Source of the DNA: an uncultured Burkholderiales bacterium
Lineage (GTDB): Bacteria > Pseudomonadota > Gammaproteobacteria > Burkholderiales > Burkholderiaceae_C
DNA length: 64,000 nt
Direction of reading: 5' to 3'
NCBI GenBank assembly: GCA_903876885.1
Contig: CAIRBP010000032.1
Span: 1-64,000 of the forward strand
Each line of letters opens with the position of its first letter. Position 1 is the stretch's first letter. Shown here piece after piece: positions 1 to 64,000 of the stretch. Position numbers and translations under genes: made by a program. The notes beneath the pieces were generated by a model. It did no database searches and was not told where the DNA came from. It saw nothing but the letters and a program-made list of their open reading frames with translations.

Positions 1-812
1 CCCAGCTGGTAGTTTACGAATGAAGCCATTCCGCAGACCCGAAAGTTATCCTGCCCTTTAACCAAATTAGCAGTTCTTGTAAGGAGGACACGGGCGTTAG
101 CGTTAGCGTCTGCTTCACTCCCGCCCTTACCGTAATACTCGACCAAACCAAGGTTAAATATTGCGGGTGGATAGTTCTTGGAGGCTGCGGCTTGGTAAAG
201 GGAGGTTGCTTGCTGGATATTTCGATGAGTTCCGAATAAACCAATTTCATAAATCAAGCCCACAAAATTCTCGGCTTCTGGAACACCACTCTTGGCTGCG
301 TTTGCGATTGAATTCAACAGAGTGCTCTGAATCTCACCTTTTGCAGTTGAAAGAGCGCGGATTTTGTCGATTACCTCTGCTCCCTGGGGGGAGACAGTGA
401 TATGAGCTCCAAATTTAACGGAGTTAACTGTGCGGGGAAGACGGGCTTTAACTTTGTCTAAAAGATTTCCTTCTGTGCTGGCCTCTTGAACTGCCAAGGC
501 AGCCCTTTGTTTCTCCTCGGAAATGGAGACATTAAAAGTAGCAGAGTTAGTCATCTCCTTGGTTGGGAGAAGTGAGGGGCCAACGGTTGTTGGGAGAGCG
601 TTTATGGTGCTTTGTGCTTTGGACTTCCAATCCGCTGTGGAGTCTGTAATGGTTGGGGAATTAACGAGTGCACCAATAGGATTAGAGTAAGAATCCATAT
701 ATTGGATAGTCTGAGGGGTCTGAGTAGTTCGAGTAGGTTGTGCAGTCACGCCCCAAGAGGTCGAAAAAAGACAGAGAGAACTTATTAGAAGTGTATTGGA
801 GGAGTATGTCAT
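1..812 (-). CDS. Sel1/TPR-like repeat secreted protein, C-terminus runs off the window
   Basis: Reverse-strand frame open from ATG at 812 to window edge (MTYSSNTLLISSLCLFSTSWGVTAQ... signal-peptide like; ...ATSLYQAAASKNYPPAIFNLGLVEYYGKGG is Sel1-like). Missing from ORF track because it is partial. Confidence 0.75.
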   Translation of the reverse strand, partial: MTYSSNTLLISSLCLFSTSWGVTAQPTRTTQTPQTIQYMDSYSNPIGALVNSPTITDSTADWKSKAQSTINALPTTVGPSLLPTKEMTNSATFNVSISEEKQRAALAVQEASTEGNLLDKVKARLPRTVNSVKFGAHITVSPQGAEVIDKIRALSTAKGEIQSTLLNSIANAAKSGVPEAENFVGLIYEIGLFGTHRNIQQATSLYQAAASKNYPPAIFNLGLVEYYGKGGSEADANANARVLLTRTANLVKGQDNFRVCGMASFVNYQL

Positions 813-879
813 GAATTCTTTAAATATACTGTATTATGCAATGAATTACATAAATAGCATAAACAATTAACTTTATTCA

Positions 880-2412
880 ATGAATACAAATCTAATAGAT
901 AGTCCTGAATTTGTAAAAGTGTCGAATTACTTTGATCAGCTTACTGAGATTGAGGCCAATAAGATTTTGTTGGTGAACGTGACACGAAAAAATGAGGCAT
1001 TGCTCAGAAAAATCATTATTTACACCATCATCAAGGGCTTTAGTGACATTCACATCGAGATAGAGAATACCAGTAGCGGGCATGAAACCAACATCTTCGT
1101 CAGAGACGGAGATGATTTCCAGGGCGTAGAGAATTTGAATGACAAGAGTAAGGAAATTAAAGAAAGACTTTTCTCGCTCTGTAATTTTATGGGTGGTGCG
1201 GTGGAGGGGGTTAACTGGTCAGCTAGCTTTAAAGTCCAGTTGCCTGCGGATGTTGCCCTGCATTTTGGGCTAAAACCTTTTGAAGGACTACCCTACTCTG
1301 TTAATTTCAGGGTTGAGTACATAGAGACGTTTTCAGGGATTGCATTTACCTGCCGTCTGATTGATCCCCAAACAACGCCAAAGTTTCAAGACCTAAAGCT
1401 ACCCAAGTTACTGAGTGAGACGATCATGGAGATTTGCCGAGCCCCTAGTGGTTTCGTTGTGATCTCTGGTCCAACGGGTTCGGGTAAGTCGACCTTGCTC
1501 AACGCAATATTTCAGGCTTTGAATGATGGTTCCAAATCTGTAGTCACGATCGAGAACCCTGTCGAATTTAAGATATTTAAGAAAGGCGCACCTGTTAAGC
1601 AAATCCAGGTGAGAGGAGAGATCACATTCTCAAGCGCACTGAGAGCAACACTAAGACTTGACCCTCAACTCATATTGGTTGGGGAGATAAGGGACTTCGA
1701 GACAATGGACGCCGCTATTGAGGCGGCTAATACGGGGCACTTGGTATTTGCAACCGTTCATGCCAATGATGCACACAACACTTTGCAACGCATGAACCAG
1801 CTAAAAGCCGATGCATTCAGACTCTCAGAGAGTTTGACACTGGTTTTGGCGCAAAGGTTGTTGACTACTTACGCAGGGCCTGGTGTCAAACGTGAGTTAA
1901 CGTTTGATGAGAAAGCGTGGCTCGGTAAGAACGGCATCTACATGGATCACATTACGGAGAACATGGGACCTAAATGCGGGAAGGTTCCTGTTATTGAGGC
2001 GATTGTGATGGACGCAGGTGTTAAGAATGAGATTCGCAAAGGAGAGAAGATTGATACGTTAGCAGTTTACAAAGCTGCCAGACACCAACATACCTATGAA
2101 TCGATGGTTTCATTCGGGGTTAGGTGCGTCCTTGACCACGGCTGTAGGCTCTCCCAGGTTCAACAAAGTTTAGAGCAGAATCCCCATGCTAAAGAGTTTC
2201 CAGGATTCAGGGTTGAATTGGCCCGGAAATACGGAGTATCCCTATCGGATGTTTCATTATCCATAGAAGACTACTATGCCAATAGAAACCAGGATACGCA
2301 AGAGAGCTTGGAGGAGACCTTAAACGATAAGTTCGGTTACGTACCTAACAACATTACCCCCTTAGTTCCACGGGGGGTGTTGCCACCCTCTTCGCATCAC
2401 AACCTTAGATAG
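880..2412 (+). CDS. GspE/PilB/PilT-superfamily secretion or pilus ATPase
   Basis: Walker A GPTGSGKST, Asp box/Walker B LDPQLILVGEIRD, His box TGHLVFATVHAND; no CxxC zinc motif seen. Confidence 0.88.
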   Translation: MNTNLIDSPEFVKVSNYFDQLTEIEANKILLVNVTRKNEALLRKIIIYTIIKGFSDIHIEIENTSSGHETNIFVRDGDDFQGVENLNDKSKEIKERLFSLCNFMGGAVEGVNWSASFKVQLPADVALHFGLKPFEGLPYSVNFRVEYIETFSGIAFTCRLIDPQTTPKFQDLKLPKLLSETIMEICRAPSGFVVISGPTGSGKSTLLNAIFQALNDGSKSVVTIENPVEFKIFKKGAPVKQIQVRGEITFSSALRATLRLDPQLILVGEIRDFETMDAAIEAANTGHLVFATVHANDAHNTLQRMNQLKADAFRLSESLTLVLAQRLLTTYAGPGVKRELTFDEKAWLGKNGIYMDHITENMGPKCGKVPVIEAIVMDAGVKNEIRKGEKIDTLAVYKAARHQHTYESMVSFGVRCVLDHGCRLSQVQQSLEQNPHAKEFPGFRVELARKYGVSLSDVSLSIEDYYANRNQDTQESLEETLNDKFGYVPNNITPLVPRGVLPPSSHHNLR

Positions 2413-2415
2413 ACC

Positions 2416-3102
2416 ATGTATAAACGAAATCTATTAATTGGACTTCTAGCGGCTACAGCGATTAGTTCGTTCGCTCAGACTAATGAAGCCCGTATTACCC
2501 AAGTAAACACAGCCACTGGGTCTGGTCCAACTGCATCTTTAAAGCCATACCTAGAAGTTACGCCCTATAAGCCAGACGCTAATGCGGTAAGGATTTTCTT
2601 CTCACCGACTTGTATGTATTCACGAGAGTATCTGAGCTTCTTTAAGAACCTAGATACTACTTTGAGTGCGAAGACCGCAAAAACTACAATCTTTACCCCA
2701 ACAACGAATTTTGTTGACGGAATTAATTATGCGATGGCATTTGCAGCTGTTCGAAGATTCCATCCTGCCTATCTTCAAAACTTTATTGAAGCGAGTATGA
2801 CCGCATCACAGGATAAGCATATTAATGTATTTGGTTGGGCTGGAATTGAAACTGTTGGAGCTGCTGTGGGATTTGGGAAATCAAAGCAAATACCTGAATC
2901 TTTGCCTTTACTAGTTTCAAAGAATAAAGTAATCTTGTACAAGGATGTTCAAGAGTATCAGGCAGCACAAAAGGCGTTACAAATCATAGGAACACCTTCA
3001 GTTGCAGTTGTAGGGACTTATGTGATTTCACCTGAGTTCACACTAGGGGATGCCGATAGGTTTAGCGAATTAATTAATGCTGTTGTTTCAATGACTTTAT
3101 AA
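2416..3102 (+). CDS. DsbA/thioredoxin-fold periplasmic protein with CMYS instead of CxxC
   Basis: Signal peptide, FFSPTCMYSREY active-site-like motif and GTPSVAVVG cis-Pro loop; 3 bp downstream of the ATPase gene. Confidence 0.65.
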   Translation: MYKRNLLIGLLAATAISSFAQTNEARITQVNTATGSGPTASLKPYLEVTPYKPDANAVRIFFSPTCMYSREYLSFFKNLDTTLSAKTAKTTIFTPTTNFVDGINYAMAFAAVRRFHPAYLQNFIEASMTASQDKHINVFGWAGIETVGAAVGFGKSKQIPESLPLLVSKNKVILYKDVQEYQAAQKALQIIGTPSVAVVGTYVISPEFTLGDADRFSELINAVVSMTL

Positions 3103-3121
3103 TAGTTCTAGAAATCATCAA

Positions 3122-3203
3122 TTAATAAGCACCGCCATTGGCATGAATCGTCTGACCAGTGATATAACTTGCCTTCGCACTATACAGTGAGCCCGATGGT
3201 GCA
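3122..3203 (-). pseudogene. C-terminal relic of FabG/PhaB-like short-chain dehydrogenase
   Basis: Reverse translation APSGSLYSAKASYITGQTIHANGGAY* matches the conserved SDR C-terminus (S.YITGQTIHVNGG.Y) with no upstream SDR body. Confidence 0.75.
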
Positions 3204-3465
3204 AACTTAAAGTCAACTATTCAATAAGTGTTGCACAGTAGTCGCTTACTGATTTAATAGAAAATAAGGAGTAATAAAAAAAGACATCCTGCCAACTTGA
3301 AAACTAATTAAGCAGTCTCTAACTACATTAATAAATACTTAAATCCTGTCAGACTTAGTGGACTTTATTGGCTGTAACAAAGCTACAGCTCTGATGATAT
3401 GCTTTGAGTAGTCTAGCTTCCCACCTGCTCAGGCATGCATTGTTATGTATTTTTGCGAAAAAACG

Positions 3466-4380
3466 CTAGTTCCAGTTAAGCTCACTGCCAATTTTTCTTT
3501 TGAGAAGCTGTTCGAAATGAAGAACTTCAGACTTTGTAGTTGGACCTCTTGGAGTAACATGGTGTATGGAGTACATAAAATTCTCACAATGAGTTGGGTC
3601 TAAGTCAGTCAGCACAACCAGACCTTTGTTACCATTATTCCCCGTCTTGACATACCCAGACCACCGCCCCCAAATTCCTCCAGAACCATCTCTATCAGAG
3701 TAGGCAGAGCCAACATAGCGCTGATTGGTCTTTTTGTCCAATATTAAGTAAACTCCGTCATGTCCAGATAAAAAGCGATGCCAATCTTTATTACCCTCTG
3801 GATTATTGATTAATCCCCGTAACATTTGATGACTAATAAATACATTCTCCCATCCTGGAAAATCAGATATAAAACCTTTTGGCATTATTTCCGAAATTTC
3901 TTTATTTATTTGCTTTTGCACCCAGCTTACTGTTGAACCGCCCCAATCAATTATTAATCGGTTTTGAAATTCACTTAGCACATCGCTTTTTTCAAGTTCG
4001 AAATAAAAATGGTCACCCTCATTTACAGCAATATTATTTTCGTTTCTGAAATCGCAATATTCCTTATACTTCGGGTGCAAGGAAGTAAATCTGTCTTTAG
4101 AAACTATTCCTTTCGAAGTGAATCCACCTCTAAATAGGCAGCGACCACCTTCTGTTGCAACAAAAACCAATATTAGCTCCGAATCTTTATATTTATTCTC
4201 AGATTGCTCTGCAGTAAAAATGAGTAATAAATCGTTGTCGAATTTAAGTCTCTCATCAAACCCAGCCCAATCACCATCAGTTCTATTTTTCATGGTGTGA
4301 CGGACTAGCCTGATCTTGTTTCTTGCAATTAAATGCTCAACTTCAGGATTCACTACCCGCAATAACTTTTCTAAATTCAT
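3466..4380 (-). CDS. GIY-YIG nuclease-family protein
   Basis: GVYLILDKKTNQRYVGSAYSDRDGSGGIWGRWSGYV resembles the GIY-YIG core (GVY...YVG...R); N-terminal domain not recognised. Confidence 0.75.
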   Translation of the reverse strand: MNLEKLLRVVNPEVEHLIARNKIRLVRHTMKNRTDGDWAGFDERLKFDNDLLLIFTAEQSENKYKDSELILVFVATEGGRCLFRGGFTSKGIVSKDRFTSLHPKYKEYCDFRNENNIAVNEGDHFYFELEKSDVLSEFQNRLIIDWGGSTVSWVQKQINKEISEIMPKGFISDFPGWENVFISHQMLRGLINNPEGNKDWHRFLSGHDGVYLILDKKTNQRYVGSAYSDRDGSGGIWGRWSGYVKTGNNGNKGLVVLTDLDPTHCENFMYSIHHVTPRGPTTKSEVLHFEQLLKRKIGSELNWN

Positions 4381-4412
4381 TTAAGATTAGTTCGCAAAAA
4401 TAATTTGTGGGA

Positions 4413-6068
4413 CTAGGCTACAGAAACAGTCTCTCCCCTTTCGCGTATGCCCTCTATCCAAGCACCAAGCCAACTCAAGTCTAAGTCACTGGCTAGATCT
4501 ACTCGATACCCACATTCAGTGCCCCCACCGAACTGAAGGTATCGCACTTTTACTTGACGACTGGATACAACAGAGTAAGGGAAAAGTGGCTCACAAGGTT
4601 CAACAGCTTCACTAAAGTCAAAGGTATATGTGAATTGCCACATATTATCTTCCTCAGCTAAAGTTTTGCTAATAGCGTCAGTGTTGGAAAATGATATGCC
4701 GTCATAATCTTTCAATCGGTATAACGTCATTTCATCATAATTTTCAAGAAAAATACCCGGATCATCAATGCTTTCCTCTTCTGAAGAAATTTGAACGGAG
4801 CCATCAATTATGAATGAACCAGTAGAGCCATCCGGGAACCAGGTGTCATCATTAATTGTCGAAATCAAAACAGACATTTGATAGCCTAAGGATTCTTTAT
4901 TTACCCCGTCCCAATCAGGGACATCATCTGCATCACTATCAATAGCACTATCCTCGCTGATATGTTCCGTAGAAACTTTCTGATTTTCGTCCTGAAGTTG
5001 ACTGAGGAAATCAACGGCTCGTTGAGGGACCTTATCAACTTTACGCCATTTTTCGATTTCGTTTAAGGAAATCTGAAAGTGATTGGTGACTCGGTCTAAC
5101 CCAATACCTTGATCAAAGAGTTTTTTATACCATTCATCAAATGACATGGAGCTGAAAATCTCAACTACAGAATCGGTGGCGGATTTATTAAGCGAATTTA
5201 AAAATAAGATCGCACTAGGATGTTGTAGTGATGCAGCCTGTTTCATCCAGGCTATCCCGGCCTGATAATGAGAGTCACCATCAGCAGAGGATTGCTCAAG
5301 CATCAATTTACCTAATTGATATTGACTATTTAGATGTCCTCTATTTGATAACTCATCTAACAATTGACTCGCTTTGCTCAAACTCCCTGCCTTAAGCAAT
5401 TCCAAGGCTCTTTGATACATTTCTTCAGTAGGATCTTTAGACTCGGTCACGGGAACTATCGGAGCTATAGTCTGGACTTTTCTAGTCTCTTGCAAATCTA
5501 TCATCTGTTGAGACTCATCACTACCAGAAGTTTTCTTTCTATTCCTAAACACCATGAATATAACTGCCATAATTGCCGCAACAATAGCTGCAACAAATCC
5601 TGATCGAAAAGAAGATTTATTATCTTCTGATGAATTTTTTTCAGTTTTTGAGCTGTCACCTGAAGACTTAGGCTGCACCTGCTCAACAGTATTCATATTA
5701 TTTTGAGATGGAGCTACAAAGGAACTTGACGCAATATTATCTGGAGGATTTTGTAACTTTTTATCTAAATACTGTATTCGATCATAAAACATTGGCTTTA
5801 AGCAGGAGGCTATAGCATCAATATCGCCGTTACATTGCTTTAATGACTTCAACCACTCCCTTTGCTCCTCTTTTACACCTGGATTTACCTCATATTCTTT
5901 AGCGTAAGCTGAAGCCAACTTATCATCAAGCGCAGATAATTCTGGATCAATACAGATAGCCTTATCTATTGGTCTTACTGCATTAGTGCAATCGAAGCTT
6001 GCCGCATAAGTCAAAACAGAAAACAATAAAAAAACCCAGAATAAAATAAATTTACTTTTATTGTTCAT
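4413..6068 (-). CDS. Membrane protein: LprI-like N-terminal domain, one TM helix, Sel1-like repeats, unknown C-terminus
   Basis: Signal peptide; FDCTNAVRPIDKAICIDPELSALDDKLASAYA is LprI/DUF1311-like; TM FVAAIVAAIMAVIFMVF followed by RNRKK; Sel1-like MYQRALELLKAGSLSKASQLLDELSNRGHLNSQYQLGKLM. Confidence 0.75.
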   Translation of the reverse strand: MNNKSKFILFWVFLLFSVLTYAASFDCTNAVRPIDKAICIDPELSALDDKLASAYAKEYEVNPGVKEEQREWLKSLKQCNGDIDAIASCLKPMFYDRIQYLDKKLQNPPDNIASSSFVAPSQNNMNTVEQVQPKSSGDSSKTEKNSSEDNKSSFRSGFVAAIVAAIMAVIFMVFRNRKKTSGSDESQQMIDLQETRKVQTIAPIVPVTESKDPTEEMYQRALELLKAGSLSKASQLLDELSNRGHLNSQYQLGKLMLEQSSADGDSHYQAGIAWMKQAASLQHPSAILFLNSLNKSATDSVVEIFSSMSFDEWYKKLFDQGIGLDRVTNHFQISLNEIEKWRKVDKVPQRAVDFLSQLQDENQKVSTEHISEDSAIDSDADDVPDWDGVNKESLGYQMSVLISTINDDTWFPDGSTGSFIIDGSVQISSEEESIDDPGIFLENYDEMTLYRLKDYDGISFSNTDAISKTLAEEDNMWQFTYTFDFSEAVEPCEPLFPYSVVSSRQVKVRYLQFGGGTECGYRVDLASDLDLSWLGAWIEGIRERGETVSVA

Positions 6069-6207
6069 GCTAGTCGGTACTCCTTAAACGTGCGCAAAAG
6101 TGTAGAACTGATTTTCAAGTCTTAGCTACGACGAAAGTAATATCTCAATTTCCACCGGGCTTAGAGGTAAATCGCTTATACAAGTATAACTAACTATTTT
6201 TGTTTTA

Positions 6208-6250
6208 ATTGCGATTGATTAACAGCTAGTCAGGCCTTAACAATCGCAAT
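6208..6250. repeat. Perfect 10-bp inverted repeat ATTGCGATTG...CAATCGCAAT
   Basis: Arms 6208-6217 and 6241-6250, 23-nt spacer, noncoding. Confidence 0.85.
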
Positions 6251-6789
6251 AGTGCTTATCTTACAAATTATTATTACTTAATCAGTAATTAAAGTCAAAC
6301 CTATCATTTTTTAACGAGGCTACGCCAACCTCTCTGCAATCGTAATTGACATTAATTCGTTTATATGTTTTACATGCACTCCTGCAATATTACTAATTTA
6401 TTTAATTGAATTTTGCTTATCCGTTCCTGCCATCAGTTCTTGAGTTGCAGAGGTATGGCGAAAGATATACAAGGTACACTTTTCATTAAGCATGTAAGTG
6501 TGTCTAACGTTTAGGAACAACCGTCTTATTTGTTAGGCTGAAAACTGATGTGATGACCGTGAACTTCTCCATTAACCTCATTTTTGTATTTATTAACTGG
6601 CACTTAATCAATAGGGCTTCCTGACAATCATCCCGAGAAGACTTATGGAGCTCTGTGTGATCCTTGGGCTTTAGTGCTCTCAGCAGTTTCCATAGCGATT
6701 TCATAAACCCCAGCATCACAACGACATTAAAGCCAGTTCAGTTACATACACATTAAACAGAAAAAAAATGTAATCAAAGATTTAATTAT

Positions 6790-7074
6790 TCATGGAATCG
6801 GATCATAGCCCTCTCCGAGCAATCCAATCTTATATAAATAGGCATTTACTTCCACGTCAGATGCACCATCCAACACAAAATCTGAAGATGGAGTTGGAGA
6901 CGCTCCTTCAGGGCTAATCAATTTTGACCTCAGGTTGTATAAGCCGCTTGCTTGCCCCCTCAAATGCTCCGCTTTATGGGCAGAGCTCCAGTCCCCAGCT
7001 CTCGCCGCTGCGTCCCTTATAACCCTCAAGTCTTCAAGGTGCTCTTCTAAAGTAATAGTTGGAGAATTAGTCAT
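6790..7074 (-). CDS. Small phage-related protein, possibly terminase-small-subunit-like
   Basis: HLEDLRVIRDAAARAGDWSSAHKAEHLRGQASGLY resembles the RAEELRGKAxGLY motif seen in some phage terminase-small-subunit-like proteins; weak. Confidence 0.45.
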   Translation of the reverse strand: MTNSPTITLEEHLEDLRVIRDAAARAGDWSSAHKAEHLRGQASGLYNLRSKLISPEGASPTPSSDFVLDGASDVEVNAYLYKIGLLGEGYDPIP

Positions 7075-7361
7075 CTTCTCGTCCCTGACTTGTCAAAATA
7101 TTTTTTAAGTGGCTTTTCTTCAAAGATATTATTCCCAGTTTTCTCATCAAGTTTTTTTAGACTAAGCACTATTTCCGAGCCAAGTGCTTTGAGTCTAAGG
7201 TTGATTTCGTCAATATAAACTCCATTGTTATGTTGAAAAGCTAAATATATTTCATCAGTAATTTTTCTAAACTCTATTTCTTCGATCTCCTGCTTTTTGA
7301 ATAATTTAGTGTATTCGGAATGTCGTAGACGTCTTTTTAGATTTGATTTGTTTAATCTCAT
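7071..7361 (-). CDS. Hypothetical small protein
   Basis: 96-aa ORF with 4-bp ATGA overlap with the next gene, same strand. Confidence 0.55.
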   Translation of the reverse strand: MRLNKSNLKRRLRHSEYTKLFKKQEIEEIEFRKITDEIYLAFQHNNGVYIDEINLRLKALGSEIVLSLKKLDEKTGNNIFEEKPLKKYFDKSGTRR

Positions 7362-7431
7362 TTTTTATCCCATATATTAGAAAATCTCGATAATTGGCGA
7401 CTGAGATGGACTGTTAATCATTGCAAAGTCA

Positions 7432-7998
7432 CTACCCGCCTTTACTCTGCTTTAGATATTCACTCTGTTCAGCATTTTCTTCTTCAAAGCCCTTAAGCCA
7501 CTCTTTGTGCTCATCTGTAATACCTTCCTTACTGATAAACTGAATTGATTTGATTGAATTTGAATTAATTTGACTTAAAGAACCTTCAGGTATACCTTGA
7601 GGTTTACCATCAAGTACCCCATTAAGGTATTTGGCATTTACTTTCTTGATGGCAGCCCCCAATTTCCCTCCATCAGACTGCGCTTGTCGAGTTAGAGTCA
7701 CATTACTCTTGTATCCATCTAATTCAGGACATCTCATTTGATCTCCGTCCACGACAAAGTAGCTGAGCACCCGAGGAGTCAGAGAATCCATGATCGTTTT
7801 CTCGTCATAGCCAAAATATCTAGCTAGCTCACTCGGATTTCGAGGCAGGAAATTATTAACCCAGTATTCGTTATAAAGAGTCCATAAAACCCCCCTTTCG
7901 GGGAGACTCATCAGTTTGAACCTCCTATCAGAATTCCAATTCGCGCTGTAGTTGTAGAAGTAAGGAAGAGGCTTTAAGACTTTTTGAGATTTATCCAT
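7432..7998 (-). CDS. DUF1376-like phage/mobile-element replication-associated protein
   Basis: FKLMSLPERGVLWTLYNEYWVNNFLPRNPSELARYFG...GGKLGAA fits the DUF1376 pattern; start chosen at MDKSQKV (track start 8022 overlaps upstream gene). Confidence 0.65.
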   Translation of the reverse strand: MDKSQKVLKPLPYFYNYSANWNSDRRFKLMSLPERGVLWTLYNEYWVNNFLPRNPSELARYFGYDEKTIMDSLTPRVLSYFVVDGDQMRCPELDGYKSNVTLTRQAQSDGGKLGAAIKKVNAKYLNGVLDGKPQGIPEGSLSQINSNSIKSIQFISKEGITDEHKEWLKGFEEENAEQSEYLKQSKGG

Positions 7999-8341
7999 TA
8001 TTCTTTCTCCTCGAATTACCACAAATCAAATCTAAGGCATTTGAAATATTTTCGGGCTCAGGTTTAAGCCAATAGCGCTTTACAGAGATTGTTGCCTTTC
8101 CCCCCAAACACGGAACGATTTCAAATTTTCGATCTATCAAAATGCCGAACTTACCCAATGTCGCCACAGTTGAATTTAAACAATGATCGTTTAGTTTTTC
8201 AGCCTCAAAGCGATTAAGGGTATGTCCATCAAGGAATTGAATTAAAATGTTCTCGAGTTTGTTTTGTCTTTTCTTTAAATCAGGACAAGCTTTTACACAG
8301 GCCGTGGCTAGCCCCACGGCCTTTTCTTTTAAGTTGTTCAT
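7991..8341 (-). CDS. Winged-helix/HTH-like mobile-element protein
   Basis: LDGHTLNRFEAEKLNDHCLNSTVATLGKFGILIDRKFE...RYWL resembles phage winged-HTH proteins. Confidence 0.55.
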   Translation of the reverse strand: MNNLKEKAVGLATACVKACPDLKKRQNKLENILIQFLDGHTLNRFEAEKLNDHCLNSTVATLGKFGILIDRKFEIVPCLGGKATISVKRYWLKPEPENISNALDLICGNSRRKNNG

Positions 8342-8344
8342 GAT

Positions 8345-8560
8345 TCATACCTCCAGTTGCTGACTGGCTGCAATTCGAGAAATAACCCATCCTCTAACCT
8401 TACTTTGTTGCCATCGACGTATCTTCGAAGTTAATTTGATTGGCCTTGGGAACTCGCCATTTTTCATTAGTTGATAGATCGTCGATCTACCTAAGCCCGA
8501 TTCCTCTCCAACTTCATCTATATTTATTAAGGGATCGTAAGATTCAATAATTGCGGACAT
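8345..8560 (-). CDS. alpA: AlpA-family regulator/excisionase
   Basis: 71 aa; LGRSTIYQLMKNGEFPRPIKLTSKIRRWQQSKVRGWV is a typical AlpA HTH. Confidence 0.9.
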   Translation of the reverse strand: MSAIIESYDPLINIDEVGEESGLGRSTIYQLMKNGEFPRPIKLTSKIRRWQQSKVRGWVISRIAASQQLEV

Positions 8561-8579
8561 TTAGATACCTTTTCTAAAT
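8559..8579. promoter_or_regulatory. Perfect 7-7-7 inverted repeat over alpA start/RBS
   Basis: ATTTAGA TACCTTT TCTAAAT; reverse strand reads AAAAGG just before the alpA ATG. Confidence 0.6.
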
Positions 8580-8833
8580 GCGCTAAGTATTCAAATTAAA
8601 AATAGCATAGCGCAAAACACTCTGATCAAGGTGCTTTAGGCTACGCCCCAAGCAATAATGCTTACAGACGCTACTCTAAATTTAGTGACAATGTGGTCGT
8701 AACAATAAAGCTATGACATTAACAGTCAAACCCGCTAAGTTTTGTAAGTGATCTTAAAATCTTACTAGCTATACTCGTGGTATGTCTTGAGTCTATTACA
8801 CATTCGTGTATAAACTGATAAATTCATTTGGAT

Positions 8834-9997
8834 TTAAACAACAAGTCTGGATAAAGCCTCTTTTGAATGCTTTTGGGTCAAATGTCCATAATGCTTTTCA
8901 ATCATCATTATGCTGGTGCCTGCTAACTGAGCTACAGTTAAGGTATCCAATCCACCATGAACTAAGTCCGTAATCACTGAGTGCCTAATAGTTCCCATTG
9001 TTACGTTAGAGGGCAATTCAGCTTTTAATACTGCGGCCCTTATAGGGTCTTTCCATGCGTCTTTATTCCAAGTCATGCCATCCAACCTGGTGAAGATACT
9101 TGCCCCGGGTAGCTTGTCCTTGATTTTCAAATTAAACAAGTCCGCTGCTTCTGGAGGCAGGGATATTTTGCGATGGCGCTTAGTTTTATCTTTAAAAACG
9201 CTGAGCGTTCCAAAATTGCTATCGTAATTTCCTACAATTAGCTTTGCAATTGCCCCGCACCTAAGCGGTATCAAGCAGCAGCACTTAACGAAGTCAGCTA
9301 AATCTGGAGGACATGAAATATAAAGTTTTCTACGCTGGGCTAAATCTAAATAGGCCTCCCTTGCATGTTCAGCATTCTTAATTGGAACAAGCTTCCCTTG
9401 CCAGGCAAAATCACTTGTTATCAGTCCCTCTTTAAAAGCTAAATTAAGAGCAGAGCGCAAACAAGTCATATCCCTGTTCAACGTACTATCCTTTCGCAAT
9501 TCCCCCTTATTAGGGCCGCTTTCAGTTACTGTTTCTTCGAGTAGTTTTCGCCAGTCGACAAAATGGGATGGTTTTAGTTTGGTTACATCAAGTTTTGAAA
9601 GCTTCGTTTTGTAAACATAGCGCTTGAATCGAAGATGAGCATCATTAGCACCGGATTCATTTTTCTCATTCTTTTTATGAACAACGTACCTTTCGCAGAT
9701 ATTTTGAACTGTCAGCACTTCAGCAGTACCGCCACGCCCAAGATGTTCAAACCAATTTAAAGCATCTTTGCGGGCAAGTTCAAATCTTTCGTTATCAGGG
9801 CGTTCAGAGTAAGCTCCGAGCGTGATCTGGTGCCTTTTCCCGGTGTCCTTATCGCTAAATCTTGCAGAATACGATCCATCACTTGAAGTGCTCATTTTTC
9901 TGAAGCCCATGTAGCATCCCGCCATTAATTTTGTCCAATAGGGATCGCGCTTGGGTTTAAGTTTGTCTCGCTCTATTACCTTAGAAAAGGCTGTCAT
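8834..9997 (-). CDS. int: Tyrosine recombinase (site-specific integrase)
   Basis: C-terminal TIRHSVITDLVHGGLDTLTVAQLAGTSIMMIEKHYGHL; adjacent to tRNA 3' end. Confidence 0.93.
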   Translation of the reverse strand: MTAFSKVIERDKLKPKRDPYWTKLMAGCYMGFRKMSTSSDGSYSARFSDKDTGKRHQITLGAYSERPDNERFELARKDALNWFEHLGRGGTAEVLTVQNICERYVVHKKNEKNESGANDAHLRFKRYVYKTKLSKLDVTKLKPSHFVDWRKLLEETVTESGPNKGELRKDSTLNRDMTCLRSALNLAFKEGLITSDFAWQGKLVPIKNAEHAREAYLDLAQRRKLYISCPPDLADFVKCCCLIPLRCGAIAKLIVGNYDSNFGTLSVFKDKTKRHRKISLPPEAADLFNLKIKDKLPGASIFTRLDGMTWNKDAWKDPIRAAVLKAELPSNVTMGTIRHSVITDLVHGGLDTLTVAQLAGTSIMMIEKHYGHLTQKHSKEALSRLVV

Positions 9998-10031
9998 AAA
10001 TCCCTTAGTAGCTAGGCTCCTTTCCCAATAT

Positions 10032-10078
10032 AGTATGGAAAAAGTATGGAAAACCTAGTGGGATTATTATGGATTATT
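10032..10078. repeat. Short direct repeats between int and tRNA-Val
   Basis: AGTATGGAAAA tandem x2 (10032-10053), then GGATTATT-AT-GGATTATT (10061-10078). Confidence 0.85.
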
Positions 10079-10122
10079 GCGGACTTAAAAGATAGTACCA
10101 AGAGCCCTGTCAGAGGGAAACT

Positions 10123-10199
10123 TGGTAGGCGCGAATGGACTCGAACCATCGACCCCCACCATGTCAAGGTGGTGCTCTAACCAGCTGAGCTACGCGCCT
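10123..10199 (-). tRNA. tRNA-Val(GAC)
   Basis: Reverse strand AGGCGCGTAGCTCAGCTGGTTAGAGCACCACCTTGACATGGTGGGGGTCGATGGTTCGAGTCCATTCGCGCCTACCA; cloverleaf folds, anticodon GAC, CCA encoded. Confidence 0.97.
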
Positions 10200-10264
10200 G
10201 TAAAGAGGGTAAATTCTAGCACATATTTATCGGTTCAACCCCAGGGCAACCCAGCAGCATTGAA

Positions 10265-12616
10265 TTATCGCCTCCTAGACGAAATCACGCTAGGGACAGA
10301 TCTCATAACAGCCAAGACCTTTTGTAACTTAGTTGAATCTGCAATCTCAACCGTAAACGTCATCCAAGCCAAGCCTTTTATAGATTCAGTTTTAACCCCA
10401 ATGACGTTCATCTTTTCTTTTGCAAAGACTTCGGAGATGTCCCTTAAAAGCCCCTGCCGATCATGAGCTCTGATCTCTACATCAACTGGATAAAAAATTG
10501 GTGTATTTGTTGCTGATTGGTTAACACCCCCCCACTGGACCTCTATGACTCGGTCCTCATTGCGCAGCACCAACTCTTTAAAATTTAAACACGAAGTCCT
10601 GTGAATGCTGACACCTTTGCCACGGGTGATGAACCCCCTAATATCGTCGGGGGGGGCGGGTCGACAACACCTTGCTAACTGAGTCATCAAAGAATCTACA
10701 CCCACAACTAAAATTCCACTTTGAGCGGGTGCGGGGCGGGACTCTTTGAGTCGAGCATTTTTTAAGAAAAGCTCATCCTCAGTCTCATTAGATTGCACTC
10801 TTGGGTGAAGGATTACTTCTATATTTCTAAGCGAGAACTCATCCTTTCCAACAACCTCAAACAAGGCTTCCGCATTTTTAAAGCCGAGTTGACTCGCCAA
10901 ATCCTCCAAATTAGTGCTGGTCTTACCCTCCCTTTGCAATAGCTTCTCGACCGACTCGCGCCCCTTTGAGACATTTTCCTGCGTTGCTAGTGCGTTAAAC
11001 CAAGCGCGCACCTTAGAGCGCGCTCTGGGACTCACCAAAAAACCTAGCTCCGGGTTCAACCAATCTCGTGAAGGTCCTCCCTCTTTCGCAGATATGATTT
11101 CTACAGTTTGACCATTTTTAAGCGGGGTATTTAGCGTAACCATAGCGCCGTCAACACGGGCTCCCCGGCAACGGTGTCCCAAATTAGTATGCAACGTGTA
11201 AGCAAAATCAACACACGTTGCACCAGACGGCAACTCCACAATAGCAGCGTTGGGAGTGAGCACATAAATCCAGTCACTCAACGTGTCAATATTGGAGAGC
11301 GAGGAGTCCCCCGCCCCTCCCGTCTGTGATGATATGTCCTGCTCCCAGGCTAAGAGTTGCCTGAGAACCGCTATTTTTTGATCGTAAGAGGAGTCCGCAC
11401 TTACGCCACCATATCCCTTTGCACCGGCCTCCTTATAAGCCCAGTGCGCCGCAACTCCGTGCTCTGCGTGATCGTGCATTTGCTGAGTGCGAATTTGTAT
11501 CTCAACTGGCAGATCTCTTTGATCCGCAACAACAGTGTGAAGCGACTGATAACCGTTAGGTTTGGGACGAGAGATGTAATCATCAAATTCATTCTCTAAC
11601 GGTCTAAGCTTAGAGTGGACATGGGCTAAAGCGGCGTAGCATTCATCATTGGTTTGGACAATTACACGCAGTGCTCGTATGTCAAAGACTTTATCAAATC
11701 CTAGGGATTTACCACGCATTTTCTTGGCAATACTATAGATATGTTTGGGTCTTCCAAACACCTGCGCACTCACTCCGATCTCCCTTAACTCTCTCTCTAG
11801 TTGTGCCCGGAGTTGCTCTACGTACACTTCACGCTCAGTCCTTTTATCCTCTAAAAGCTTTGCTATCTCTTTGTACGCGAGAGGCTCTAAAAATCTAAAC
11901 GCCAAGTCCTCCATTTCCCACTTGATCTGCCAAATACCAAGCCTATTGGCTAAGGGTGCAAAAATAGTAAGTGCCTCTTGTGCAATTTCTTTAGGAGCTA
12001 TTTCCTTTTGAGCTGCGTAATACCTCAGTGTTTGAACACAAGAGGCTAGTCTGAGCATCACAACTCGAAAGTCCCTTGAGAAAGCTAAAAGCATGCGCCT
12101 AACGTTCTCAGTTTGTGCGACGCCCTCTAATTTTGGTGGACGAGATATTTGCTTTGCTCTGGTTTGCTTTTCTAGTCTAAGCAACTCTGTGGCCTCTACC
12201 GCTAAAGCGGTCATGCTTTCACCGAATACCTTGCCAATGATCTCTGCAGGCTTGGAGAGATAGGCACTTGCATAAACCAAATAGCTAGCGGCTTGAAGGG
12301 ACTCAGAGCCACCAATTTGCTTCAAAATCGCCGCAACAGCATCTGCATGAGCCAATGAGTTTTCACCACTATCAAGTGACTCAAATTCAAGTAGTCTTTC
12401 TGCAAAAATTCTGGCCTTTGAAAGAACCTCAGACTCCTCAGTAGAGCCTGCAGATGTTACCTGTGAAGCCAAAGCAATAGAGACAAAGTCGGTCATTGGA
12501 TTGGTAGCGCTGGTCTTTGAGGCCAAAGGAGCACTATGCTCTGTGCTCGTGGCAGCGTAATTCTGGGTGGTCTTAGGACTCAACGTTTCCAAACAAATAC
12601 CTTTAAAAATTTTCAA
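10265..12616 (-). CDS. relA: GTP pyrophosphokinase RelA
   Basis: Synthetase EFDDYISRPKPNGYQSLHT (EXDD class), TGS and ACT domains, degenerate HD domain. Confidence 0.96.
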   Translation of the reverse strand: MKIFKGICLETLSPKTTQNYAATSTEHSAPLASKTSATNPMTDFVSIALASQVTSAGSTEESEVLSKARIFAERLLEFESLDSGENSLAHADAVAAILKQIGGSESLQAASYLVYASAYLSKPAEIIGKVFGESMTALAVEATELLRLEKQTRAKQISRPPKLEGVAQTENVRRMLLAFSRDFRVVMLRLASCVQTLRYYAAQKEIAPKEIAQEALTIFAPLANRLGIWQIKWEMEDLAFRFLEPLAYKEIAKLLEDKRTEREVYVEQLRAQLERELREIGVSAQVFGRPKHIYSIAKKMRGKSLGFDKVFDIRALRVIVQTNDECYAALAHVHSKLRPLENEFDDYISRPKPNGYQSLHTVVADQRDLPVEIQIRTQQMHDHAEHGVAAHWAYKEAGAKGYGGVSADSSYDQKIAVLRQLLAWEQDISSQTGGAGDSSLSNIDTLSDWIYVLTPNAAIVELPSGATCVDFAYTLHTNLGHRCRGARVDGAMVTLNTPLKNGQTVEIISAKEGGPSRDWLNPELGFLVSPRARSKVRAWFNALATQENVSKGRESVEKLLQREGKTSTNLEDLASQLGFKNAEALFEVVGKDEFSLRNIEVILHPRVQSNETEDELFLKNARLKESRPAPAQSGILVVGVDSLMTQLARCCRPAPPDDIRGFITRGKGVSIHRTSCLNFKELVLRNEDRVIEVQWGGVNQSATNTPIFYPVDVEIRAHDRQGLLRDISEVFAKEKMNVIGVKTESIKGLAWMTFTVEIADSTKLQKVLAVMRSVPSVISSRRR

Positions 12617-12658
12617 TAACTATAACAAACAGCAATAAGCTTACTCCACTCACCTACC

Positions 12659-13597
12659 CTAATCTCTCACCAAAAACGACTTGAGTTTGAGCAACTGATC
12701 CTCTTGAACTAAAGTAGGGGCATGCCCAACCCCTTCAACGCTGTAAAGCGTGGGTTTAGGACCTCGTGAGCACATTTGGGCTGCGTCACCAGGAGTTAAA
12801 AGATCGGAGTTAGCACCTCTTATCAATAAAGTCTCGCAAGTTATTTGATCATAAATATTCCACATTACCTGCTCAGCCGCTTTAGAGCTTTCCCGCGTCA
12901 TTTGTTTAATCGGCTCAGATATCTTAGGATCATAGTGAAAGATCCACTGATGGTTAGAACCAATTTTGAGCATAGGACGGGATAATGCTTCCCACTGTTC
13001 AGTGGTATGTGGACCAAAGCTTTTAAAAATCTCACCCAACTTTTGAACCCCTAATTCCAAAGTATCAAATCGCTCATCCAGTCCAAGATATGTTTTCAAA
13101 CGTTCGATAAAAGCCCATTGAACAACTGGACCCACATCATTTAAAACCAACCTGCGTACTGGAACCTTGAGTTTAAAGGCGTCTACACCGCATACGAGCA
13201 TCCCAATCAATCCGCCCATACTCGTACCTACCCAGTCAACACTCTTAATGCCTGCGTCCTCTTCCTCTGTAAGGTGATCTGATAAACATTTAACTCCATA
13301 AGCGTAGGTTGGCAATTGATAGGATAGCCCGCTATTTAACCAATCACTTTGGCCACGCCCGGCAATATCTGGGCAAATCACCTGAACAGAACTACCCTTA
13401 GTTCCGTAACTATCTAGCAAGCATTGAGCCAACACATCAAAATCCCTACCTTGACGAGTGAGCCCGTGCACACAAATAACCAAATGACTGGCGTGTGGAT
13501 TCCCCCATTGGTAATAGGCCATCCGATGAGACTCAACTTGGAGTGGTTCACTTGAAGGGACTTGAAAGTATTGTAGTTTCGGGGAATAAGTGCTCAT
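12659..13597 (-). CDS. Alpha/beta hydrolase
   Basis: VCVHGLTRQGRDFD and GTSMGG nucleophile elbow; start MSTYSPK preferred over track start 13744. Confidence 0.85.
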   Translation of the reverse strand: MSTYSPKLQYFQVPSSEPLQVESHRMAYYQWGNPHASHLVICVHGLTRQGRDFDVLAQCLLDSYGTKGSSVQVICPDIAGRGQSDWLNSGLSYQLPTYAYGVKCLSDHLTEEEDAGIKSVDWVGTSMGGLIGMLVCGVDAFKLKVPVRRLVLNDVGPVVQWAFIERLKTYLGLDERFDTLELGVQKLGEIFKSFGPHTTEQWEALSRPMLKIGSNHQWIFHYDPKISEPIKQMTRESSKAAEQVMWNIYDQITCETLLIRGANSDLLTPGDAAQMCSRGPKPTLYSVEGVGHAPTLVQEDQLLKLKSFLVRD

Positions 13598-13792
13598 GGA
13601 TTTATAAAAGTAGCGATCAACGGAATATTTTTTCAAGACTTTACTCCATTTAAGAGTTGATCTTGGTGTCAAACATTGGAGATTTAGAAGAGAATGCCAG
13701 GGTGCGCACCAATTAAAGGCACATTCGGTCCTTGCCATGCCCAACCAAAAGAGCCCAGATGAACGAAATTACAGGAATAAGTAGGTCAACTA

Positions 13793-13981
13793 ATGCGTGT
13801 ACAAAGTGATTCGAGCCAGATCGGCCTATGCGGTTGCGGCAGAGCCCCAAACGGCAAATGTAACGGTTGGCACGGTTTAAGCGAAGAAGCTTACTTAATG
13901 GAGCTTCAGCTATGGCAGGAGGATGCGAACAATCCAAATTTAAAATGCACTGACTCCTCAGACCACAAAAATCCAGAGTGA
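13793..13981 (+). CDS. Small Cys-rich protein, CDGSH-like motif
   Basis: MRVQSDSSQIGLCGCGRAPNGKCNGWHGLSEEAY...; C-x-C...C-x-G-x-H arrangement. Confidence 0.6.
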   Translation: MRVQSDSSQIGLCGCGRAPNGKCNGWHGLSEEAYLMELQLWQEDANNPNLKCTDSSDHKNPE

Positions 13982-14043
13982 GACATAGCGCTTGGGGCTA
14001 GCTGTTTTTGCTCTTAATTACGAGCTTTGATGACGTTCTTTAA

Positions 14044-14532
14044 TTAGGCGCGGTGTAACAACGCTACTGCCCTGGCCTCTATAGACTGCCCCAGACCAAC
14101 TGGGCCCATTTTTTCTGCCGTCTTTGCTTTAACGTTAATTTGTTCGGACCCCACTTGCAAGGCCTTACTTAAGTGTTCGATCATTTGGGAGATGTGAGGG
14201 GCCATCTTAGGTGCTTGAGCAATAATGGTTGAGTCTATATTGCCAATTTGCCAGCCCCTGTCTCGAATTAGCTTTCCTGTTTGAATTAATAATTCGATTG
14301 AGTCTGCGCCCCTAAATTTTGGATCCGTGTCAGGAAAGTGACGCCCAATATCTCCCAAGCCCGCAGCCCCCATTAATGCGTCTATAACTGCATGAATCAG
14401 AACATCTGCATCAGAGTGGCCCTTTAGGCCCTTCTCAAACGGAATAGTCACGCCCCCAATGATTAAAGGCCGATCTTCAACGAGTGCATGTACATCCCAT
14501 CCCTCGCCAATTCTAAAATTAAAGTTTGTCAT
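14044..14532 (-). CDS. ispF: 2-C-methyl-D-erythritol 2,4-cyclodiphosphate synthase
   Basis: [39 protein letters not shown]. Confidence 0.97.
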
Positions 14533-14560
14533 TTTAAAAAGATATAGAAAAGTTTACTTA

Positions 14561-15304
14561 TCACCTTAACCTAGACTCAAGGACCGCTTGCGCAATTTCA
14601 AAGTCTTCTGGGTAAGTGATTTTAAAATTTGTAGAGTGGCCTCTCACTAAGATCGGTTGCAGACCTAGTGACTCAATGGCACTCGATTCATCGGTCACCA
14701 ACTCAGCATGCTTACTTAATTCGCTTTGCAAGGCACGACCTAGCATTTCTAGCCTAAACATTTGAGGCGTTTGAGCAGACCATTTACCCCCTCTGGTTAT
14801 CGTGTTTTTTACCCTTCCCCCCTCCTCTTGCTTCAAAGTATCAGCAACCGGTACAGCCAATAATCCACCCACTTCATCGTCTTTGCATGTTTTAATTAAA
14901 TGCTCTACAAGCTCTGGAGAAATCAGACACCGTGCGGCGTCGTGCACAAGCACCCAAGCATCTTTTGGAACTCCAATTCCCTCAAGGTGTTTAAGTCCAG
15001 CTAGAACACTTAGCGCCCGCGTATCGCCGCCTTTTTTAACAACAACAACCTTAGATAGATTGCCATGAACGTACTTGGATAAGATATCTTCTATAAGGCT
15101 ATCCGATGGACTAACCACGAGACAAATTGTCTTAGCCGACTCAACTCTTAGCAAAGCTTCCAATGTATGAGCAATCATGGGCTTAGCTGCAAGTTGTGCG
15201 TATTGCTTTGGGGTATCCCTACCCGCACGTGCGCCTACTCCCGCACAAGGAATAACAAAGTGAATGTTAGGTGATTTTGGATCCATGACGGGTTGTTTGT
15301 TCAA
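14561..15304 (-). CDS. ispD: 2-C-methyl-D-erythritol 4-phosphate cytidylyltransferase
   Basis: PCAGVGARAGRDTPKQYAQLAAKPM...VHDAARCLIS; next to ispF. Confidence 0.97.
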   Translation of the reverse strand: MNKQPVMDPKSPNIHFVIPCAGVGARAGRDTPKQYAQLAAKPMIAHTLEALLRVESAKTICLVVSPSDSLIEDILSKYVHGNLSKVVVVKKGGDTRALSVLAGLKHLEGIGVPKDAWVLVHDAARCLISPELVEHLIKTCKDDEVGGLLAVPVADTLKQEEGGRVKNTITRGGKWSAQTPQMFRLEMLGRALQSELSKHAELVTDESSAIESLGLQPILVRGHSTNFKITYPEDFEIAQAVLESRLR

Positions 15305-15373
15305 TCAATCTAGAATGATAGCTTTTAAGCAGGGCAAACTAAGTTAAAAATTGCCATTTCAGTCAGATATTTA

Positions 15374-18300
15374 ATGTACACCCCTAAATTATTACCCGGC
15401 AAGCGTCTGAGCATTCAAAGACCATTTAGTTCCTCAGATGCCCTACTTTTATCCTCACTAAGTGCCCAAGAGATCAAGGGCAAAAATAAAGTAGCCATCA
15501 TCACCTCTGACGCAGGCGACGCGCAAAGACTCCTGGATGAGATGGGGTTGTTCAATCCTGATTTGCGCTGCGTTATTTTCCCAGACTGGGAAACCCTTCC
15601 CTATGATAGTTTCTCTCCTCATCAAGACCTAATAAGTGAGCGACTTGCGACGCTTTGGCAGATCTCCCAAGGCGAGGCGGACATCATCCTTATCCCAGCA
15701 ACGACTGCTCTTTACAAAATTGCCCCACCGTCTTTTCTCGCTGGATATACCTTTCACTTTACGGTTAAACAAAAACTAGATGAGGCTAAATTACGCTCTC
15801 AACTCACCCTTGCCGGTTACGCACACGTATCTCAAGTTATAAGTCCAGGCGAATACTGCGTCAGAGGTGGACTCATTGATTTATTCCCGATGGGTTCGCG
15901 GTTTCCCTATAGGGTTGATTTATTTGATAACGAGATTGACTCTATCCGCACCTTTGATCCGGATACACAAAGAAGCCTGTACCCAGTGCCAGAGGTTAGG
16001 CTTTTGCCAGGCCGAGAGTTCCCCATGGATGAGGACTCTCGGGCCAAATTTAGGAACCGCTGGCGCGAGCTTTTAGAGGGCGATCCAACGCGAAGCCGAA
16101 TCTATAAGGACATCGGTAATGGCGTAGCTACAGCTGGTATTGAGTATTTTTTACCGCTTTTCTTTGATGAAACCGCCACTGTATTTGATTATTTAGGTCA
16201 AAACGCCACTATCGTATTGCATGGGGATTTAGAGCCCATATTTCAAAGATTTTGGCAAGATACCCAGGATCGCTACAGACTTGCACAGGGCGATCCCGAC
16301 CGACCCGCGTTAGCGCCTGCTAATTTATTTTTAAGCAGTGAAGAGTTTTTTACGCATTGCAACACTTACACACAGCTGGTTCTAAGACCTAACCCTCAGT
16401 CCAATGCGCTCACCCAACTTCAATCAAAATCATTTACTGACACAGTAACTGAAGACCTAGCGACGGCTTCTCCTAGAGTAACAACTGAGGCAACTTCCGA
16501 GGCAACGTCGGAGGCCCTAAACTCCCAAAGCTTTGCAAAAGCACTGCCAGATCTAAGCGTACATAGAGGCGCACAGGATCCATTAATTCAACTAAAAAAC
16601 CATTTAAGAGAGACTTCAAATAAAGTCTTAATCATTGCTGAGAGCGAAGGCCGGCGTGAGAGCTTACTAGACTTTCTACGAGCCAGTAACGTCTCGCCAC
16701 CCAGTTTTGATAGTCTTAAAGAATTTTTAGACAGCCCCGAGCCTCTTGGCATTATTGCAGCCACGCTGAACTATGGATTTCACGCCACTGAGCTATCTCT
16801 TGACCTTATTACGGAGTCTGAACTCTTTGACGCTGGACCTACTACTCGGCGAAAACGAAAACAAGAACAAACCAGCGACGTAGAATCTTTAATTAAGGAT
16901 CTATCGGAGCTACAAGTTGGGGATCCAGTTGTTCATAGCGTGCACGGAATTGGGCGTTACAGGGGCCTTATTCATATGGACCTTCAAGGCGTATCAGGCG
17001 CACAAGAGGACGAAGCCTCCACATCCAAAGCTCAGGAGTATTTACACCTTGAGTATGCAGATCAAGCGATGCTTTATGTGCCTGTTAGCCAGCTGCATTT
17101 AATCAGTCGCTACAGTGGTGTAAGTCCTTCAGAGGCTCCACTTCACCGTCTTGGCTCGGGTCAATGGGATAAGGCTAAGCGCCGTGCAGCAGAACAAATA
17201 CGGGACGCCGCCGCGGAGCTATTGAATATCTACGCGAGACGTGCTCTTCGAGAGGGACATCCATTTCGGTATTCAGCCAATGATTACGAAACTTTTTCAA
17301 ACGACTTTGGCTTTGAAGAAACGCCGGATCAAAAAGCTGCTATTCACGCAGTGATTCAAGACATGATTAGTCCAAGACCCATGGACCGCCTAATCTGCGG
17401 GGATGTAGGTTTTGGAAAAACAGAGGTCGCACTCAGAGCTGCCTTTGTAGCGGTTATGGGAGGAAAACAAGTCGCCTTTTTAGCGCCTACAACCCTACTC
17501 ACGGAGCAACACTTTCAGACTCTTTGCGACCGCTTCTCCAAGTGGCCCATCAAGATTGCTGAGATGAGTCGCTTTCGTTCAGCAAAAGAAATTAAAACGG
17601 CGATGGCAGGAATTGAAGACGGATCGGTAGATATCGTTGTTGGCACCCACAAACTCATCAGTGGTTCACTTAAATTTAAAGATTTGGGTCTTCTGATTAT
17701 TGATGAGGAGCACCGATTTGGCGTTAGACATAAAGAGATGATCAAATCTCTTAGATCAGAGGTTGATGTACTAACTCTCACGGCAACCCCAATTCCCAGG
17801 ACACTTGGCATGGCTTTAGAGGGTTTAAGAGAGATAAGCGTTATAGCAACCGCACCACAAAGACGTTTAGCTATAAAAACATTCGTCAGAAGCGAGGGTA
17901 ACGGCGTGATTAGAGAGGCTGTGCTTAGAGAGCTTAAGCGAGGTGGACAGTGCTACTTTCTTCATAATGAGGTTGAAACCATTGAGAACAGAAAGCTTAG
18001 ACTACAAGAGTTAATCCCAGAGGCGAGAATTGCAATTGCGCACGGTCAGATGCCAGAGCGTGATTTAGAGCGTGTGATGCGAGAGTTCATCAACCAAAGA
18101 CACAACATCTTGCTGTGCTCAACCATTATTGAAACAGGAATTGATGTCCCTAGCGCTAATACAATAATAATGAGCCGCGCAGATAAATTTGGCCTTGCAC
18201 AGTTGCACCAACTCAGAGGAAGAGTTGGTCGCAGCCACCACCAGGCGTATGCTTACCTTCTTGTACCGGATGTAGAGAGCCTCACCAAACACGCCTCCCA

Positions 18301-18970
18301 ACGACTTGACGCCATTCAACAAATGGAGGAGCTGGGTTCTGGGTTTTATCTCGCCATGCACGATCTCGAGATCAGAGGTGCAGGCGAGGTTCTTGGGGAA
18401 AACCAGAGCGGTAATATGTTGGAGATTGGGTTTCAGCTTTATAACGAGATGCTCTCAGAGGCGGTTCGGGCACTTAAAAACGGCGAGGAACCAGACCTAC
18501 TCAGTCCGCTGCAAGTAACAACCGAGATTAATTTACACTCACCTGCGTTGCTGCCCGACTCATACTGCGGGGACGTTCACTTACGGCTGTCGTTCTACAA
18601 AAAGCTCGCAACTGCTAAAACACTAGATCAACTTGACACACTTCTTGAAGAGATCGTGGACCGGTTCGGCAAGTTACCCACTCAGGTTCAGACCTTGATA
18701 GATGTTCATAGGCTGCGAATTTTGGCCAAGCCCTTTGGAGTTGCAAAGGTAGACTCTGCACCAGGCGTAACTACGATTAGCTTTCGTCCCAATCCCCCCA
18801 TTGACGGTATGAAAATTATTGAGATGGTTCAAAAAAATAGGCATATCAAACTTGCGGGTAATGACAAGCTAAGGATTGAGCGAGAACTCCCGGAGGTCAA
18901 AGATAGGGCTCAACTGGTAAGGGATGTTCTGCGTAACTTGGGTCAACCACTTACGCCTACAATTCATTAA
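15374..18970 (+). CDS. mfd: Transcription-repair coupling factor
   Basis: 1198 aa; RLICGDVGFGKTEVALRAAF, DEEHRFGVRHKE, TRCF domain. Confidence 0.98.
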   Translation: MYTPKLLPGKRLSIQRPFSSSDALLLSSLSAQEIKGKNKVAIITSDAGDAQRLLDEMGLFNPDLRCVIFPDWETLPYDSFSPHQDLISERLATLWQISQGEADIILIPATTALYKIAPPSFLAGYTFHFTVKQKLDEAKLRSQLTLAGYAHVSQVISPGEYCVRGGLIDLFPMGSRFPYRVDLFDNEIDSIRTFDPDTQRSLYPVPEVRLLPGREFPMDEDSRAKFRNRWRELLEGDPTRSRIYKDIGNGVATAGIEYFLPLFFDETATVFDYLGQNATIVLHGDLEPIFQRFWQDTQDRYRLAQGDPDRPALAPANLFLSSEEFFTHCNTYTQLVLRPNPQSNALTQLQSKSFTDTVTEDLATASPRVTTEATSEATSEALNSQSFAKALPDLSVHRGAQDPLIQLKNHLRETSNKVLIIAESEGRRESLLDFLRASNVSPPSFDSLKEFLDSPEPLGIIAATLNYGFHATELSLDLITESELFDAGPTTRRKRKQEQTSDVESLIKDLSELQVGDPVVHSVHGIGRYRGLIHMDLQGVSGAQEDEASTSKAQEYLHLEYADQAMLYVPVSQLHLISRYSGVSPSEAPLHRLGSGQWDKAKRRAAEQIRDAAAELLNIYARRALREGHPFRYSANDYETFSNDFGFEETPDQKAAIHAVIQDMISPRPMDRLICGDVGFGKTEVALRAAFVAVMGGKQVAFLAPTTLLTEQHFQTLCDRFSKWPIKIAEMSRFRSAKEIKTAMAGIEDGSVDIVVGTHKLISGSLKFKDLGLLIIDEEHRFGVRHKEMIKSLRSEVDVLTLTATPIPRTLGMALEGLREISVIATAPQRRLAIKTFVRSEGNGVIREAVLRELKRGGQCYFLHNEVETIENRKLRLQELIPEARIAIAHGQMPERDLERVMREFINQRHNILLCSTIIETGIDVPSANTIIMSRADKFGLAQLHQLRGRVGRSHHQAYAYLLVPDVESLTKHASQRLDAIQQMEELGSGFYLAMHDLEIRGAGEVLGENQSGNMLEIGFQLYNEMLSEAVRALKNGEEPDLLSPLQVTTEINLHSPALLPDSYCGDVHLRLSFYKKLATAKTLDQLDTLLEEIVDRFGKLPTQVQTLIDVHRLRILAKPFGVAKVDSAPGVTTISFRPNPPIDGMKIIEMVQKNRHIKLAGNDKLRIERELPEVKDRAQLVRDVLRNLGQPLTPTIH

Positions 18971-18989
18971 CTTTAATATCTTCAGCTAG

Positions 18990-19754
18990 TTGTCTCATAT
19001 GACTACACCTTCGCCATCACCGCACTCATCATCCTCAAATAGATTAAAGGATGGCCTAGTGCTTAAAGAACGTGTTGTACCTCTTAAGCTTAAAGACTTT
19101 AAATTAATTGCATTTGATATGGACTCAACCCTCATCAATATCGAATGTATAGATGAAATAGCAAGCGTAGTAGGGCTAAAAAAAGAGGTTGCCCATATCA
19201 CCGAACTCACCATGAAGGGAGACATTAAAGACTTTAAAGAAAGTTTAAAGCAACGCGTAGCACTTTTAAAGGGTACACCTGAGAGCGCACTCCAAGAGGT
19301 ATACGAAAACAGTTTGAAATTAAACCCAGGTGCACAAAGACTCTTAAGTGTTTGCAAAGCTTCGGGGCTTCAGTCTTTGTTGGTCAGCGGGGGATTTACC
19401 TATTTTGCAGAAAGGGTCAAAGCGCTCTTAGAGATTGATTTCTCCCGGTCCAACGAACTTGAAGTTCAAGGGGGCTTACTAACGGGTGAGCTAACGCCTC
19501 AAACTTGGGGGGTAATTTGTGACGGCGATGAGAAAAAACGCATGCTCATTGAAACCAGCCAGCAACTTGGAATTAGTCTCAGCCAAGCCATAGCGGTTGG
19601 TGACGGATCTAATGATATTCCGATGATGCTTGCCTGCTCACAAGCCGGTGGCCTGTCAGTTGCGTATCACGCGAAACCTATCGTGAGGGAGAAAGCACTA
19701 ATGAGTATTGAATCCGGGGGGTTAGACCGGATGTTGGAGATTTTTGAATTCTGA
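18990..19754 (+). CDS. serB: Phosphoserine phosphatase
   Basis: FDMDSTLINIECIDEIA, VSGGFTYF, VGDGSNDIPM. Confidence 0.96.
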   Translation: MSHMTTPSPSPHSSSSNRLKDGLVLKERVVPLKLKDFKLIAFDMDSTLINIECIDEIASVVGLKKEVAHITELTMKGDIKDFKESLKQRVALLKGTPESALQEVYENSLKLNPGAQRLLSVCKASGLQSLLVSGGFTYFAERVKALLEIDFSRSNELEVQGGLLTGELTPQTWGVICDGDEKKRMLIETSQQLGISLSQAIAVGDGSNDIPMMLACSQAGGLSVAYHAKPIVREKALMSIESGGLDRMLEIFEF

Positions 19755-19769
19755 TCAAGATATCAAAAA

Positions 19770-19785
19770 TGAGCCCTCAGGCTCA
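19770..19785. terminator. Short hairpin TGAGCC-CTCA-GGCTCA between convergent serB and zinc dehydrogenase
   Basis: Perfect 6-bp stem overlapping the dehydrogenase stop codon. Confidence 0.5.
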
Positions 19786-20823
19786 AGCCGCAAAATCAAG
19801 CTGTACTTTCATTGCTTGATTTCGGTCACCTGCTAATTTGAAGGCGTCCAAATAATCTTTAAGCGCAACGGTATGGCTAATTAGAGGTGTTAAATCTACC
19901 CTCTTTTGGTTCATAAGTTCAACGGCCTGCGCAAACTCCTCGTGAAATCTAAATGAGCCTCTAAAGTCAAACTCCTTTGCGACCATCACATTCAGAGGAA
20001 GTGTTACCTCCCCCCCAGTGCCGACTTGAACGAAGATACCTCGGGGTCGCAAAACTTCAAAGCCGGCTTTTATTGCGACCTCACTACCGCTGGCTTCAAA
20101 CATGACGTCGAAATAGCCTTTTTGTGCTTTAAAAAGCTCCAATCCCTGTGGGTGAGTAGCTGTATTGATAATCTGTGTTGCACCAACAATTTTTGCACGC
20201 GCAAGGGTCTGATCAGTAATATCGGTCACGACAACTTCGCTGGCTCCGGCTAATTTTGCAGCAACAACCGTTAAGCTTCCAATCGGACCACAACCCGTAA
20301 CCAGTACACGCTTACCCATCAAAGAGCCAGCTCTTGCTACAGCGTGCAATGCAACCGAGAAAGGTTCGGCCATTGCGGCGTGCGCATCACTGACATGAGG
20401 AGCAACTGGATAGGCTTGGGTCGCATCAATTACCATTTCTTGTCTAAAAGCTCCTTGGATGTGAGGCCAGGGCATAGCGCTCCCGTAAAAGCGCATATTC
20501 AAGCAATGGTTATGAAGCGCTCTTTGGCAATAATCACATTGTCCACAGGGGCGACTTGGGCTGATAGACACCCTCGTGCCTATGCTTAAATCTTTAACAG
20601 CTGCTCCAATAGCAGTCACAACACCGGAGACCTCATGGCCTAGAACCATGGGTTGTTTTATGCGCACAGAACCAAATCCACCGTGCTGGTAGTAATGCAT
20701 ATCAGAGCCACAAATACCACCAGCGCGAACTTGAACACGCACTTGACGCGTACCCATGGGTTCCAAGGCATATTCCTCTAACCTTAAGTCCTTTGCGCCG
20801 TGAATAATAAGTGCGAGTGCCAT
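19783..20823 (-). CDS. Zinc-dependent dehydrogenase, L-idonate 5-dehydrogenase-like
   Basis: GICGSDMHYYQHGGFGSVRIKQPMVLGHEVSG; MDR zinc site. Confidence 0.85.
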   Translation of the reverse strand: MALALIIHGAKDLRLEEYALEPMGTRQVRVQVRAGGICGSDMHYYQHGGFGSVRIKQPMVLGHEVSGVVTAIGAAVKDLSIGTRVSISPSRPCGQCDYCQRALHNHCLNMRFYGSAMPWPHIQGAFRQEMVIDATQAYPVAPHVSDAHAAMAEPFSVALHAVARAGSLMGKRVLVTGCGPIGSLTVVAAKLAGASEVVVTDITDQTLARAKIVGATQIINTATHPQGLELFKAQKGYFDVMFEASGSEVAIKAGFEVLRPRGIFVQVGTGGEVTLPLNVMVAKEFDFRGSFRFHEEFAQAVELMNQKRVDLTPLISHTVALKDYLDAFKLAGDRNQAMKVQLDFAA

Positions 20824-20916
20824 GAATAGATTTCCCTGAAAATAGTTTAAACCTTACTGAACTTAGACAATATTTAACTTGGCTGAGTAAGTAGTCAGAT
20901 TCTAAGCGCGTTAAAT

Positions 20917-21822
20917 TTACAAAGTCGCGGTTACACCGCCGTCCACATACAAAATATGTCCATTAACGAATTGTGAGGCAGAACTTGACAAAAATACTGC
21001 AGCACCAACCAAGTCCTCCACGTTACCCCAGCGCTTGGCTGGCGTTCGAGAGATTAACCAATTACTGAAGGTGGTGTCATTGACAAGAGCTTGCGTCAGC
21101 TCTGTTTTAAAGTAACCAGGGCCAATACCGTTGGCCTGAATGCCGTACTTGCCCCAGTCAATTGCCATTGCTTTGGTTAGCATTTTAAGGGCACCCTTGG
21201 ACGCTGTGTAGGGACCGGTTCCTGGGCGGCCTAACTCACTCATAACCGAGCAAGTGTTGATAATCTTCCCCTCTCCTCTTTTGATCATGTGCTTGACTAC
21301 GATTCGCGATACGTAAAAAACGCTATCGACATTTGTTCGCATGATGTTTTGCCACTGCTCGACGGGGAAATCCTGCAACTCCGATCTAAAGGTCATACCA
21401 GCGTTGTTGATTAAAATATCAATAGGACCTATCGAAGTTTCAATGTTTTCAATAGCCCTTTCGCAATCCTGTGCCGAGGTTACATCAAAGATTGCTTTGA
21501 ATACCCTGTCGGAATAATCCCCGCTAGCACAAGTTTTAAACCCCAACTTCGAACACTCAGCACTTAAACTCTCAAACGCTGCATCTAAGCGTTGTTGATT
21601 TCGTCCGTTTAGTATCACTTTTGCTCCAGCGCCTATTAAACCTTTGGCCAGAGCAAAACCTATTCCACTGCTAGAGCCCGTAACAAGAGCGGTTCTCCCG
21701 CTTAAGTTAAACATCTGCACACTTGGTAAATGTTGCAAAGACGGATTAGGTTGATTAGGTTGATCAGTTTTTGTCATGAAATCTCTATGTTGTGCCAAAA
21801 ATGTATGCAGCATTTTATTCAA
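20917..21822 (-). CDS. SDR-family oxidoreductase, gluconate 5-dehydrogenase-like
   Basis: TALVTGSSSGIGFALAKGL, NNAG, YTASKGALKMLTKAMA. Confidence 0.85.
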   Translation of the reverse strand: MNKMLHTFLAQHRDFMTKTDQPNQPNPSLQHLPSVQMFNLSGRTALVTGSSSGIGFALAKGLIGAGAKVILNGRNQQRLDAAFESLSAECSKLGFKTCASGDYSDRVFKAIFDVTSAQDCERAIENIETSIGPIDILINNAGMTFRSELQDFPVEQWQNIMRTNVDSVFYVSRIVVKHMIKRGEGKIINTCSVMSELGRPGTGPYTASKGALKMLTKAMAIDWGKYGIQANGIGPGYFKTELTQALVNDTTFSNWLISRTPAKRWGNVEDLVGAAVFLSSSASQFVNGHILYVDGGVTATL

Positions 21823-22030
21823 ATTAACAATGCTAAGGAATTGATGAAACTACTACAAGAATTCATTTAATATTCAAAAAGCCGTTTTATTTCTTTTTTG
21901 ATGTCTATTTACCGTATCAGAATTGGGATTCCTGGGTAATCACCGTACCTGAATTGAGCCATTTTCGCTTAAGATTCGCAATCTCGTTTTACCCTGTTTC
22001 ACCCCCCATTTTGAATGTGCACTTTGACAA

Positions 22031-23089
22031 ATGAATACGCTATACGACTCCAAGAAATTAAATCACTACGCACTGAGTCTTTTAAAGGCCTCGGGAGTTG
22101 AAGAGAAAATTGCACGCGTTGTAGCTCAAACCCTAGTTGAGGGCGATCTCTTAGGACACGACACACACGGCCTGGCCCTTCTCGCCAGCTATATCAAGGA
22201 GATTGAGGCTGGGCGCATGAGTAAAACAGGGGAGCCCATCGTCTTATCAGACAAGCCTGCAGCACTTTTGTGGGACGGTCAAAGACTGCCCGGCCCGTGG
22301 CTCCTTCACTTGGCTTACGAACAGTTATCCTCTAGGGCGAGAACCCTGGGAGTTTCAAGCCTTGCGATTAAACGAAGCCATCATATTGCGTGCCTAGCTG
22401 TTTATTTAATGAAAGCTTTAAAGGACGGATTTTTGATGGTCTTAGCTTCATCTGATGCGAATAGCGCCAGTGTTGCACCTTACGGAGGGACTCAGGCAGT
22501 TTTTACGCCTAACCCTATCGCTATTGGATTCCCGGTGAATGCAGACAGTGGGGTGATGGTTGACATCTCTGCATCCATTACTACAAACGGTATGACTAAC
22601 CGTAAATTCAAAGCAGGAGAAAAATTCGAACACGAGTGGTTAATGACCGCAGACGGCAAACTGAGTAATGATCCCGCTGTCATGTTCACAACACCCCCAG
22701 GTACATTGCTGGGCGTTGGGGGCCTGAATCACGGTCACAAAGGATACGGTTTGTCCTTGATGGTTGAGGCACTTACTGCCGGTCTAGCAGGCAGAGGACG
22801 TGCAGATCCCAAAGAAGGCTGGGGAGCAACAGTTCATGTAACTTTGTATGACATCAATGCCTTTAGTGGCGAGGCTGAGTTTATTAGACAGATGGATCAT
22901 GTTGCCACACTTTGTAAAACCAATATTCCTCTTGATCCATCAAAACCAGTAAGACTTCCAGGTCAATCTGCCTTTGGCAAAAGAGATGCACAGGTAAAGA
23001 ACGGTGTTGTGCTTCACCCCTCGATTGCGCCCTCATTAGATGAAGCAGAGCGTAAATACGGATTTAAACTATCCGATTGCATCTTGTAA
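22031..23089 (+). CDS. Malate/L-lactate dehydrogenase (Ldh2) family oxidoreductase
   Basis: GHDTHGLALLASY, GLNHGHKGYGLSLMVEALTAGLAGRG. Confidence 0.9.
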   Translation: MNTLYDSKKLNHYALSLLKASGVEEKIARVVAQTLVEGDLLGHDTHGLALLASYIKEIEAGRMSKTGEPIVLSDKPAALLWDGQRLPGPWLLHLAYEQLSSRARTLGVSSLAIKRSHHIACLAVYLMKALKDGFLMVLASSDANSASVAPYGGTQAVFTPNPIAIGFPVNADSGVMVDISASITTNGMTNRKFKAGEKFEHEWLMTADGKLSNDPAVMFTTPPGTLLGVGGLNHGHKGYGLSLMVEALTAGLAGRGRADPKEGWGATVHVTLYDINAFSGEAEFIRQMDHVATLCKTNIPLDPSKPVRLPGQSAFGKRDAQVKNGVVLHPSIAPSLDEAERKYGFKLSDCIL

Positions 23090-23167
23090 TTAATTCATAA
23101 CTCAGCAGCGGTGAGCTATCTAGGTTCATAGTCTAGACCGCTTGGTCAAATCTAATGCACGGGCAAG

Positions 23168-25246
23168 TTAGCGCAGTGCTAGGTATATAGCTTGTGCCAA
23201 TTCTGGTGAAATGCCCTCCACACTCATCAAATCTTGAGCACTCGCTTCTGCTACGCCCCTAACGCCTCCAAAACGCTGGAGTAATTTTGCTCGCTTCTTT
23301 GGGCCAATCCCTGGGATGTCCTCTATTTTGCTGGCACCGATCCTTACTTTAGCTCTTTTTGCACGCATCCCCGTAATCGCAAATCTATGCGCTTCATCCC
23401 TAATCTGTGCAACCAACATCAAAGCAGCAGAGTCTTTACCTAGATAAATTTTCTCTCTTCCATCAGCAAATACTAGCTCCTCAAGGCCCACCTTACGCCC
23501 CTCACCTTTTTCTACACCCACGATTCGGGATAGATCTAAATCCAGAGATTCAAAAACATCCTTAGCCATAGATACCTGCCCCTTACCGCCGTCAATTAAA
23601 ACTAGATCCGGGAACTTGGCTTCTCCACTTCTGACGAGCTCAGCCAATTTGGAATATCGCCGAGTTAGGACCTGCTTCATAGCTGCGTAGTCATCACCTC
23701 CGGTTATGCCTTCGATGTTGTAGCGTCTATATTCGCTAGGTTGCATCTTGTGGTGATGAAAGACTACGCAGGAAGCCTGGGTTGCCTCCCCACTGGTGTG
23801 TGAGATATCAAAACACTCAATACGGAAAAGTGCTAAATCCTCGGGTGCCAAATCAATTGATTCAACTAATGCACGCGTTCTTTCTTGCTGTGAACCTTCC
23901 TCTGCTAGGAGTCGGGTGAGTTGCAGGTTAGCATTTTGTACTGCCATCTCCTGCCAAGTTTTACGCTGCTCCCTGGGTTGATGAACTGCAGTAATTCGAA
24001 CCCCAGTTTGTTCAGCCAACACTCTTAGCAACTCTTTGTCCACGGGTTGATTTGTTATCAGTGTCGGGGGCGGGGGAATCTCAAGATAGTGCTGAGCAAC
24101 AAATGCCTCCAAAATCTCACCGGTACTGGCATCGTCAACATGAGTTGGAAAATAAGGTCTGTCGCCCAGGTGTCTGCCGCCTCTGACCATTGCAAGATTT
24201 ACACACGCTCGACCACCCTGGACGACAACAGCTAATATGTCAACATCTCGATCATCTACTGTGTCCACTGACTGTTGGTGAAGTACTTTTGAGAGTGCGC
24301 TTAGTTGGTTTCTTAGTTCAGCAGCCTGCTCAAACTCCAATCGAGAGGAATGATCCATCATCCTAGTTTCAAGAGACTTCATGACGCCTTGGGTCTCGCC
24401 GTGAAGAAGCTCACCCGCATGCCTCACGTTTTGTTGATAGTCCTCAACGGAGATTTTTCCAACGCAAGGCCCAGAGCACCTTCTTATCTGATACATGAGA
24501 CAAGGTCTTGTTCGGTTACGAAAAACTGTATCTTCACAGGTACGTAGCCTAAATATTTTTTGCAATAATTCAATAGCCTCACGAACAGCCCAAACACTGG
24601 GATAAGGTCCAAAATAGTCGTGATTTTTATCTACTGCTCCCCTGTAATAAACCATACGAGGGATTAGCTTGGGACTAGGGTGTCCTAGTGCGTCTGTAAT
24701 TGATTTATCTTCCGTTGAAACGGTCCTGGTAAGCTTCAGGTAGGGATAACTTTTATCATCTCTGAATAGTATGTTGTAGCGAGGCTTAAGTGTCTTGATC
24801 AGATTATTTTCAAGCAGCAAAGCTTCCGCCTCTGAGCGCACAACAGTTGTCTCTAATCTCACTATTTTGCTGACCATGTGCCCTATTCGGGTACCATCAT
24901 GAGAGCGGTTGAAGTAACTTGATACGCGCTTCTTTAAATGAATGGCCTTCCCAACATACAGTAATTGATCATCTTTATCAAAATACCTATAAACACCCGG
25001 TAATCCGGGTAAAGAGGAAACCAACGCTAAAAGTTCATCTGAATGCTGGTGCACAGCTTCACCGCTATCACTTGCTCTGAGTGACGTAGCCTCAGATGCG
25101 TCGCCCTCAAAACTCTTTGAACCAGCAGCCAGATTAGTCTCCCCATCCTGGGTTGGCAATGCGGAGGGCTCAATTACTGATCCCGTTTTCGGAGTTGATT
25201 CTTTGATTGAAAGATTTTTCTGTTTGTTCACGAAATTAAAGCTCAA
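23168..25246 (-). CDS. uvrC: UvrABC excinuclease subunit C
   Basis: [29 protein letters not shown] (GIY-YIG), RNase H-like and HhH domains. Confidence 0.98.
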
Positions 25247-25316
25247 TTAAGAATTTTTACTTCTTACCTAAGAAATTCAAAGGCAATTTAAGAATACACT
25301 TTAATCACTAAAGTTA

Positions 25317-26534
25317 ATGTCTATTGTGCCGTTAATTTGGCTATCCCGCCCCATGCCCTCAATACCCCCTTTGAAACCTATGCGTTGGAGCATTTTTTGC
25401 CGCGTTATTGATAACTACGGAGATGCCGGGGTTTGCCTAAGATTGGCTAGGGAGTTAGCGCATCGAGGACAGTCAATTGATTTTTTTATTGACAACCAAG
25501 AGATACTGAGCTGGATGGAGCCAGAAATACATCCTAATATTAAAGTTCGGGTATGGTCTAGTAAGCAGGAGGAAGAGGATTGGCTTTTAAAAAATCAGGG
25601 GTTTTATGTCGGCGAAAATGATTTATTTGCAGATGTGATTGTTGAAGCCTTTGGCTGCGAAATTCCTGCAGCTTTTAAGGAATTAATATCCAACCAATCT
25701 AAACGCGGGCAACAGACCACTCAGTGGATTAATTTGGAATACCTAAGTGCAGAGGGCTACGCACAACGAAATCACGGATTAATGTCTCCCATTCTCAGCG
25801 GCCCTGGAGAGGGCTCTCATAAATGGTTTTTTTATCCGGGTTTTACAAAACTTACCGGGGGACTTTTAATTGAGAACAAAATTCGCGAAAAAATAAATAC
25901 TTCTATACCCGACACTCAAATATCTTCCCCCTTCAAAATTGGTCTGTTTTGCTACGCAAATGCTCCCTTGGTGCAACTATTAACGGACCTTAGAAAACAC
26001 TGCGAGCACTCAGAGCGAAAAATAGTAATAAATATTTCAAAAGGTAACCAAGGAGACGTTCAAAAATTTATGTCAGAGTTAATCATGACTGAGTTGCAAA
26101 TCAGTAAAGATTCAAGCGAAACCAGTTTGTCACTTTGTCTTTTAGATTCATTAACTCAAAATGATTTTGATGAAATGCTTTGGAACAACGATCTAAACTT
26201 TGTAAGGGGGGAGGACTCTTTAATCAGGGCGATATGGGCAGGTAAGCCATGGATTTGGCAAATTTACAATCAATCAAATGGCGCTCACTTCACTAAATTA
26301 AATGCATTCTTGGATTTAATGGAGTGCCCACTGTTCATAAAAGAAATCCATTGGGGGTGGAATCTTTTTGGTGACTATAACTTTGCATTACCCTCCTCTA
26401 AAGATGCTAGAAAATGGGCAGATTGGAGCGCTTGGTGTCTCCAAATTCGCAGTAAATTGCTCGAACAAGAGGATTTGGTGACTCAGTTGATGAAGTTTGT
26501 GGATGAAAAACGCCAGAAAACGGTAGAATACTAG
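25317..26534 (+). CDS. earP: EF-P arginine rhamnosyltransferase EarP
   Basis: FCRVIDNYGDAGVCLRLARELA; directly upstream of efp. Confidence 0.95.
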   Translation: MSIVPLIWLSRPMPSIPPLKPMRWSIFCRVIDNYGDAGVCLRLARELAHRGQSIDFFIDNQEILSWMEPEIHPNIKVRVWSSKQEEEDWLLKNQGFYVGENDLFADVIVEAFGCEIPAAFKELISNQSKRGQQTTQWINLEYLSAEGYAQRNHGLMSPILSGPGEGSHKWFFYPGFTKLTGGLLIENKIREKINTSIPDTQISSPFKIGLFCYANAPLVQLLTDLRKHCEHSERKIVINISKGNQGDVQKFMSELIMTELQISKDSSETSLSLCLLDSLTQNDFDEMLWNNDLNFVRGEDSLIRAIWAGKPWIWQIYNQSNGAHFTKLNAFLDLMECPLFIKEIHWGWNLFGDYNFALPSSKDARKWADWSAWCLQIRSKLLEQEDLVTQLMKFVDEKRQKTVEY

Positions 26535-26654
26535 GTTGTCCTGGTAAAACTTAACGAAGCGTTTAATGAGCTTAATAGCTTTTAAAAAACCCTAAAGGGG
26601 GTAAATGCTTTATTGGTAATACCATTTAACTTGAATGAACCTCGATTTAGTCTT

Positions 26655-27209
26655 ATGAAAATAGCTCAAGAAATTCGCGCTGGAAACGTAATTAAGTACG
26701 GAAAAGATCCTATGGTGGTCTTAAAAACGGAATACTCCAGGGGGGGACGTAACTCTGCGACAGTTCGTATGAAACTCAAGAGTCTGTTGAATAACTTCGG
26801 TACTGAAGTTGTTTTCAAAGCCGACGACAAAATGGATCAAATCATTTTGGACAAAAAAGAATGTACCTACTCCTACTTCGCTGATCCGATGTACGTCTGG
26901 ATGGACGCGGATTACAACCAGTACGAGGTGGAAAGTGAGAACATGGGTGACTCGCTTAACTATTTACAAGAGGGTATGACCGCTGAAGTTGTGTTCTACG
27001 AAGGCAAGGCCATCTCTGTTGAGCTGCCAACAAGCGTTGAGCGCGAAATAACTTGGACCGAGCCTGCTGTAAAGGGCGACACCTCAGGTAAAGTTCTCAA
27101 GCCCGCCAAAATTGCAACTGGCTTTGAAGTACCCGTTCCTCTTTTTGTGGATCAAAATGATATTGTTGAAATTGATACTAGAACTGGTGAATACAGACGT
27201 CGCGTCTAA
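26655..27209 (+). CDS. efp: Elongation factor P
   Basis: [42 protein letters not shown]; start corrected to 26655 (184 aa). Arg in the modified loop fits EarP. Confidence 0.97.
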
Positions 27210-27284
27210 TCAATTTTAAATAAATCTAAGCTTCAAACTGAAACGATGGACTTATTAAGGTTCATCACAGAGGTACTAAAACTA

Positions 27285-27314
27285 ACAAGCCCCAGAGTCA
27301 AATCAGGGGCTTGT
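27285..27314 (+). terminator. Rho-independent terminator-like hairpin after efp
   Basis: ACAAGCCCC...GGGGCTTGT followed by TGTGTTTT. Confidence 0.75.
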
Positions 27315-27369
27315 TGTGTTTTGAGATCTACTAAAAATTAAGATCAACATAAATCTAGGACTCAATCTA

Positions 27370-28239
27370 ATGGACGGAATGATCAACAACAAAGATCCGC
27401 GAATTGCTGATGCATGGAGCGACTTAAGAGCAAATATTGACGGCAAACAGCAACTTACACCCATCTCCAACCGACTTGCATTTGCGGATGCAGAATTTTT
27501 ACTGAGACGTGAGACCCGTGGAATTAGGTTTCAACTCGAACTTCTAAAGCCTGACCTAGCTCAACAAGAGCTGGGAATCAACAACACGGTAGTTGTATTT
27601 GGAAGCGCCCGCTTTAAAAGCGAAGAAGAGTCCCACGCTCAACTTGCACTAGCAATGGAGTCGGGAGATCCGCAGAGAATCAAAAAGGCCAAGATTCTTT
27701 TAAAAAATGCGGCCTATTATGAAAAAGCTCGTGCGTTTGCAAATTTAGTCACTCATGAATGTAGAGACTTAAAGCCAGAGGAACAATTCTTCGTTTGTAC
27801 AGGAGGGGGGCCTGGCATTATGGAGGCTGCTAATCGCGGTGCACAAGAGGCTGGAGGTTTAAGCGTAGGTTTAAACATTGCGCTACCCCACGAACAAGAG
27901 CCCAATCCGTACATTACTCCTAATCTCAGCTTTAAATTTCATTATTTTGCGCTCAGAAAAATGCATTTCATGATGCGCGCCAAAGCGCTTGTGGCATTTC
28001 CAGGCGGATTTGGAACTATGGACGAACTCTTTGAGACGCTGACTTTAGTTCAATGCAAAAAATCTAAACCAGTTCCGATAATCTTATTCGGATCGGATTA
28101 CTGGAAGCGTCTCTTCAATTTAGATATGTTAGTTGAGGAAGGCGCAATCAACGAGGAGGATTTGGAGTTATTTAAATACGTTGACGATATTCGGGAAGCT
28201 TGGAACATCATTCAAGAATTTTGGAAAAATGAGGCCTAG
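27370..28239 (+). CDS. LOG-family (TIGR00730-like) protein
   Basis: VCTGGGPGIMEAANRGAQEAGG and FPGGFGTMDELFE. Confidence 0.93.
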   Translation: MDGMINNKDPRIADAWSDLRANIDGKQQLTPISNRLAFADAEFLLRRETRGIRFQLELLKPDLAQQELGINNTVVVFGSARFKSEEESHAQLALAMESGDPQRIKKAKILLKNAAYYEKARAFANLVTHECRDLKPEEQFFVCTGGGPGIMEAANRGAQEAGGLSVGLNIALPHEQEPNPYITPNLSFKFHYFALRKMHFMMRAKALVAFPGGFGTMDELFETLTLVQCKKSKPVPIILFGSDYWKRLFNLDMLVEEGAINEEDLELFKYVDDIREAWNIIQEFWKNEA

Positions 28240-28254
28240 TCCATAACCACGTCA

Positions 28255-28584
28255 TTAAGATTCATTGGTCTTACTTGTAATAGAACGACTTTGAGTTTCT
28301 AAAGAATTAATTGCAGACTCAATTTTGTCTAACCGCTCAAGGACTTCAGGTGAGGCGGGTGTATTGGCGTAAAGGGCTTGAAGACTTGCGATAGATCTTG
28401 AAATATCATTTAACTCGTACTTGAAAGCCCTGTCTAAGCGCTCAAATTTTTCAATAAGCAGCTGATTTTGATCAACCGACTCACTCTTTGATTTTGCATT
28501 TTTCTTGGATAGTTGTATAAATACTTGGTAAAAAACCAAGAAAACTAAAACAAGCAAAATAATCGATCCCAAATCCATATCCAA
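28255..28584 (-). CDS. Small membrane-anchored coiled-coil protein
   Basis: N-terminal TM IILLVLVFLVFYQVFIQL then helical region. Confidence 0.65.
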   Translation of the reverse strand: MDMDLGSIILLVLVFLVFYQVFIQLSKKNAKSKSESVDQNQLLIEKFERLDRAFKYELNDISRSIASLQALYANTPASPEVLERLDKIESAINSLETQSRSITSKTNES

Positions 28585-28598
28585 ATCTCTTCTAAAAA

Positions 28599-29570
28599 TT
28601 AAAAAGTGTTAACCGGCGTAAGCGCGTGCCCTTTTTCAAAGTAAGCGATTAGATTGTCTGCCGCCAACTCAGCCATGGCTAGCCTTGTTTTTCTTGATGC
28701 ACTGGCAATATGCGGAGTCAGAACTACATTAGGCAGCTTCAGCAACTCTGGATTCAAGGCTGGTTCATTTTCAAAAACATCTAAACCTGCAGCTGCGATT
28801 TGTCGGTTCTTAAGAGCGAGCGCCAGAGCCGCATCGTCCACTATACCCCCTCTAGCAATATTGGTCAGTGTAGCAGTGCTTTTCATCATATTCAATTCAG
28901 CGGCTCCAATGGTGTGATGTGCCTGAGGGGTGTAGGGGAGCACCAAGACGAGGTGATCGCAAGTCTGCAGTAACTCCTGCTTTGAAACATAATGCGCTTT
29001 ACACGCCCCTTCAAGCTCTGCAGGGAGTGGAGAGCGGTTGTGGTAAATCACTTTCATTCCAAAACCGTATGCCCCCCTCTTGGCAATGGCTTGGCCAATT
29101 CGCCCCATACCTAAAATGCCAAGTGTGCTTGCAAAAATATCGGACCCGGTGAACATGTCCAGGCTCCACTTACTCCATAAGCCTTTGCGCAAATAGTGCT
29201 CGCTCTCAGCAATTCTTCTTGCTGTAGCCATCATTAGTGCAAAACCAAAATCTGCAGTGGTCTCTGTCAAAACGTCAGGTGTATTTGTAGCAAGCACTTT
29301 CCTGGCAGTCATACTTGCTACATCAAAGTTGTTATAACCGACTGCTATATTCGCGCAGATCTTAAGTTTAGGACAAGCCTTTAAGACATCATCATCGATT
29401 CTCTCAGTCCCAGTAGTCATTGCAGCATCCATACCCTGGAGCTTTTGTATTAAACCCTCCTTAGAGTAAACCTCATCAGTTTTGTTGTAATCCACTTCGA
29501 AATGCTGTTCCAACTTGGAAAGTGTCTCGGGATAAATACTGCGAGTAACAAGTAATGATGGCTTATTCAT
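28599..29570 (-). CDS. 2-hydroxyacid dehydrogenase (glyoxylate/hydroxypyruvate reductase-like)
   Basis: LGILGMGRIGQAIAKR, VLTPHIASASRKTR. Confidence 0.92.
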   Translation of the reverse strand: MNKPSLLVTRSIYPETLSKLEQHFEVDYNKTDEVYSKEGLIQKLQGMDAAMTTGTERIDDDVLKACPKLKICANIAVGYNNFDVASMTARKVLATNTPDVLTETTADFGFALMMATARRIAESEHYLRKGLWSKWSLDMFTGSDIFASTLGILGMGRIGQAIAKRGAYGFGMKVIYHNRSPLPAELEGACKAHYVSKQELLQTCDHLVLVLPYTPQAHHTIGAAELNMMKSTATLTNIARGGIVDDAALALALKNRQIAAAGLDVFENEPALNPELLKLPNVVLTPHIASASRKTRLAMAELAADNLIAYFEKGHALTPVNTF

Positions 29571-29591
29571 GATAATTTGAAGATTAAAAAA

Positions 29592-30776
29592 TTAATTAGG
29601 TGCGTCAATTTCAAAAACTTGTCTTAGGTAAGCAAGGTATTTCTCATCTTCGCACATATTCTTGGACGGTGTGTCAGAGAGCTTAGCAACTGGTTGTCCA
29701 TTGCATTTAACCATTTTAATTACGATTTGAAGTGGCTCATACCCAAGGTCATTGGTCAAGTTGGTTCCTATACCAAAAGCCATTAGGCAACGCCCTTTGA
29801 AACGTTTGTACAACTCAATCGTTTTAGGCACCGTCAAACCGTCGCTGAAGATAAGTGTTTTAGTCAGAGGATCAACTCTATTTTTTATGTAATGCGCGAT
29901 CATCCTCTCGCCCCAATCAAAGGGGTCACCGCTGTCATGACGCGATCCATCAAAGAGTTTACAAAAGTACAAATCAAAATCTCTGAGGAAAGGACCCATT
30001 CCATACACATCACTCAGTGCAATACCTAGGTCTCCCCTGTACTCTCGTGCCCAGGTCTCAAAACCGTAAACTTGGCTATCCCTTAAACGTGGACCTAGAG
30101 CCTGGCATGCTTGCAAGTATTCGTGAGCCATCGTGCCTAGGGGCTTAAATCCAAGCTTCATTGAGAACAGGACATTACTTGAACCAGCAAATTGCCCTGA
30201 TTTTTGGACTCCCAGACTACCCCACAAAACCCGGAGAACCTCTTCGTGCCAAGCTTTAGAAAAACGCCGCCGAGTTCCGTAGTCTGCTATTCGAATATCC
30301 ATTAAATCGTTTGAGCTTAAAAGATTTACTTTCTCCGCTAACCTTCTCCTCCCCTCAACAAAATCTGGAACAGCTTGAGTGTTTCTAAAATAAACCTCAT
30401 TCACAATTGCCAAAACTGGTATTTCAAACAAAATAGTGTGCAACCAAGGTCCTCTAATGGTTATATCTATTTCTCCGTTCTTTAGTGGCTCAATCTGAAT
30501 GCACTTCTCATTTAGTTTGAAGATACCTAAGAAATCAACGAAGTCACTTTTTATAAATCTGAGTGACCTTAAATAACGAAGCTCATCCTCCTTAAAATGG
30601 AGACCACATAATGAACGAACTTCCGCTCGAATCTCATCTACCAAAGGAGCTAGCTTAACTCCTTGAGTTCGACATTTAAATTTATATTCAACCTGAGCAC
30701 CTGGAAACTGATGAAGAACAGCCTGCATCATGGTGAATTTGTAAAGATCAGTGTCTAGGAGGCTGGTAATAATCAT
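29592..30776 (-). CDS. pncB: Nicotinate phosphoribosyltransferase
   Basis: [41 protein letters not shown]. Confidence 0.97.
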
Positions 30777-30863
30777 ATTAGAAAACTTTTCGAAGCTTGG
30801 TCAAATGACATGAATGTTCAATGGTCGTACAAGAGGTCAATTTAAAGACGGTGATAAGTGAAC

Positions 30864-31571
30864 TCAAACCCAACTGAGAACTGTATCTACCCCTTCCCTT
30901 GGTGTTTCAAATGTATTTACTAATGCGGTCTCATCCTCATAGCCCAAACTCATTGCACAAACAAGCATCTCATCAGGTCCGGCCTTGATGTGTGAGAGAA
31001 CAATTTTGGAGAACGCAAGCCAAGCGGCCTGAGGGCATGTTGATAATCCGACTCCCCTAGCCGCCAGCATTAAAGTTTGAATAAACATTCCGTAATCAAG
31101 CAATGACCCTCGCCCCATTACGGTGTTGAGTGTAAATACTAGGCCTACAGGAGCATCGAAAAATTTGAAATTTCTTTGTTGCTGTTCATGCATCTTATCT
31201 CTTTGAGTTTTATCAATGCCCAGTAATCCGTATAAACTCCATCCATTTTGACGCCTCCTATCAATGAATGGGCTGATCCATTTCTGCGGATAGTAGTCAT
31301 AGGAGTCTGTATATTCTTTAGCTATCTCAGGGTCCTTCGCCATTGCATCGTGTATTTTGCACACCTCATTGACTAGTCCATTCTTTGCATCCCCCTCCAA
31401 AGCGTAAACACGCCACGGCTGGGTATTGGTTCCAGACGGAGCACGGCAGGCTGACTCGACAATTGCCTTCAATAGCTCCTTTGGCACGGGTTTGTTTGTA
31501 AACGCCCTCACTGATTTACGAGTAAAAATTGCGTGATCCAAAGATCCGGGGACAAATTTAGGCTGAGACAT
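30864..31571 (-). CDS. Nitroreductase family protein
   Basis: AIFTRKSVRAFTNKPV, CRAPSGTNTQPWRVYAL. Confidence 0.95.
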   Translation of the reverse strand: MSQPKFVPGSLDHAIFTRKSVRAFTNKPVPKELLKAIVESACRAPSGTNTQPWRVYALEGDAKNGLVNEVCKIHDAMAKDPEIAKEYTDSYDYYPQKWISPFIDRRRQNGWSLYGLLGIDKTQRDKMHEQQQRNFKFFDAPVGLVFTLNTVMGRGSLLDYGMFIQTLMLAARGVGLSTCPQAAWLAFSKIVLSHIKAGPDEMLVCAMSLGYEDETALVNTFETPREGVDTVLSWV

Positions 31572-32010
31572 AAATATTCTCTAATGAAAGTTTAAAAGAG
31601 GAAGGCAACTGTTCAACCGGCTTACGAGTAAGCTTAGATACGTATACATGAACAAAATTACCCCAGGCTGAACTTTGATCCAGACCTTTAGTGAATATTC
31701 CAATTCTATATTCAACACTTGATTTACCTAACCTAGTCACGGCTATGCCAACCTCAACAGGTTCAGGGTAGGATATAGATTCGAAATAGTTACAGCTAGA
31801 ACTAACAACGAGTCCTATTGTTTCACCCTCCGAGGGATCTAATACGCCCTCCTGAATCAGATAAGCATTAACCGCTGTATCAAACCAACTGTAATAAACC
31901 ACATTATTGATGTGACCATAACAATCATTGTCCATCCAACGAGTGGTTATTGGGATAAAAATCTTAAATTGATTTCTAAATAAGGGTTGTTGCCGTGAAG
32001 ATTTACTCAT
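31558..32010 (-). CDS. Acyl-CoA thioesterase (hotdog fold)
   Basis: TRWMDNDCYGHINNVVYYSWFDTAVNAYL. Confidence 0.92.
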   Translation of the reverse strand: MSKSSRQQPLFRNQFKIFIPITTRWMDNDCYGHINNVVYYSWFDTAVNAYLIQEGVLDPSEGETIGLVVSSSCNYFESISYPEPVEVGIAVTRLGKSSVEYRIGIFTKGLDQSSAWGNFVHVYVSKLTRKPVEQLPSSFKLSLENIYVSA

Positions 32011-32031
32011 TAATGAACTCTCGCTTTAGCT

Positions 32032-32988
32032 TTAAGCTGAACTATCAAAATGAAATTCATATTTCGAAAAATATTCAGCTGCTATTTTAAATGTATTGAT
32101 ATTAATCTGAACGGTATCATCAATCGGCACTGAGTATCCTCCAGCCATCGAAAAGGCAATTGGAATACCTCTTTGCCACGCCCACTCAAAGACCTGTTTA
32201 TCTCGACTCTGCAATCCTTCCATACTCAGGGCTAATCGCCCTAATCTATCGCCAGTGTAAGGATCTGCTCCAGCAAGGTAAATAATTAAGTCAGGACAAA
32301 AATGTGCATCAAACGTTTGTAACGCATCTTCTAATGCGTTTAGATATTGATCGTCTGTGCACTCATCGGGTAATTCAATATCTAGATCACTTAACTCCTT
32401 TCTAAATGGGTAATTTTTGGCGCCGTGAACAGAGAGCGTAAAAACAGATGAATCACTTGCAAAAATCTTAGCAGTTCCATTGCCCTGGTGAACATCCAAG
32501 TCAATGACTCCAACCTTTAAAACCTTTGCTGAACCAAATTTACCAGGGGCTGATCTTTGAGCCTCTAGTTGTACAGAGCGTATTGCAACTGCACTATCGT
32601 TAAATACACAAAAACCACCGCCACGGTCTTTATAGGCATGATGTGTACCTCCAGCAATGTTGGCAGAAATTCCCTCTTTTAGGGCGGTCCTGCAAGCCAT
32701 TAAAGTAGCTCCTGAAGAACCCCTAGCTCGATCCACCATTCCATGCGACCAAGGAAATCCTATTTCACGTTGTTGGGCTTGACTTAGTTTCCCATCAAAA
32801 ACGGCATTAACATATTCAACATCATGGGCTAAAGCTAACTGCCCTGATGTAACGGGAGGAGCCAAATTAAGCTCACATGAAGGCAATTCATTCGCAAGCC
32901 TTAGCCTAAGTAACTCATACTTCTCCATTGGGAATCTATGCCCAGGAGGGAGTTTTTGAAGATTGGGGGCTGCATAGAAAATTTTCAC
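32032..32988 (-). CDS. Histone deacetylase/AcuC-like hydrolase
   Basis: GGTHHAYKDRGGGFCVFNDSAVA, VIDLDVHQGNGT. Confidence 0.94.
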   Translation of the reverse strand: MKIFYAAPNLQKLPPGHRFPMEKYELLRLRLANELPSCELNLAPPVTSGQLALAHDVEYVNAVFDGKLSQAQQREIGFPWSHGMVDRARGSSGATLMACRTALKEGISANIAGGTHHAYKDRGGGFCVFNDSAVAIRSVQLEAQRSAPGKFGSAKVLKVGVIDLDVHQGNGTAKIFASDSSVFTLSVHGAKNYPFRKELSDLDIELPDECTDDQYLNALEDALQTFDAHFCPDLIIYLAGADPYTGDRLGRLALSMEGLQSRDKQVFEWAWQRGIPIAFSMAGGYSVPIDDTVQININTFKIAAEYFSKYEFHFDSSA

Positions 32989-33298
32989 AAGGTATCAATT
33001 GTCTCTCGAATTGACCACTCCCCTAGACGGCATCCCTCAGGCGAGCGGCCGAGCGACAGAACATAGCAGTTGAATTCAAAATTGTTGACTGCAGAAATCG
33101 TAAGTAATTGATTTTTAATGATTTTTTAAAATTTTAGTTTAAAAATTGGAGTTTAGGATCTAGGCTCTAATCAGCACACCCGCCCCCCTTTTAGGCTTGT
33201 TTTAAATAAGGAGACTCATATACTTATCACATGCTGCACCGCAACATCGGGGTGTAGGCAAAGAGAATTTCACCTCACTTTAAATACTGGAGAACACC

Positions 33299-33844
33299 AT
33301 GCTTACACCTGAACAATTAGTTTCCGCTCAAAAGGCCAATGCTTCAACCCTTTTCGGTCTAACTGAAAAAGCCTTCGAGGGCGTAGAAAAACTTATCGAA
33401 CTTAATGTTGCTGCAAGTAAAGCTGCAATCAACGAGACCATGGGTCACGCTCAATCTTTATTGAGCATTAAAGATCCTCAAGAATTTATCAGCGTTCAAA
33501 CAGCAATGTTTCAACCTATCGCTGAGAAAATGACTTCATATGGCCGCCATGTATATGACATCACTTCCGCAACAACAGCTGAATTCACAAAGACAGCTGA
33601 GGAAAAAGTTGCTGAGGCTCAGCACACAATTTCTAGTCTAATTGACGCAACTTCCAAAAATGCCCCAGCTGGTACAGAGTCAGCAGTTGCAATGTTCAAA
33701 AACGCATATTCAGCTGGTACAAATGCAATTGAATCAGTTCAAAAAGCAGTTAAACATGCGACTGAAGTTGCTGAGGCAAATATTCAAACTGCCACTCACT
33801 CAGCAATTAATGCAACAAAATCAGCTTCTAAAAAGCGCGCTTAA
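33299..33844 (+). CDS. phaP: Phasin family protein
   Basis: [42 protein letters not shown]. Confidence 0.94.
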
Positions 33845-33852
33845 TTAAACTT

Positions 33853-33875
33853 CAATCAACTTTTAAAGTTGATTG
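33853..33875. terminator. Hairpin CAATCAACTTT-T-AAAGTTGATTG downstream of phasin
   Basis: Perfect 11-bp inverted repeat followed by GATTTTT. Confidence 0.5.
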
Positions 33876-33888
33876 GATTTTTAGTTTA

Positions 33889-33917
33889 AACAGGCCCATC
33901 AGTTTGATGGGCCTGTT
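33889..33917. terminator. Hairpin between convergent phasin and traB
   Basis: AACAGGCCCATCA-GTT-TGATGGGCCTGTT, ends next to the traB stop codon. Confidence 0.8.
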
Positions 33918-35315
33918 CTATTTCTGGGTAACAGAAACTAAGTCAAAAGACTCCTGAACTACCCAAGATACTCTTGTGCCTGCATTAACTTCTACAATAG
34001 GGAACATCTGACGTGCATAGTCCAAATAAAATTTCGATAACTGTCCCAAAGACGTACTAACACCCTGACCCACTGCACTTCCAGCTATAAGACTTGTATT
34101 TGGCATAACAAAACCCTGCTGGGAGCCGCTCGTAGCACTAGAGTTATATGACGGCAAAGCCTGAGGGGAAAAAGCAGCTCCTACCCCAGCAAACATTCCC
34201 GCTGCAGCCTCTTTAGCTAAGATTGAGCCTTGTTTGGTTACTAAACGCCCAGACAAGCCTTGAATACCATCAAGGTCGACACCATAGGCTCTAATTCTAG
34301 CTTCGAAAATCAATCCAGCAGCGTTTACACAAGTCAACTTATCTGCAGTAACGTTCGCCCTCTCGGTAGATAAAATACCAATTCCTGTGCCAGACAAAAA
34401 ACAATCAGTTAAGTCAGCTACTCGCCATCCATTAGGCAAAATCGCAGCCCCTTTTACTCTAGATATAAATGGAGACCCAACGTTATTAGCTGAAATAATT
34501 GAACCACCTGTAGTTCCGCCAGTAGCACTTGTTCGAGCATTGATTCCAGATAACATTACAGCATCGATAACAGATGTTGCTGGAATAGTAACAAATGATT
34601 TAACTGATGTACTTGGTTTTGTCTCTTGTACTTGGAGACCCCACTGATGAATGTTGTGGTGATCCTGGATACTAGTTAATAGCTTAGGAACATTACGATT
34701 CAAAGAGTTCGGCTTTGTAGATGAATTGAGATTTAAATGAGAATCTGTGGACTTAAAACGATTTGTTTCTTGCGCCAACTCTTCATCAGTCGATTGTGTG
34801 AAGTCAATTGGTGGAGGGAGGTTACTCTTAAAATCAACTTGACTAGAGCGCGACGCAGAGGTTAAAGTTTGCAAATTACTGGAGGAGGATGAAGAAAGTG
34901 AATTTTGCTTCATTTGTTCAAGCAAAGCTATTTTTGATTGCAATTGTTTATTTTGTTCCGCCATCAGATGCAACTCCTCTTTTGCATCAAAGACAACTTG
35001 TCTCGTATAGTCAAAGTCAGCTTTTAGCTCCTCAAGGCCTAAATTGCGGTTAGTTTGTGGCAAAAGAGTATTTATAACTATAGAGTCTTTAGTTTGCCTT
35101 AAATCGCCAGACGAATTTTGACTATTTGGCAGTCTGGATTGATTAGACGTGTCGCTTTTTAAACTCTTTAAATTTTGAACTCTATGATATTCATGATTCG
35201 AATAGACTTGCCAAGATAAAAGTAAAAAAACTAATGCAATACAAAAGCACCATATTTTTTTTGATTTAGGATCAGAATCAATCCACTTAACACGTAGTTC
35301 GTGGAACTTATTCAT
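33918..35315 (-). CDS. traB: Conjugal transfer protein TraB (F-type T4SS, VirB10-like)
   Basis: TM anchor, coiled coil, RVKGAAILPNGWRVADLTDCFLSGTGIGILSTERANVTADKLTCVNAAG...GVDLDGIQGLSGRLVTKQGS. Confidence 0.9.
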   Translation of the reverse strand: MNKFHELRVKWIDSDPKSKKIWCFCIALVFLLLSWQVYSNHEYHRVQNLKSLKSDTSNQSRLPNSQNSSGDLRQTKDSIVINTLLPQTNRNLGLEELKADFDYTRQVVFDAKEELHLMAEQNKQLQSKIALLEQMKQNSLSSSSSSNLQTLTSASRSSQVDFKSNLPPPIDFTQSTDEELAQETNRFKSTDSHLNLNSSTKPNSLNRNVPKLLTSIQDHHNIHQWGLQVQETKPSTSVKSFVTIPATSVIDAVMLSGINARTSATGGTTGGSIISANNVGSPFISRVKGAAILPNGWRVADLTDCFLSGTGIGILSTERANVTADKLTCVNAAGLIFEARIRAYGVDLDGIQGLSGRLVTKQGSILAKEAAAGMFAGVGAAFSPQALPSYNSSATSGSQQGFVMPNTSLIAGSAVGQGVSTSLGQLSKFYLDYARQMFPIVEVNAGTRVSWVVQESFDLVSVTQK

Positions 35316-36358
35316 TGATATTCAGACTTAAATGGCTGTTTTTTTGATATGACTAGAATTTTGGTGTTTTCACCTTTTGCTAAGATGGGAGAGGGAAAAA
35401 TAGATATAGCCAAAACTGTCTCACCGTCAAACTCTTTCTCACTAAGAGTTGCTGTGTTTGAGCTAGGATTGCGAGCTTCATATATATAAATCTCTTGATC
35501 AATGCTGGACATACGAGTAAGCGGAATAACGACTAGACCATTCATAACAATTGGAGATATATTCTTTAAAGAAATATTAGTGAATCCAGATGGATTTTGA
35601 TTATTTACTGCCATTTCCATAGTATTTACGATCAGAGAAATATAGTCATTTGATCTACTTTGCCTTACTAATCCTCTAGAAATGCCTGAATTATCAACAA
35701 CCTTTATAACCTGAGAAGCTATTGATTTTGGTATCAACTGAAGACTCAGAACAGTACTTGACTGAGATTGATTTTCAACAAATAATTGAATGGGTTTCGA
35801 TGAGCCAGGTTTAAATTGAAAATATATATTTGAATCAGATTGCTTTATTTCCAAATCGTCTGTAGAAGTGATGAGAGGATGTGAAAAAGGAATTTGAATT
35901 AAATTTATATCATTTTTTGAAACATATACCGATGATGATCCACCATTGACGAATTCAACTATTTGCCCCCTTGTTGGATCGATAGTCTGCGCATTTACAC
36001 CAGGTATATTTATTACCCCAGGAAGGATGATTTCTTTAAATGGTGAATCTTTAATTGGTAATAGCCCAGAAGAATCAATAGTAGGATTAACCTCCGTTAA
36101 ATTCTTATTTATATGCCTTAGAGCAGTAGTTCGAGACTTAGCTTTTGAGCCATCAGCATGTTCAAAATTAGATGATTTAGTGCTATTTTTTGATAACGTT
36201 GAGGAATTATGTAATTGAGAATCCATTATATTTGCACTATATTGAGCATCTATCCCAACAGTTGATGTTTGGGTTTGGGTTTGTGTTTGGGTTAATCCAA
36301 TTTCGAAGATAGATAAAAGTAGCAATATAAATGCAAGCTTCAGAAAAAAATTACTCAT
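35312..36358 (-). CDS. traK: TraK-like secretin (F-type T4SS)
   Basis: Signal peptide; secretin-like domain; overlaps traB and traE at expected place in L-E-K-B order. Confidence 0.8.
   Translation of the reverse strand: MSNFFLKLAFILLLLSIFEIGLTQTQTQTQTSTVGIDAQYSANIMDSQLHNSSTLSKNSTKSSNFEHADGSKAKSRTTALRHINKNLTEVNPTIDSSGLLPIKDSPFKEIILPGVINIPGVNAQTIDPTRGQIVEFVNGGSSSVYVSKNDINLIQIPFSHPLITSTDDLEIKQSDSNIYFQFKPGSSKPIQLFVENQSQSSTVLSLQLIPKSIASQVIKVVDNSGISRGLVRQSRSNDYISLIVNTMEMAVNNQNPSGFTNISLKNISPIVMNGLVVIPLTRMSSIDQEIYIYEARNPSSNTATLSEKEFDGETVLAISIFPSPILAKGENTKILVISKKQPFKSEYQ
36268..36291. repeat. Hexanucleotide repeat in traK
   Basis: TTTGGG TTTGGG TTTGTG TTTGGG, encoding TQTQTQTQ. Confidence 0.9.
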
Positions 36359-36969
36359 AATGATAATTTCTTTTGATTTTCAAGCCACAATGAATCATGA
36401 AATTCATTACCAGAGTATGTTTCAAGGACTGTAATCAAAGGTCTGTAATTTTCAACCCGCATAGTTATTTCATACACCCAAGATTGTGAAGTATTTTTCA
36501 CAACATTTACTGTGTGAATATCACCTTTAACAAAGTGCTTATTCAATATAGGATCAAACATATATTCTTTAAATTCAAAATAAAATGAACCAAGTTCATG
36601 TTGCTCAGTCATTCTTTTAACCTGAAAATCAATTTGATTAGAGATATTCGTGAAAACTTCTGGCGCCAAAAAACTTTGGATAAAAATTTTTTCATAACTG
36701 TAATTAATGCTATTTATCTGAGAAATGGCATTAACAGTTGCTAATATGATTGCCTTTTGCGAACCACTATCTAAGGTTTGTTTACCGTAAGTTGACTCGA
36801 TTAAAGAACCTCCTCCACCGGGAATCTGAACAACAACTATTTTATTTTGAAATACTAAATATAGTATCAATAAAGAAATAATAGCAAGAAGAAATATGTT
36901 TGAAATGCGTAAATACTTAACCCAAGTCATCATTTCGTTAATTGTCTTAGTATGCTGTTTTAGTTCCAT
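36355..36969 (-). CDS. traE: TraE-like (VirB8-like) T4SS protein
   Basis: N-terminal TM; FLAPEVFTNISNQIDFQVKRMTEQHELGSFYF; position between traL and traK. Confidence 0.85.
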   Translation of the reverse strand: MELKQHTKTINEMMTWVKYLRISNIFLLAIISLLILYLVFQNKIVVVQIPGGGGSLIESTYGKQTLDSGSQKAIILATVNAISQINSINYSYEKIFIQSFLAPEVFTNISNQIDFQVKRMTEQHELGSFYFEFKEYMFDPILNKHFVKGDIHTVNVVKNTSQSWVYEITMRVENYRPLITVLETYSGNEFHDSLWLENQKKLSL

Positions 36970-37009
36970 TTGATTTCGTACTTTTAAAAAAATTATTTCT
37001 TTAAAATAT

Positions 37010-37348
37010 CTAAAGAAAACATATTGAAAGAGAAGTATTCAAAATAATTGAATTACCAATAAACAATTTGTTTTGCTTATTGAAAGCCTCCGAGTAACCC
37101 AATATTGAATATTGGTAAAGAACGGAAAGAATAAATCCATCCAACTGCTCTTTTTTATAACTAACAAAATATCTAGTTAATAAAAAGCCTATCAGAACAG
37201 TAATAAATGGAAGCATCAAACTTCCCATGCTTGAAATTGGTAAAGCAACGAATATTGAGCAAATAAGAGGTGCTGTATCCTTTAATTCAACGCCTAAGAA
37301 AGTTACCCCTAAATTCGCTCCTCGAGGTATTCTGTGTAATTTAGACAT
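37010..37348 (-). CDS. traL: TraL-like T4SS membrane protein
   Basis: RIPRGANLGVTFLGVELKDTAPL and paired TM segments. Confidence 0.8.
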   Translation of the reverse strand: MSKLHRIPRGANLGVTFLGVELKDTAPLICSIFVALPISSMGSLMLPFITVLIGFLLTRYFVSYKKEQLDGFILSVLYQYSILGYSEAFNKQNKLFIGNSIILNTSLSICFL

Positions 37349-37953
37349 TATTTAGTCAATTGTAATAATGAAGAATTTATAGATATTTCTGCTGGAAATT
37401 TTTCATTTTCAAGTAACGAATTAATTTGATAAGGCGAACATATTAAGTGCGACTTCCACTCTTTTCTTGTTGAAAAATCTATTTCAGGAACACATATTTC
37501 CGAATCCGATTGAATAATTAAGGGCCAATTTAGTTTTCGATATTTTGAAATTCTTTTTTCCTCATCGATTTTTAATATTTCTTTTTTCCTAATATTTTCT
37601 GTTTTTTGCTTAAGCCTTAAATATTCATTTAGTTCTTCATACGTATATGCATCAAAAGAGATACGCTCTACCCCACCAATCAAAACTCCCATCGAAAATT
37701 CTCTTAAGTCTTTTTCTGAATTACCATACACATACTGGCCTTTGGCAGGCATCCTAACTACAACTGTTCCAACTGAATCGATTAATTTGACAAGAAATAA
37801 TTCGCTAGGCCGTGCCAAATGACTCACAAATACTATTAATAAAAATAAAAACGTATTTTTTAATTTAAAAATATAGTACTGAAACATTAAAAAATAACAA
37901 TTTTTCAATCCCGTTTTATTCATCCGGAAACTCTTTATAGGCGCTTTTAGCAT
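37348..37953 (-). CDS. Unknown protein in tra operon
   Basis: 201-aa ORF overlapping traL and trbC; probable start within MFQYYIFKLKNTFLFLLIVFV. Confidence 0.6.
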   Translation of the reverse strand: MLKAPIKSFRMNKTGLKNCYFLMFQYYIFKLKNTFLFLLIVFVSHLARPSELFLVKLIDSVGTVVVRMPAKGQYVYGNSEKDLREFSMGVLIGGVERISFDAYTYEELNEYLRLKQKTENIRKKEILKIDEEKRISKYRKLNWPLIIQSDSEICVPEIDFSTRKEWKSHLICSPYQINSLLENEKFPAEISINSSLLQLTK

Positions 37954-38455
37954 CTGCTCTAATCAACGGATTTATTGCGCCTGCATAGATATATTTAAGG
38001 GCATTTTGCACAGACATTTCCCCGCTCACCATTACAAAATCTGATGGATTTAAAGGAGTTTTTTTTGATATTACAAAGGATGGACTTACTCTTACATTGA
38101 ATTTCTCAAAAAGTAGGGGATATATCATCCAACTCGGCCCATTTCTTGAACAACACGAATTATTGATCTCGAAAATTTTGATTTTTGTATGTTCAAGTCC
38201 AGCGCTACTTGCATCAATAAATCCAAAAAGTACCATCGTCATCTTCGATATTTGAGCTTGAGCAGCCAATTCAATAAGGTCTTGATCAGGCATCTTGGTA
38301 CTGACAAAAATATATCTGTCAATTTTTTGATCATTAGTAATTGTTTTAAATATATCGTGCCCCTGAACCTTACCTATCAAAAAAATCATTAAAGTAAATA
38401 TAAGTAATACTTTCACTGAATTCCTGAAGTCAAACCAGCTACCGCAGAGCAACAA
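37916..38455 (-). CDS. trbC: TrbC-like periplasmic T4SS protein
   Basis: YIFVSTKMPDQDLIELAAQA ... VRVSPSFVI. Confidence 0.85.
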   Translation of the reverse strand: MLLCGSWFDFRNSVKVLLIFTLMIFLIGKVQGHDIFKTITNDQKIDRYIFVSTKMPDQDLIELAAQAQISKMTMVLFGFIDASSAGLEHTKIKIFEINNSCCSRNGPSWMIYPLLFEKFNVRVSPSFVISKKTPLNPSDFVMVSGEMSVQNALKYIYAGAINPLIRADAKSAYKEFPDE

Positions 38456-39456
38456 TCTTTCTTTTTAAAAATAAAATATCCGTAATCTTTATAAATTGGT
38501 GCAGCAGCTCCAACCTCTTGTAAGACTAATGGTCGGGAGATAGGTGTACATAAATTATCTGGAAATGGAAATGTACGATTAGTTTTATATTGTCTTTTAT
38601 CCATTAAAAACTCCGGTACACCTAAGGATCCACAAGATGCTTGCGCGATTTTTCCTGCAGAAGTTTGCTGAACACCTGCAGCATGTAATTTTGCAAAAAT
38701 TCGCGCAATCAATAAATGAGATATTTGCTCAGGCGTGTTAGCTGTGCTTACGTTACCTGTTACTGGGTACATTGAACCCCAAGCTCCAGCTGTCCAAAAT
38801 AATTGTTCTAAACCAAAACCCGTTGTAGCTGCGATTGCATCTGGGGCTTCAGCAGCTATGCTTGGTATACCAGCAAAAGGATAAGCGTATGGTGTCAATA
38901 TCATCGCTAGGGTATCGTCATTCCAAGTGGGGTCTGCCCATGAGACGTATGGTGTATCGAATCCCCTACTATCCAAACATGGATTATCAGAAATTATCCC
39001 AAGAGTTGTCATAACTGGATTTATATACTCATTTAACTGCAAGAAAGCTGCTTTAACGTGTCCACCAATTTGCGTATTGGTGACTACAGTAGATCCGTTT
39101 TCAGCAGAATTTGTAGGTGGATTTATTTGTACGCCACCAAGCAATGGCATACATCCAGCTACATTGGTTGTATCAACCATGTACATTGGCTCCCAAAATG
39201 AGGATGGTATGCCAATCGATAAATTGGAAGAACAACTACAGATCGGACTTTTTGATGCTCCAGTATCATAATCATCCAAATTTGCACTTAAACCAATCGG
39301 CAAGCCAGCTATTACGATTGGGAACATACAATCGTAACAAATATCTGTAATTAGATCAGGAAACTTTCCCTGACATGCTGGACCTGAGACTTGCGCTTTA
39401 GAATTATTTAAGACAATACAAAGCACCAATATCGACGATAGCTTGATTAATTGCAT
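38413..39456 (-). CDS. traU: TraU
   Basis: GKFPDLITDICYDCMFPIVIAGLPIGLSANLDDYDTGASKSPICSCSSN, FWEPMYMVDTTNVAGCMP. Confidence 0.95.
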   Translation of the reverse strand: MQLIKLSSILVLCIVLNNSKAQVSGPACQGKFPDLITDICYDCMFPIVIAGLPIGLSANLDDYDTGASKSPICSCSSNLSIGIPSSFWEPMYMVDTTNVAGCMPLLGGVQINPPTNSAENGSTVVTNTQIGGHVKAAFLQLNEYINPVMTTLGIISDNPCLDSRGFDTPYVSWADPTWNDDTLAMILTPYAYPFAGIPSIAAEAPDAIAATTGFGLEQLFWTAGAWGSMYPVTGNVSTANTPEQISHLLIARIFAKLHAAGVQQTSAGKIAQASCGSLGVPEFLMDKRQYKTNRTFPFPDNLCTPISRPLVLQEVGAAAPIYKDYGYFIFKKKDCCSAVAGLTSGIQ

Positions 39457-39457
39457 C

Positions 39458-40108
39458 CTAAAATCCCCAACTAACTAGCATCGAATTACCACTCTGCGTC
39501 AATTTAACTGGAACAGTTTTAATCTCAATGTGATAAAGTCTAGATAACTGATTAATGATCATTTTGCGCTGATCAAAATAAAAAGGTACGGTGCTAGATC
39601 CCATCCAATTCGTATGTCTATATTTCAATCTCAATTCGTACGGGGAACCTGCTACTAAGATTATTTTTAACGGTGCAAATTTAATTTGTTCTAATGCATA
39701 GTTAATCTGTCGCTGATCACGACCATCAATAAATAATAGACCGTTCTTTAGTGTTGTAAACTTTAGCGGCTCAATAATTGTTCCTTTTTTTACAATTAAA
39801 TTACCACCTAGGTCATAAAAATCTTGATTAATTCGGTATTTCAAATCAACCAGTTCTGTTCGAAAAATCTGACTGGTAGTTATCCCACTTAGTGCGGTAG
39901 GATTTTTAATCAATGATACCGATCGCTCTGAGAAATTTTTCCAAAATCTCTGAACTTCGCCGTTAGAATATTTTTCTTGAATTAAATTTTTGATCTGTAA
40001 CCTTGCGTCAGCATCAATTTTAAAAGTTGAGTTTTTCGATCCTAAATCCTGAGCTGATACGGCGAAAATACAGGTTGCAAGATAACTAAAAAATAATTTA
40101 ATCAACAT
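39458..40108 (-). CDS. traW: TraW
   Basis: NPLKF-like core YDLGGNLIVKKGTIIEPLKFTTLKNGLLFIDGRDQRQINYA, PFYFDQRKMIINQL. Confidence 0.93.
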   Translation of the reverse strand: MLIKLFFSYLATCIFAVSAQDLGSKNSTFKIDADARLQIKNLIQEKYSNGEVQRFWKNFSERSVSLIKNPTALSGITTSQIFRTELVDLKYRINQDFYDLGGNLIVKKGTIIEPLKFTTLKNGLLFIDGRDQRQINYALEQIKFAPLKIILVAGSPYELRLKYRHTNWMGSSTVPFYFDQRKMIINQLSRLYHIEIKTVPVKLTQSGNSMLVSWGF

Positions 40109-40627
40109 TTATTTGAGTCCTTCTGCAAGTTGTAAATATTTATTACGAATATCTTCTAACCTAATATTTCCAAATATTTTTGCAACTTTATCAATATACT
40201 TTATCTGTGAACTCAACTTAACTGAGTTATATGCGCCAACAGCTTGCCATGTATTGCCGTAAGTTGATATATTTTGCGCAAGAACCCACGCAGCAATTTC
40301 AACACTAACGCACGGCTTAAAAAGATCTTCTTTATGTATTCCGTACTCCTCGAGTTTAGGAATCCAAGATGAGTTAATTTGCATTAAACCGAAATCTGTT
40401 GTTCCGTTGGTGTTAATTGGGCCAATTGCCAAGGGATTTACTCCGCTCTCAACGATTGCAATAGACCAGAGAAGTTTTTCCGAAATACTGTATTTAGCAG
40501 AAATTTTCTCTAAACAATTAGCGTGACAAAAACCACATAACAAAAGAAGGATACTAATCAGCTTAAATATACTTGTTATGTCATTTCTATTTTTTTCCTT
40601 AACCAATTTTCTTCCAAAGATATTCAT
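40109..40627 (-). CDS. T4SS-associated lytic transglycosylase
   Basis: LLWSIAIVESGVNPLAIGPINTNGTTDFGLMQINSSWIPKLE (SLT domain). Confidence 0.93.
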   Translation of the reverse strand: MNIFGRKLVKEKNRNDITSIFKLISILLLLCGFCHANCLEKISAKYSISEKLLWSIAIVESGVNPLAIGPINTNGTTDFGLMQINSSWIPKLEEYGIHKEDLFKPCVSVEIAAWVLAQNISTYGNTWQAVGAYNSVKLSSQIKYIDKVAKIFGNIRLEDIRNKYLQLAEGLK

Positions 40628-41346
40628 TGATATAAATCTTGTTTGTCATCAATATTTTTAAGCTTTAAATTTATTTGCTCAGCAGTCATTGCCCCTGGAA
40701 TGATTGTTCCATCTTCAAAAATGATAGTTGGAGTAGCATTAATTTTGTACCTATTTGCTAGATTTTTAATGTCATCAATCGGAGTAGAACATTTATTTAT
40801 TTTTGGATCAATTTCACGCTCTACATAATCACTCCAAGCTTTACTTCTGTTAGTAGAACACCAAATACTAGTTGATATTTTGAGTGAACCGGGGTGTATT
40901 GCCTCAAAGGGTAGAGGGAAAATATAAATTGATACATTTTCTAATTTCTTGAAATCCAGCTCTAATTGTTTGCAAAAAGGACATTTGGGATCGCTAAAAA
41001 CATATATTTTTCTAAAGCCAACTCCTAGTCGGATTGCATCCTCAATTTTCAAATCAGATATATTAAATTTTGATGGGATTATTAACTTATTTTGTACCGA
41101 TAAATTTTGTCCCGTCTCAAGATCGATAACTGAACCACTAATTAAAATTTTAAAATCATCTGAAATAAATACATTCTCAGAATTTGAATCCTTTATTAGA
41201 TAAAAATTCTCAAACGACTTTACAATTTTGACATCACTCAAGGCTGGAAATTTTGTATAAAATTCATCCTTGAAATCCGCCCTTGCCAAATTAAGCATAA
41301 TTAATAGATAAATAATAAAATATTTTTTAAGCACCAATATTTCCAA
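40624..41346 (-). CDS. DsbC-like thiol:disulfide interchange protein
   Basis: IYVFSDPKCPFCKQLE and TPTIIFEDGTIIPG. Confidence 0.92.
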   Translation of the reverse strand: MEILVLKKYFIIYLLIMLNLARADFKDEFYTKFPALSDVKIVKSFENFYLIKDSNSENVFISDDFKILISGSVIDLETGQNLSVQNKLIIPSKFNISDLKIEDAIRLGVGFRKIYVFSDPKCPFCKQLELDFKKLENVSIYIFPLPFEAIHPGSLKISTSIWCSTNRSKAWSDYVEREIDPKINKCSTPIDDIKNLANRYKINATPTIIFEDGTIIPGAMTAEQINLKLKNIDDKQDLYQ

Positions 41347-41671
41347 AAAAATTTTTCGTAAATAATTCGTGATTATTTAAAATCACAATCAAGTAAAACA
41401 AGCTAATTAGCGAATACACTGGATAAACTAATGCTTGAATCCACGGATCTAAATTTTTTAATCTATTGACACACCCAATCAAAACGGCGATTAGGGAAAG
41501 TTTCACTACTACCAATGTGAAAAAAATTGATCCTAATAATGTTGCCAACCAAATTAGAACTTGGTTACCCTCACTCGCACCATTTCTAGCTCCAATAACT
41601 GAAGATTCAAAATCTAATATTTGTAAAAAAATTAAAATAAAAATCAACCATCTATTATTTTGTAAATTCAA
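41327..41671 (-). CDS. Small membrane protein, first gene of tra operon
   Basis: About 4 hydrophobic segments; ILQILDFESSVIGARNGASEGNQVL is faintly DUF5658-like. Confidence 0.6.
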   Translation of the reverse strand: MNLQNNRWLIFILIFLQILDFESSVIGARNGASEGNQVLIWLATLLGSIFFTLVVVKLSLIAVLIGCVNRLKNLDPWIQALVYPVYSLISLFYLIVILNNHELFTKNFFGNIGA

Positions 41672-41858
41672 ATGTGCTCCAGTGATATGACCAATCTTTT
41701 TGGCCTAAAGCAATTATGTTCTCTGCACACCCTTTTAATAAGGATTGTTTATTTAGGTATTAAATTAGAGCTTCTAGATCTATAAAGTTTGATCTATGTG
41801 TAATTTATAGATGATTAAATTTTGACTTCGTTAGTTGATGAAGTCAAATTCTCAAGAT

Positions 41859-42428
41859 TTATTTTTTTCGCCAAACTCTCTTAGGGCTATATGAATTTTG
41901 AGTTGATCCATTAAATTCAGTATTAGATGTATAGCTAGGGGCTGCCTTACTGCTAGGGATATAAACAGGTGTTTCGTTTTTGTATTCGCTCACAACTAAT
42001 TGTTCAGGAGATTCATGAGTGTAAGTGAGTGGCAATAACTGCGTTTGATTCTGATTGATGTCCTGAGCAGATTGCTGTATCAATCGACCATTTATGACAG
42101 CATTTTCATGAATCCCCAAGGTTTCGTAATATATATCACCTTGCACCGTACTGTTGGCCTCTAAGCTGATTTGTTTAGCGTATATGTTTCCCACTACAGC
42201 TCCTGTGATTGATGCCATCGCACACCTTATTGAACCGAACACTTTACCAGTGGTAGATATAGAAATTGAATCTGCTAATTTACCAAAGCCCTCAACGTCC
42301 CCATAAATAATTCCTTCTATCAAAGCTGACCCACTAAATTCAAACTTTCCTTTAATAGTTGCACCAGAGTTAATATGATTATCAAATTTGCCCTGACTAA
42401 CGAACATAATGGGTAAACTTGTATTCAT
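41859..42428 (-). CDS. Bactofilin family protein
   Basis: GATIKGKFEFSGSALIEGIIYGDVEGFGKL... beta-helix repeats. Confidence 0.85.
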   Translation of the reverse strand: MNTSLPIMFVSQGKFDNHINSGATIKGKFEFSGSALIEGIIYGDVEGFGKLADSISISTTGKVFGSIRCAMASITGAVVGNIYAKQISLEANSTVQGDIYYETLGIHENAVINGRLIQQSAQDINQNQTQLLPLTYTHESPEQLVVSEYKNETPVYIPSSKAAPSYTSNTEFNGSTQNSYSPKRVWRKK

Positions 42429-42775
42429 ATACTATGTTTCTTATCCGTTTGTTTGCTTATTAAATTAGAAATCATTGCAAATATGTGTTTTCAATTATTT
42501 AGATTAGCTCTTTTTCTAACTCTATATTACATTAAAAAACTCTATCAAAATTGAATTAGTATCTACTTTGGAGTACGAAATAACCCTTTATAAAAATCAA
42601 GATAAACCACCTGTATTTTTGCATTACAAAGTATTAATTATTTTTACTAGTGCATTTGATTTAGTTAATTTTAAAGATTATTGACCAATCGCCATTTGAA
42701 CTGCTCTTAATTGGTAATCAACCGAGCTATTTATTTTCGTGATTTAAACTATTCCTATATCGAACAGGAGATTTT

Positions 42776-43354
42776 TTGGAAGCTTTTTTAATTTCAACGG
42801 GCGTAGTTGCGCTTGCAGAAATTGGGGACAAAACTCAATTACTTGCATTTATATTGGCTGCAAGATTTAAAAAGCCTATACCCATCATTCTTGGGATTTT
42901 TATAGCCACAATCTTTAACCACGGCCTTGCTGGGGCAGTTGGCTCTTGGATTTCATCAAATGTAGACCCAAGCATATTAAGATGGATACTTGGTGTATCT
43001 TTTATTGCCATATCTATATGGACGCTCATACCCGACAAGATCGAAGAAGAGAAAACCTCAATTACCTCAAAATTTGGCGTTTTTGGAGCAACATTAGTTA
43101 CATTCTTTTTAGCTGAAATGGGGGACAAAACTCAAATTGCAACAGTTGCATTAGCAGCACATTTTTCTCAACCACTATTTGTAGTTGCTGGGACCACAGC
43201 TGGTATGCTCGTTGCAGATATTCCTGCAGTTTTTATAGGAAACAAGTTTTCGGAAAAAATTCCAATGAATCTTGTTCATAAAATTGCTGCAAGTATTTTT
43301 GCTCTTTTAGGCTTTGTTACCTTGCTAGGAAATCCAATATCATGGCTTTCTTAA
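42776..43354 (+). CDS. TMEM165/GDT1 (UPF0016) family transporter
   Basis: Two E-x-G-D-K-T-Q motifs (AEIGDKTQ, AEMGDKTQ); TTG start. Confidence 0.95.
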   Translation: MEAFLISTGVVALAEIGDKTQLLAFILAARFKKPIPIILGIFIATIFNHGLAGAVGSWISSNVDPSILRWILGVSFIAISIWTLIPDKIEEEKTSITSKFGVFGATLVTFFLAEMGDKTQIATVALAAHFSQPLFVVAGTTAGMLVADIPAVFIGNKFSEKIPMNLVHKIAASIFALLGFVTLLGNPISWLS

Positions 43355-43384
43355 TTTCCTTTTTTCTTCCACTAAACTCAACAA

Positions 43385-44413
43385 ATGCAAAATAATCTTA
43401 TCAACACTGGCGTTCACGATCACTCTTTTCACGTGAGTAGTCTGGCTGCTGAAAAAGGAACTTTCTGGGTCATGTGGATCACTGCCGTCATGATGGTAAT
43501 AGAGATTTTTACCGGGTGGTGGTACAACTCCATGGCATTGTTAGCAGATGGATGGCATATGAGCTCGCACACTCTAGCTATCGGACTTAGTGCTTTTGCT
43601 TACTCCCAAGCAAGACGATACGCCAAAGATCCTAGGTTTGCCTTTGGAACTTGGAAAATTGAAGTGCTTGCAGGGTTCGCCAGTGCACTTTTTTTAATGG
43701 GCGTTGCAGCAATGATGGTTTACGGATCGTTGGAGCGTTTGCTCCTACCCGAGCCTATCCACTACAAAGAAGCTATTTTCATAGCACTGATTGGCTTAGC
43801 TGTGAACTTAGTGTGTGCACTGATTCTTGGTAACGCGCACGATCATCACGGTCACGGTCACGGTCACGCACATGATCAACATGATAACCATCATCACACA
43901 CATAACGAGCAGGATCACAAGGCAGCAGCTCATTCACATTCACATTCACATCGTGACCATAACTTAGCTCACAAATTAGAGAAAAAGCATCATGATCTTA
44001 ATCTTCGTTCAGCTTACATCCATGTTTTAGCTGACGCAGCTACCTCAGTGCTTGCCGTGGTTGCTCTGTTAGGAGGTATGAACTTTGGCTGGTCATGGCT
44101 CGACCCTTTGATGGGCATTGTTGGCGCAATACTTGTTGGAATTTGGTCTAAAAATTTAATAATTGAAACCGCAAAAGCCTTGCTGGACAGAGAAATGGAT
44201 GCCCCAGTAGTTGACTTGGTCAGAGAAAAGATGGTTGCGTTGCCACTAACCGTTATGACCGATTTACACATTTGGCGCGTGGGTAGTTCCGCCTATTCCT
44301 GCACCATGGCTTTAGCTACACAAGACTCAAGCATTACTCCAAATAAAGTTAAAGAACACCTCAAGGAGCTCAAGGAAATAGCGCATATAACGATTGAAGT
44401 ACATTACCATTAA
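43385..44413 (+). CDS. CDF-family cation efflux transporter (DmeF-like)
   Basis: MALLADGWHMSSHTLAIG; His-rich cytoplasmic loop HDHHGHGHGHAHDQHD. Confidence 0.94.
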   Translation: MQNNLINTGVHDHSFHVSSLAAEKGTFWVMWITAVMMVIEIFTGWWYNSMALLADGWHMSSHTLAIGLSAFAYSQARRYAKDPRFAFGTWKIEVLAGFASALFLMGVAAMMVYGSLERLLLPEPIHYKEAIFIALIGLAVNLVCALILGNAHDHHGHGHGHAHDQHDNHHHTHNEQDHKAAAHSHSHSHRDHNLAHKLEKKHHDLNLRSAYIHVLADAATSVLAVVALLGGMNFGWSWLDPLMGIVGAILVGIWSKNLIIETAKALLDREMDAPVVDLVREKMVALPLTVMTDLHIWRVGSSAYSCTMALATQDSSITPNKVKEHLKELKEIAHITIEVHYH

Positions 44414-44513
44414 ACAACCTAATCTTACGACTCAACCGATAAATCTAATGATGTGCAGTTTGCTCGACCAGTAGCTGTTACAAATTGCCGCCCAGTTAGT
44501 GCACAATTAAGTT

Positions 44514-45644
44514 ATGTCAGACAAATTTATTCCTATCAAACCCGTTAACAGCATTAGCTCCGCTACTCCAAAGCCGCAATTAAATACTCCGATATTTTTT
44601 AATGGGCAAGTATTGGATAGATTGAAACGTCCACTCAAGGACTTGCGCATAAGCGTTACGGATAGGTGTAATTTTCGTTGCACCTATTGCATGCCCAAGG
44701 AAATATTTGATTCAAATTACAAGTACTTGCCACACTCTCAACTTTTGAGTTTCGAGGAAATTACCCGATTGGCAAAAATTTTTGTGACCCAAGGGGTTCA
44801 AAAAATACGATTAACCGGTGGTGAGCCGCTACTTCGGAAAAACATTGAAATTTTGATAGATCAGCTGTCTAGTATCAAAACGCTAGACGGTAAAAATCTA
44901 GACCTGACTCTAACAACCAATGGCTCATTACTTGCAAGAAAAGCCCGTTCACTGAAAGATGCAGGACTTAACCGAATTACAGTTTCACTTGATGGACTCA
45001 ATGACACCATTTTCAAGAAAATGAATGATGTTGACTTTGCTGTTTCCCAGGTGTTGGAAGGTATTGAAGCAGCAAAATCAGTTGGTTTGAACCCTATTAA
45101 AGTAAATATGGTCGTCAAAAAGGGGGTAAACCTGAGCGAGATTATCCCGATGACAGATTATTTTTTAAACTCGGGTGTTATCCTTCGCTTTATAGAGTAC
45201 ATGGATGTAGGAGCAACTAATGGTTGGAAAATGGATGAAGTTGTTCCCAGTTCAGAAATTTTGAAAATATTAGGCTCAGTCTTTGAACTTGAGAGATTCG
45301 AGACAGATTTAACTGGAGAAACTGCCACGAGGTTCCAGGTAAAGTCGAAAAACGGTAAAGAAGGCGAGATAGGACTTATAAGCAGCGTTACCCAGGCTTT
45401 TTGTGGCGACTGCAACAGGGCTAGGCTCTCTACTGAGGGGCAACTCTACCTGTGCCTATTTGCCTCCACCGGATTTGATCTCCGAACTCTTCTTAGGGAG
45501 GGAGCGAATGATCAAGAAATTAAAAACCAAATAGCCGCCATATGGAGCACCCGCGCAGATCAATATTCAATGCTACGCAGTGAACATGCACAACTACCTA
45601 ACAATGGTCTTAAAAGAGTTGAGATGAGCTATATTGGGGGTTAA
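44514..45644 (+). CDS. moaA: GTP 3',8-cyclase MoaA
   Basis: [20 protein letters not shown]-terminal [26 protein letters not shown]. Confidence 0.98.
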
Positions 45645-45712
45645 GAAACTAAAACTCAAAACAATCTTAGCTGTTTATAGTTCCAAATAAATCAAGCGTG
45701 TGTCGAATTATT

Positions 45713-46186
45713 TCAAATCAAACCTTGCGCCTTCAACACGCCTTTATTAGCTAACTCATCCGCGCGCTCATTACCTGGATCCCCAGCATGTCCTTTTACC
45801 CAATGCCAAGAAATCTTGTGCTCCGCATTTTGGACTAAATCATCTAACCTCATCCATAAATCTATATTTTTTACAGGCTGTTTGGACGCAGTCTTCCAAC
45901 CTCTAGCTTTCCAACCCTGTATCCACTGAGTAATTCCTTGCCGAACGTACTCACTATCCATATAAATTTCGACTGAGCAAGGTCTTTTCAAAGCCAAAAG
46001 GGATTCAATGACCGCTGTGAGTTCCATACGGTTGTTGGTGGTTTGTAACTCACCGCCGAATAAATCTTTTTCTACATCTCCAAGCCTCAAATACACTCCC
46101 CAGCCCCCAGGCCCGGGGTTACCTTTGCAGGCACCGTCAGTGTAAATGACTACTTTAGAATCTATTGTTGAATTTTTCTCTGTCAT
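45713..46186 (-). CDS. rnhA: Ribonuclease HI
   Basis: [36 protein letters not shown]. Confidence 0.98.
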
Positions 46187-46228
46187 ACTTAAACCATAAA
46201 AATAATGAAAAGTGGTTTTTCGAGCCGA

Positions 46229-47089
46229 TCAAACTAACGGATCTTTAATGCGGTTAATGGAGCTTGAGTTAATGCTTGGCACAGCTGCAGCGTTTATAGA
46301 GCGTGGCCGCTTCCAAACAGGTCCTAGCATTTTCATACCTCGAACTCTTTTGACCGCAACCAAAAAGTAAACAGACCCAAAAATAGGCCACCATCTATCA
46401 CCCGCCTTATCCATCCAAGAGAATCTACTAAGCCACGTCTGGGTCTTAAATGCGGGTCTATAGCATCCAAAACGCCCTCCCTCAACCTCGAAGCTCAACA
46501 ACTTTAACCAGTCTCTCAGACGCCAATATCCGATAAAGTCGCCGCTTTCGGGCAAAAAACTACTTTGAATACCCAATCGACGGTATGTGTTGACTCTTTT
46601 TTGATGCAAACCCCACAAACTTATGGGATTTAATCCACTGATCACGATCCTTCCTTCAGGAACAAGTACCCGCTCTACCTCCCGAAGCGTCGCGTGTGGG
46701 TCTGGGCTTCCCTCTAGTGAGTGGGGAAGCAAAATAAGATCCAAAGATTGATCAGGAAAGGGTAACGCTCGGCTATCAAGGACTACGGCATATTTCTGTT
46801 GGGCGTTTGAGTCTTCAAGATTGCTAAGATTGCCCTCACCAACACCAGCTTGGGTGTTCGTGACACTTTGAAAGCCTAATCCCTCGCTAACCTGCGCCGT
46901 CCATTTATGAGGCATACGGTTTGCACCTAAGGCCTCTAGATCAGGTAATCCGAGTTGGAGCGCGTGAAAGCCAAAAATATCGGAAACTGTCCTATCAAAT
47001 TGAGCTTTTTCCCAGTCCATCAAATATTTACCCGCAGGAGTCTTTAGCCACTCCTGCAGTTCAATACTTTCTATAATCTGGTGATTCAT
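46229..47089 (-). CDS. Class I SAM-dependent methyltransferase
   Basis: LPFPDQSLDLILLPHSLEGSPDPHATLREVERVLVPEGRIVISGLNP. Confidence 0.9.
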   Translation of the reverse strand: MNHQIIESIELQEWLKTPAGKYLMDWEKAQFDRTVSDIFGFHALQLGLPDLEALGANRMPHKWTAQVSEGLGFQSVTNTQAGVGEGNLSNLEDSNAQQKYAVVLDSRALPFPDQSLDLILLPHSLEGSPDPHATLREVERVLVPEGRIVISGLNPISLWGLHQKRVNTYRRLGIQSSFLPESGDFIGYWRLRDWLKLLSFEVEGGRFGCYRPAFKTQTWLSRFSWMDKAGDRWWPIFGSVYFLVAVKRVRGMKMLGPVWKRPRSINAAAVPSINSSSINRIKDPLV

Positions 47090-47858
47090 GAAACTTATAC
47101 CCTTACCCGCTTTTAACGATAACTATCTTTGGATGATAAGCCAAGATGGCTGCGCGATCATAGTTGATCCAGGAGACGCAGAGCCTGTAATCGATGCACT
47201 CAAGCAATACAATCTCAAACTTGAATGCATTTTAGTTACACATCATCACTCTGATCACATTGGTGGCATCCAAAGTTTAGTTCAAAAAACTGGAGCCCAG
47301 GTTATTGCCCCAAACCATCCAAGTATTCCAAAACCTTACCAAGTGGCTAAAGACAATGACCAGTTGATGGTGCTTGGTAACGAGATACAGGTTATAGCAG
47401 TACCTGGGCACACATTAACGCACTTGGCCTATTTCCTGCCCAATACTGAGAAAGGCCCCATCCTCTTTTGCGGTGACACTCTATTTAGCGGGGGTTGTGG
47501 TCGTATGTTTGAAGGGGATCCAGACGGGTTCTGGACCAGTTTAGAACGACTAACAGGGCTGCCGCCTCAGACATTAGTGTGTTGTGCTCACGAATACACT
47601 ATGTCAAACCTTAAATTCGCCTTGGCTGTTGAACCTACTAATCAAGCGCTGCAAGAGTACACAGAACTGTGTAAATCTTTAAGGGCTAAAAATTTACCCA
47701 CCTTGCCATCCTCCATTGGGAAAGAAAATGCTATTAACCCATTTTTAAGAGTTAGACAAAAGGAAGTTATTCAAAGCGCACAAAAATTAAACCCAAATGC
47801 ACACACCGAGGGGCAAGTATTTGCAACCTTACGCTCTTGGAAAAATGATTTTTCTTGA
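47088..47858 (+). CDS. gloB: Hydroxyacylglutathione hydrolase (glyoxalase II)
   Basis: LVTHHHSDHIGGIQ, PGHTLTHLAYFL, CCAHEYTMSNLKFA. Confidence 0.97.
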   Translation: MKLIPLPAFNDNYLWMISQDGCAIIVDPGDAEPVIDALKQYNLKLECILVTHHHSDHIGGIQSLVQKTGAQVIAPNHPSIPKPYQVAKDNDQLMVLGNEIQVIAVPGHTLTHLAYFLPNTEKGPILFCGDTLFSGGCGRMFEGDPDGFWTSLERLTGLPPQTLVCCAHEYTMSNLKFALAVEPTNQALQEYTELCKSLRAKNLPTLPSSIGKENAINPFLRVRQKEVIQSAQKLNPNAHTEGQVFATLRSWKNDFS

Positions 47859-47896
47859 TCCTATAGATAACCACTGTGTATGTGCTTTTCTACAAA

Positions 47897-49549
47897 ATGA
47901 ACTCCAAAAGGTCCGTCAAATCATATTTACCCGCGCTGGACAAAGCTGCCTTCATAAAGGTTTTAAGCAAAATCTTTCTACTTAAAATTACTGAACTACA
48001 AAACTTGAAAAATCTTATCTATAAAACTCTAATCCTATCAATTAGCAGTGCCTGCATTTTGCAACTTACTGGATGCGCATCGGGAATTGATCTTGATAGC
48101 GGCGCCACTCAGTCAAAGCAAGAACCGTTCAATTACCCGGCTCAAAATAAACCGTCAACAACTAGTTCCACCGGTCCTGCTAAATACTCAAAAAATAGTG
48201 CGCACAGCACCACTTTTACCGAACGCGATCGATCCTCATCAGAGGAGCTCTCTCCTATTCGGATTGAAACCATAAACGCCGATCAAGTTATGGAGGTAAA
48301 ACTTGCCAATGACTTGTGGGAAAGAATTAGGAAAGGTTACTCCATGCCCGACCTAGATACAGATTTAGTTCATGAACGAGAACAGTGGTATTCTTCCAAG
48401 GGAGAATATCTCTCAAGGACAACTGAGCGTTCAAGTAAATACCTTTATTACATAGTTGAGGAACTAGAGAATAGAAAGATGCCAACAGAGTTGGCATTGC
48501 TCCCCTTTATCGAGAGCTCCTTCAACCCCCAAGCTGTATCATCCGCTAAGGCTTCAGGTATGTGGCAATTTATGCCTAAAACGGGTAAGAATTTCGATTT
48601 AAAACAAAATGCTTTTAGGGATGACAGACGAGACGTACTGGCATCAACACGAGCTGCACTTGATTACCTGCAAAAGCTTTATTTGCAATTTGGCGACTGG
48701 CATCTCGCGCTCGCAGCTTACAACTGGGGAGAAGGTAACGTCACAAAAGCAATTCAGCGCAGCAAAAATGCAGGGCTCAGCGGAGCTTACACGGAGCTCA
48801 ACATGCCTGTTGAAACACGTTTTTATATACCCAAGCTTCAAGCTGTTAAGAACATTGTTAAAAACCCAAGTTCTTTTGGTATCAAATTATCAGATATACC
48901 AAATCACCCTTATTTCCAAACCGTCCCATTGCCTCGCGACATGGACGTTAGGGTAGCAGCTCACTTAGCCGATGTAACGATGGAGGACTTTACAGCGTTA
49001 AATCCCTCTGCTCACCTTCCAGTCCTACTTGCAGGTGGAACACCACAAATTTTATTGCCTTGGGATAACGCAGAGATATTTCAAAGAAATTATGAAGCCT
49101 TTGGAGGGAAATTAGCAAGTTGGACTGCTTGGGTAGCACCTACAACAATGAAGGTGTCTGAGGCTGCAAAAAAATTCAAAATGAGTGAGACAGACTTCAG
49201 AACTCTAAACAGTATTCCTCCGAAAATGCTCATTAAAGCTGGATCGGCGCTACTGGTTCCAAGAGGTGACAAAATTAAAAATGATGTATCAGCGGAAATC
49301 GCTGACTTAGGGCAAGTTAACTTAGCACCAGAGATTACCCTGAAAAAATCACAAATTCGAGTTACTACTAAAGAGACCCTCGAATCGTTTGCTACTAAAC
49401 ATCATATCAAAGCTGCTCAACTCTCAGAGTGGAACCAACTCGCTGTAAATGCCCCACTAAAACCTGGTCAAGTATTGATTATTTATACCGCTCAAAGTAC
49501 AGGCAATAGACATAAACACGTTAGAGTAGCTCAGCACCGCAACCATTAA
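47897..49549 (+). CDS. mltD: Membrane-bound lytic murein transglycosylase D with LysM domains
   Basis: Lipobox LTGC; ALLPFIESSFNPQAVSSAKASGMWQFMPKTGKNFDL; start uncertain. Confidence 0.92.
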   Translation: MNSKRSVKSYLPALDKAAFIKVLSKIFLLKITELQNLKNLIYKTLILSISSACILQLTGCASGIDLDSGATQSKQEPFNYPAQNKPSTTSSTGPAKYSKNSAHSTTFTERDRSSSEELSPIRIETINADQVMEVKLANDLWERIRKGYSMPDLDTDLVHEREQWYSSKGEYLSRTTERSSKYLYYIVEELENRKMPTELALLPFIESSFNPQAVSSAKASGMWQFMPKTGKNFDLKQNAFRDDRRDVLASTRAALDYLQKLYLQFGDWHLALAAYNWGEGNVTKAIQRSKNAGLSGAYTELNMPVETRFYIPKLQAVKNIVKNPSSFGIKLSDIPNHPYFQTVPLPRDMDVRVAAHLADVTMEDFTALNPSAHLPVLLAGGTPQILLPWDNAEIFQRNYEAFGGKLASWTAWVAPTTMKVSEAAKKFKMSETDFRTLNSIPPKMLIKAGSALLVPRGDKIKNDVSAEIADLGQVNLAPEITLKKSQIRVTTKETLESFATKHHIKAAQLSEWNQLAVNAPLKPGQVLIIYTAQSTGNRHKHVRVAQHRNH

Positions 49550-49555
49550 CGATGC

Positions 49556-50431
49556 TTAGTTGGTATTTGGTTGCCAACGCATCAATCGTCGCTCCATTCG
49601 CCCAACTACTGCGTCAAGCAATAATGCACAGACAGTTAAAACGACAATACCTGCAAAAACTGTATTAACGTCAAAAGTTCCCTCAGCCTGAAGGATCAAA
49701 TACCCCACACCTTTAGCAGAGCCTAGATACTCACCCACCACTGCGCCAACAAAAGCCAACCCTACAGAGCTGTGAAGGCTTGAGAAAACCCAGCTGGTTG
49801 CACTTGGTAAATAAACTGTTTTAAGTAACTGGGAGGAATTTGCCCCCAACATTTTGGCGTTAGCAAGAATTACAGGATTGACTTCACGTATGCCTTGATA
49901 AACATTAAAAAATACAACAAAGAAAACCAACGTCACCGCAAGCGCGACCTTACTCCAAATCCCAAGACCAAACCAAAGTCCAAAGATTGGCGCCAAAATA
50001 ACACGGGGCATAGAGTTCAGCGCTTTAATGTAGGGGTCCAGCAGTGCACTTGTTAAAGGAGAAAGCGCGAGCCATAGACCCGATGCAAGCCCAAGCGTAG
50101 TTCCAATCACAAATGCTAAAACTGTCTCTAACAAAGTAACCCCCAAGTGAATGTAGATCTCACCCGTGCCGTGGATACCCGTACTTAGCCATTCAGTAGG
50201 CTCAACGGTAATTGGAACAAACCACTCAATGATTCTGATAAATACTGCAGCGGGCTCGCCCAAGAAGAATGCCCACTGCTGGTCTTTAGAAACCCAGTTC
50301 CATATTCCAATGGTAATAATTGCAAGCATGAGTTGCCACAACCATAGCTGCTTTGTAATACCCAATCTTTGTGAGCTCTCACCCTTAGGATTAGGCTTAA
50401 GGGAATTAGCATTAGATTTAGACTTACTCAT
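49556..50431 (-). CDS. ABC transporter permease (SsuC/TauC-like)
   Basis: BPD_transp_1-like TM pattern; ALNSMPRVILAPIFGLWFGLG. Confidence 0.93.
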   Translation of the reverse strand: MSKSKSNANSLKPNPKGESSQRLGITKQLWLWQLMLAIITIGIWNWVSKDQQWAFFLGEPAAVFIRIIEWFVPITVEPTEWLSTGIHGTGEIYIHLGVTLLETVLAFVIGTTLGLASGLWLALSPLTSALLDPYIKALNSMPRVILAPIFGLWFGLGIWSKVALAVTLVFFVVFFNVYQGIREVNPVILANAKMLGANSSQLLKTVYLPSATSWVFSSLHSSVGLAFVGAVVGEYLGSAKGVGYLILQAEGTFDVNTVFAGIVVLTVCALLLDAVVGRMERRLMRWQPNTN

Positions 50432-51251
50432 TTTTTAACCCTTGACTGGGATTTAGAAGTTGTTGATATCCCTTTAAAACCTCTTCCCTTAATACATCCC
50501 AAATTTGAGCGTGTAGTCTTGTGTAATCTGCTTCATGCCGAATCTCCGCCACATTTCTTGGGCGGCCTAAGGAGATATCAAATTCACCGATGGGATGGGT
50601 TGCAGGTCCAGCCGAGAGTACGATGACCCGGTCACTAAGCGCTATTGCTTCATCTAAGTCGTGTGTAATAAACAGAACTGCCTTCTTTTGTTTTGACCAA
50701 ATATCCAAGAGCTCATTCTCCATCAGTTGCCTGGTTTGCACATCAAGAGCAGAAAAAGGTTCATCCATCAAAATAATATCTGGGTCCATCACGAGGGTTT
50801 GGGCTAAAGCCACCCTCTTGCGCATACCGCCCGAGAGTTGGTGAACGTAGTTATTTGCAAATTTGATCAAACCAACTTTTGACAACCAATCCATGGCTAA
50901 AGTGGTGGCCTCTAATTTAGGAACGCCTTTATATTCCAGGCCAAGCAAGACATTTTCTAGGGCGGTTCGCCATGGCAACAACGCTTCCGACTGAAACATA
51001 TAGCCCGCCCTTGTATTAAGTCCATACAAAGGGCTGCCAAATACCCTTACCCTACCCTTTGAAGGCGTTAGAAGTCCTGCAGCGACATTTAAAAGAGTAG
51101 ATTTACCGCAACCAGTTGGACCAACAACACTGACAAATTCACCCTCTCTGACTTGCAGCGTCGTATCTTTAACGGCCGTATAGGACGAGCCGTCTCCAGA
51201 GGTTGACGCAAACTCACACGTCACACGGTCAAGTTCAAGAGCGAAATCCAT
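50424..51251 (-). CDS. ABC transporter ATP-binding protein (nitrate/sulfonate/taurine type)
   Basis: GPTGCGKSTLLNVAAGL, LSGGMRKRVALAQTL, ILMDEPFSALD. Confidence 0.96.
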   Translation of the reverse strand: MDFALELDRVTCEFASTSGDGSSYTAVKDTTLQVREGEFVSVVGPTGCGKSTLLNVAAGLLTPSKGRVRVFGSPLYGLNTRAGYMFQSEALLPWRTALENVLLGLEYKGVPKLEATTLAMDWLSKVGLIKFANNYVHQLSGGMRKRVALAQTLVMDPDIILMDEPFSALDVQTRQLMENELLDIWSKQKKAVLFITHDLDEAIALSDRVIVLSAGPATHPIGEFDISLGRPRNVAEIRHEADYTRLHAQIWDVLREEVLKGYQQLLNPSQGLKNE

Positions 51252-52309
51252 TAAGCCTTAAATCGTTCTTTTGCACGAAGCGCAAAGTTATTGGTGAATG
51301 TTTTAGACAGATTAATCTTATCAGCGTGAATATCAGCTTCAAAACTAGTAATGGCCTTTAGAGCCGTAGGTGCAGCCTCAGGTACCATCACTCCATCTAA
51401 GGATAGTGCTTCTTTTATTTTGCTAAAAGAGGCTAAATATAGCGCTCGGTCCCCAAGCAAATAGTTCTCAGGAACTGTTTTAATAATGTCCGAGGGGCCC
51501 GCAGTCTGCAACCATTTAAGAGCTTGCACTATTGCGTTTGCAAGTGCTTGGCACGTATTAGGGTTCTTTTGAACAAAATCTTGTGACGCATACAAACAAG
51601 CAGCAGGCATTGGCCCGCCAAAGACTTGTTGAGTTCCTTTTAGAGTCCTGGTGTCATAGATGATCTTGACATCAGCTTTTTGCTCCAGCATCGTCATCAC
51701 AGGATCAATATTGCTGATCGCATCTATTTGCCCGCTCCTTAAAGCCGCTAGCGCCCCAGCGGCTGTACCTACCCCAATAAAACTCACATCACTAGACTTC
51801 AACCCCGCTTTGGATAAAACTAAATTCGCCGCGATGTTAGTGGAAGAACCGGGGGCACTTACCCCTATTTTTTTTCCTCTCAAATCTTCAAGACTTTTGT
51901 AGTTTGGCATATTCTTAAGCGATACACCGATTGCAATTTGGGGGGCACGCCCTTGAAGTACGAAGGATTGATAGATTTGATTTTTTGCCTGCAAGTAAAT
52001 CGTGTGCTCATATGCACCCGAGCAGACATCCGCTGATCCACCGACTACGGCCTGAAGTGCTTTAGCGCCCCCTGCGAAGTCACTTATTTCAACCTCAAGC
52101 CCCTCACTCTTGAAGTAGCCAAGTTGTTCTGCCAGCGTCAACGGAAGGTAATAAAAAGTCGCTTTACCGCCAACTGCAATGGCTACCTTTGTTTTCTCAA
52201 GTTTGGTCTGCGCGAAGCCCTCATTAGCGTAGCCAGTTAAACCAGAAAGTCCCAAAAGGGAAGCTGCAACTGATTTTGAAAAATCTCTTTTATTAATAGG
52301 ATTGAACAT
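51251..52309 (-). CDS. ABC transporter substrate-binding protein (NMT1/SsuA-like)
   Basis: Signal sequence; YYLPLTLAEQLGYFKSEGLEVEISDFAGG. Confidence 0.93.
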   Translation of the reverse strand: MFNPINKRDFSKSVAASLLGLSGLTGYANEGFAQTKLEKTKVAIAVGGKATFYYLPLTLAEQLGYFKSEGLEVEISDFAGGAKALQAVVGGSADVCSGAYEHTIYLQAKNQIYQSFVLQGRAPQIAIGVSLKNMPNYKSLEDLRGKKIGVSAPGSSTNIAANLVLSKAGLKSSDVSFIGVGTAAGALAALRSGQIDAISNIDPVMTMLEQKADVKIIYDTRTLKGTQQVFGGPMPAACLYASQDFVQKNPNTCQALANAIVQALKWLQTAGPSDIIKTVPENYLLGDRALYLASFSKIKEALSLDGVMVPEAAPTALKAITSFEADIHADKINLSKTFTNNFALRAKERFKA

Positions 52310-52471
52310 ATGAATTCCAAAATATTGAATACTCTCTTATGGGTTTGATATGAGAGTTACGAACCTTTTTCTTTAAAGAATCATATTACTAAATTCTAAA
52401 TTTGAAATTAGTAGCTTCCCGGTACAAATGCTTAAATTAAGCTAAGCATTTCAAGAATATTTATAAGCCAG

Positions 52472-53068
52472 TTAGGCGCTCCGTCTATCAACCATGGCAT
52501 GAGCAATAGTACCAATATCAACATACTCTAGCTCGCTACCGACGGGCACCCCTCTGGCTAGACGAGTCACATTAAGCCCTCTCTTTTTTAAAGCCTCGGT
52601 CAGTACAAATGCTGTAGCTTCTCCCTCAGCATTGAAGTTGGTTGCAAGGATGACCTCACTCACCACGCCGTCACAAGCCCTGTCAATAAGTGTTTGAAGT
52701 CCCATCTCCTTTGGTCCAATTCCTTCTAAAGGACTTAAAGTACCCATCAAGACAAAGTAGTAGCCCTTGTATGCGGCTGTTTTTTCAACGGCCGATTGAT
52801 CTGCGGGCGTCTCCACAACACACAACCTAGATGCATCTCTAGTCGTGTCTTGACAAGTGGCGCACACCGATTCCTCTGCCAAGGAGTGACAACGCTGGCA
52901 ATGCTGGACTGAATCGTAAGCCCTAATTAAGGCCTGGGAGAGAATTTGAACGCCCTCCCTGTCCCTCTCCATCAAGTGATAGGCCATACGTGAGGCCGAG
53001 CGCTCTCCCACTCCGGGAAGTCTTTTAAAAGCCTCTATCAAGGCCTCAATAGAGCTGGGTGCTCCCAT
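52472..53068 (-). CDS. recR: Recombination protein RecR
   Basis: [34 protein letters not shown], Toprim. Confidence 0.98.
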
Positions 53069-53072
53069 TGAA

Positions 53073-53393
53073 TTAGAAAGGCAACTTCATGCCAGCGGGG
53101 AGGCCTGCGGATAATTTACCCATTTTTGCCTCGCTGGTTTCTTCTGCTTTACGGGCTGCATCGTTAAAAGCTGCGGTTAGCAAGTCTTCAAGCATTTCAT
53201 GATCGTCCATAACGGAGGGATCAATGTGCACACGTTTAACAACATGCTTACAACTCATATCAATCTTTACTTTACCGCTAGCCGCTTCACCCGTTACGTC
53301 AATGAGCGCAAGTTCATCCTGAGCCTTACGCAGGTTTTCTTGCATCATCTGAGCTTGCTTCATGAGTCCTGATAATTGACCTTTATTAAACAT
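53073..53393 (-). CDS. ybaB: YbaB/EbfC nucleoid-associated protein
   Basis: [24 protein letters not shown]; recR/dnaX neighbour. Confidence 0.97.
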
Positions 53394-53431
53394 ATTTTTT
53401 CCTATTTTTTCCCATTACGTTGTGTTGAATA

Positions 53432-55351
53432 TTAACCGTGTTGACTAAGCTTATTTTTTGGTTCTATCGGCTTAATGCTCCCCATAATAATTTTTGCGTC
53501 AAAATCTTGAACCATCTTAATAACTAATGGATCATTTTGTATTCGCTCAATCAATTCTTTCTCACGCGCGGTGTTTTTGGCTATATTACGCCGAGCTGGG
53601 CTGTCCTTAACAACACCAATTTCAAATTGAAGCGAAACATCATAGCCTACCGCTTTTAATGCAACTTGGAGTTGATCCTTGTGATTTTTAACATTTAAAT
53701 TTTCACTCTCAACTCTCAATATCCAAGCATCACTTTCACGGCCTAACAACTGGGACTGAAGAGCGAGTTCGCGGTTCAATCCGTGGACCAGTTGGGACTC
53801 TACCAATTTAAAAACTACCTCGCTCCAAAAATCCCCTTCGGGCGTCATCACAAGCTCTCTAACAACGCCTGGTTTTGGCGTCTCTAGTCCTTGACTCGCT
53901 TGAGCTTGCTGGTGAACTGACACCTGAATCATCTCCGATGGTTCAACCTGCTCAGTCCTGGCTTGGTTGATTCCACTCACACTCATATCGCGAACTGGAA
54001 GTGAGAGTGAAGGTGAAGTGTCTAAATCAGCAGTATGAGTTGCGAGAGGCTCAGCTTGTTTGAGGGAATCAACCAAAGGTTGTTCAGGAGTTACTGCGTG
54101 TGAAGTGTCGTTTGAAGAGGTTTTTTGTGATTGGCCTGAGACTTCGAGCTCATGCCTTGCAAGTACCTGGGACGCCGGTTTGTCCTCAGTTTTTAAAGTT
54201 TTTTTTTGAGCCTCAGAACTTGAATCAACAGTTTGGGTTGAATTCACTTCGGATTTAAAAGCCAATAACCGCAGCAAAATCATTGCAAGACCAGTGTATT
54301 CGTCAGGAGCAAGCCCTAACTCAGCCCTCCCTTGAAGGCACATGCTATAAAGGAGTTGAGTTTCATCGGGCGGTAACTCCCTAGCCAAAGATGCGACTGA
54401 GTCAGCATCAGGGTCTACAGACTGACCCTCTTTTTGTTGAATTTGATCAAAATTTGGGACATTTTGAACCACAGCCATTCGCTGGAGTACGCGGGCCATC
54501 TCCTCAAGCGTTGAGGCAGCGTTAATGCCCATTTTGCGAATATTCTCACAAATCTCAAACACTGCGTTGCCATTCCCTAAAGACAAAGCCTTGATTAAGT
54601 CAAAAATATAGCCAACATCAACACTTCCAAGCATCAGCCGAACGTTCTCTTCTTTCAGCTCCCCGCCTCCAAAAGCTATTGCTTGATCCGTAAGAGATAA
54701 CGCATCTCTCATTGACCCCCTGGCTGAGCGAGCGATGAGTTGTAATGCTTTAACCTCGGCACTGACAACCTCGGTTCCCAAGACTGCCTGCAGATGTTCC
54801 AAAATAGTCTCGGGAGCCATGGGTCTTAAATTGAATTGCAAACACCTCGATAAAACGGTGACAGGTACCTTTTGAGGGTCAGTGGTTGCGAGTACAAATT
54901 TCAAATACTCTGGGGGCTCCTCCAGTGTCTTTAACATGGAGTTAAAAGCGTGATTGGTGAGCATGTGTACCTCATCAATCATAAAAACCTTAAAACGACC
55001 CTGTACAGGCTTATAAACGGCTTGCTCCAGTAGCTGTTGTACCTCATCAACTCCACGGTTTGAGGCCGCATCCAACTCTGTGTAATCTACGAAGCGTCCT
55101 GCATCGATTTGCGTGCAAGCATCGCAAACACCGCAGGGATCGCAGGTGATGCCTTTTTCGCAGTTAAGTGATTTGGCTAAGATTCTGGAAACAGTTGTTT
55201 TACCCACGCCACGCGTTCCCGTAAACAAATAGGCATGATGCAGGCGTTGCGTAGTTAAGGCATTGGAAAGTGCTGTAACCACGTGGGATTGCCCGACCAA
55301 CTCAGCAAAGGTTTTGGGTCTGTATTTACGGGCTAAAACAATATAAGACAT
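53432..55351 (-). CDS. dnaX: DNA polymerase III subunit gamma/tau
   Basis: LARKYRPKTFAELVGQSHVVTALSNAL, TGTRGVGKTTVSRILAK. Confidence 0.98.
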   Translation of the reverse strand: MSYIVLARKYRPKTFAELVGQSHVVTALSNALTTQRLHHAYLFTGTRGVGKTTVSRILAKSLNCEKGITCDPCGVCDACTQIDAGRFVDYTELDAASNRGVDEVQQLLEQAVYKPVQGRFKVFMIDEVHMLTNHAFNSMLKTLEEPPEYLKFVLATTDPQKVPVTVLSRCLQFNLRPMAPETILEHLQAVLGTEVVSAEVKALQLIARSARGSMRDALSLTDQAIAFGGGELKEENVRLMLGSVDVGYIFDLIKALSLGNGNAVFEICENIRKMGINAASTLEEMARVLQRMAVVQNVPNFDQIQQKEGQSVDPDADSVASLARELPPDETQLLYSMCLQGRAELGLAPDEYTGLAMILLRLLAFKSEVNSTQTVDSSSEAQKKTLKTEDKPASQVLARHELEVSGQSQKTSSNDTSHAVTPEQPLVDSLKQAEPLATHTADLDTSPSLSLPVRDMSVSGINQARTEQVEPSEMIQVSVHQQAQASQGLETPKPGVVRELVMTPEGDFWSEVVFKLVESQLVHGLNRELALQSQLLGRESDAWILRVESENLNVKNHKDQLQVALKAVGYDVSLQFEIGVVKDSPARRNIAKNTAREKELIERIQNDPLVIKMVQDFDAKIIMGSIKPIEPKNKLSQHG

Positions 55352-55456
55352 AAGCCACTATTCTAATCGGCATAACAAGCGCGCGCAGTTCATTACTGTT
55401 TATTAAATTAACCTAGATTACGTACTTGTACGGAAGATTGCGTACAATCTCAAACT

Positions 55457-55550
55457 GACGGGCCTTCCCGCATGGTCTAGCAGCCAACCGGGTCAGGTGG
55501 GGAACCAAGCAGCCCTAACTGTAAAGCCAGTGCCGGGGTCAAGGCTCGTC
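55457..55550 (+). ncRNA. ffs: Signal recognition particle 4.5S RNA
   Basis: Core GGGTCAGGTGGGGAACCAAGCAGCCCTAACTG; closing helix GACGGGCCTT/AAGGCTCGTC. Confidence 0.93.
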
Positions 55551-55573
55551 AATTTACACCCCTAGACGTTGTG

Positions 55574-57232
55574 TCAAAATAATTTCAACGCGCTGAGATA
55601 AGTTTTATAACAGCCCCATGCCAACGGGACTGCAATTAGCGCCCAGTAAAACACGAGCCGACTCAGAGTTGATTCGTTGCCTTTTGGAGTATGTTGCTCG
55701 GCAGCGGAAACGCTGAGTCTAGCTTGGGCGATTTGTTTTTCTCGTGTTAGCTCCTCATCTGTCATGAACCATTTTTCATCGACAGGCCTAATGAGTAGAT
55801 TACAAATGAGTCCGATAACTAGCATGCCAACGAGTATGTACATCGTTTGGTTATAGACCTGCGCTTTGGGCAACCCCAAACTAAGCTGGTAGTCCCTCAT
55901 GTAGGTAACCACATAGGGACCTAAAACACCTGCTGTAGACCAAGCCGTCAAGAGTCTGCCGTGGATAGCCCCAACCATTTGAGTTCCAAACAAATCTGCC
56001 AGATAAGCGGGGACGGTCGCAAAGCCTCCTCCGTACATACTCAAGATGATGCAAAATGCACCTACAAAAAAGGGAAGACTCAAAGAGTTAGCGCTGCTAG
56101 GAACACTGAAATAAAGTAGTCCACCTAGTACAAAAAACACACTGTACGTTAAACGCCGTCCTAATGCATCTGAAACACTGGCCCAGATAAAGCGGCCAAT
56201 AATATTGAAGAAACTGATCAAAGCTGTAAATCCAGCAGCTACGCCGGCAATGGCACTCAATTGGGTCTTATCCAACTCGCTAAATTTAAGTGAGTTCCCG
56301 ATCAAATCGCCAGCGAATACTTCTTGGAGCATTGGAGAGGCCATGCTGATTACGCCAATACCCGCACTGACATTCATACACAAGACTCCCCATACCAACC
56401 AAAACTGGGGGATAAACCAAACGTTTTTTACATGGACACTTTTATGGGTGATCATGGACTTTGCAGAGCCATTTTGATCAGGCGTCCATCCTGGAGGAGC
56501 CCAGTCCGCAGCGGGGATGCGGTAACTAAAAGCGCCAATCATCATATAAATAAAATAAATGACACCCAAAATAATAAACGTTTCAACTACGCCCACGCTG
56601 GTCGGTGTCGAGTAAGTCTTCATGAGCATAGCGGCCAACGGAGATCCAATCATCGCGCCACCACCAAAGCCCATAATAGCCATACCGGTTGCCATCCCGC
56701 GTCTATCTGGAAACCATTTAATCAGAGTTGAGACGGGCGAGATGTATCCAATACCAAGACCAATACCCCCGACCACACCGGATCCCAGTAACACGATCCA
56801 AAACTGATGAATGTAGATACCAAAGGCAGAAATAAACATGCCACCGGCCCAACAAACCGCAGAGACGACACCCGCCTTGCGTGGGCCAACTCGCTCAAGC
56901 CATCCACCCCAAACCGCAGCTGACAATCCCAAAAACACAATGCCAACCGTAAAAGCCCAAACCAGAGTTGACACTCTCCAATCACAAGAGGTCGTAAACA
57001 ACTCTTCAAAAAAACCTACATCGGCACCGCATTTAATGGCATCGCTAAGTCCTTTTGAGACGCCAAGTGCTTTAGACAACGGCAACCAAAAAACAGATAG
57101 CCCATAAGCCATACCAATACAAAGATGAATAGCGATTGCAGCTGGGGGAACTAGCCACCGGTTAAAACCGCTACTGGCAACAATTCTTTGTTTATCTAGA
57201 TAACGAAACATTGGTGACCCTTGTTGCAGCAC
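55574..57232 (-). CDS. MFS transporter, oxalate/formate antiporter (OxlT) family
   Basis: 12-TM-like; YGLSVFWLPLSKALG, ISPVSTLIKWFPDRRGMATGMAIMGFGGGAMIG. Confidence 0.94.
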   Translation of the reverse strand: MLQQGSPMFRYLDKQRIVASSGFNRWLVPPAAIAIHLCIGMAYGLSVFWLPLSKALGVSKGLSDAIKCGADVGFFEELFTTSCDWRVSTLVWAFTVGIVFLGLSAAVWGGWLERVGPRKAGVVSAVCWAGGMFISAFGIYIHQFWIVLLGSGVVGGIGLGIGYISPVSTLIKWFPDRRGMATGMAIMGFGGGAMIGSPLAAMLMKTYSTPTSVGVVETFIILGVIYFIYMMIGAFSYRIPAADWAPPGWTPDQNGSAKSMITHKSVHVKNVWFIPQFWLVWGVLCMNVSAGIGVISMASPMLQEVFAGDLIGNSLKFSELDKTQLSAIAGVAAGFTALISFFNIIGRFIWASVSDALGRRLTYSVFFVLGGLLYFSVPSSANSLSLPFFVGAFCIILSMYGGGFATVPAYLADLFGTQMVGAIHGRLLTAWSTAGVLGPYVVTYMRDYQLSLGLPKAQVYNQTMYILVGMLVIGLICNLLIRPVDEKWFMTDEELTREKQIAQARLSVSAAEQHTPKGNESTLSRLVFYWALIAVPLAWGCYKTYLSALKLF

Positions 57233-57305
57233 ATGACGTGCATCTTGCTTACTGTGAAAGACTAACGGTTTTATTCTAAGTCCTTATCAATACCAGGAGA
57301 ATTAA

Positions 57306-57906
57306 CTAATTATTAGTACCAGGACAGACCATAGGAAGTCCATCTAATCCTTCTTTATCAATGGAGAATTTAACGGTTCTTGTCGTGCCCTGCCCCTCGA
57401 GAGTAATTTTGTAGATGGAATCAAAATCTTTATCCCCCCAGTGAGGAACGGTTTGCGCCAGCGCGCTATCAAAGGGCGCGATCAATAACTTTGCAATTGA
57501 GTCAATTTGATGATGCTCCCACGCAATAAAGAACGTAGAGTCCTCGCTGCCCGGCGCCAACAAATAATTTGCCAGTGCCCCGTAGTCACTCAATTTGTAC
57601 CCAAGGTTAACTGGCATCTCTAAGCGGATAGCTGTAGGCTCTAGGGTTGCAAGTGGTCGTATATATGCAAAAAAACCTCCTCTATCGGGCTTTAACTCCG
57701 CTGGATTAGGGGCTAACAGTTCACGCGGTCGTCCGTACCTTGGAATTAATACACTGGGCAAGGCCAAGGCTCGCTGCAACCCTTGACAAGTGAGTTGACC
57801 AAGTCCTGCCTCGGGCTTCTCACCGTGACGAAATAAAAGGACTGTCTCGCTCGAACTAGCCTGAGCGCAATATAAAACAAGAATAATTAATAATATTTTC
57901 TTCATA
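57306..57906 (-). CDS. Histidine-phosphatase-like secreted protein
   Basis: MKKILLIILVLYCAQASSSETVLLFRHGEKPEAGLGQL; start moved from 58022 to 57906. Confidence 0.8.
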
Positions 57907-58003
57907 AGATCCCATGCATTCGTTAATTTTAGATGATGACATCCGATTTTCAACTCTGTCGCTGACCAATCACACCGAACCGTCCAACCCGACAAATCAC
58001 CGG

Positions 58004-58032
58004 TAGACAGAGAAAAGTGCATGGGCTATACT
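58004..58032 (+). promoter_or_regulatory. Candidate sigma70 promoter for umuDC
   Basis: TAGACA - 17 bp - TATACT. Confidence 0.6.
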
Positions 58033-58036
58033 TAAA

Positions 58037-58056
58037 TACTGTATTTAAAATCAGTA
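58037..58056. promoter_or_regulatory. LexA operator (SOS box)
   Basis: TACTGTATTTAAAATCAGTA: CTG-N10-CAG with flanking TA...TA, 3 bp before umuD ATG. Confidence 0.92.
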
Positions 58057-58059
58057 TTT

Positions 58060-58506
58060 ATGTCGCTATCAACACCCCATTTCCCCGATTCAGAGCCTTT
58101 AGGATTAGATTCCAGTGCTCTCACACTGGACCTATGCGCATGGCCCATCCTTGCAGGTTTCCCGTCGCCCGCAGCAGACCACACTCGAAAGCGAATCGAT
58201 CTCAACGAGCACCTCATACACAACAAAGAGGCGACCTTTCTCTTTAGAGTAAAAGGGGACTCAATGATTGGAGTTGGCATCTACCAAGGAGACATGCTAG
58301 TTGTAGATCGTTCACTAGAGGCTAAGCACAATGACATCGTTATTGCGGTACTTAATAATGAATTCACCGTCAAGCGCCTATACAGACGAGGTGGTGTAGT
58401 CAAACTCATTCCGGAAAACAATCTTTACACACCCATCATTATCAAAAACGGAGAAGAGCTAAGCGTTTGGGGAGTTGTGACGTACAACCTGCATAAGCTT
58501 AATTAG
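58060..58506 (+). CDS. umuD: UmuD-like S24 peptidase, translesion subunit
   Basis: AGFPSPAADHTRKRIDLNEHLI cleavage region, GDSMIGVGIYQGDMLVVDRS. Confidence 0.97.
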   Translation: MSLSTPHFPDSEPLGLDSSALTLDLCAWPILAGFPSPAADHTRKRIDLNEHLIHNKEATFLFRVKGDSMIGVGIYQGDMLVVDRSLEAKHNDIVIAVLNNEFTVKRLYRRGGVVKLIPENNLYTPIIIKNGEELSVWGVVTYNLHKLN

Positions 58507-58507
58507 T

Positions 58508-59794
58508 ATGGCTATGCAAAGCCCCAAGTCCAGCGTAAAGCAGTTAGCTTTAGTCGATTGCAATAATTTTTATGTCAGTTGTGAGCGAGTCTTTAGACCC
58601 GATCTAATCAATACACCTGTTGTAGCGCTAAGCAATAATGATGGATGCATTGTCTCAAGATCGAACGAGGCAAAAGCGTTGGGAATCAAAATGGGGCAAC
58701 CTTGGTTCGAAATAAAAGCGCTCGCGCAAGAACACGGCGTCTTAGCATTAAGTTCTAACTACGCACTGTATGCAGACATGTCAAACCGAGTTATGAATAT
58801 ACTGCGTGAGTTCGCACCTCTTCAAGAGGTTTACTCTATTGATGAGTCATTTTTAGACCTCACCGGTACCGCAAATTTAAGAGGCGTAAGTTACCAAATA
58901 AAACAAAGAGTCATGCAGTGGGTAGGAATTCCAGTGTGCGTAGGTATAGGTCCAACAAAAACTTTAGCAAAACTCTCCAACCACATCGCAAAGAAACACC
59001 CCAGATCGAAGGGAGTCTTTAACTTCAATGATCTGAGCAACCTTCAAAAAGACTCTCTCTTAGCCAAAATTAGCGTGGACGAAGTATGGGGCGTGGGTAG
59101 ACGATTGAGCGAGCGCCTCGCGGCATATAACGTACGCACAGTTCAAGATTTAAAGTTGGCGCACACCGCAACACTTCGTGCACAGTTTGGGGTTGTAATT
59201 GAAAAAACTCAAAGAGAACTCCGTGAGCAACCCTGCATGGAACTCACTGAGGTCGAACCTGCGAAAAAACAAATTATCTCTAGCCGCTCTTTTGGGGAAA
59301 TGGTGACCGATCTAAACGCCCTCAAAGATGCGCTATCTTTGTTTGTGGCAAATGCCTGTCAAAAATTAAGAGCGCAAAACTCGCACGCCTCAATGATCCA
59401 AGTCTTCTTATCTACTAATCGTTTTAGGCCCGAACTCCCGCAATACAACCCAAGCATCAGCGTACCACTACCCCAACCCACCAACGATACCTTACAGATC
59501 AACAGATGGGTGGATTACTTAGCTGAAAAAATGTTTAAAGACGGCTACCAATACAAAAAAGCCGGCGTCATGTTGAGCGAGATAACTCCGTGTACATATC
59601 TACAAATGGACATGTGGGAGCCTAAATTCCAAGCTGACAACAGCCTTATGCGCGCGCTTGATAAAATAAATAGCCGTTACGGAAGGGGAACTCTAACCGT
59701 ATCGACACAAGGCGCCTACAAAGGCTGGCAAATGAAGCAAGAGAGAAAATCCCCCGACTATACAACTGACTGGAACTCGGTTCCTCTGGCCTAA
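58508..59794 (+). CDS. umuC: UmuC-like Y-family DNA polymerase V subunit
   Basis: LVDCNNFYVSCERVFRPDL, YSIDESFLDL. Confidence 0.97.
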   Translation: MAMQSPKSSVKQLALVDCNNFYVSCERVFRPDLINTPVVALSNNDGCIVSRSNEAKALGIKMGQPWFEIKALAQEHGVLALSSNYALYADMSNRVMNILREFAPLQEVYSIDESFLDLTGTANLRGVSYQIKQRVMQWVGIPVCVGIGPTKTLAKLSNHIAKKHPRSKGVFNFNDLSNLQKDSLLAKISVDEVWGVGRRLSERLAAYNVRTVQDLKLAHTATLRAQFGVVIEKTQRELREQPCMELTEVEPAKKQIISSRSFGEMVTDLNALKDALSLFVANACQKLRAQNSHASMIQVFLSTNRFRPELPQYNPSISVPLPQPTNDTLQINRWVDYLAEKMFKDGYQYKKAGVMLSEITPCTYLQMDMWEPKFQADNSLMRALDKINSRYGRGTLTVSTQGAYKGWQMKQERKSPDYTTDWNSVPLA

Positions 59795-59929
59795 ACCACA
59801 TCCGTAATCTAAGATTGAGTGCAAACCCAATACTTAAATCACGAGGGAAAACCCGCCGAATGCAAAGACACCAAATTAATGCTTTCACACTAGAATCAAG
59901 TAGCAAAGCTCTATTCAATTCACCCAACA

Positions 59930-60634
59930 TTGCCCTTGAAGTCAAAGACCAAGACTAGCGCTAACGAGCAGCAAGAATTTAGATCCTCCAACAAACAGGA
60001 GTTGGAGGCTATTTGTGCATGGATCAACACCAATATCAATAGTCCTATTGGTTGGGATGACCTATCGGGACACAGCAAACGCAGTCATAAAGATCTCATT
60101 GAACTATTTAGACAGATCAATACAACGCCAATGGCGTATATCCGCTATGTCAAAGAGACTTTAAAACTTAAAGAGGACATTCAAACAAAGACTTCCAAGG
60201 TTGTAAAAGGTATTGAGCAAACAACAGTTAATGATGCCCCCTTAAAACGTAGCGAATTAATCACTCAGAACCGAATTGCTGCGCAAAACAACCCCTCTAG
60301 GACAAAATTGCCAGCCGTGGAGAAAAAAACTCCAACATTACAAGAATCTATAGAGCCTGTAGTCAATGCCGAGCGAACTTACCAATCGAGAAAAAATGAG
60401 ATTATTCATAAAATTCAATCGATAGATAACAAAGTACAGGTGAATATTGACGGTGATATGGATATGTATGAGAGCGTGAACCATATCATTGTTTTGCGCA
60501 AAGGTGACGAAATCAGAACCGTCGGGCTTAATAAAGATGAATTTTTAAACGTTGGCGATCAGTTCAATATAACTGCATGGCTTCGCATCATAACGGCACT
60601 TAACGAGATCCGCGAGATCCGCGAGATCCGCTAA
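59930..60634 (+). CDS. Protein with AraC-like half HTH domain and unknown C-terminus
   Basis: LEAICAWINTNINSPIGWDDLSGHSKRSHKDLIELFRQINTTPMAYIRYVKE resembles an AraC HTH; start codon uncertain. Confidence 0.6.
   Translation: MPLKSKTKTSANEQQEFRSSNKQELEAICAWINTNINSPIGWDDLSGHSKRSHKDLIELFRQINTTPMAYIRYVKETLKLKEDIQTKTSKVVKGIEQTTVNDAPLKRSELITQNRIAAQNNPSRTKLPAVEKKTPTLQESIEPVVNAERTYQSRKNEIIHKIQSIDNKVQVNIDGDMDMYESVNHIIVLRKGDEIRTVGLNKDEFLNVGDQFNITAWLRIITALNEIREIREIR
60605..60631. repeat. 9-nt tandem repeat x3 at 3' end of CDS
   Basis: GAGATCCGC x3, encodes EIREIREIR then stop. Confidence 0.95.
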
Positions 60635-60655
60635 ATTAGCGTCTACTCCATAAAC

Positions 60656-60681
60656 AAATGGGCCCCTAAAGGGGCCCATTT
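60656..60681. terminator. Bidirectional terminator-like hairpin between convergent genes
   Basis: AAATGGGCCCCT-AA-AGGGGCCCATTT perfect inverted repeat. Confidence 0.85.
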
Positions 60682-60720
60682 AAACGCATTAATTCTCCCT
60701 ATTGAGGGGAGTTTTAGGGT

Positions 60721-61158
60721 TTATTTTTTTGCTGGTTTTTGGATCATGGATCCAGCGAATTTACCACCACGCTCTATCTCCATGTCTGAATACTCTAAGG
60801 TACCAGAGACCATGCCAGAGGAACGGATGTGGAGGTACTCTTCACAATGAATTTCTTTATTAATTTCACCGAGCACATCCATTTCGCGTGCGGTAACGGT
60901 ACCAGTGATTTTGCCTTGCAAACCAACCAGTAAATTGTCAGCCTTGAGCTCCCCGTTAACTGTACCGTGAATTTCGGCCTTCCCAGGTACGGAGAAAGTA
61001 CCCTGAATAACTACACCTTCGCCAATGTAGATGTCTTGCCCTTGCGATCTAGGCTTCCCAGCAGGATTTGCATTAGGGTTGAACGCACTATTGGGATTAG
61101 GATTAGGATTAGGAGCTAAATTTGAATTAGGATTTGGTTTAAAAGTATTGCCGACCAT
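60721..61158 (-). CDS. Bactofilin family protein
   Basis: IYIGEGVVIQGTFSVPGKAEIHGTVNGELKADNLLVGLQGKITGTV; Asn/Pro-rich N-terminus. Confidence 0.92.
   Translation of the reverse strand: MVGNTFKPNPNSNLAPNPNPNPNSAFNPNANPAGKPRSQGQDIYIGEGVVIQGTFSVPGKAEIHGTVNGELKADNLLVGLQGKITGTVTAREMDVLGEINKEIHCEEYLHIRSSGMVSGTLEYSDMEIERGGKFAGSMIQKPAKK
61094..61111. repeat. Hexanucleotide GGATTA x3 in bactofilin gene
   Basis: Encodes the PNPNPN tract. Confidence 0.9.
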
Positions 61159-61451
61159 AGTAAATGTTTCTCATTTAATCATTTTGTGCATTAATTCTAA
61201 TAGAGAAAGTCCAACCCAACTCCAAATACCGCTTTAAAAGCCCAGAATTCAATCTACAGGCGAGTAAATAGGAGGAGGTTTCCCCAAAAAAGACTGGTTT
61301 AGACCCTAAAACCTGTAACTAAAAAGTCACGAGGCGGATATGCTTCAAAGAATTCAACCTCCATACCACCTAGGACTAGAAGCTCAGCATTTATGAAGAG
61401 TCATAAGCTAGCTTAAAATAAATTAATTAAACCCCAACCCTGGGAAATCTA

Positions 61452-61952
61452 ATGAAAAGCTACATGAATCAAAAATCAAAACTCCCAACAGCCCTACTCG
61501 CTGTCTGCGTAACCTTGCTCACAAGCCTATCGCTTGGAGCACAAGAAGTTAGAGGCTCAAACATTGCTGTATCCGGCGCCTATAGCAAAGCCACTGTTGC
61601 GGGCCAAATGGCTAGTTCAGGCTTTATGAAAATCACATCCACAGGAATTAGTGACCAACTCGTCGGGGTCAGTAGTCAAGTGGCTGGCGAGGTCCAACTA
61701 CACAGCATGAGCATGGAGGGCAACACCATGAAAATGCGGCAAATAAACTCCATTGATATCCCAGCCAATTCAACTGTCGAGCTCACCCCTGGGGGCTTGC
61801 ACTTAATGTTCATGGGACTTAAAACTCAGCTCAAAGTCGGGGACACCGTCAAAATTAAGCTTAAATTTGCCTCTTCTGGGGAAATCGAAGTCAACTTACC
61901 CGTCCAAGCAGTAAGCCCTGATCAGTCCATGCACAACCACATGATGAAATAG
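61452..61952 (+). CDS. PCu(A)C-type copper chaperone
   Basis: VQLHSMSMEGNTMKMRQ ... GGLHLMFMGL metal motif, signal peptide. Confidence 0.93.
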   Translation: MKSYMNQKSKLPTALLAVCVTLLTSLSLGAQEVRGSNIAVSGAYSKATVAGQMASSGFMKITSTGISDQLVGVSSQVAGEVQLHSMSMEGNTMKMRQINSIDIPANSTVELTPGGLHLMFMGLKTQLKVGDTVKIKLKFASSGEIEVNLPVQAVSPDQSMHNHMMK

Positions 61953-62046
61953 CACCCTAGACTAAAAGTGAGCTTGAGCTCGACCCAAATGCGTTCGCAT
62001 ATGCTTTTTTAGGTTGATTTTGATTGATTTTTTTATTTTTCTCATG

Positions 62047-62110
62047 TTATTCGGTGTAAATCCGAATAATAATGTGTAGGCTCATCTCAATTATTTTCAT
62101 GATTGAGATG
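62047..62110. repeat. Two consecutive inverted repeats upstream of 62144 ORF
   Basis: TTATTCGG-N7-CCGAATAA (62047-62069) and CATCTCAAT-N10-ATTGAGATG (62083-62110). Confidence 0.85.
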
Positions 62111-62143
62111 GTATTCGAAGTGCACTAACTTGAGATTCAAACT

Positions 62144-62509
62144 ATGCTTGATGAGTTCACAAGGCAAAATAGAATTGAAGCTGTCAATTCACTTAAAGAG
62201 TCAATTGTTAACCTAGAGAGCTCTCACGCAACTCTGGAAGTAACGAGCCAAATATTTAAAGAATCTATCGCCAAGGAAAAAGCACTATTTGGCTTAGTAC
62301 TAGAGATGGAGGTTACACCACCCTCTACACCGCTGAGCCAAGACAACACCGCCGAAATGCCTACTGATGTTGGCATCGCCATAGCAGAGTCCGTGGTCCC
62401 CGTAAAGAGCTACCAAAAACAAAAGGAAAGTCTCAGCGAACCTGAAGACTCGGAAGGCATTGAGGGCATTATGTCTACTGAGACAGTACCGACCATAACT
62501 TCAAAATAA
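62144..62509 (+). CDS. Hypothetical protein
   Basis: 121-aa ORF, no recognised domain. Confidence 0.5.
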   Translation: MLDEFTRQNRIEAVNSLKESIVNLESSHATLEVTSQIFKESIAKEKALFGLVLEMEVTPPSTPLSQDNTAEMPTDVGIAIAESVVPVKSYQKQKESLSEPEDSEGIEGIMSTETVPTITSK

Positions 62510-62542
62510 TAGCCCCCTCAATTCAATCGAAGGCGAGTTAAT

Positions 62543-63199
62543 TTATTCAAGCCGAGGGGAAACTTTCTTCATAACATCTAAGAAGAGTTGAGAGTGCTCA
62601 AAATCGTTCAACCAACTTATTAGTTTTTTAAAGGATTGATTGGTGAACCACTCAACATCTACACGTGCAAACTGACGAATAAAGGGTGCAATTGCAGCGT
62701 CCACCATTCCAAAACGATCGCCACTCAAGAAGCTTCTCTGACTAAGCAGCTGCTCTAATCTAAGCAGAGTATTTAGCGCAAGATCTCTTTGTTTTATAGC
62801 ATTTGCTTGATCTAATCCAAACCTTACCGGATATTTGTATCGATCTAATTGGGACTTGAAGAGCTCATCATTGTTTTGAAGTAATAACTTTGCTTGAGTC
62901 GTATCTTGTAAATCACCGGGCAGCCAGCCTAGCGGGTCATTGCTTCTCAGTGCCCAGTCCATAATCTCTAAACTCTCGTCAATAACTACGCCCTTTTGTT
63001 GGGCGTCTTCGCCTGGCAACCAAAGTACTGGAACAGTGCCCTTTGGAGAAAGGCTCAGCATGTGAGTGGGCTTACTCTTTAATTCCACCTCCCTGTGTTC
63101 GTATTTAATTTGACTGGCATGCAAAGCCAGCCGAGCCCTCATTGCGTATGGACACCTCCTAAATGTGTACAGGACAACGTTTTTGTATTCTTTCGACAT
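62543..63199 (-). CDS. Glutathione S-transferase family protein
   Basis: LYTFRRCPYAMRARLALHASQIKYEHREVELKSKP. Confidence 0.93.
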   Translation of the reverse strand: MSKEYKNVVLYTFRRCPYAMRARLALHASQIKYEHREVELKSKPTHMLSLSPKGTVPVLWLPGEDAQQKGVVIDESLEIMDWALRSNDPLGWLPGDLQDTTQAKLLLQNNDELFKSQLDRYKYPVRFGLDQANAIKQRDLALNTLLRLEQLLSQRSFLSGDRFGMVDAAIAPFIRQFARVDVEWFTNQSFKKLISWLNDFEHSQLFLDVMKKVSPRLE

Positions 63200-63264
63200 A
63201 CTTAACTAGGAACGCATTGGTGGCGAGAAAGCGTTTTCAAACAATCGCCTTATCGTAGTTAGTT

Positions 63265-64000
63265 TCAGCGGGCAAAGGACGCTTCGTGTATTGCAGTCCA
63301 AACCTTTACCGGCGTGAAAGGCATATCCATTTGATGGATGCCGTATTCACTCAAAGCGTCCATTACCGCATTAGCCAAAGCGGGCAATGAGCCCGTACAC
63401 CCGGACTCGCCAACACCTTTTGATCCTAATAAGTTGAGCGAAGTACCTAACTCAACTGTCTCATTCGTTAAGTGCATTAACGAGTCTGCCCTAGGCATTG
63501 CATAGTCCATGAATGAGCCAGTGATGAGCTGCGCTTGTTCATCATAGACCACCTCCTCCAAGAATGCCTGGCCTAGTCCTTGAACCACACCTCCGTGCAC
63601 TTGGCCTCTGACCAAATGAGGAGAGATGATGCGCCCCAACTCATCAACTGCTAAATACCGAACTACTGTGGTCTCGCCAGTATGTGGGTTGATCTCTACC
63701 TCAGCGATGTGACATCCGTTGGGGAAAGTGGCGCCAGAGCTTGCTTCGCCAATGCCAGCCAATGCATTCAACTCCGATGGGTCAAAAAGCTTTAAAAGCT
63801 CAAGTGTTGTCGCTGTTCTTTTGGAGTTCTGCCCAGAAACCTCAAGATTAGGCAAGGTCCAAACCCCGTCTAAGAACTCAATAGAGGATATGTCGATCTT
63901 TGTATGCTTTGCAACATGAGCTTTGATGAGTTCTCTGAGCTTTGCACAGAGATCTTTGATCGCGCTACCAGCACCGTAAAGCGTTCTAGAGCCACCGGTG
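63265..64000 (-). CDS. Xanthine dehydrogenase/CO dehydrogenase-type molybdopterin-binding subunit, N-terminus off window
   Basis: VAVDELGRIISPHLVRGQVHGGVVQGLGQAFLEE-type C-terminal motif; GSKGVGESG; frame stays open to 64000. Confidence 0.92.
   Translation of the reverse strand, partial: TGGSRTLYGAGSAIKDLCAKLRELIKAHVAKHTKIDISSIEFLDGVWTLPNLEVSGQNSKRTATTLELLKLFDPSELNALAGIGEASSGATFPNGCHIAEVEINPHTGETTVVRYLAVDELGRIISPHLVRGQVHGGVVQGLGQAFLEEVVYDEQAQLITGSFMDYAMPRADSLMHLTNETVELGTSLNLLGSKGVGESGCTGSLPALANAVMDALSEYGIHQMDMPFTPVKVWTAIHEASFAR

Follow-up and report, generated by a model that had tools for sequence, protein, structure and literature searches.

A candidate phage satellite at tRNA-Val(GAC) in a Burkholderiales bacterium encodes a TerS-like protein

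Gram-negative PICIs of the EcCICFT073 type are small islands flanked by attachment (att) sites that encode an integrase (int), an AlpA regulator and a replication gene, contain no virion genes, and optionally carry a terS-type packaging gene (PMC6092414). The Rpp protein of E. coli PICIs is derived from TerS and copies its DNA-binding half (PMC6739421). PICMI satellites of Vibrionaceae have a minimal int-alpA-replication layout with no capsid-remodelling genes, insert at fis, and encode a DUF3987/DUF5906 primase (PMC10803314). TerS without a DNA-binding domain functions in packaging by gene transfer agents (GTAs), and the small terminase gp1 of RcGTA is described as a small TerS that has no HTH, two coiled-coil helices, and a third helix (PMC6854486). 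Little on satellites of Burkholderiales was found in the literature searched.

The element described here lies at one end of a 64,000-nt stretch of DNA, the whole of which is called the window. It resembles Gram-negative PICIs in its att flanks, int, AlpA regulator, replication gene, and small size, with no virion genes in the parts seen and a TerS-like gene that may correspond to their optional packaging gene. It shares with PICMI the minimal layout and, in the parts seen, the absence of capsid-remodelling genes, but differs from PICMI in insertion site, primase, and host. Unlike Gram-negative PICIs, it has a DUF1376-like initiator with no pri-rep primase-helicase seen, a TerS-like protein without an HTH, and a betaproteobacterial tRNA-Val site. 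The best explanation for this small integrative element, held with marginally less than even confidence, is a phage satellite. Because a shortened relative of TerS, the terminase small subunit by which phages select DNA for packaging, occurs together with an anti-phage gene on a tRNA-Val island, the element may travel inside phages as a hitch-hiker. Attachment cores and arm sites at both ends, TerS matches, a gene block conserved in a sister species, and a defence gene in the cargo all favour a satellite. Against it stand the lack of a primase-helicase among the genes seen, the failure to find a full-length homolog of the 94-aa protein in the genomes and collections searched, and a relaxase in a related element. 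By its gene content it is a candidate phage satellite and not a demonstrated PICI.

Attachment sites and extent of the element

An intact tRNA-Val(GAC) gene was identified with ARAGORN at 10123–10199 (minus strand) next to a relA/spoT-like gene, an order that is kept in the genus (six same-genus loci compared). The integrase gene starts ~125 bp from the 3′ end of this complete tRNA, as an earlier note on this DNA had described. The 3′ 48–49 nt of the tRNA (10122–10170, minus strand) form the proximal attachment core. A distal copy, 100% identical over the core (49/49 bp), occurs on a different contig of this assembly (C2:1954-2002; G000, L005), in a tRNA-fragment context followed by a pobA-like gene. 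Across the whole assembly, no further copy of the core forms an attachment site. A probable integrase arm-type site, two tandem 11-bp units of AGTATGGAAA, is found at 10032–10052, with an exact 21-bp match at C2:1843-1863, 91 bp inward of the distal core. Since this repeat lies just inside both ends, the element extends beyond the left end of the window, and its specific attachment site is repeated directly at each end in the form of the 49-bp core and the common arm site.

The core observation of the earlier note holds: an int-alpA-replication island is integrated at tRNA-Val, and the parts seen contain neither capsid nor tail genes; the middle of the element is absent from the assembly (68% complete). 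The boundaries given there do not hold. The left boundary had been placed at 3204, for an extent of ~7 kb, but the distal attachment site is on C2, the element reaches past the window edge, and 3204 falls inside a 217-bp stretch (3095–3311) that is 97.7% identical to DNA of another species with other flanks.

Inserted DNA gives way to the island body at ~3299/3300, where a 20-bp repeat, AAAACTAATTAAGCAGTCTC (3300–3319), exactly matches a second copy at C2:1400-1419. This second copy lies at the 3′ end of the gene for a 100-aa protein adjoining the distal attachment site, and the two copies probably flank a nested insertion. The arrangement suggests an original element of ~7.4 kb, made up of window positions 3300–10170 and C2:1400-2002; later insertion of a mobile module beside the 100-aa gene would make the present copy longer, at least ~12 kb over two contigs. 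As a possible packaging gene the 100-aa gene was rejected, its product having no match anywhere.

The nested module (1–3299), outside the satellite-like core, contains three genes and a fragment: a Sel1-repeat protein (3–812, minus strand), a GspE/PilB/TraJ-like ATPase (880–2412, plus strand), a DsbC-like protein (2416–3102, plus strand), and a FabG-like 3′ fragment (~3122–3193, minus strand). One reading takes the ATPase/DsbC genes as a genuine part of a larger element, an ICE or prophage, that extends beyond contig C32 and of which the island is one end. On C32 the module directly adjoins the island, and the element certainly passes the window edge. The same module, however, is found without the integrase at unrelated chromosomal places in three same-genus genomes, is 97–98% identical to that of another species although identity in the relA/spoT region is only 75% for that species, and is set off by the 20-bp direct repeat, which together leave a larger element very improbable. 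As a separate mobile unit present elsewhere without the integrase, the module was also rejected as proof of an ICE.

Integrase, AlpA, and replication genes

All genes of the island core described from here on are on the minus strand. The tyrosine integrase (8834–9997, 387 aa) matches PF00589 (3e-7) and phrog_1 (2e-38), with the R..HxxR..Y pattern seen by eye. Relatives are 42%–54% identical, and 11 of them adjoin a tRNA-Val core; a scan of the genome contigs with the integrase as query found nothing. Inward on the same strand, as previously described, is an AlpA-family regulator/excisionase (8345–8560; PF05930, 8.5e-12; phrog_2790, 9e-11), giving the integrase and AlpA pair of PICIs. It is followed by a small, basic, unclassified protein of 116 aa (7991–8341) with no family match, so its earlier label of a winged HTH lacks family support. 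The next gene codes for a DUF1376-like replication protein (7432–7998). Its profile matches are weak on their own (PF07120, E 0.08, below the cut-off; primosomal phrog_3992/9327, E 0.002), but the protein has a clear homolog in the sister species L062 (E 1e-21), in line with the earlier DUF1376-like call. AT-rich repeats inside this gene (7541–7578) could be an origin. No primase matched among the genes seen, so a pri-rep primase/replication-initiator module was not found; the lack of a primase-helicase counts against a satellite, and membership of the PICIs, to which the earlier note had likened the island, is not supported. The alpA, 116-aa, replication, 96-aa, and 94-aa genes form a tight operon with small overlaps, which counts for a satellite.

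Related elements occur at the same tRNA. In the sister species (L062, a same-genus genome), the int-alpA-DUF1376-like block is present in the same order, with the same integrase family and target, and is cut by the contig end. An element of ~5 kb in another genus (L034), which resembles an integrative mobilisable element (IME), shares the target, the integrase family (49% identity), AlpA, and a 116-aa-type protein (54%–56%), but differs in carrying a Mob_Pre relaxase. In both, the integrase is oriented the opposite way relative to the tRNA when compared with the window element. The block is thus conserved in parts.

Given the relaxase of L034, the integrase/AlpA backbone is not specific to satellites, and an element mobilised by conjugation becomes the main rival: an IME whose relaxase or oriT is in the unassembled part or was lost, with the TerS-like protein incidental. 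The L034 likeness and the conjugation-associated ATPase/DsbC module in the left flank speak for it. No relaxase was seen in ~12 kb, with the middle of the element unassembled; the conjugation-type module is a mobile unit of its own, found elsewhere without the integrase, and one would not expect an IME to encode a protein derived from TerS. We regard this reading as unlikely, yet the strongest of the rivals. If it were correct, one int/AlpA/tRNA-Val backbone would serve both transfer modes.

A protein related to the TerS oligomerisation segment

Both small ORFs reported downstream of the replication gene are present. The 96-aa protein (7071–7361) matches phrog_20350 (unknown function, E 3e-4) and has a low-confidence helical model with no fold match; its stop codon and the start codon of the gene that follows share bases (ATGA). 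That gene codes for a 94-aa protein (6790–7074) with a three-helix model and no HTH domain, in which residues ~7–53 correspond to the oligomerisation segment of TerS. Among phage proteins, this segment best matches one annotated as TerS (E 0.01; next E ≥ 6). A second TerS, identified independently of the 94-aa query, is 48% identical to the segment over 46 aa, and an HMM of this second TerS alone gave 32.7 bits for the 94-aa protein against 12.2 for the best decoy (7,708 ORFs and 5,000 shuffles). HMMs of two and three TerS gave 42–44 bits against best decoys of 10–11. The central helical oligomerisation segment is therefore recognized at 33–44 bits over decoys of 10–12, and we conclude from sequence comparison that homology to it extends over the N-terminal half of the 94-aa protein.

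In both TerS, the matched segment starts where the HTH ends, and in the 94-aa protein it starts at residue 7. The open frame has only ~6 codons before the 94-aa start, with no room for an N-terminal HTH, and the protein, which has a start of its own, continues as a tail beyond the TerS segment. With the likeness limited to the part that follows the HTH, this is not an ordinary TerS. What the earlier note had called its weakest link stands as the best call for a TerS-like protein, but for the oligomerisation segment only, without the DNA-binding domain. With a single-sequence model (pLDDT 67), Foldseek against a viral library placed TerS at ranks 1, 3, and 4 (probability 0.99–0.84, at an E-value of only 0.05); a PDB fold search returned generic helical hairpins only.

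No real full-length homolog was identified in 400 family genomes, where one match (E 0.001) was rejected as the shadow frame of an oxidoreductase-like gene, and none was found in phage or plasmid collections. Scanned with a profile of the TerS segment, the 400 family genomes gave scores above background for the window and a single training TerS alone, with no match in G452 or G443. Matches of the segment in Gordonia and Microbacterium phages were at chance level and from different proteins.

Integrases, AlpA, DUF1376-like proteins, and TerS fragments all occur in temperate phages, and the genes of the island match such families, as would be expected if an integrase, an excisionase, a replication protein, and a truncated terS were left in a decayed prophage after deletion of its structural genes. 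Decay is improbable: intact genes, each preceded by a ribosome-binding site, are arranged in a compact operon, the 94-aa gene has a start of its own and codes for a tail beyond the TerS part, remnants of structural genes are absent from the parts seen, and the int-alpA-rep block recurs in the sister species.

Proposed mechanism and cargo

If the element is a phage satellite, an infecting or induced helper phage would trigger AlpA and thereby excision, and the DUF1376-like protein would start replication, perhaps from the AT-rich repeats within its own gene. The 94-aa protein may then assemble with, or in place of, the helper TerS ring, and so bring the helper TerL and capsid to the element DNA or at least disturb helper packaging. 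Like Rpp, it is TerS-derived and element-encoded and might join the helper TerS in mixed complexes, but it copies the oligomerisation half and not the DNA-binding half (PMC6739421). By description it also resembles RcGTA gp1, which, unlike the 94-aa protein, is part of a gene transfer agent that has a capsid of its own (PMC6854486). A fuller proposal is a betaproteobacterial satellite family in which an HTH-less TerS redirects helper packaging by invading the helper ring through its oligomerisation domain, a mirror image of what Rpp does, with DNA choice made by another element protein (e.g., the 96-aa or 116-aa protein) or relaxed as in GTAs; this is doubtful as a whole. Action on helper TerS would give small islands a second, complementary route for stealing packaging and provide a sequence handle for finding Burkholderiales satellites.

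Defence cargo was found, in agreement with the cargo genes expected earlier. A predicted UzuA-type anti-phage protein with a GIY-YIG nuclease domain (3466–4380) matched the PADLOC UzuA profile PDLC03973 at 2.4e-64 over residues 18–300, and its plasmid homologs are annotated as GIY-YIG nucleases; it would protect the host against other phages. Between this gene and the 94-aa gene is an unclassified membrane protein of 551 aa (4413–6068), with an LprI-like N-terminus (weak LprI match), a Sel1/TPR-like middle, and matches to phrog_4675/14799. It has 47% identity over 101 aa to an ORF adjoining tRNA-Val in another genome (G428).

Layout and extent of the element

The source assembly comprises 2.22 Mb in 116 contigs and is 68% complete; the window is bases 1–64000 of contig C32. 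ARAGORN identified a single tRNA in the window, a tRNA-Val(GAC) on the minus strand (10123–10199), and an element is integrated at this gene. Genes inward from the tRNA on the same strand code for a 387-aa tyrosine integrase (8834–9997), AlpA (8345–8560), a basic 116-aa protein (7991–8341), a DUF1376-like protein (7432–7998), a 96-aa protein (7071–7361), a 94-aa protein (6790–7074), and two larger cargo proteins (4413–6068 and 3466–4380). Start and stop positions place alpA through the 94-aa gene in a compact operon. The G+C content of the island is mostly 0.35–0.42, versus mostly 0.44–0.48 rightward of it. The 304-aa cargo protein (3466–4380) is a defence protein that matches the PADLOC UzuA model (2.4e-64). 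The 551-aa cargo protein (4413–6068) is unclassified; at its N-terminus it shares 47% identity with an ORF (L068 542–838) adjoining tRNA-Val in genome G428, a hint of another island at that site. A strong GC-rich hairpin followed by T's (AGGCCGTGGCTAGCCCCACGGCCT TTTCTTTT; 8299–8322, plus strand) overlaps the beginning of the 116-aa gene and is a possible antisense terminator separating alpA from the remaining operon.

A search of the assembly with the tRNA region showed that 49 bp from the 3' part of the tRNA recur without mismatch on another contig (C2:1954–2002), next to a gene that we read from its translation as pobA-like. A 21-bp tandem, AGTATGGAAA/AGTATGGAAA, at window 10032–10052 is identical at C2:1843–1863, just inward of this distal core. 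Core and tandem are present at both ends and therefore delimit one element with the same integrase. The element exits the window at contig base 1 and ends on C2, not at 3204, where an earlier note had placed its left boundary. A 20-bp sequence at window 3300–3319 is repeated at C2:1400–1419, where a 100-aa gene adjoining the distal attachment site has its stop codon. In the simplest reading, window 1–3299 would have inserted as a unit at this repeat beside the 100-aa gene, and window 3300–10170 plus C2:1400–2002 (7405 bp) would make up the original element.

A terminase-derived segment in the 94-aa protein

The earlier note proposed a PICI-like island and considered the resemblance of the 94-aa protein to a terminase small subunit (TerS) its weakest link. 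Its idea is partly right: the extent was wrong, but the TerS call proved better founded than its author thought. The protein has no curated-family matches, even at an E value of 10. A tblastn search of 50,697 phage records with the N-terminal half as query gave a single outlier, the Pelagibacter phage HTVC027P terminase small subunit (E 0.01); all other matches were at E 6 or worse. The HTVC027P protein itself matches phage TerS families, and its corresponding piece, not the 94-aa protein, was the query that found the TerS of freshwater phage DSL-LC04 (48% over 46 aa with the 94-aa protein). HMMs built from the phage TerS pieces, with the 94-aa protein left out, gave it scores of 33 bits (DSL-LC04 alone) and 42–44 bits (two or three TerS), versus 10–12 bits for the best of 7708 ORFs from the sequences analysed and 5000 shuffles. 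It was undetected by an HMM from a same-family bacterial TerS (L105) alone. The matched piece begins directly after the HTH domain in both phage TerS.

A single-sequence AlphaFold model (mean pLDDT 67) has helices at residues 9–25 and 29–53 and a short one at 73–82. Foldseek comparison with viral structures returned annotated TerS at ranks 1, 3, and 4 (E 0.05–0.16, probability 0.99–0.84), but the PDB yielded no specific match. We conclude that the 94-aa protein carries the TerS oligomerisation segment without the TerS DNA-binding domain. A gene transfer agent TerS that likewise has no DNA-binding domain is essential for packaging (PMC6854486). In Escherichia coli PICIs it is the opposite half of TerS that the Rpp protein copies, and Rpp and TerS assemble into mixed complexes (PMC6739421).

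Relatives and mode of transfer

Integrase relatives (42–54% identical) were found in 25 other genomes among 400 of the family, and one more among 84 genomes of the same genus. A tRNA-Val core lies 122–163 bp from the integrase in 11 of 22 loci examined. The 11 relatives whose integrase has a recognisable core beside it all carry that integrase antiparallel to the tRNA, whereas here (8834–10199) the two are parallel and the integrase adjoins the intact copy of the tRNA, which leaves the core inverted with respect to the integrase gene.

Conservation of gene order, which the note had proposed as a check, held in part. A same-genus locus (L062) has the order int-alpA-DUF1376-like at the same tRNA-Val site, with a replication protein clearly homologous to the DUF1376-like protein (E 1e-21), after which its contig ends in a transposase-like gene. 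A locus from another genus (L034 2403–7414) is a complete, compact integrative element of ~5 kb with two tRNA-Val(GAC) cores, representing both attachment-site copies. It has an integrase, AlpA, a counterpart of the 116-aa protein (54% identical), and a Mob_Pre relaxase, and would serve well as a model of the integrase family. The backbone is thus accompanied by a conjugation gene in some cases and, within the sequence seen here, lacks one in others. Because of this same-site relative and its relaxase, the strongest rival explanation is that the island is an integrative mobilisable element. On the leading reading, in which the island is a candidate phage satellite, AlpA would drive excision when a phage arrives, as in known satellites (PMC6092414, PMC10803314), the DUF1376-like protein would carry out replication, and the 94-aa protein may use or disrupt the helper terminase. 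We do not claim membership in the PICIs, since the parts of the element seen contain no primase-helicase.

A probably nested module at the left edge

Window 1–3299 codes for a Sel1-repeat protein, a GspE/PilB/TraJ-like ATPase, and a DsbC-like protein, and is a separate, recently moved unit. This three-gene module moves between species and its sites vary: the trio occurs with ~69–75% DNA identity at unrelated chromosomal sites in three same-genus genomes, and a Massilia plasmid carries a diverged version close to a gene annotated as traN. One part of the module is 97% identical (DNA) in genome G443, where the match to window 3095–3311 (97.7%) has different flanks and the relA/spoT-tRNA region is just 75% identical to that of the window. 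The C2-side 123-aa and 100-aa proteins have no significant matches. Extra cargo near the distal end, inside the presumed nested insertion, is a uracil-DNA-glycosylase-family protein (C2:203–877; PF03167, 5e-10).

C2:1–162 is an inverted copy of C2:1334–1495, flanking a palindrome that resembles an insertion-sequence end and is also found at the G443 copy, so the left end of C2 may be misassembled. The palindromic sequence, GAGCCTGTA...TACAGGCTC, lies in C2:1–162 and 1318–1402 and is like insertion-sequence ends or a MITE; the end of the neighbouring gene is repeated in inverted orientation at the contig edge, and a similar palindromic end occurs at another locus (L117 1714–1743). By eye, GSLYSAKASYITGQTIHANGGAY*, encoded on the minus strand at window ~3122–3193, resembles the product of a FabG-type gene's 3' end. 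G443 has this fragment at the same position, and it could be an attachment-site remnant of another element.
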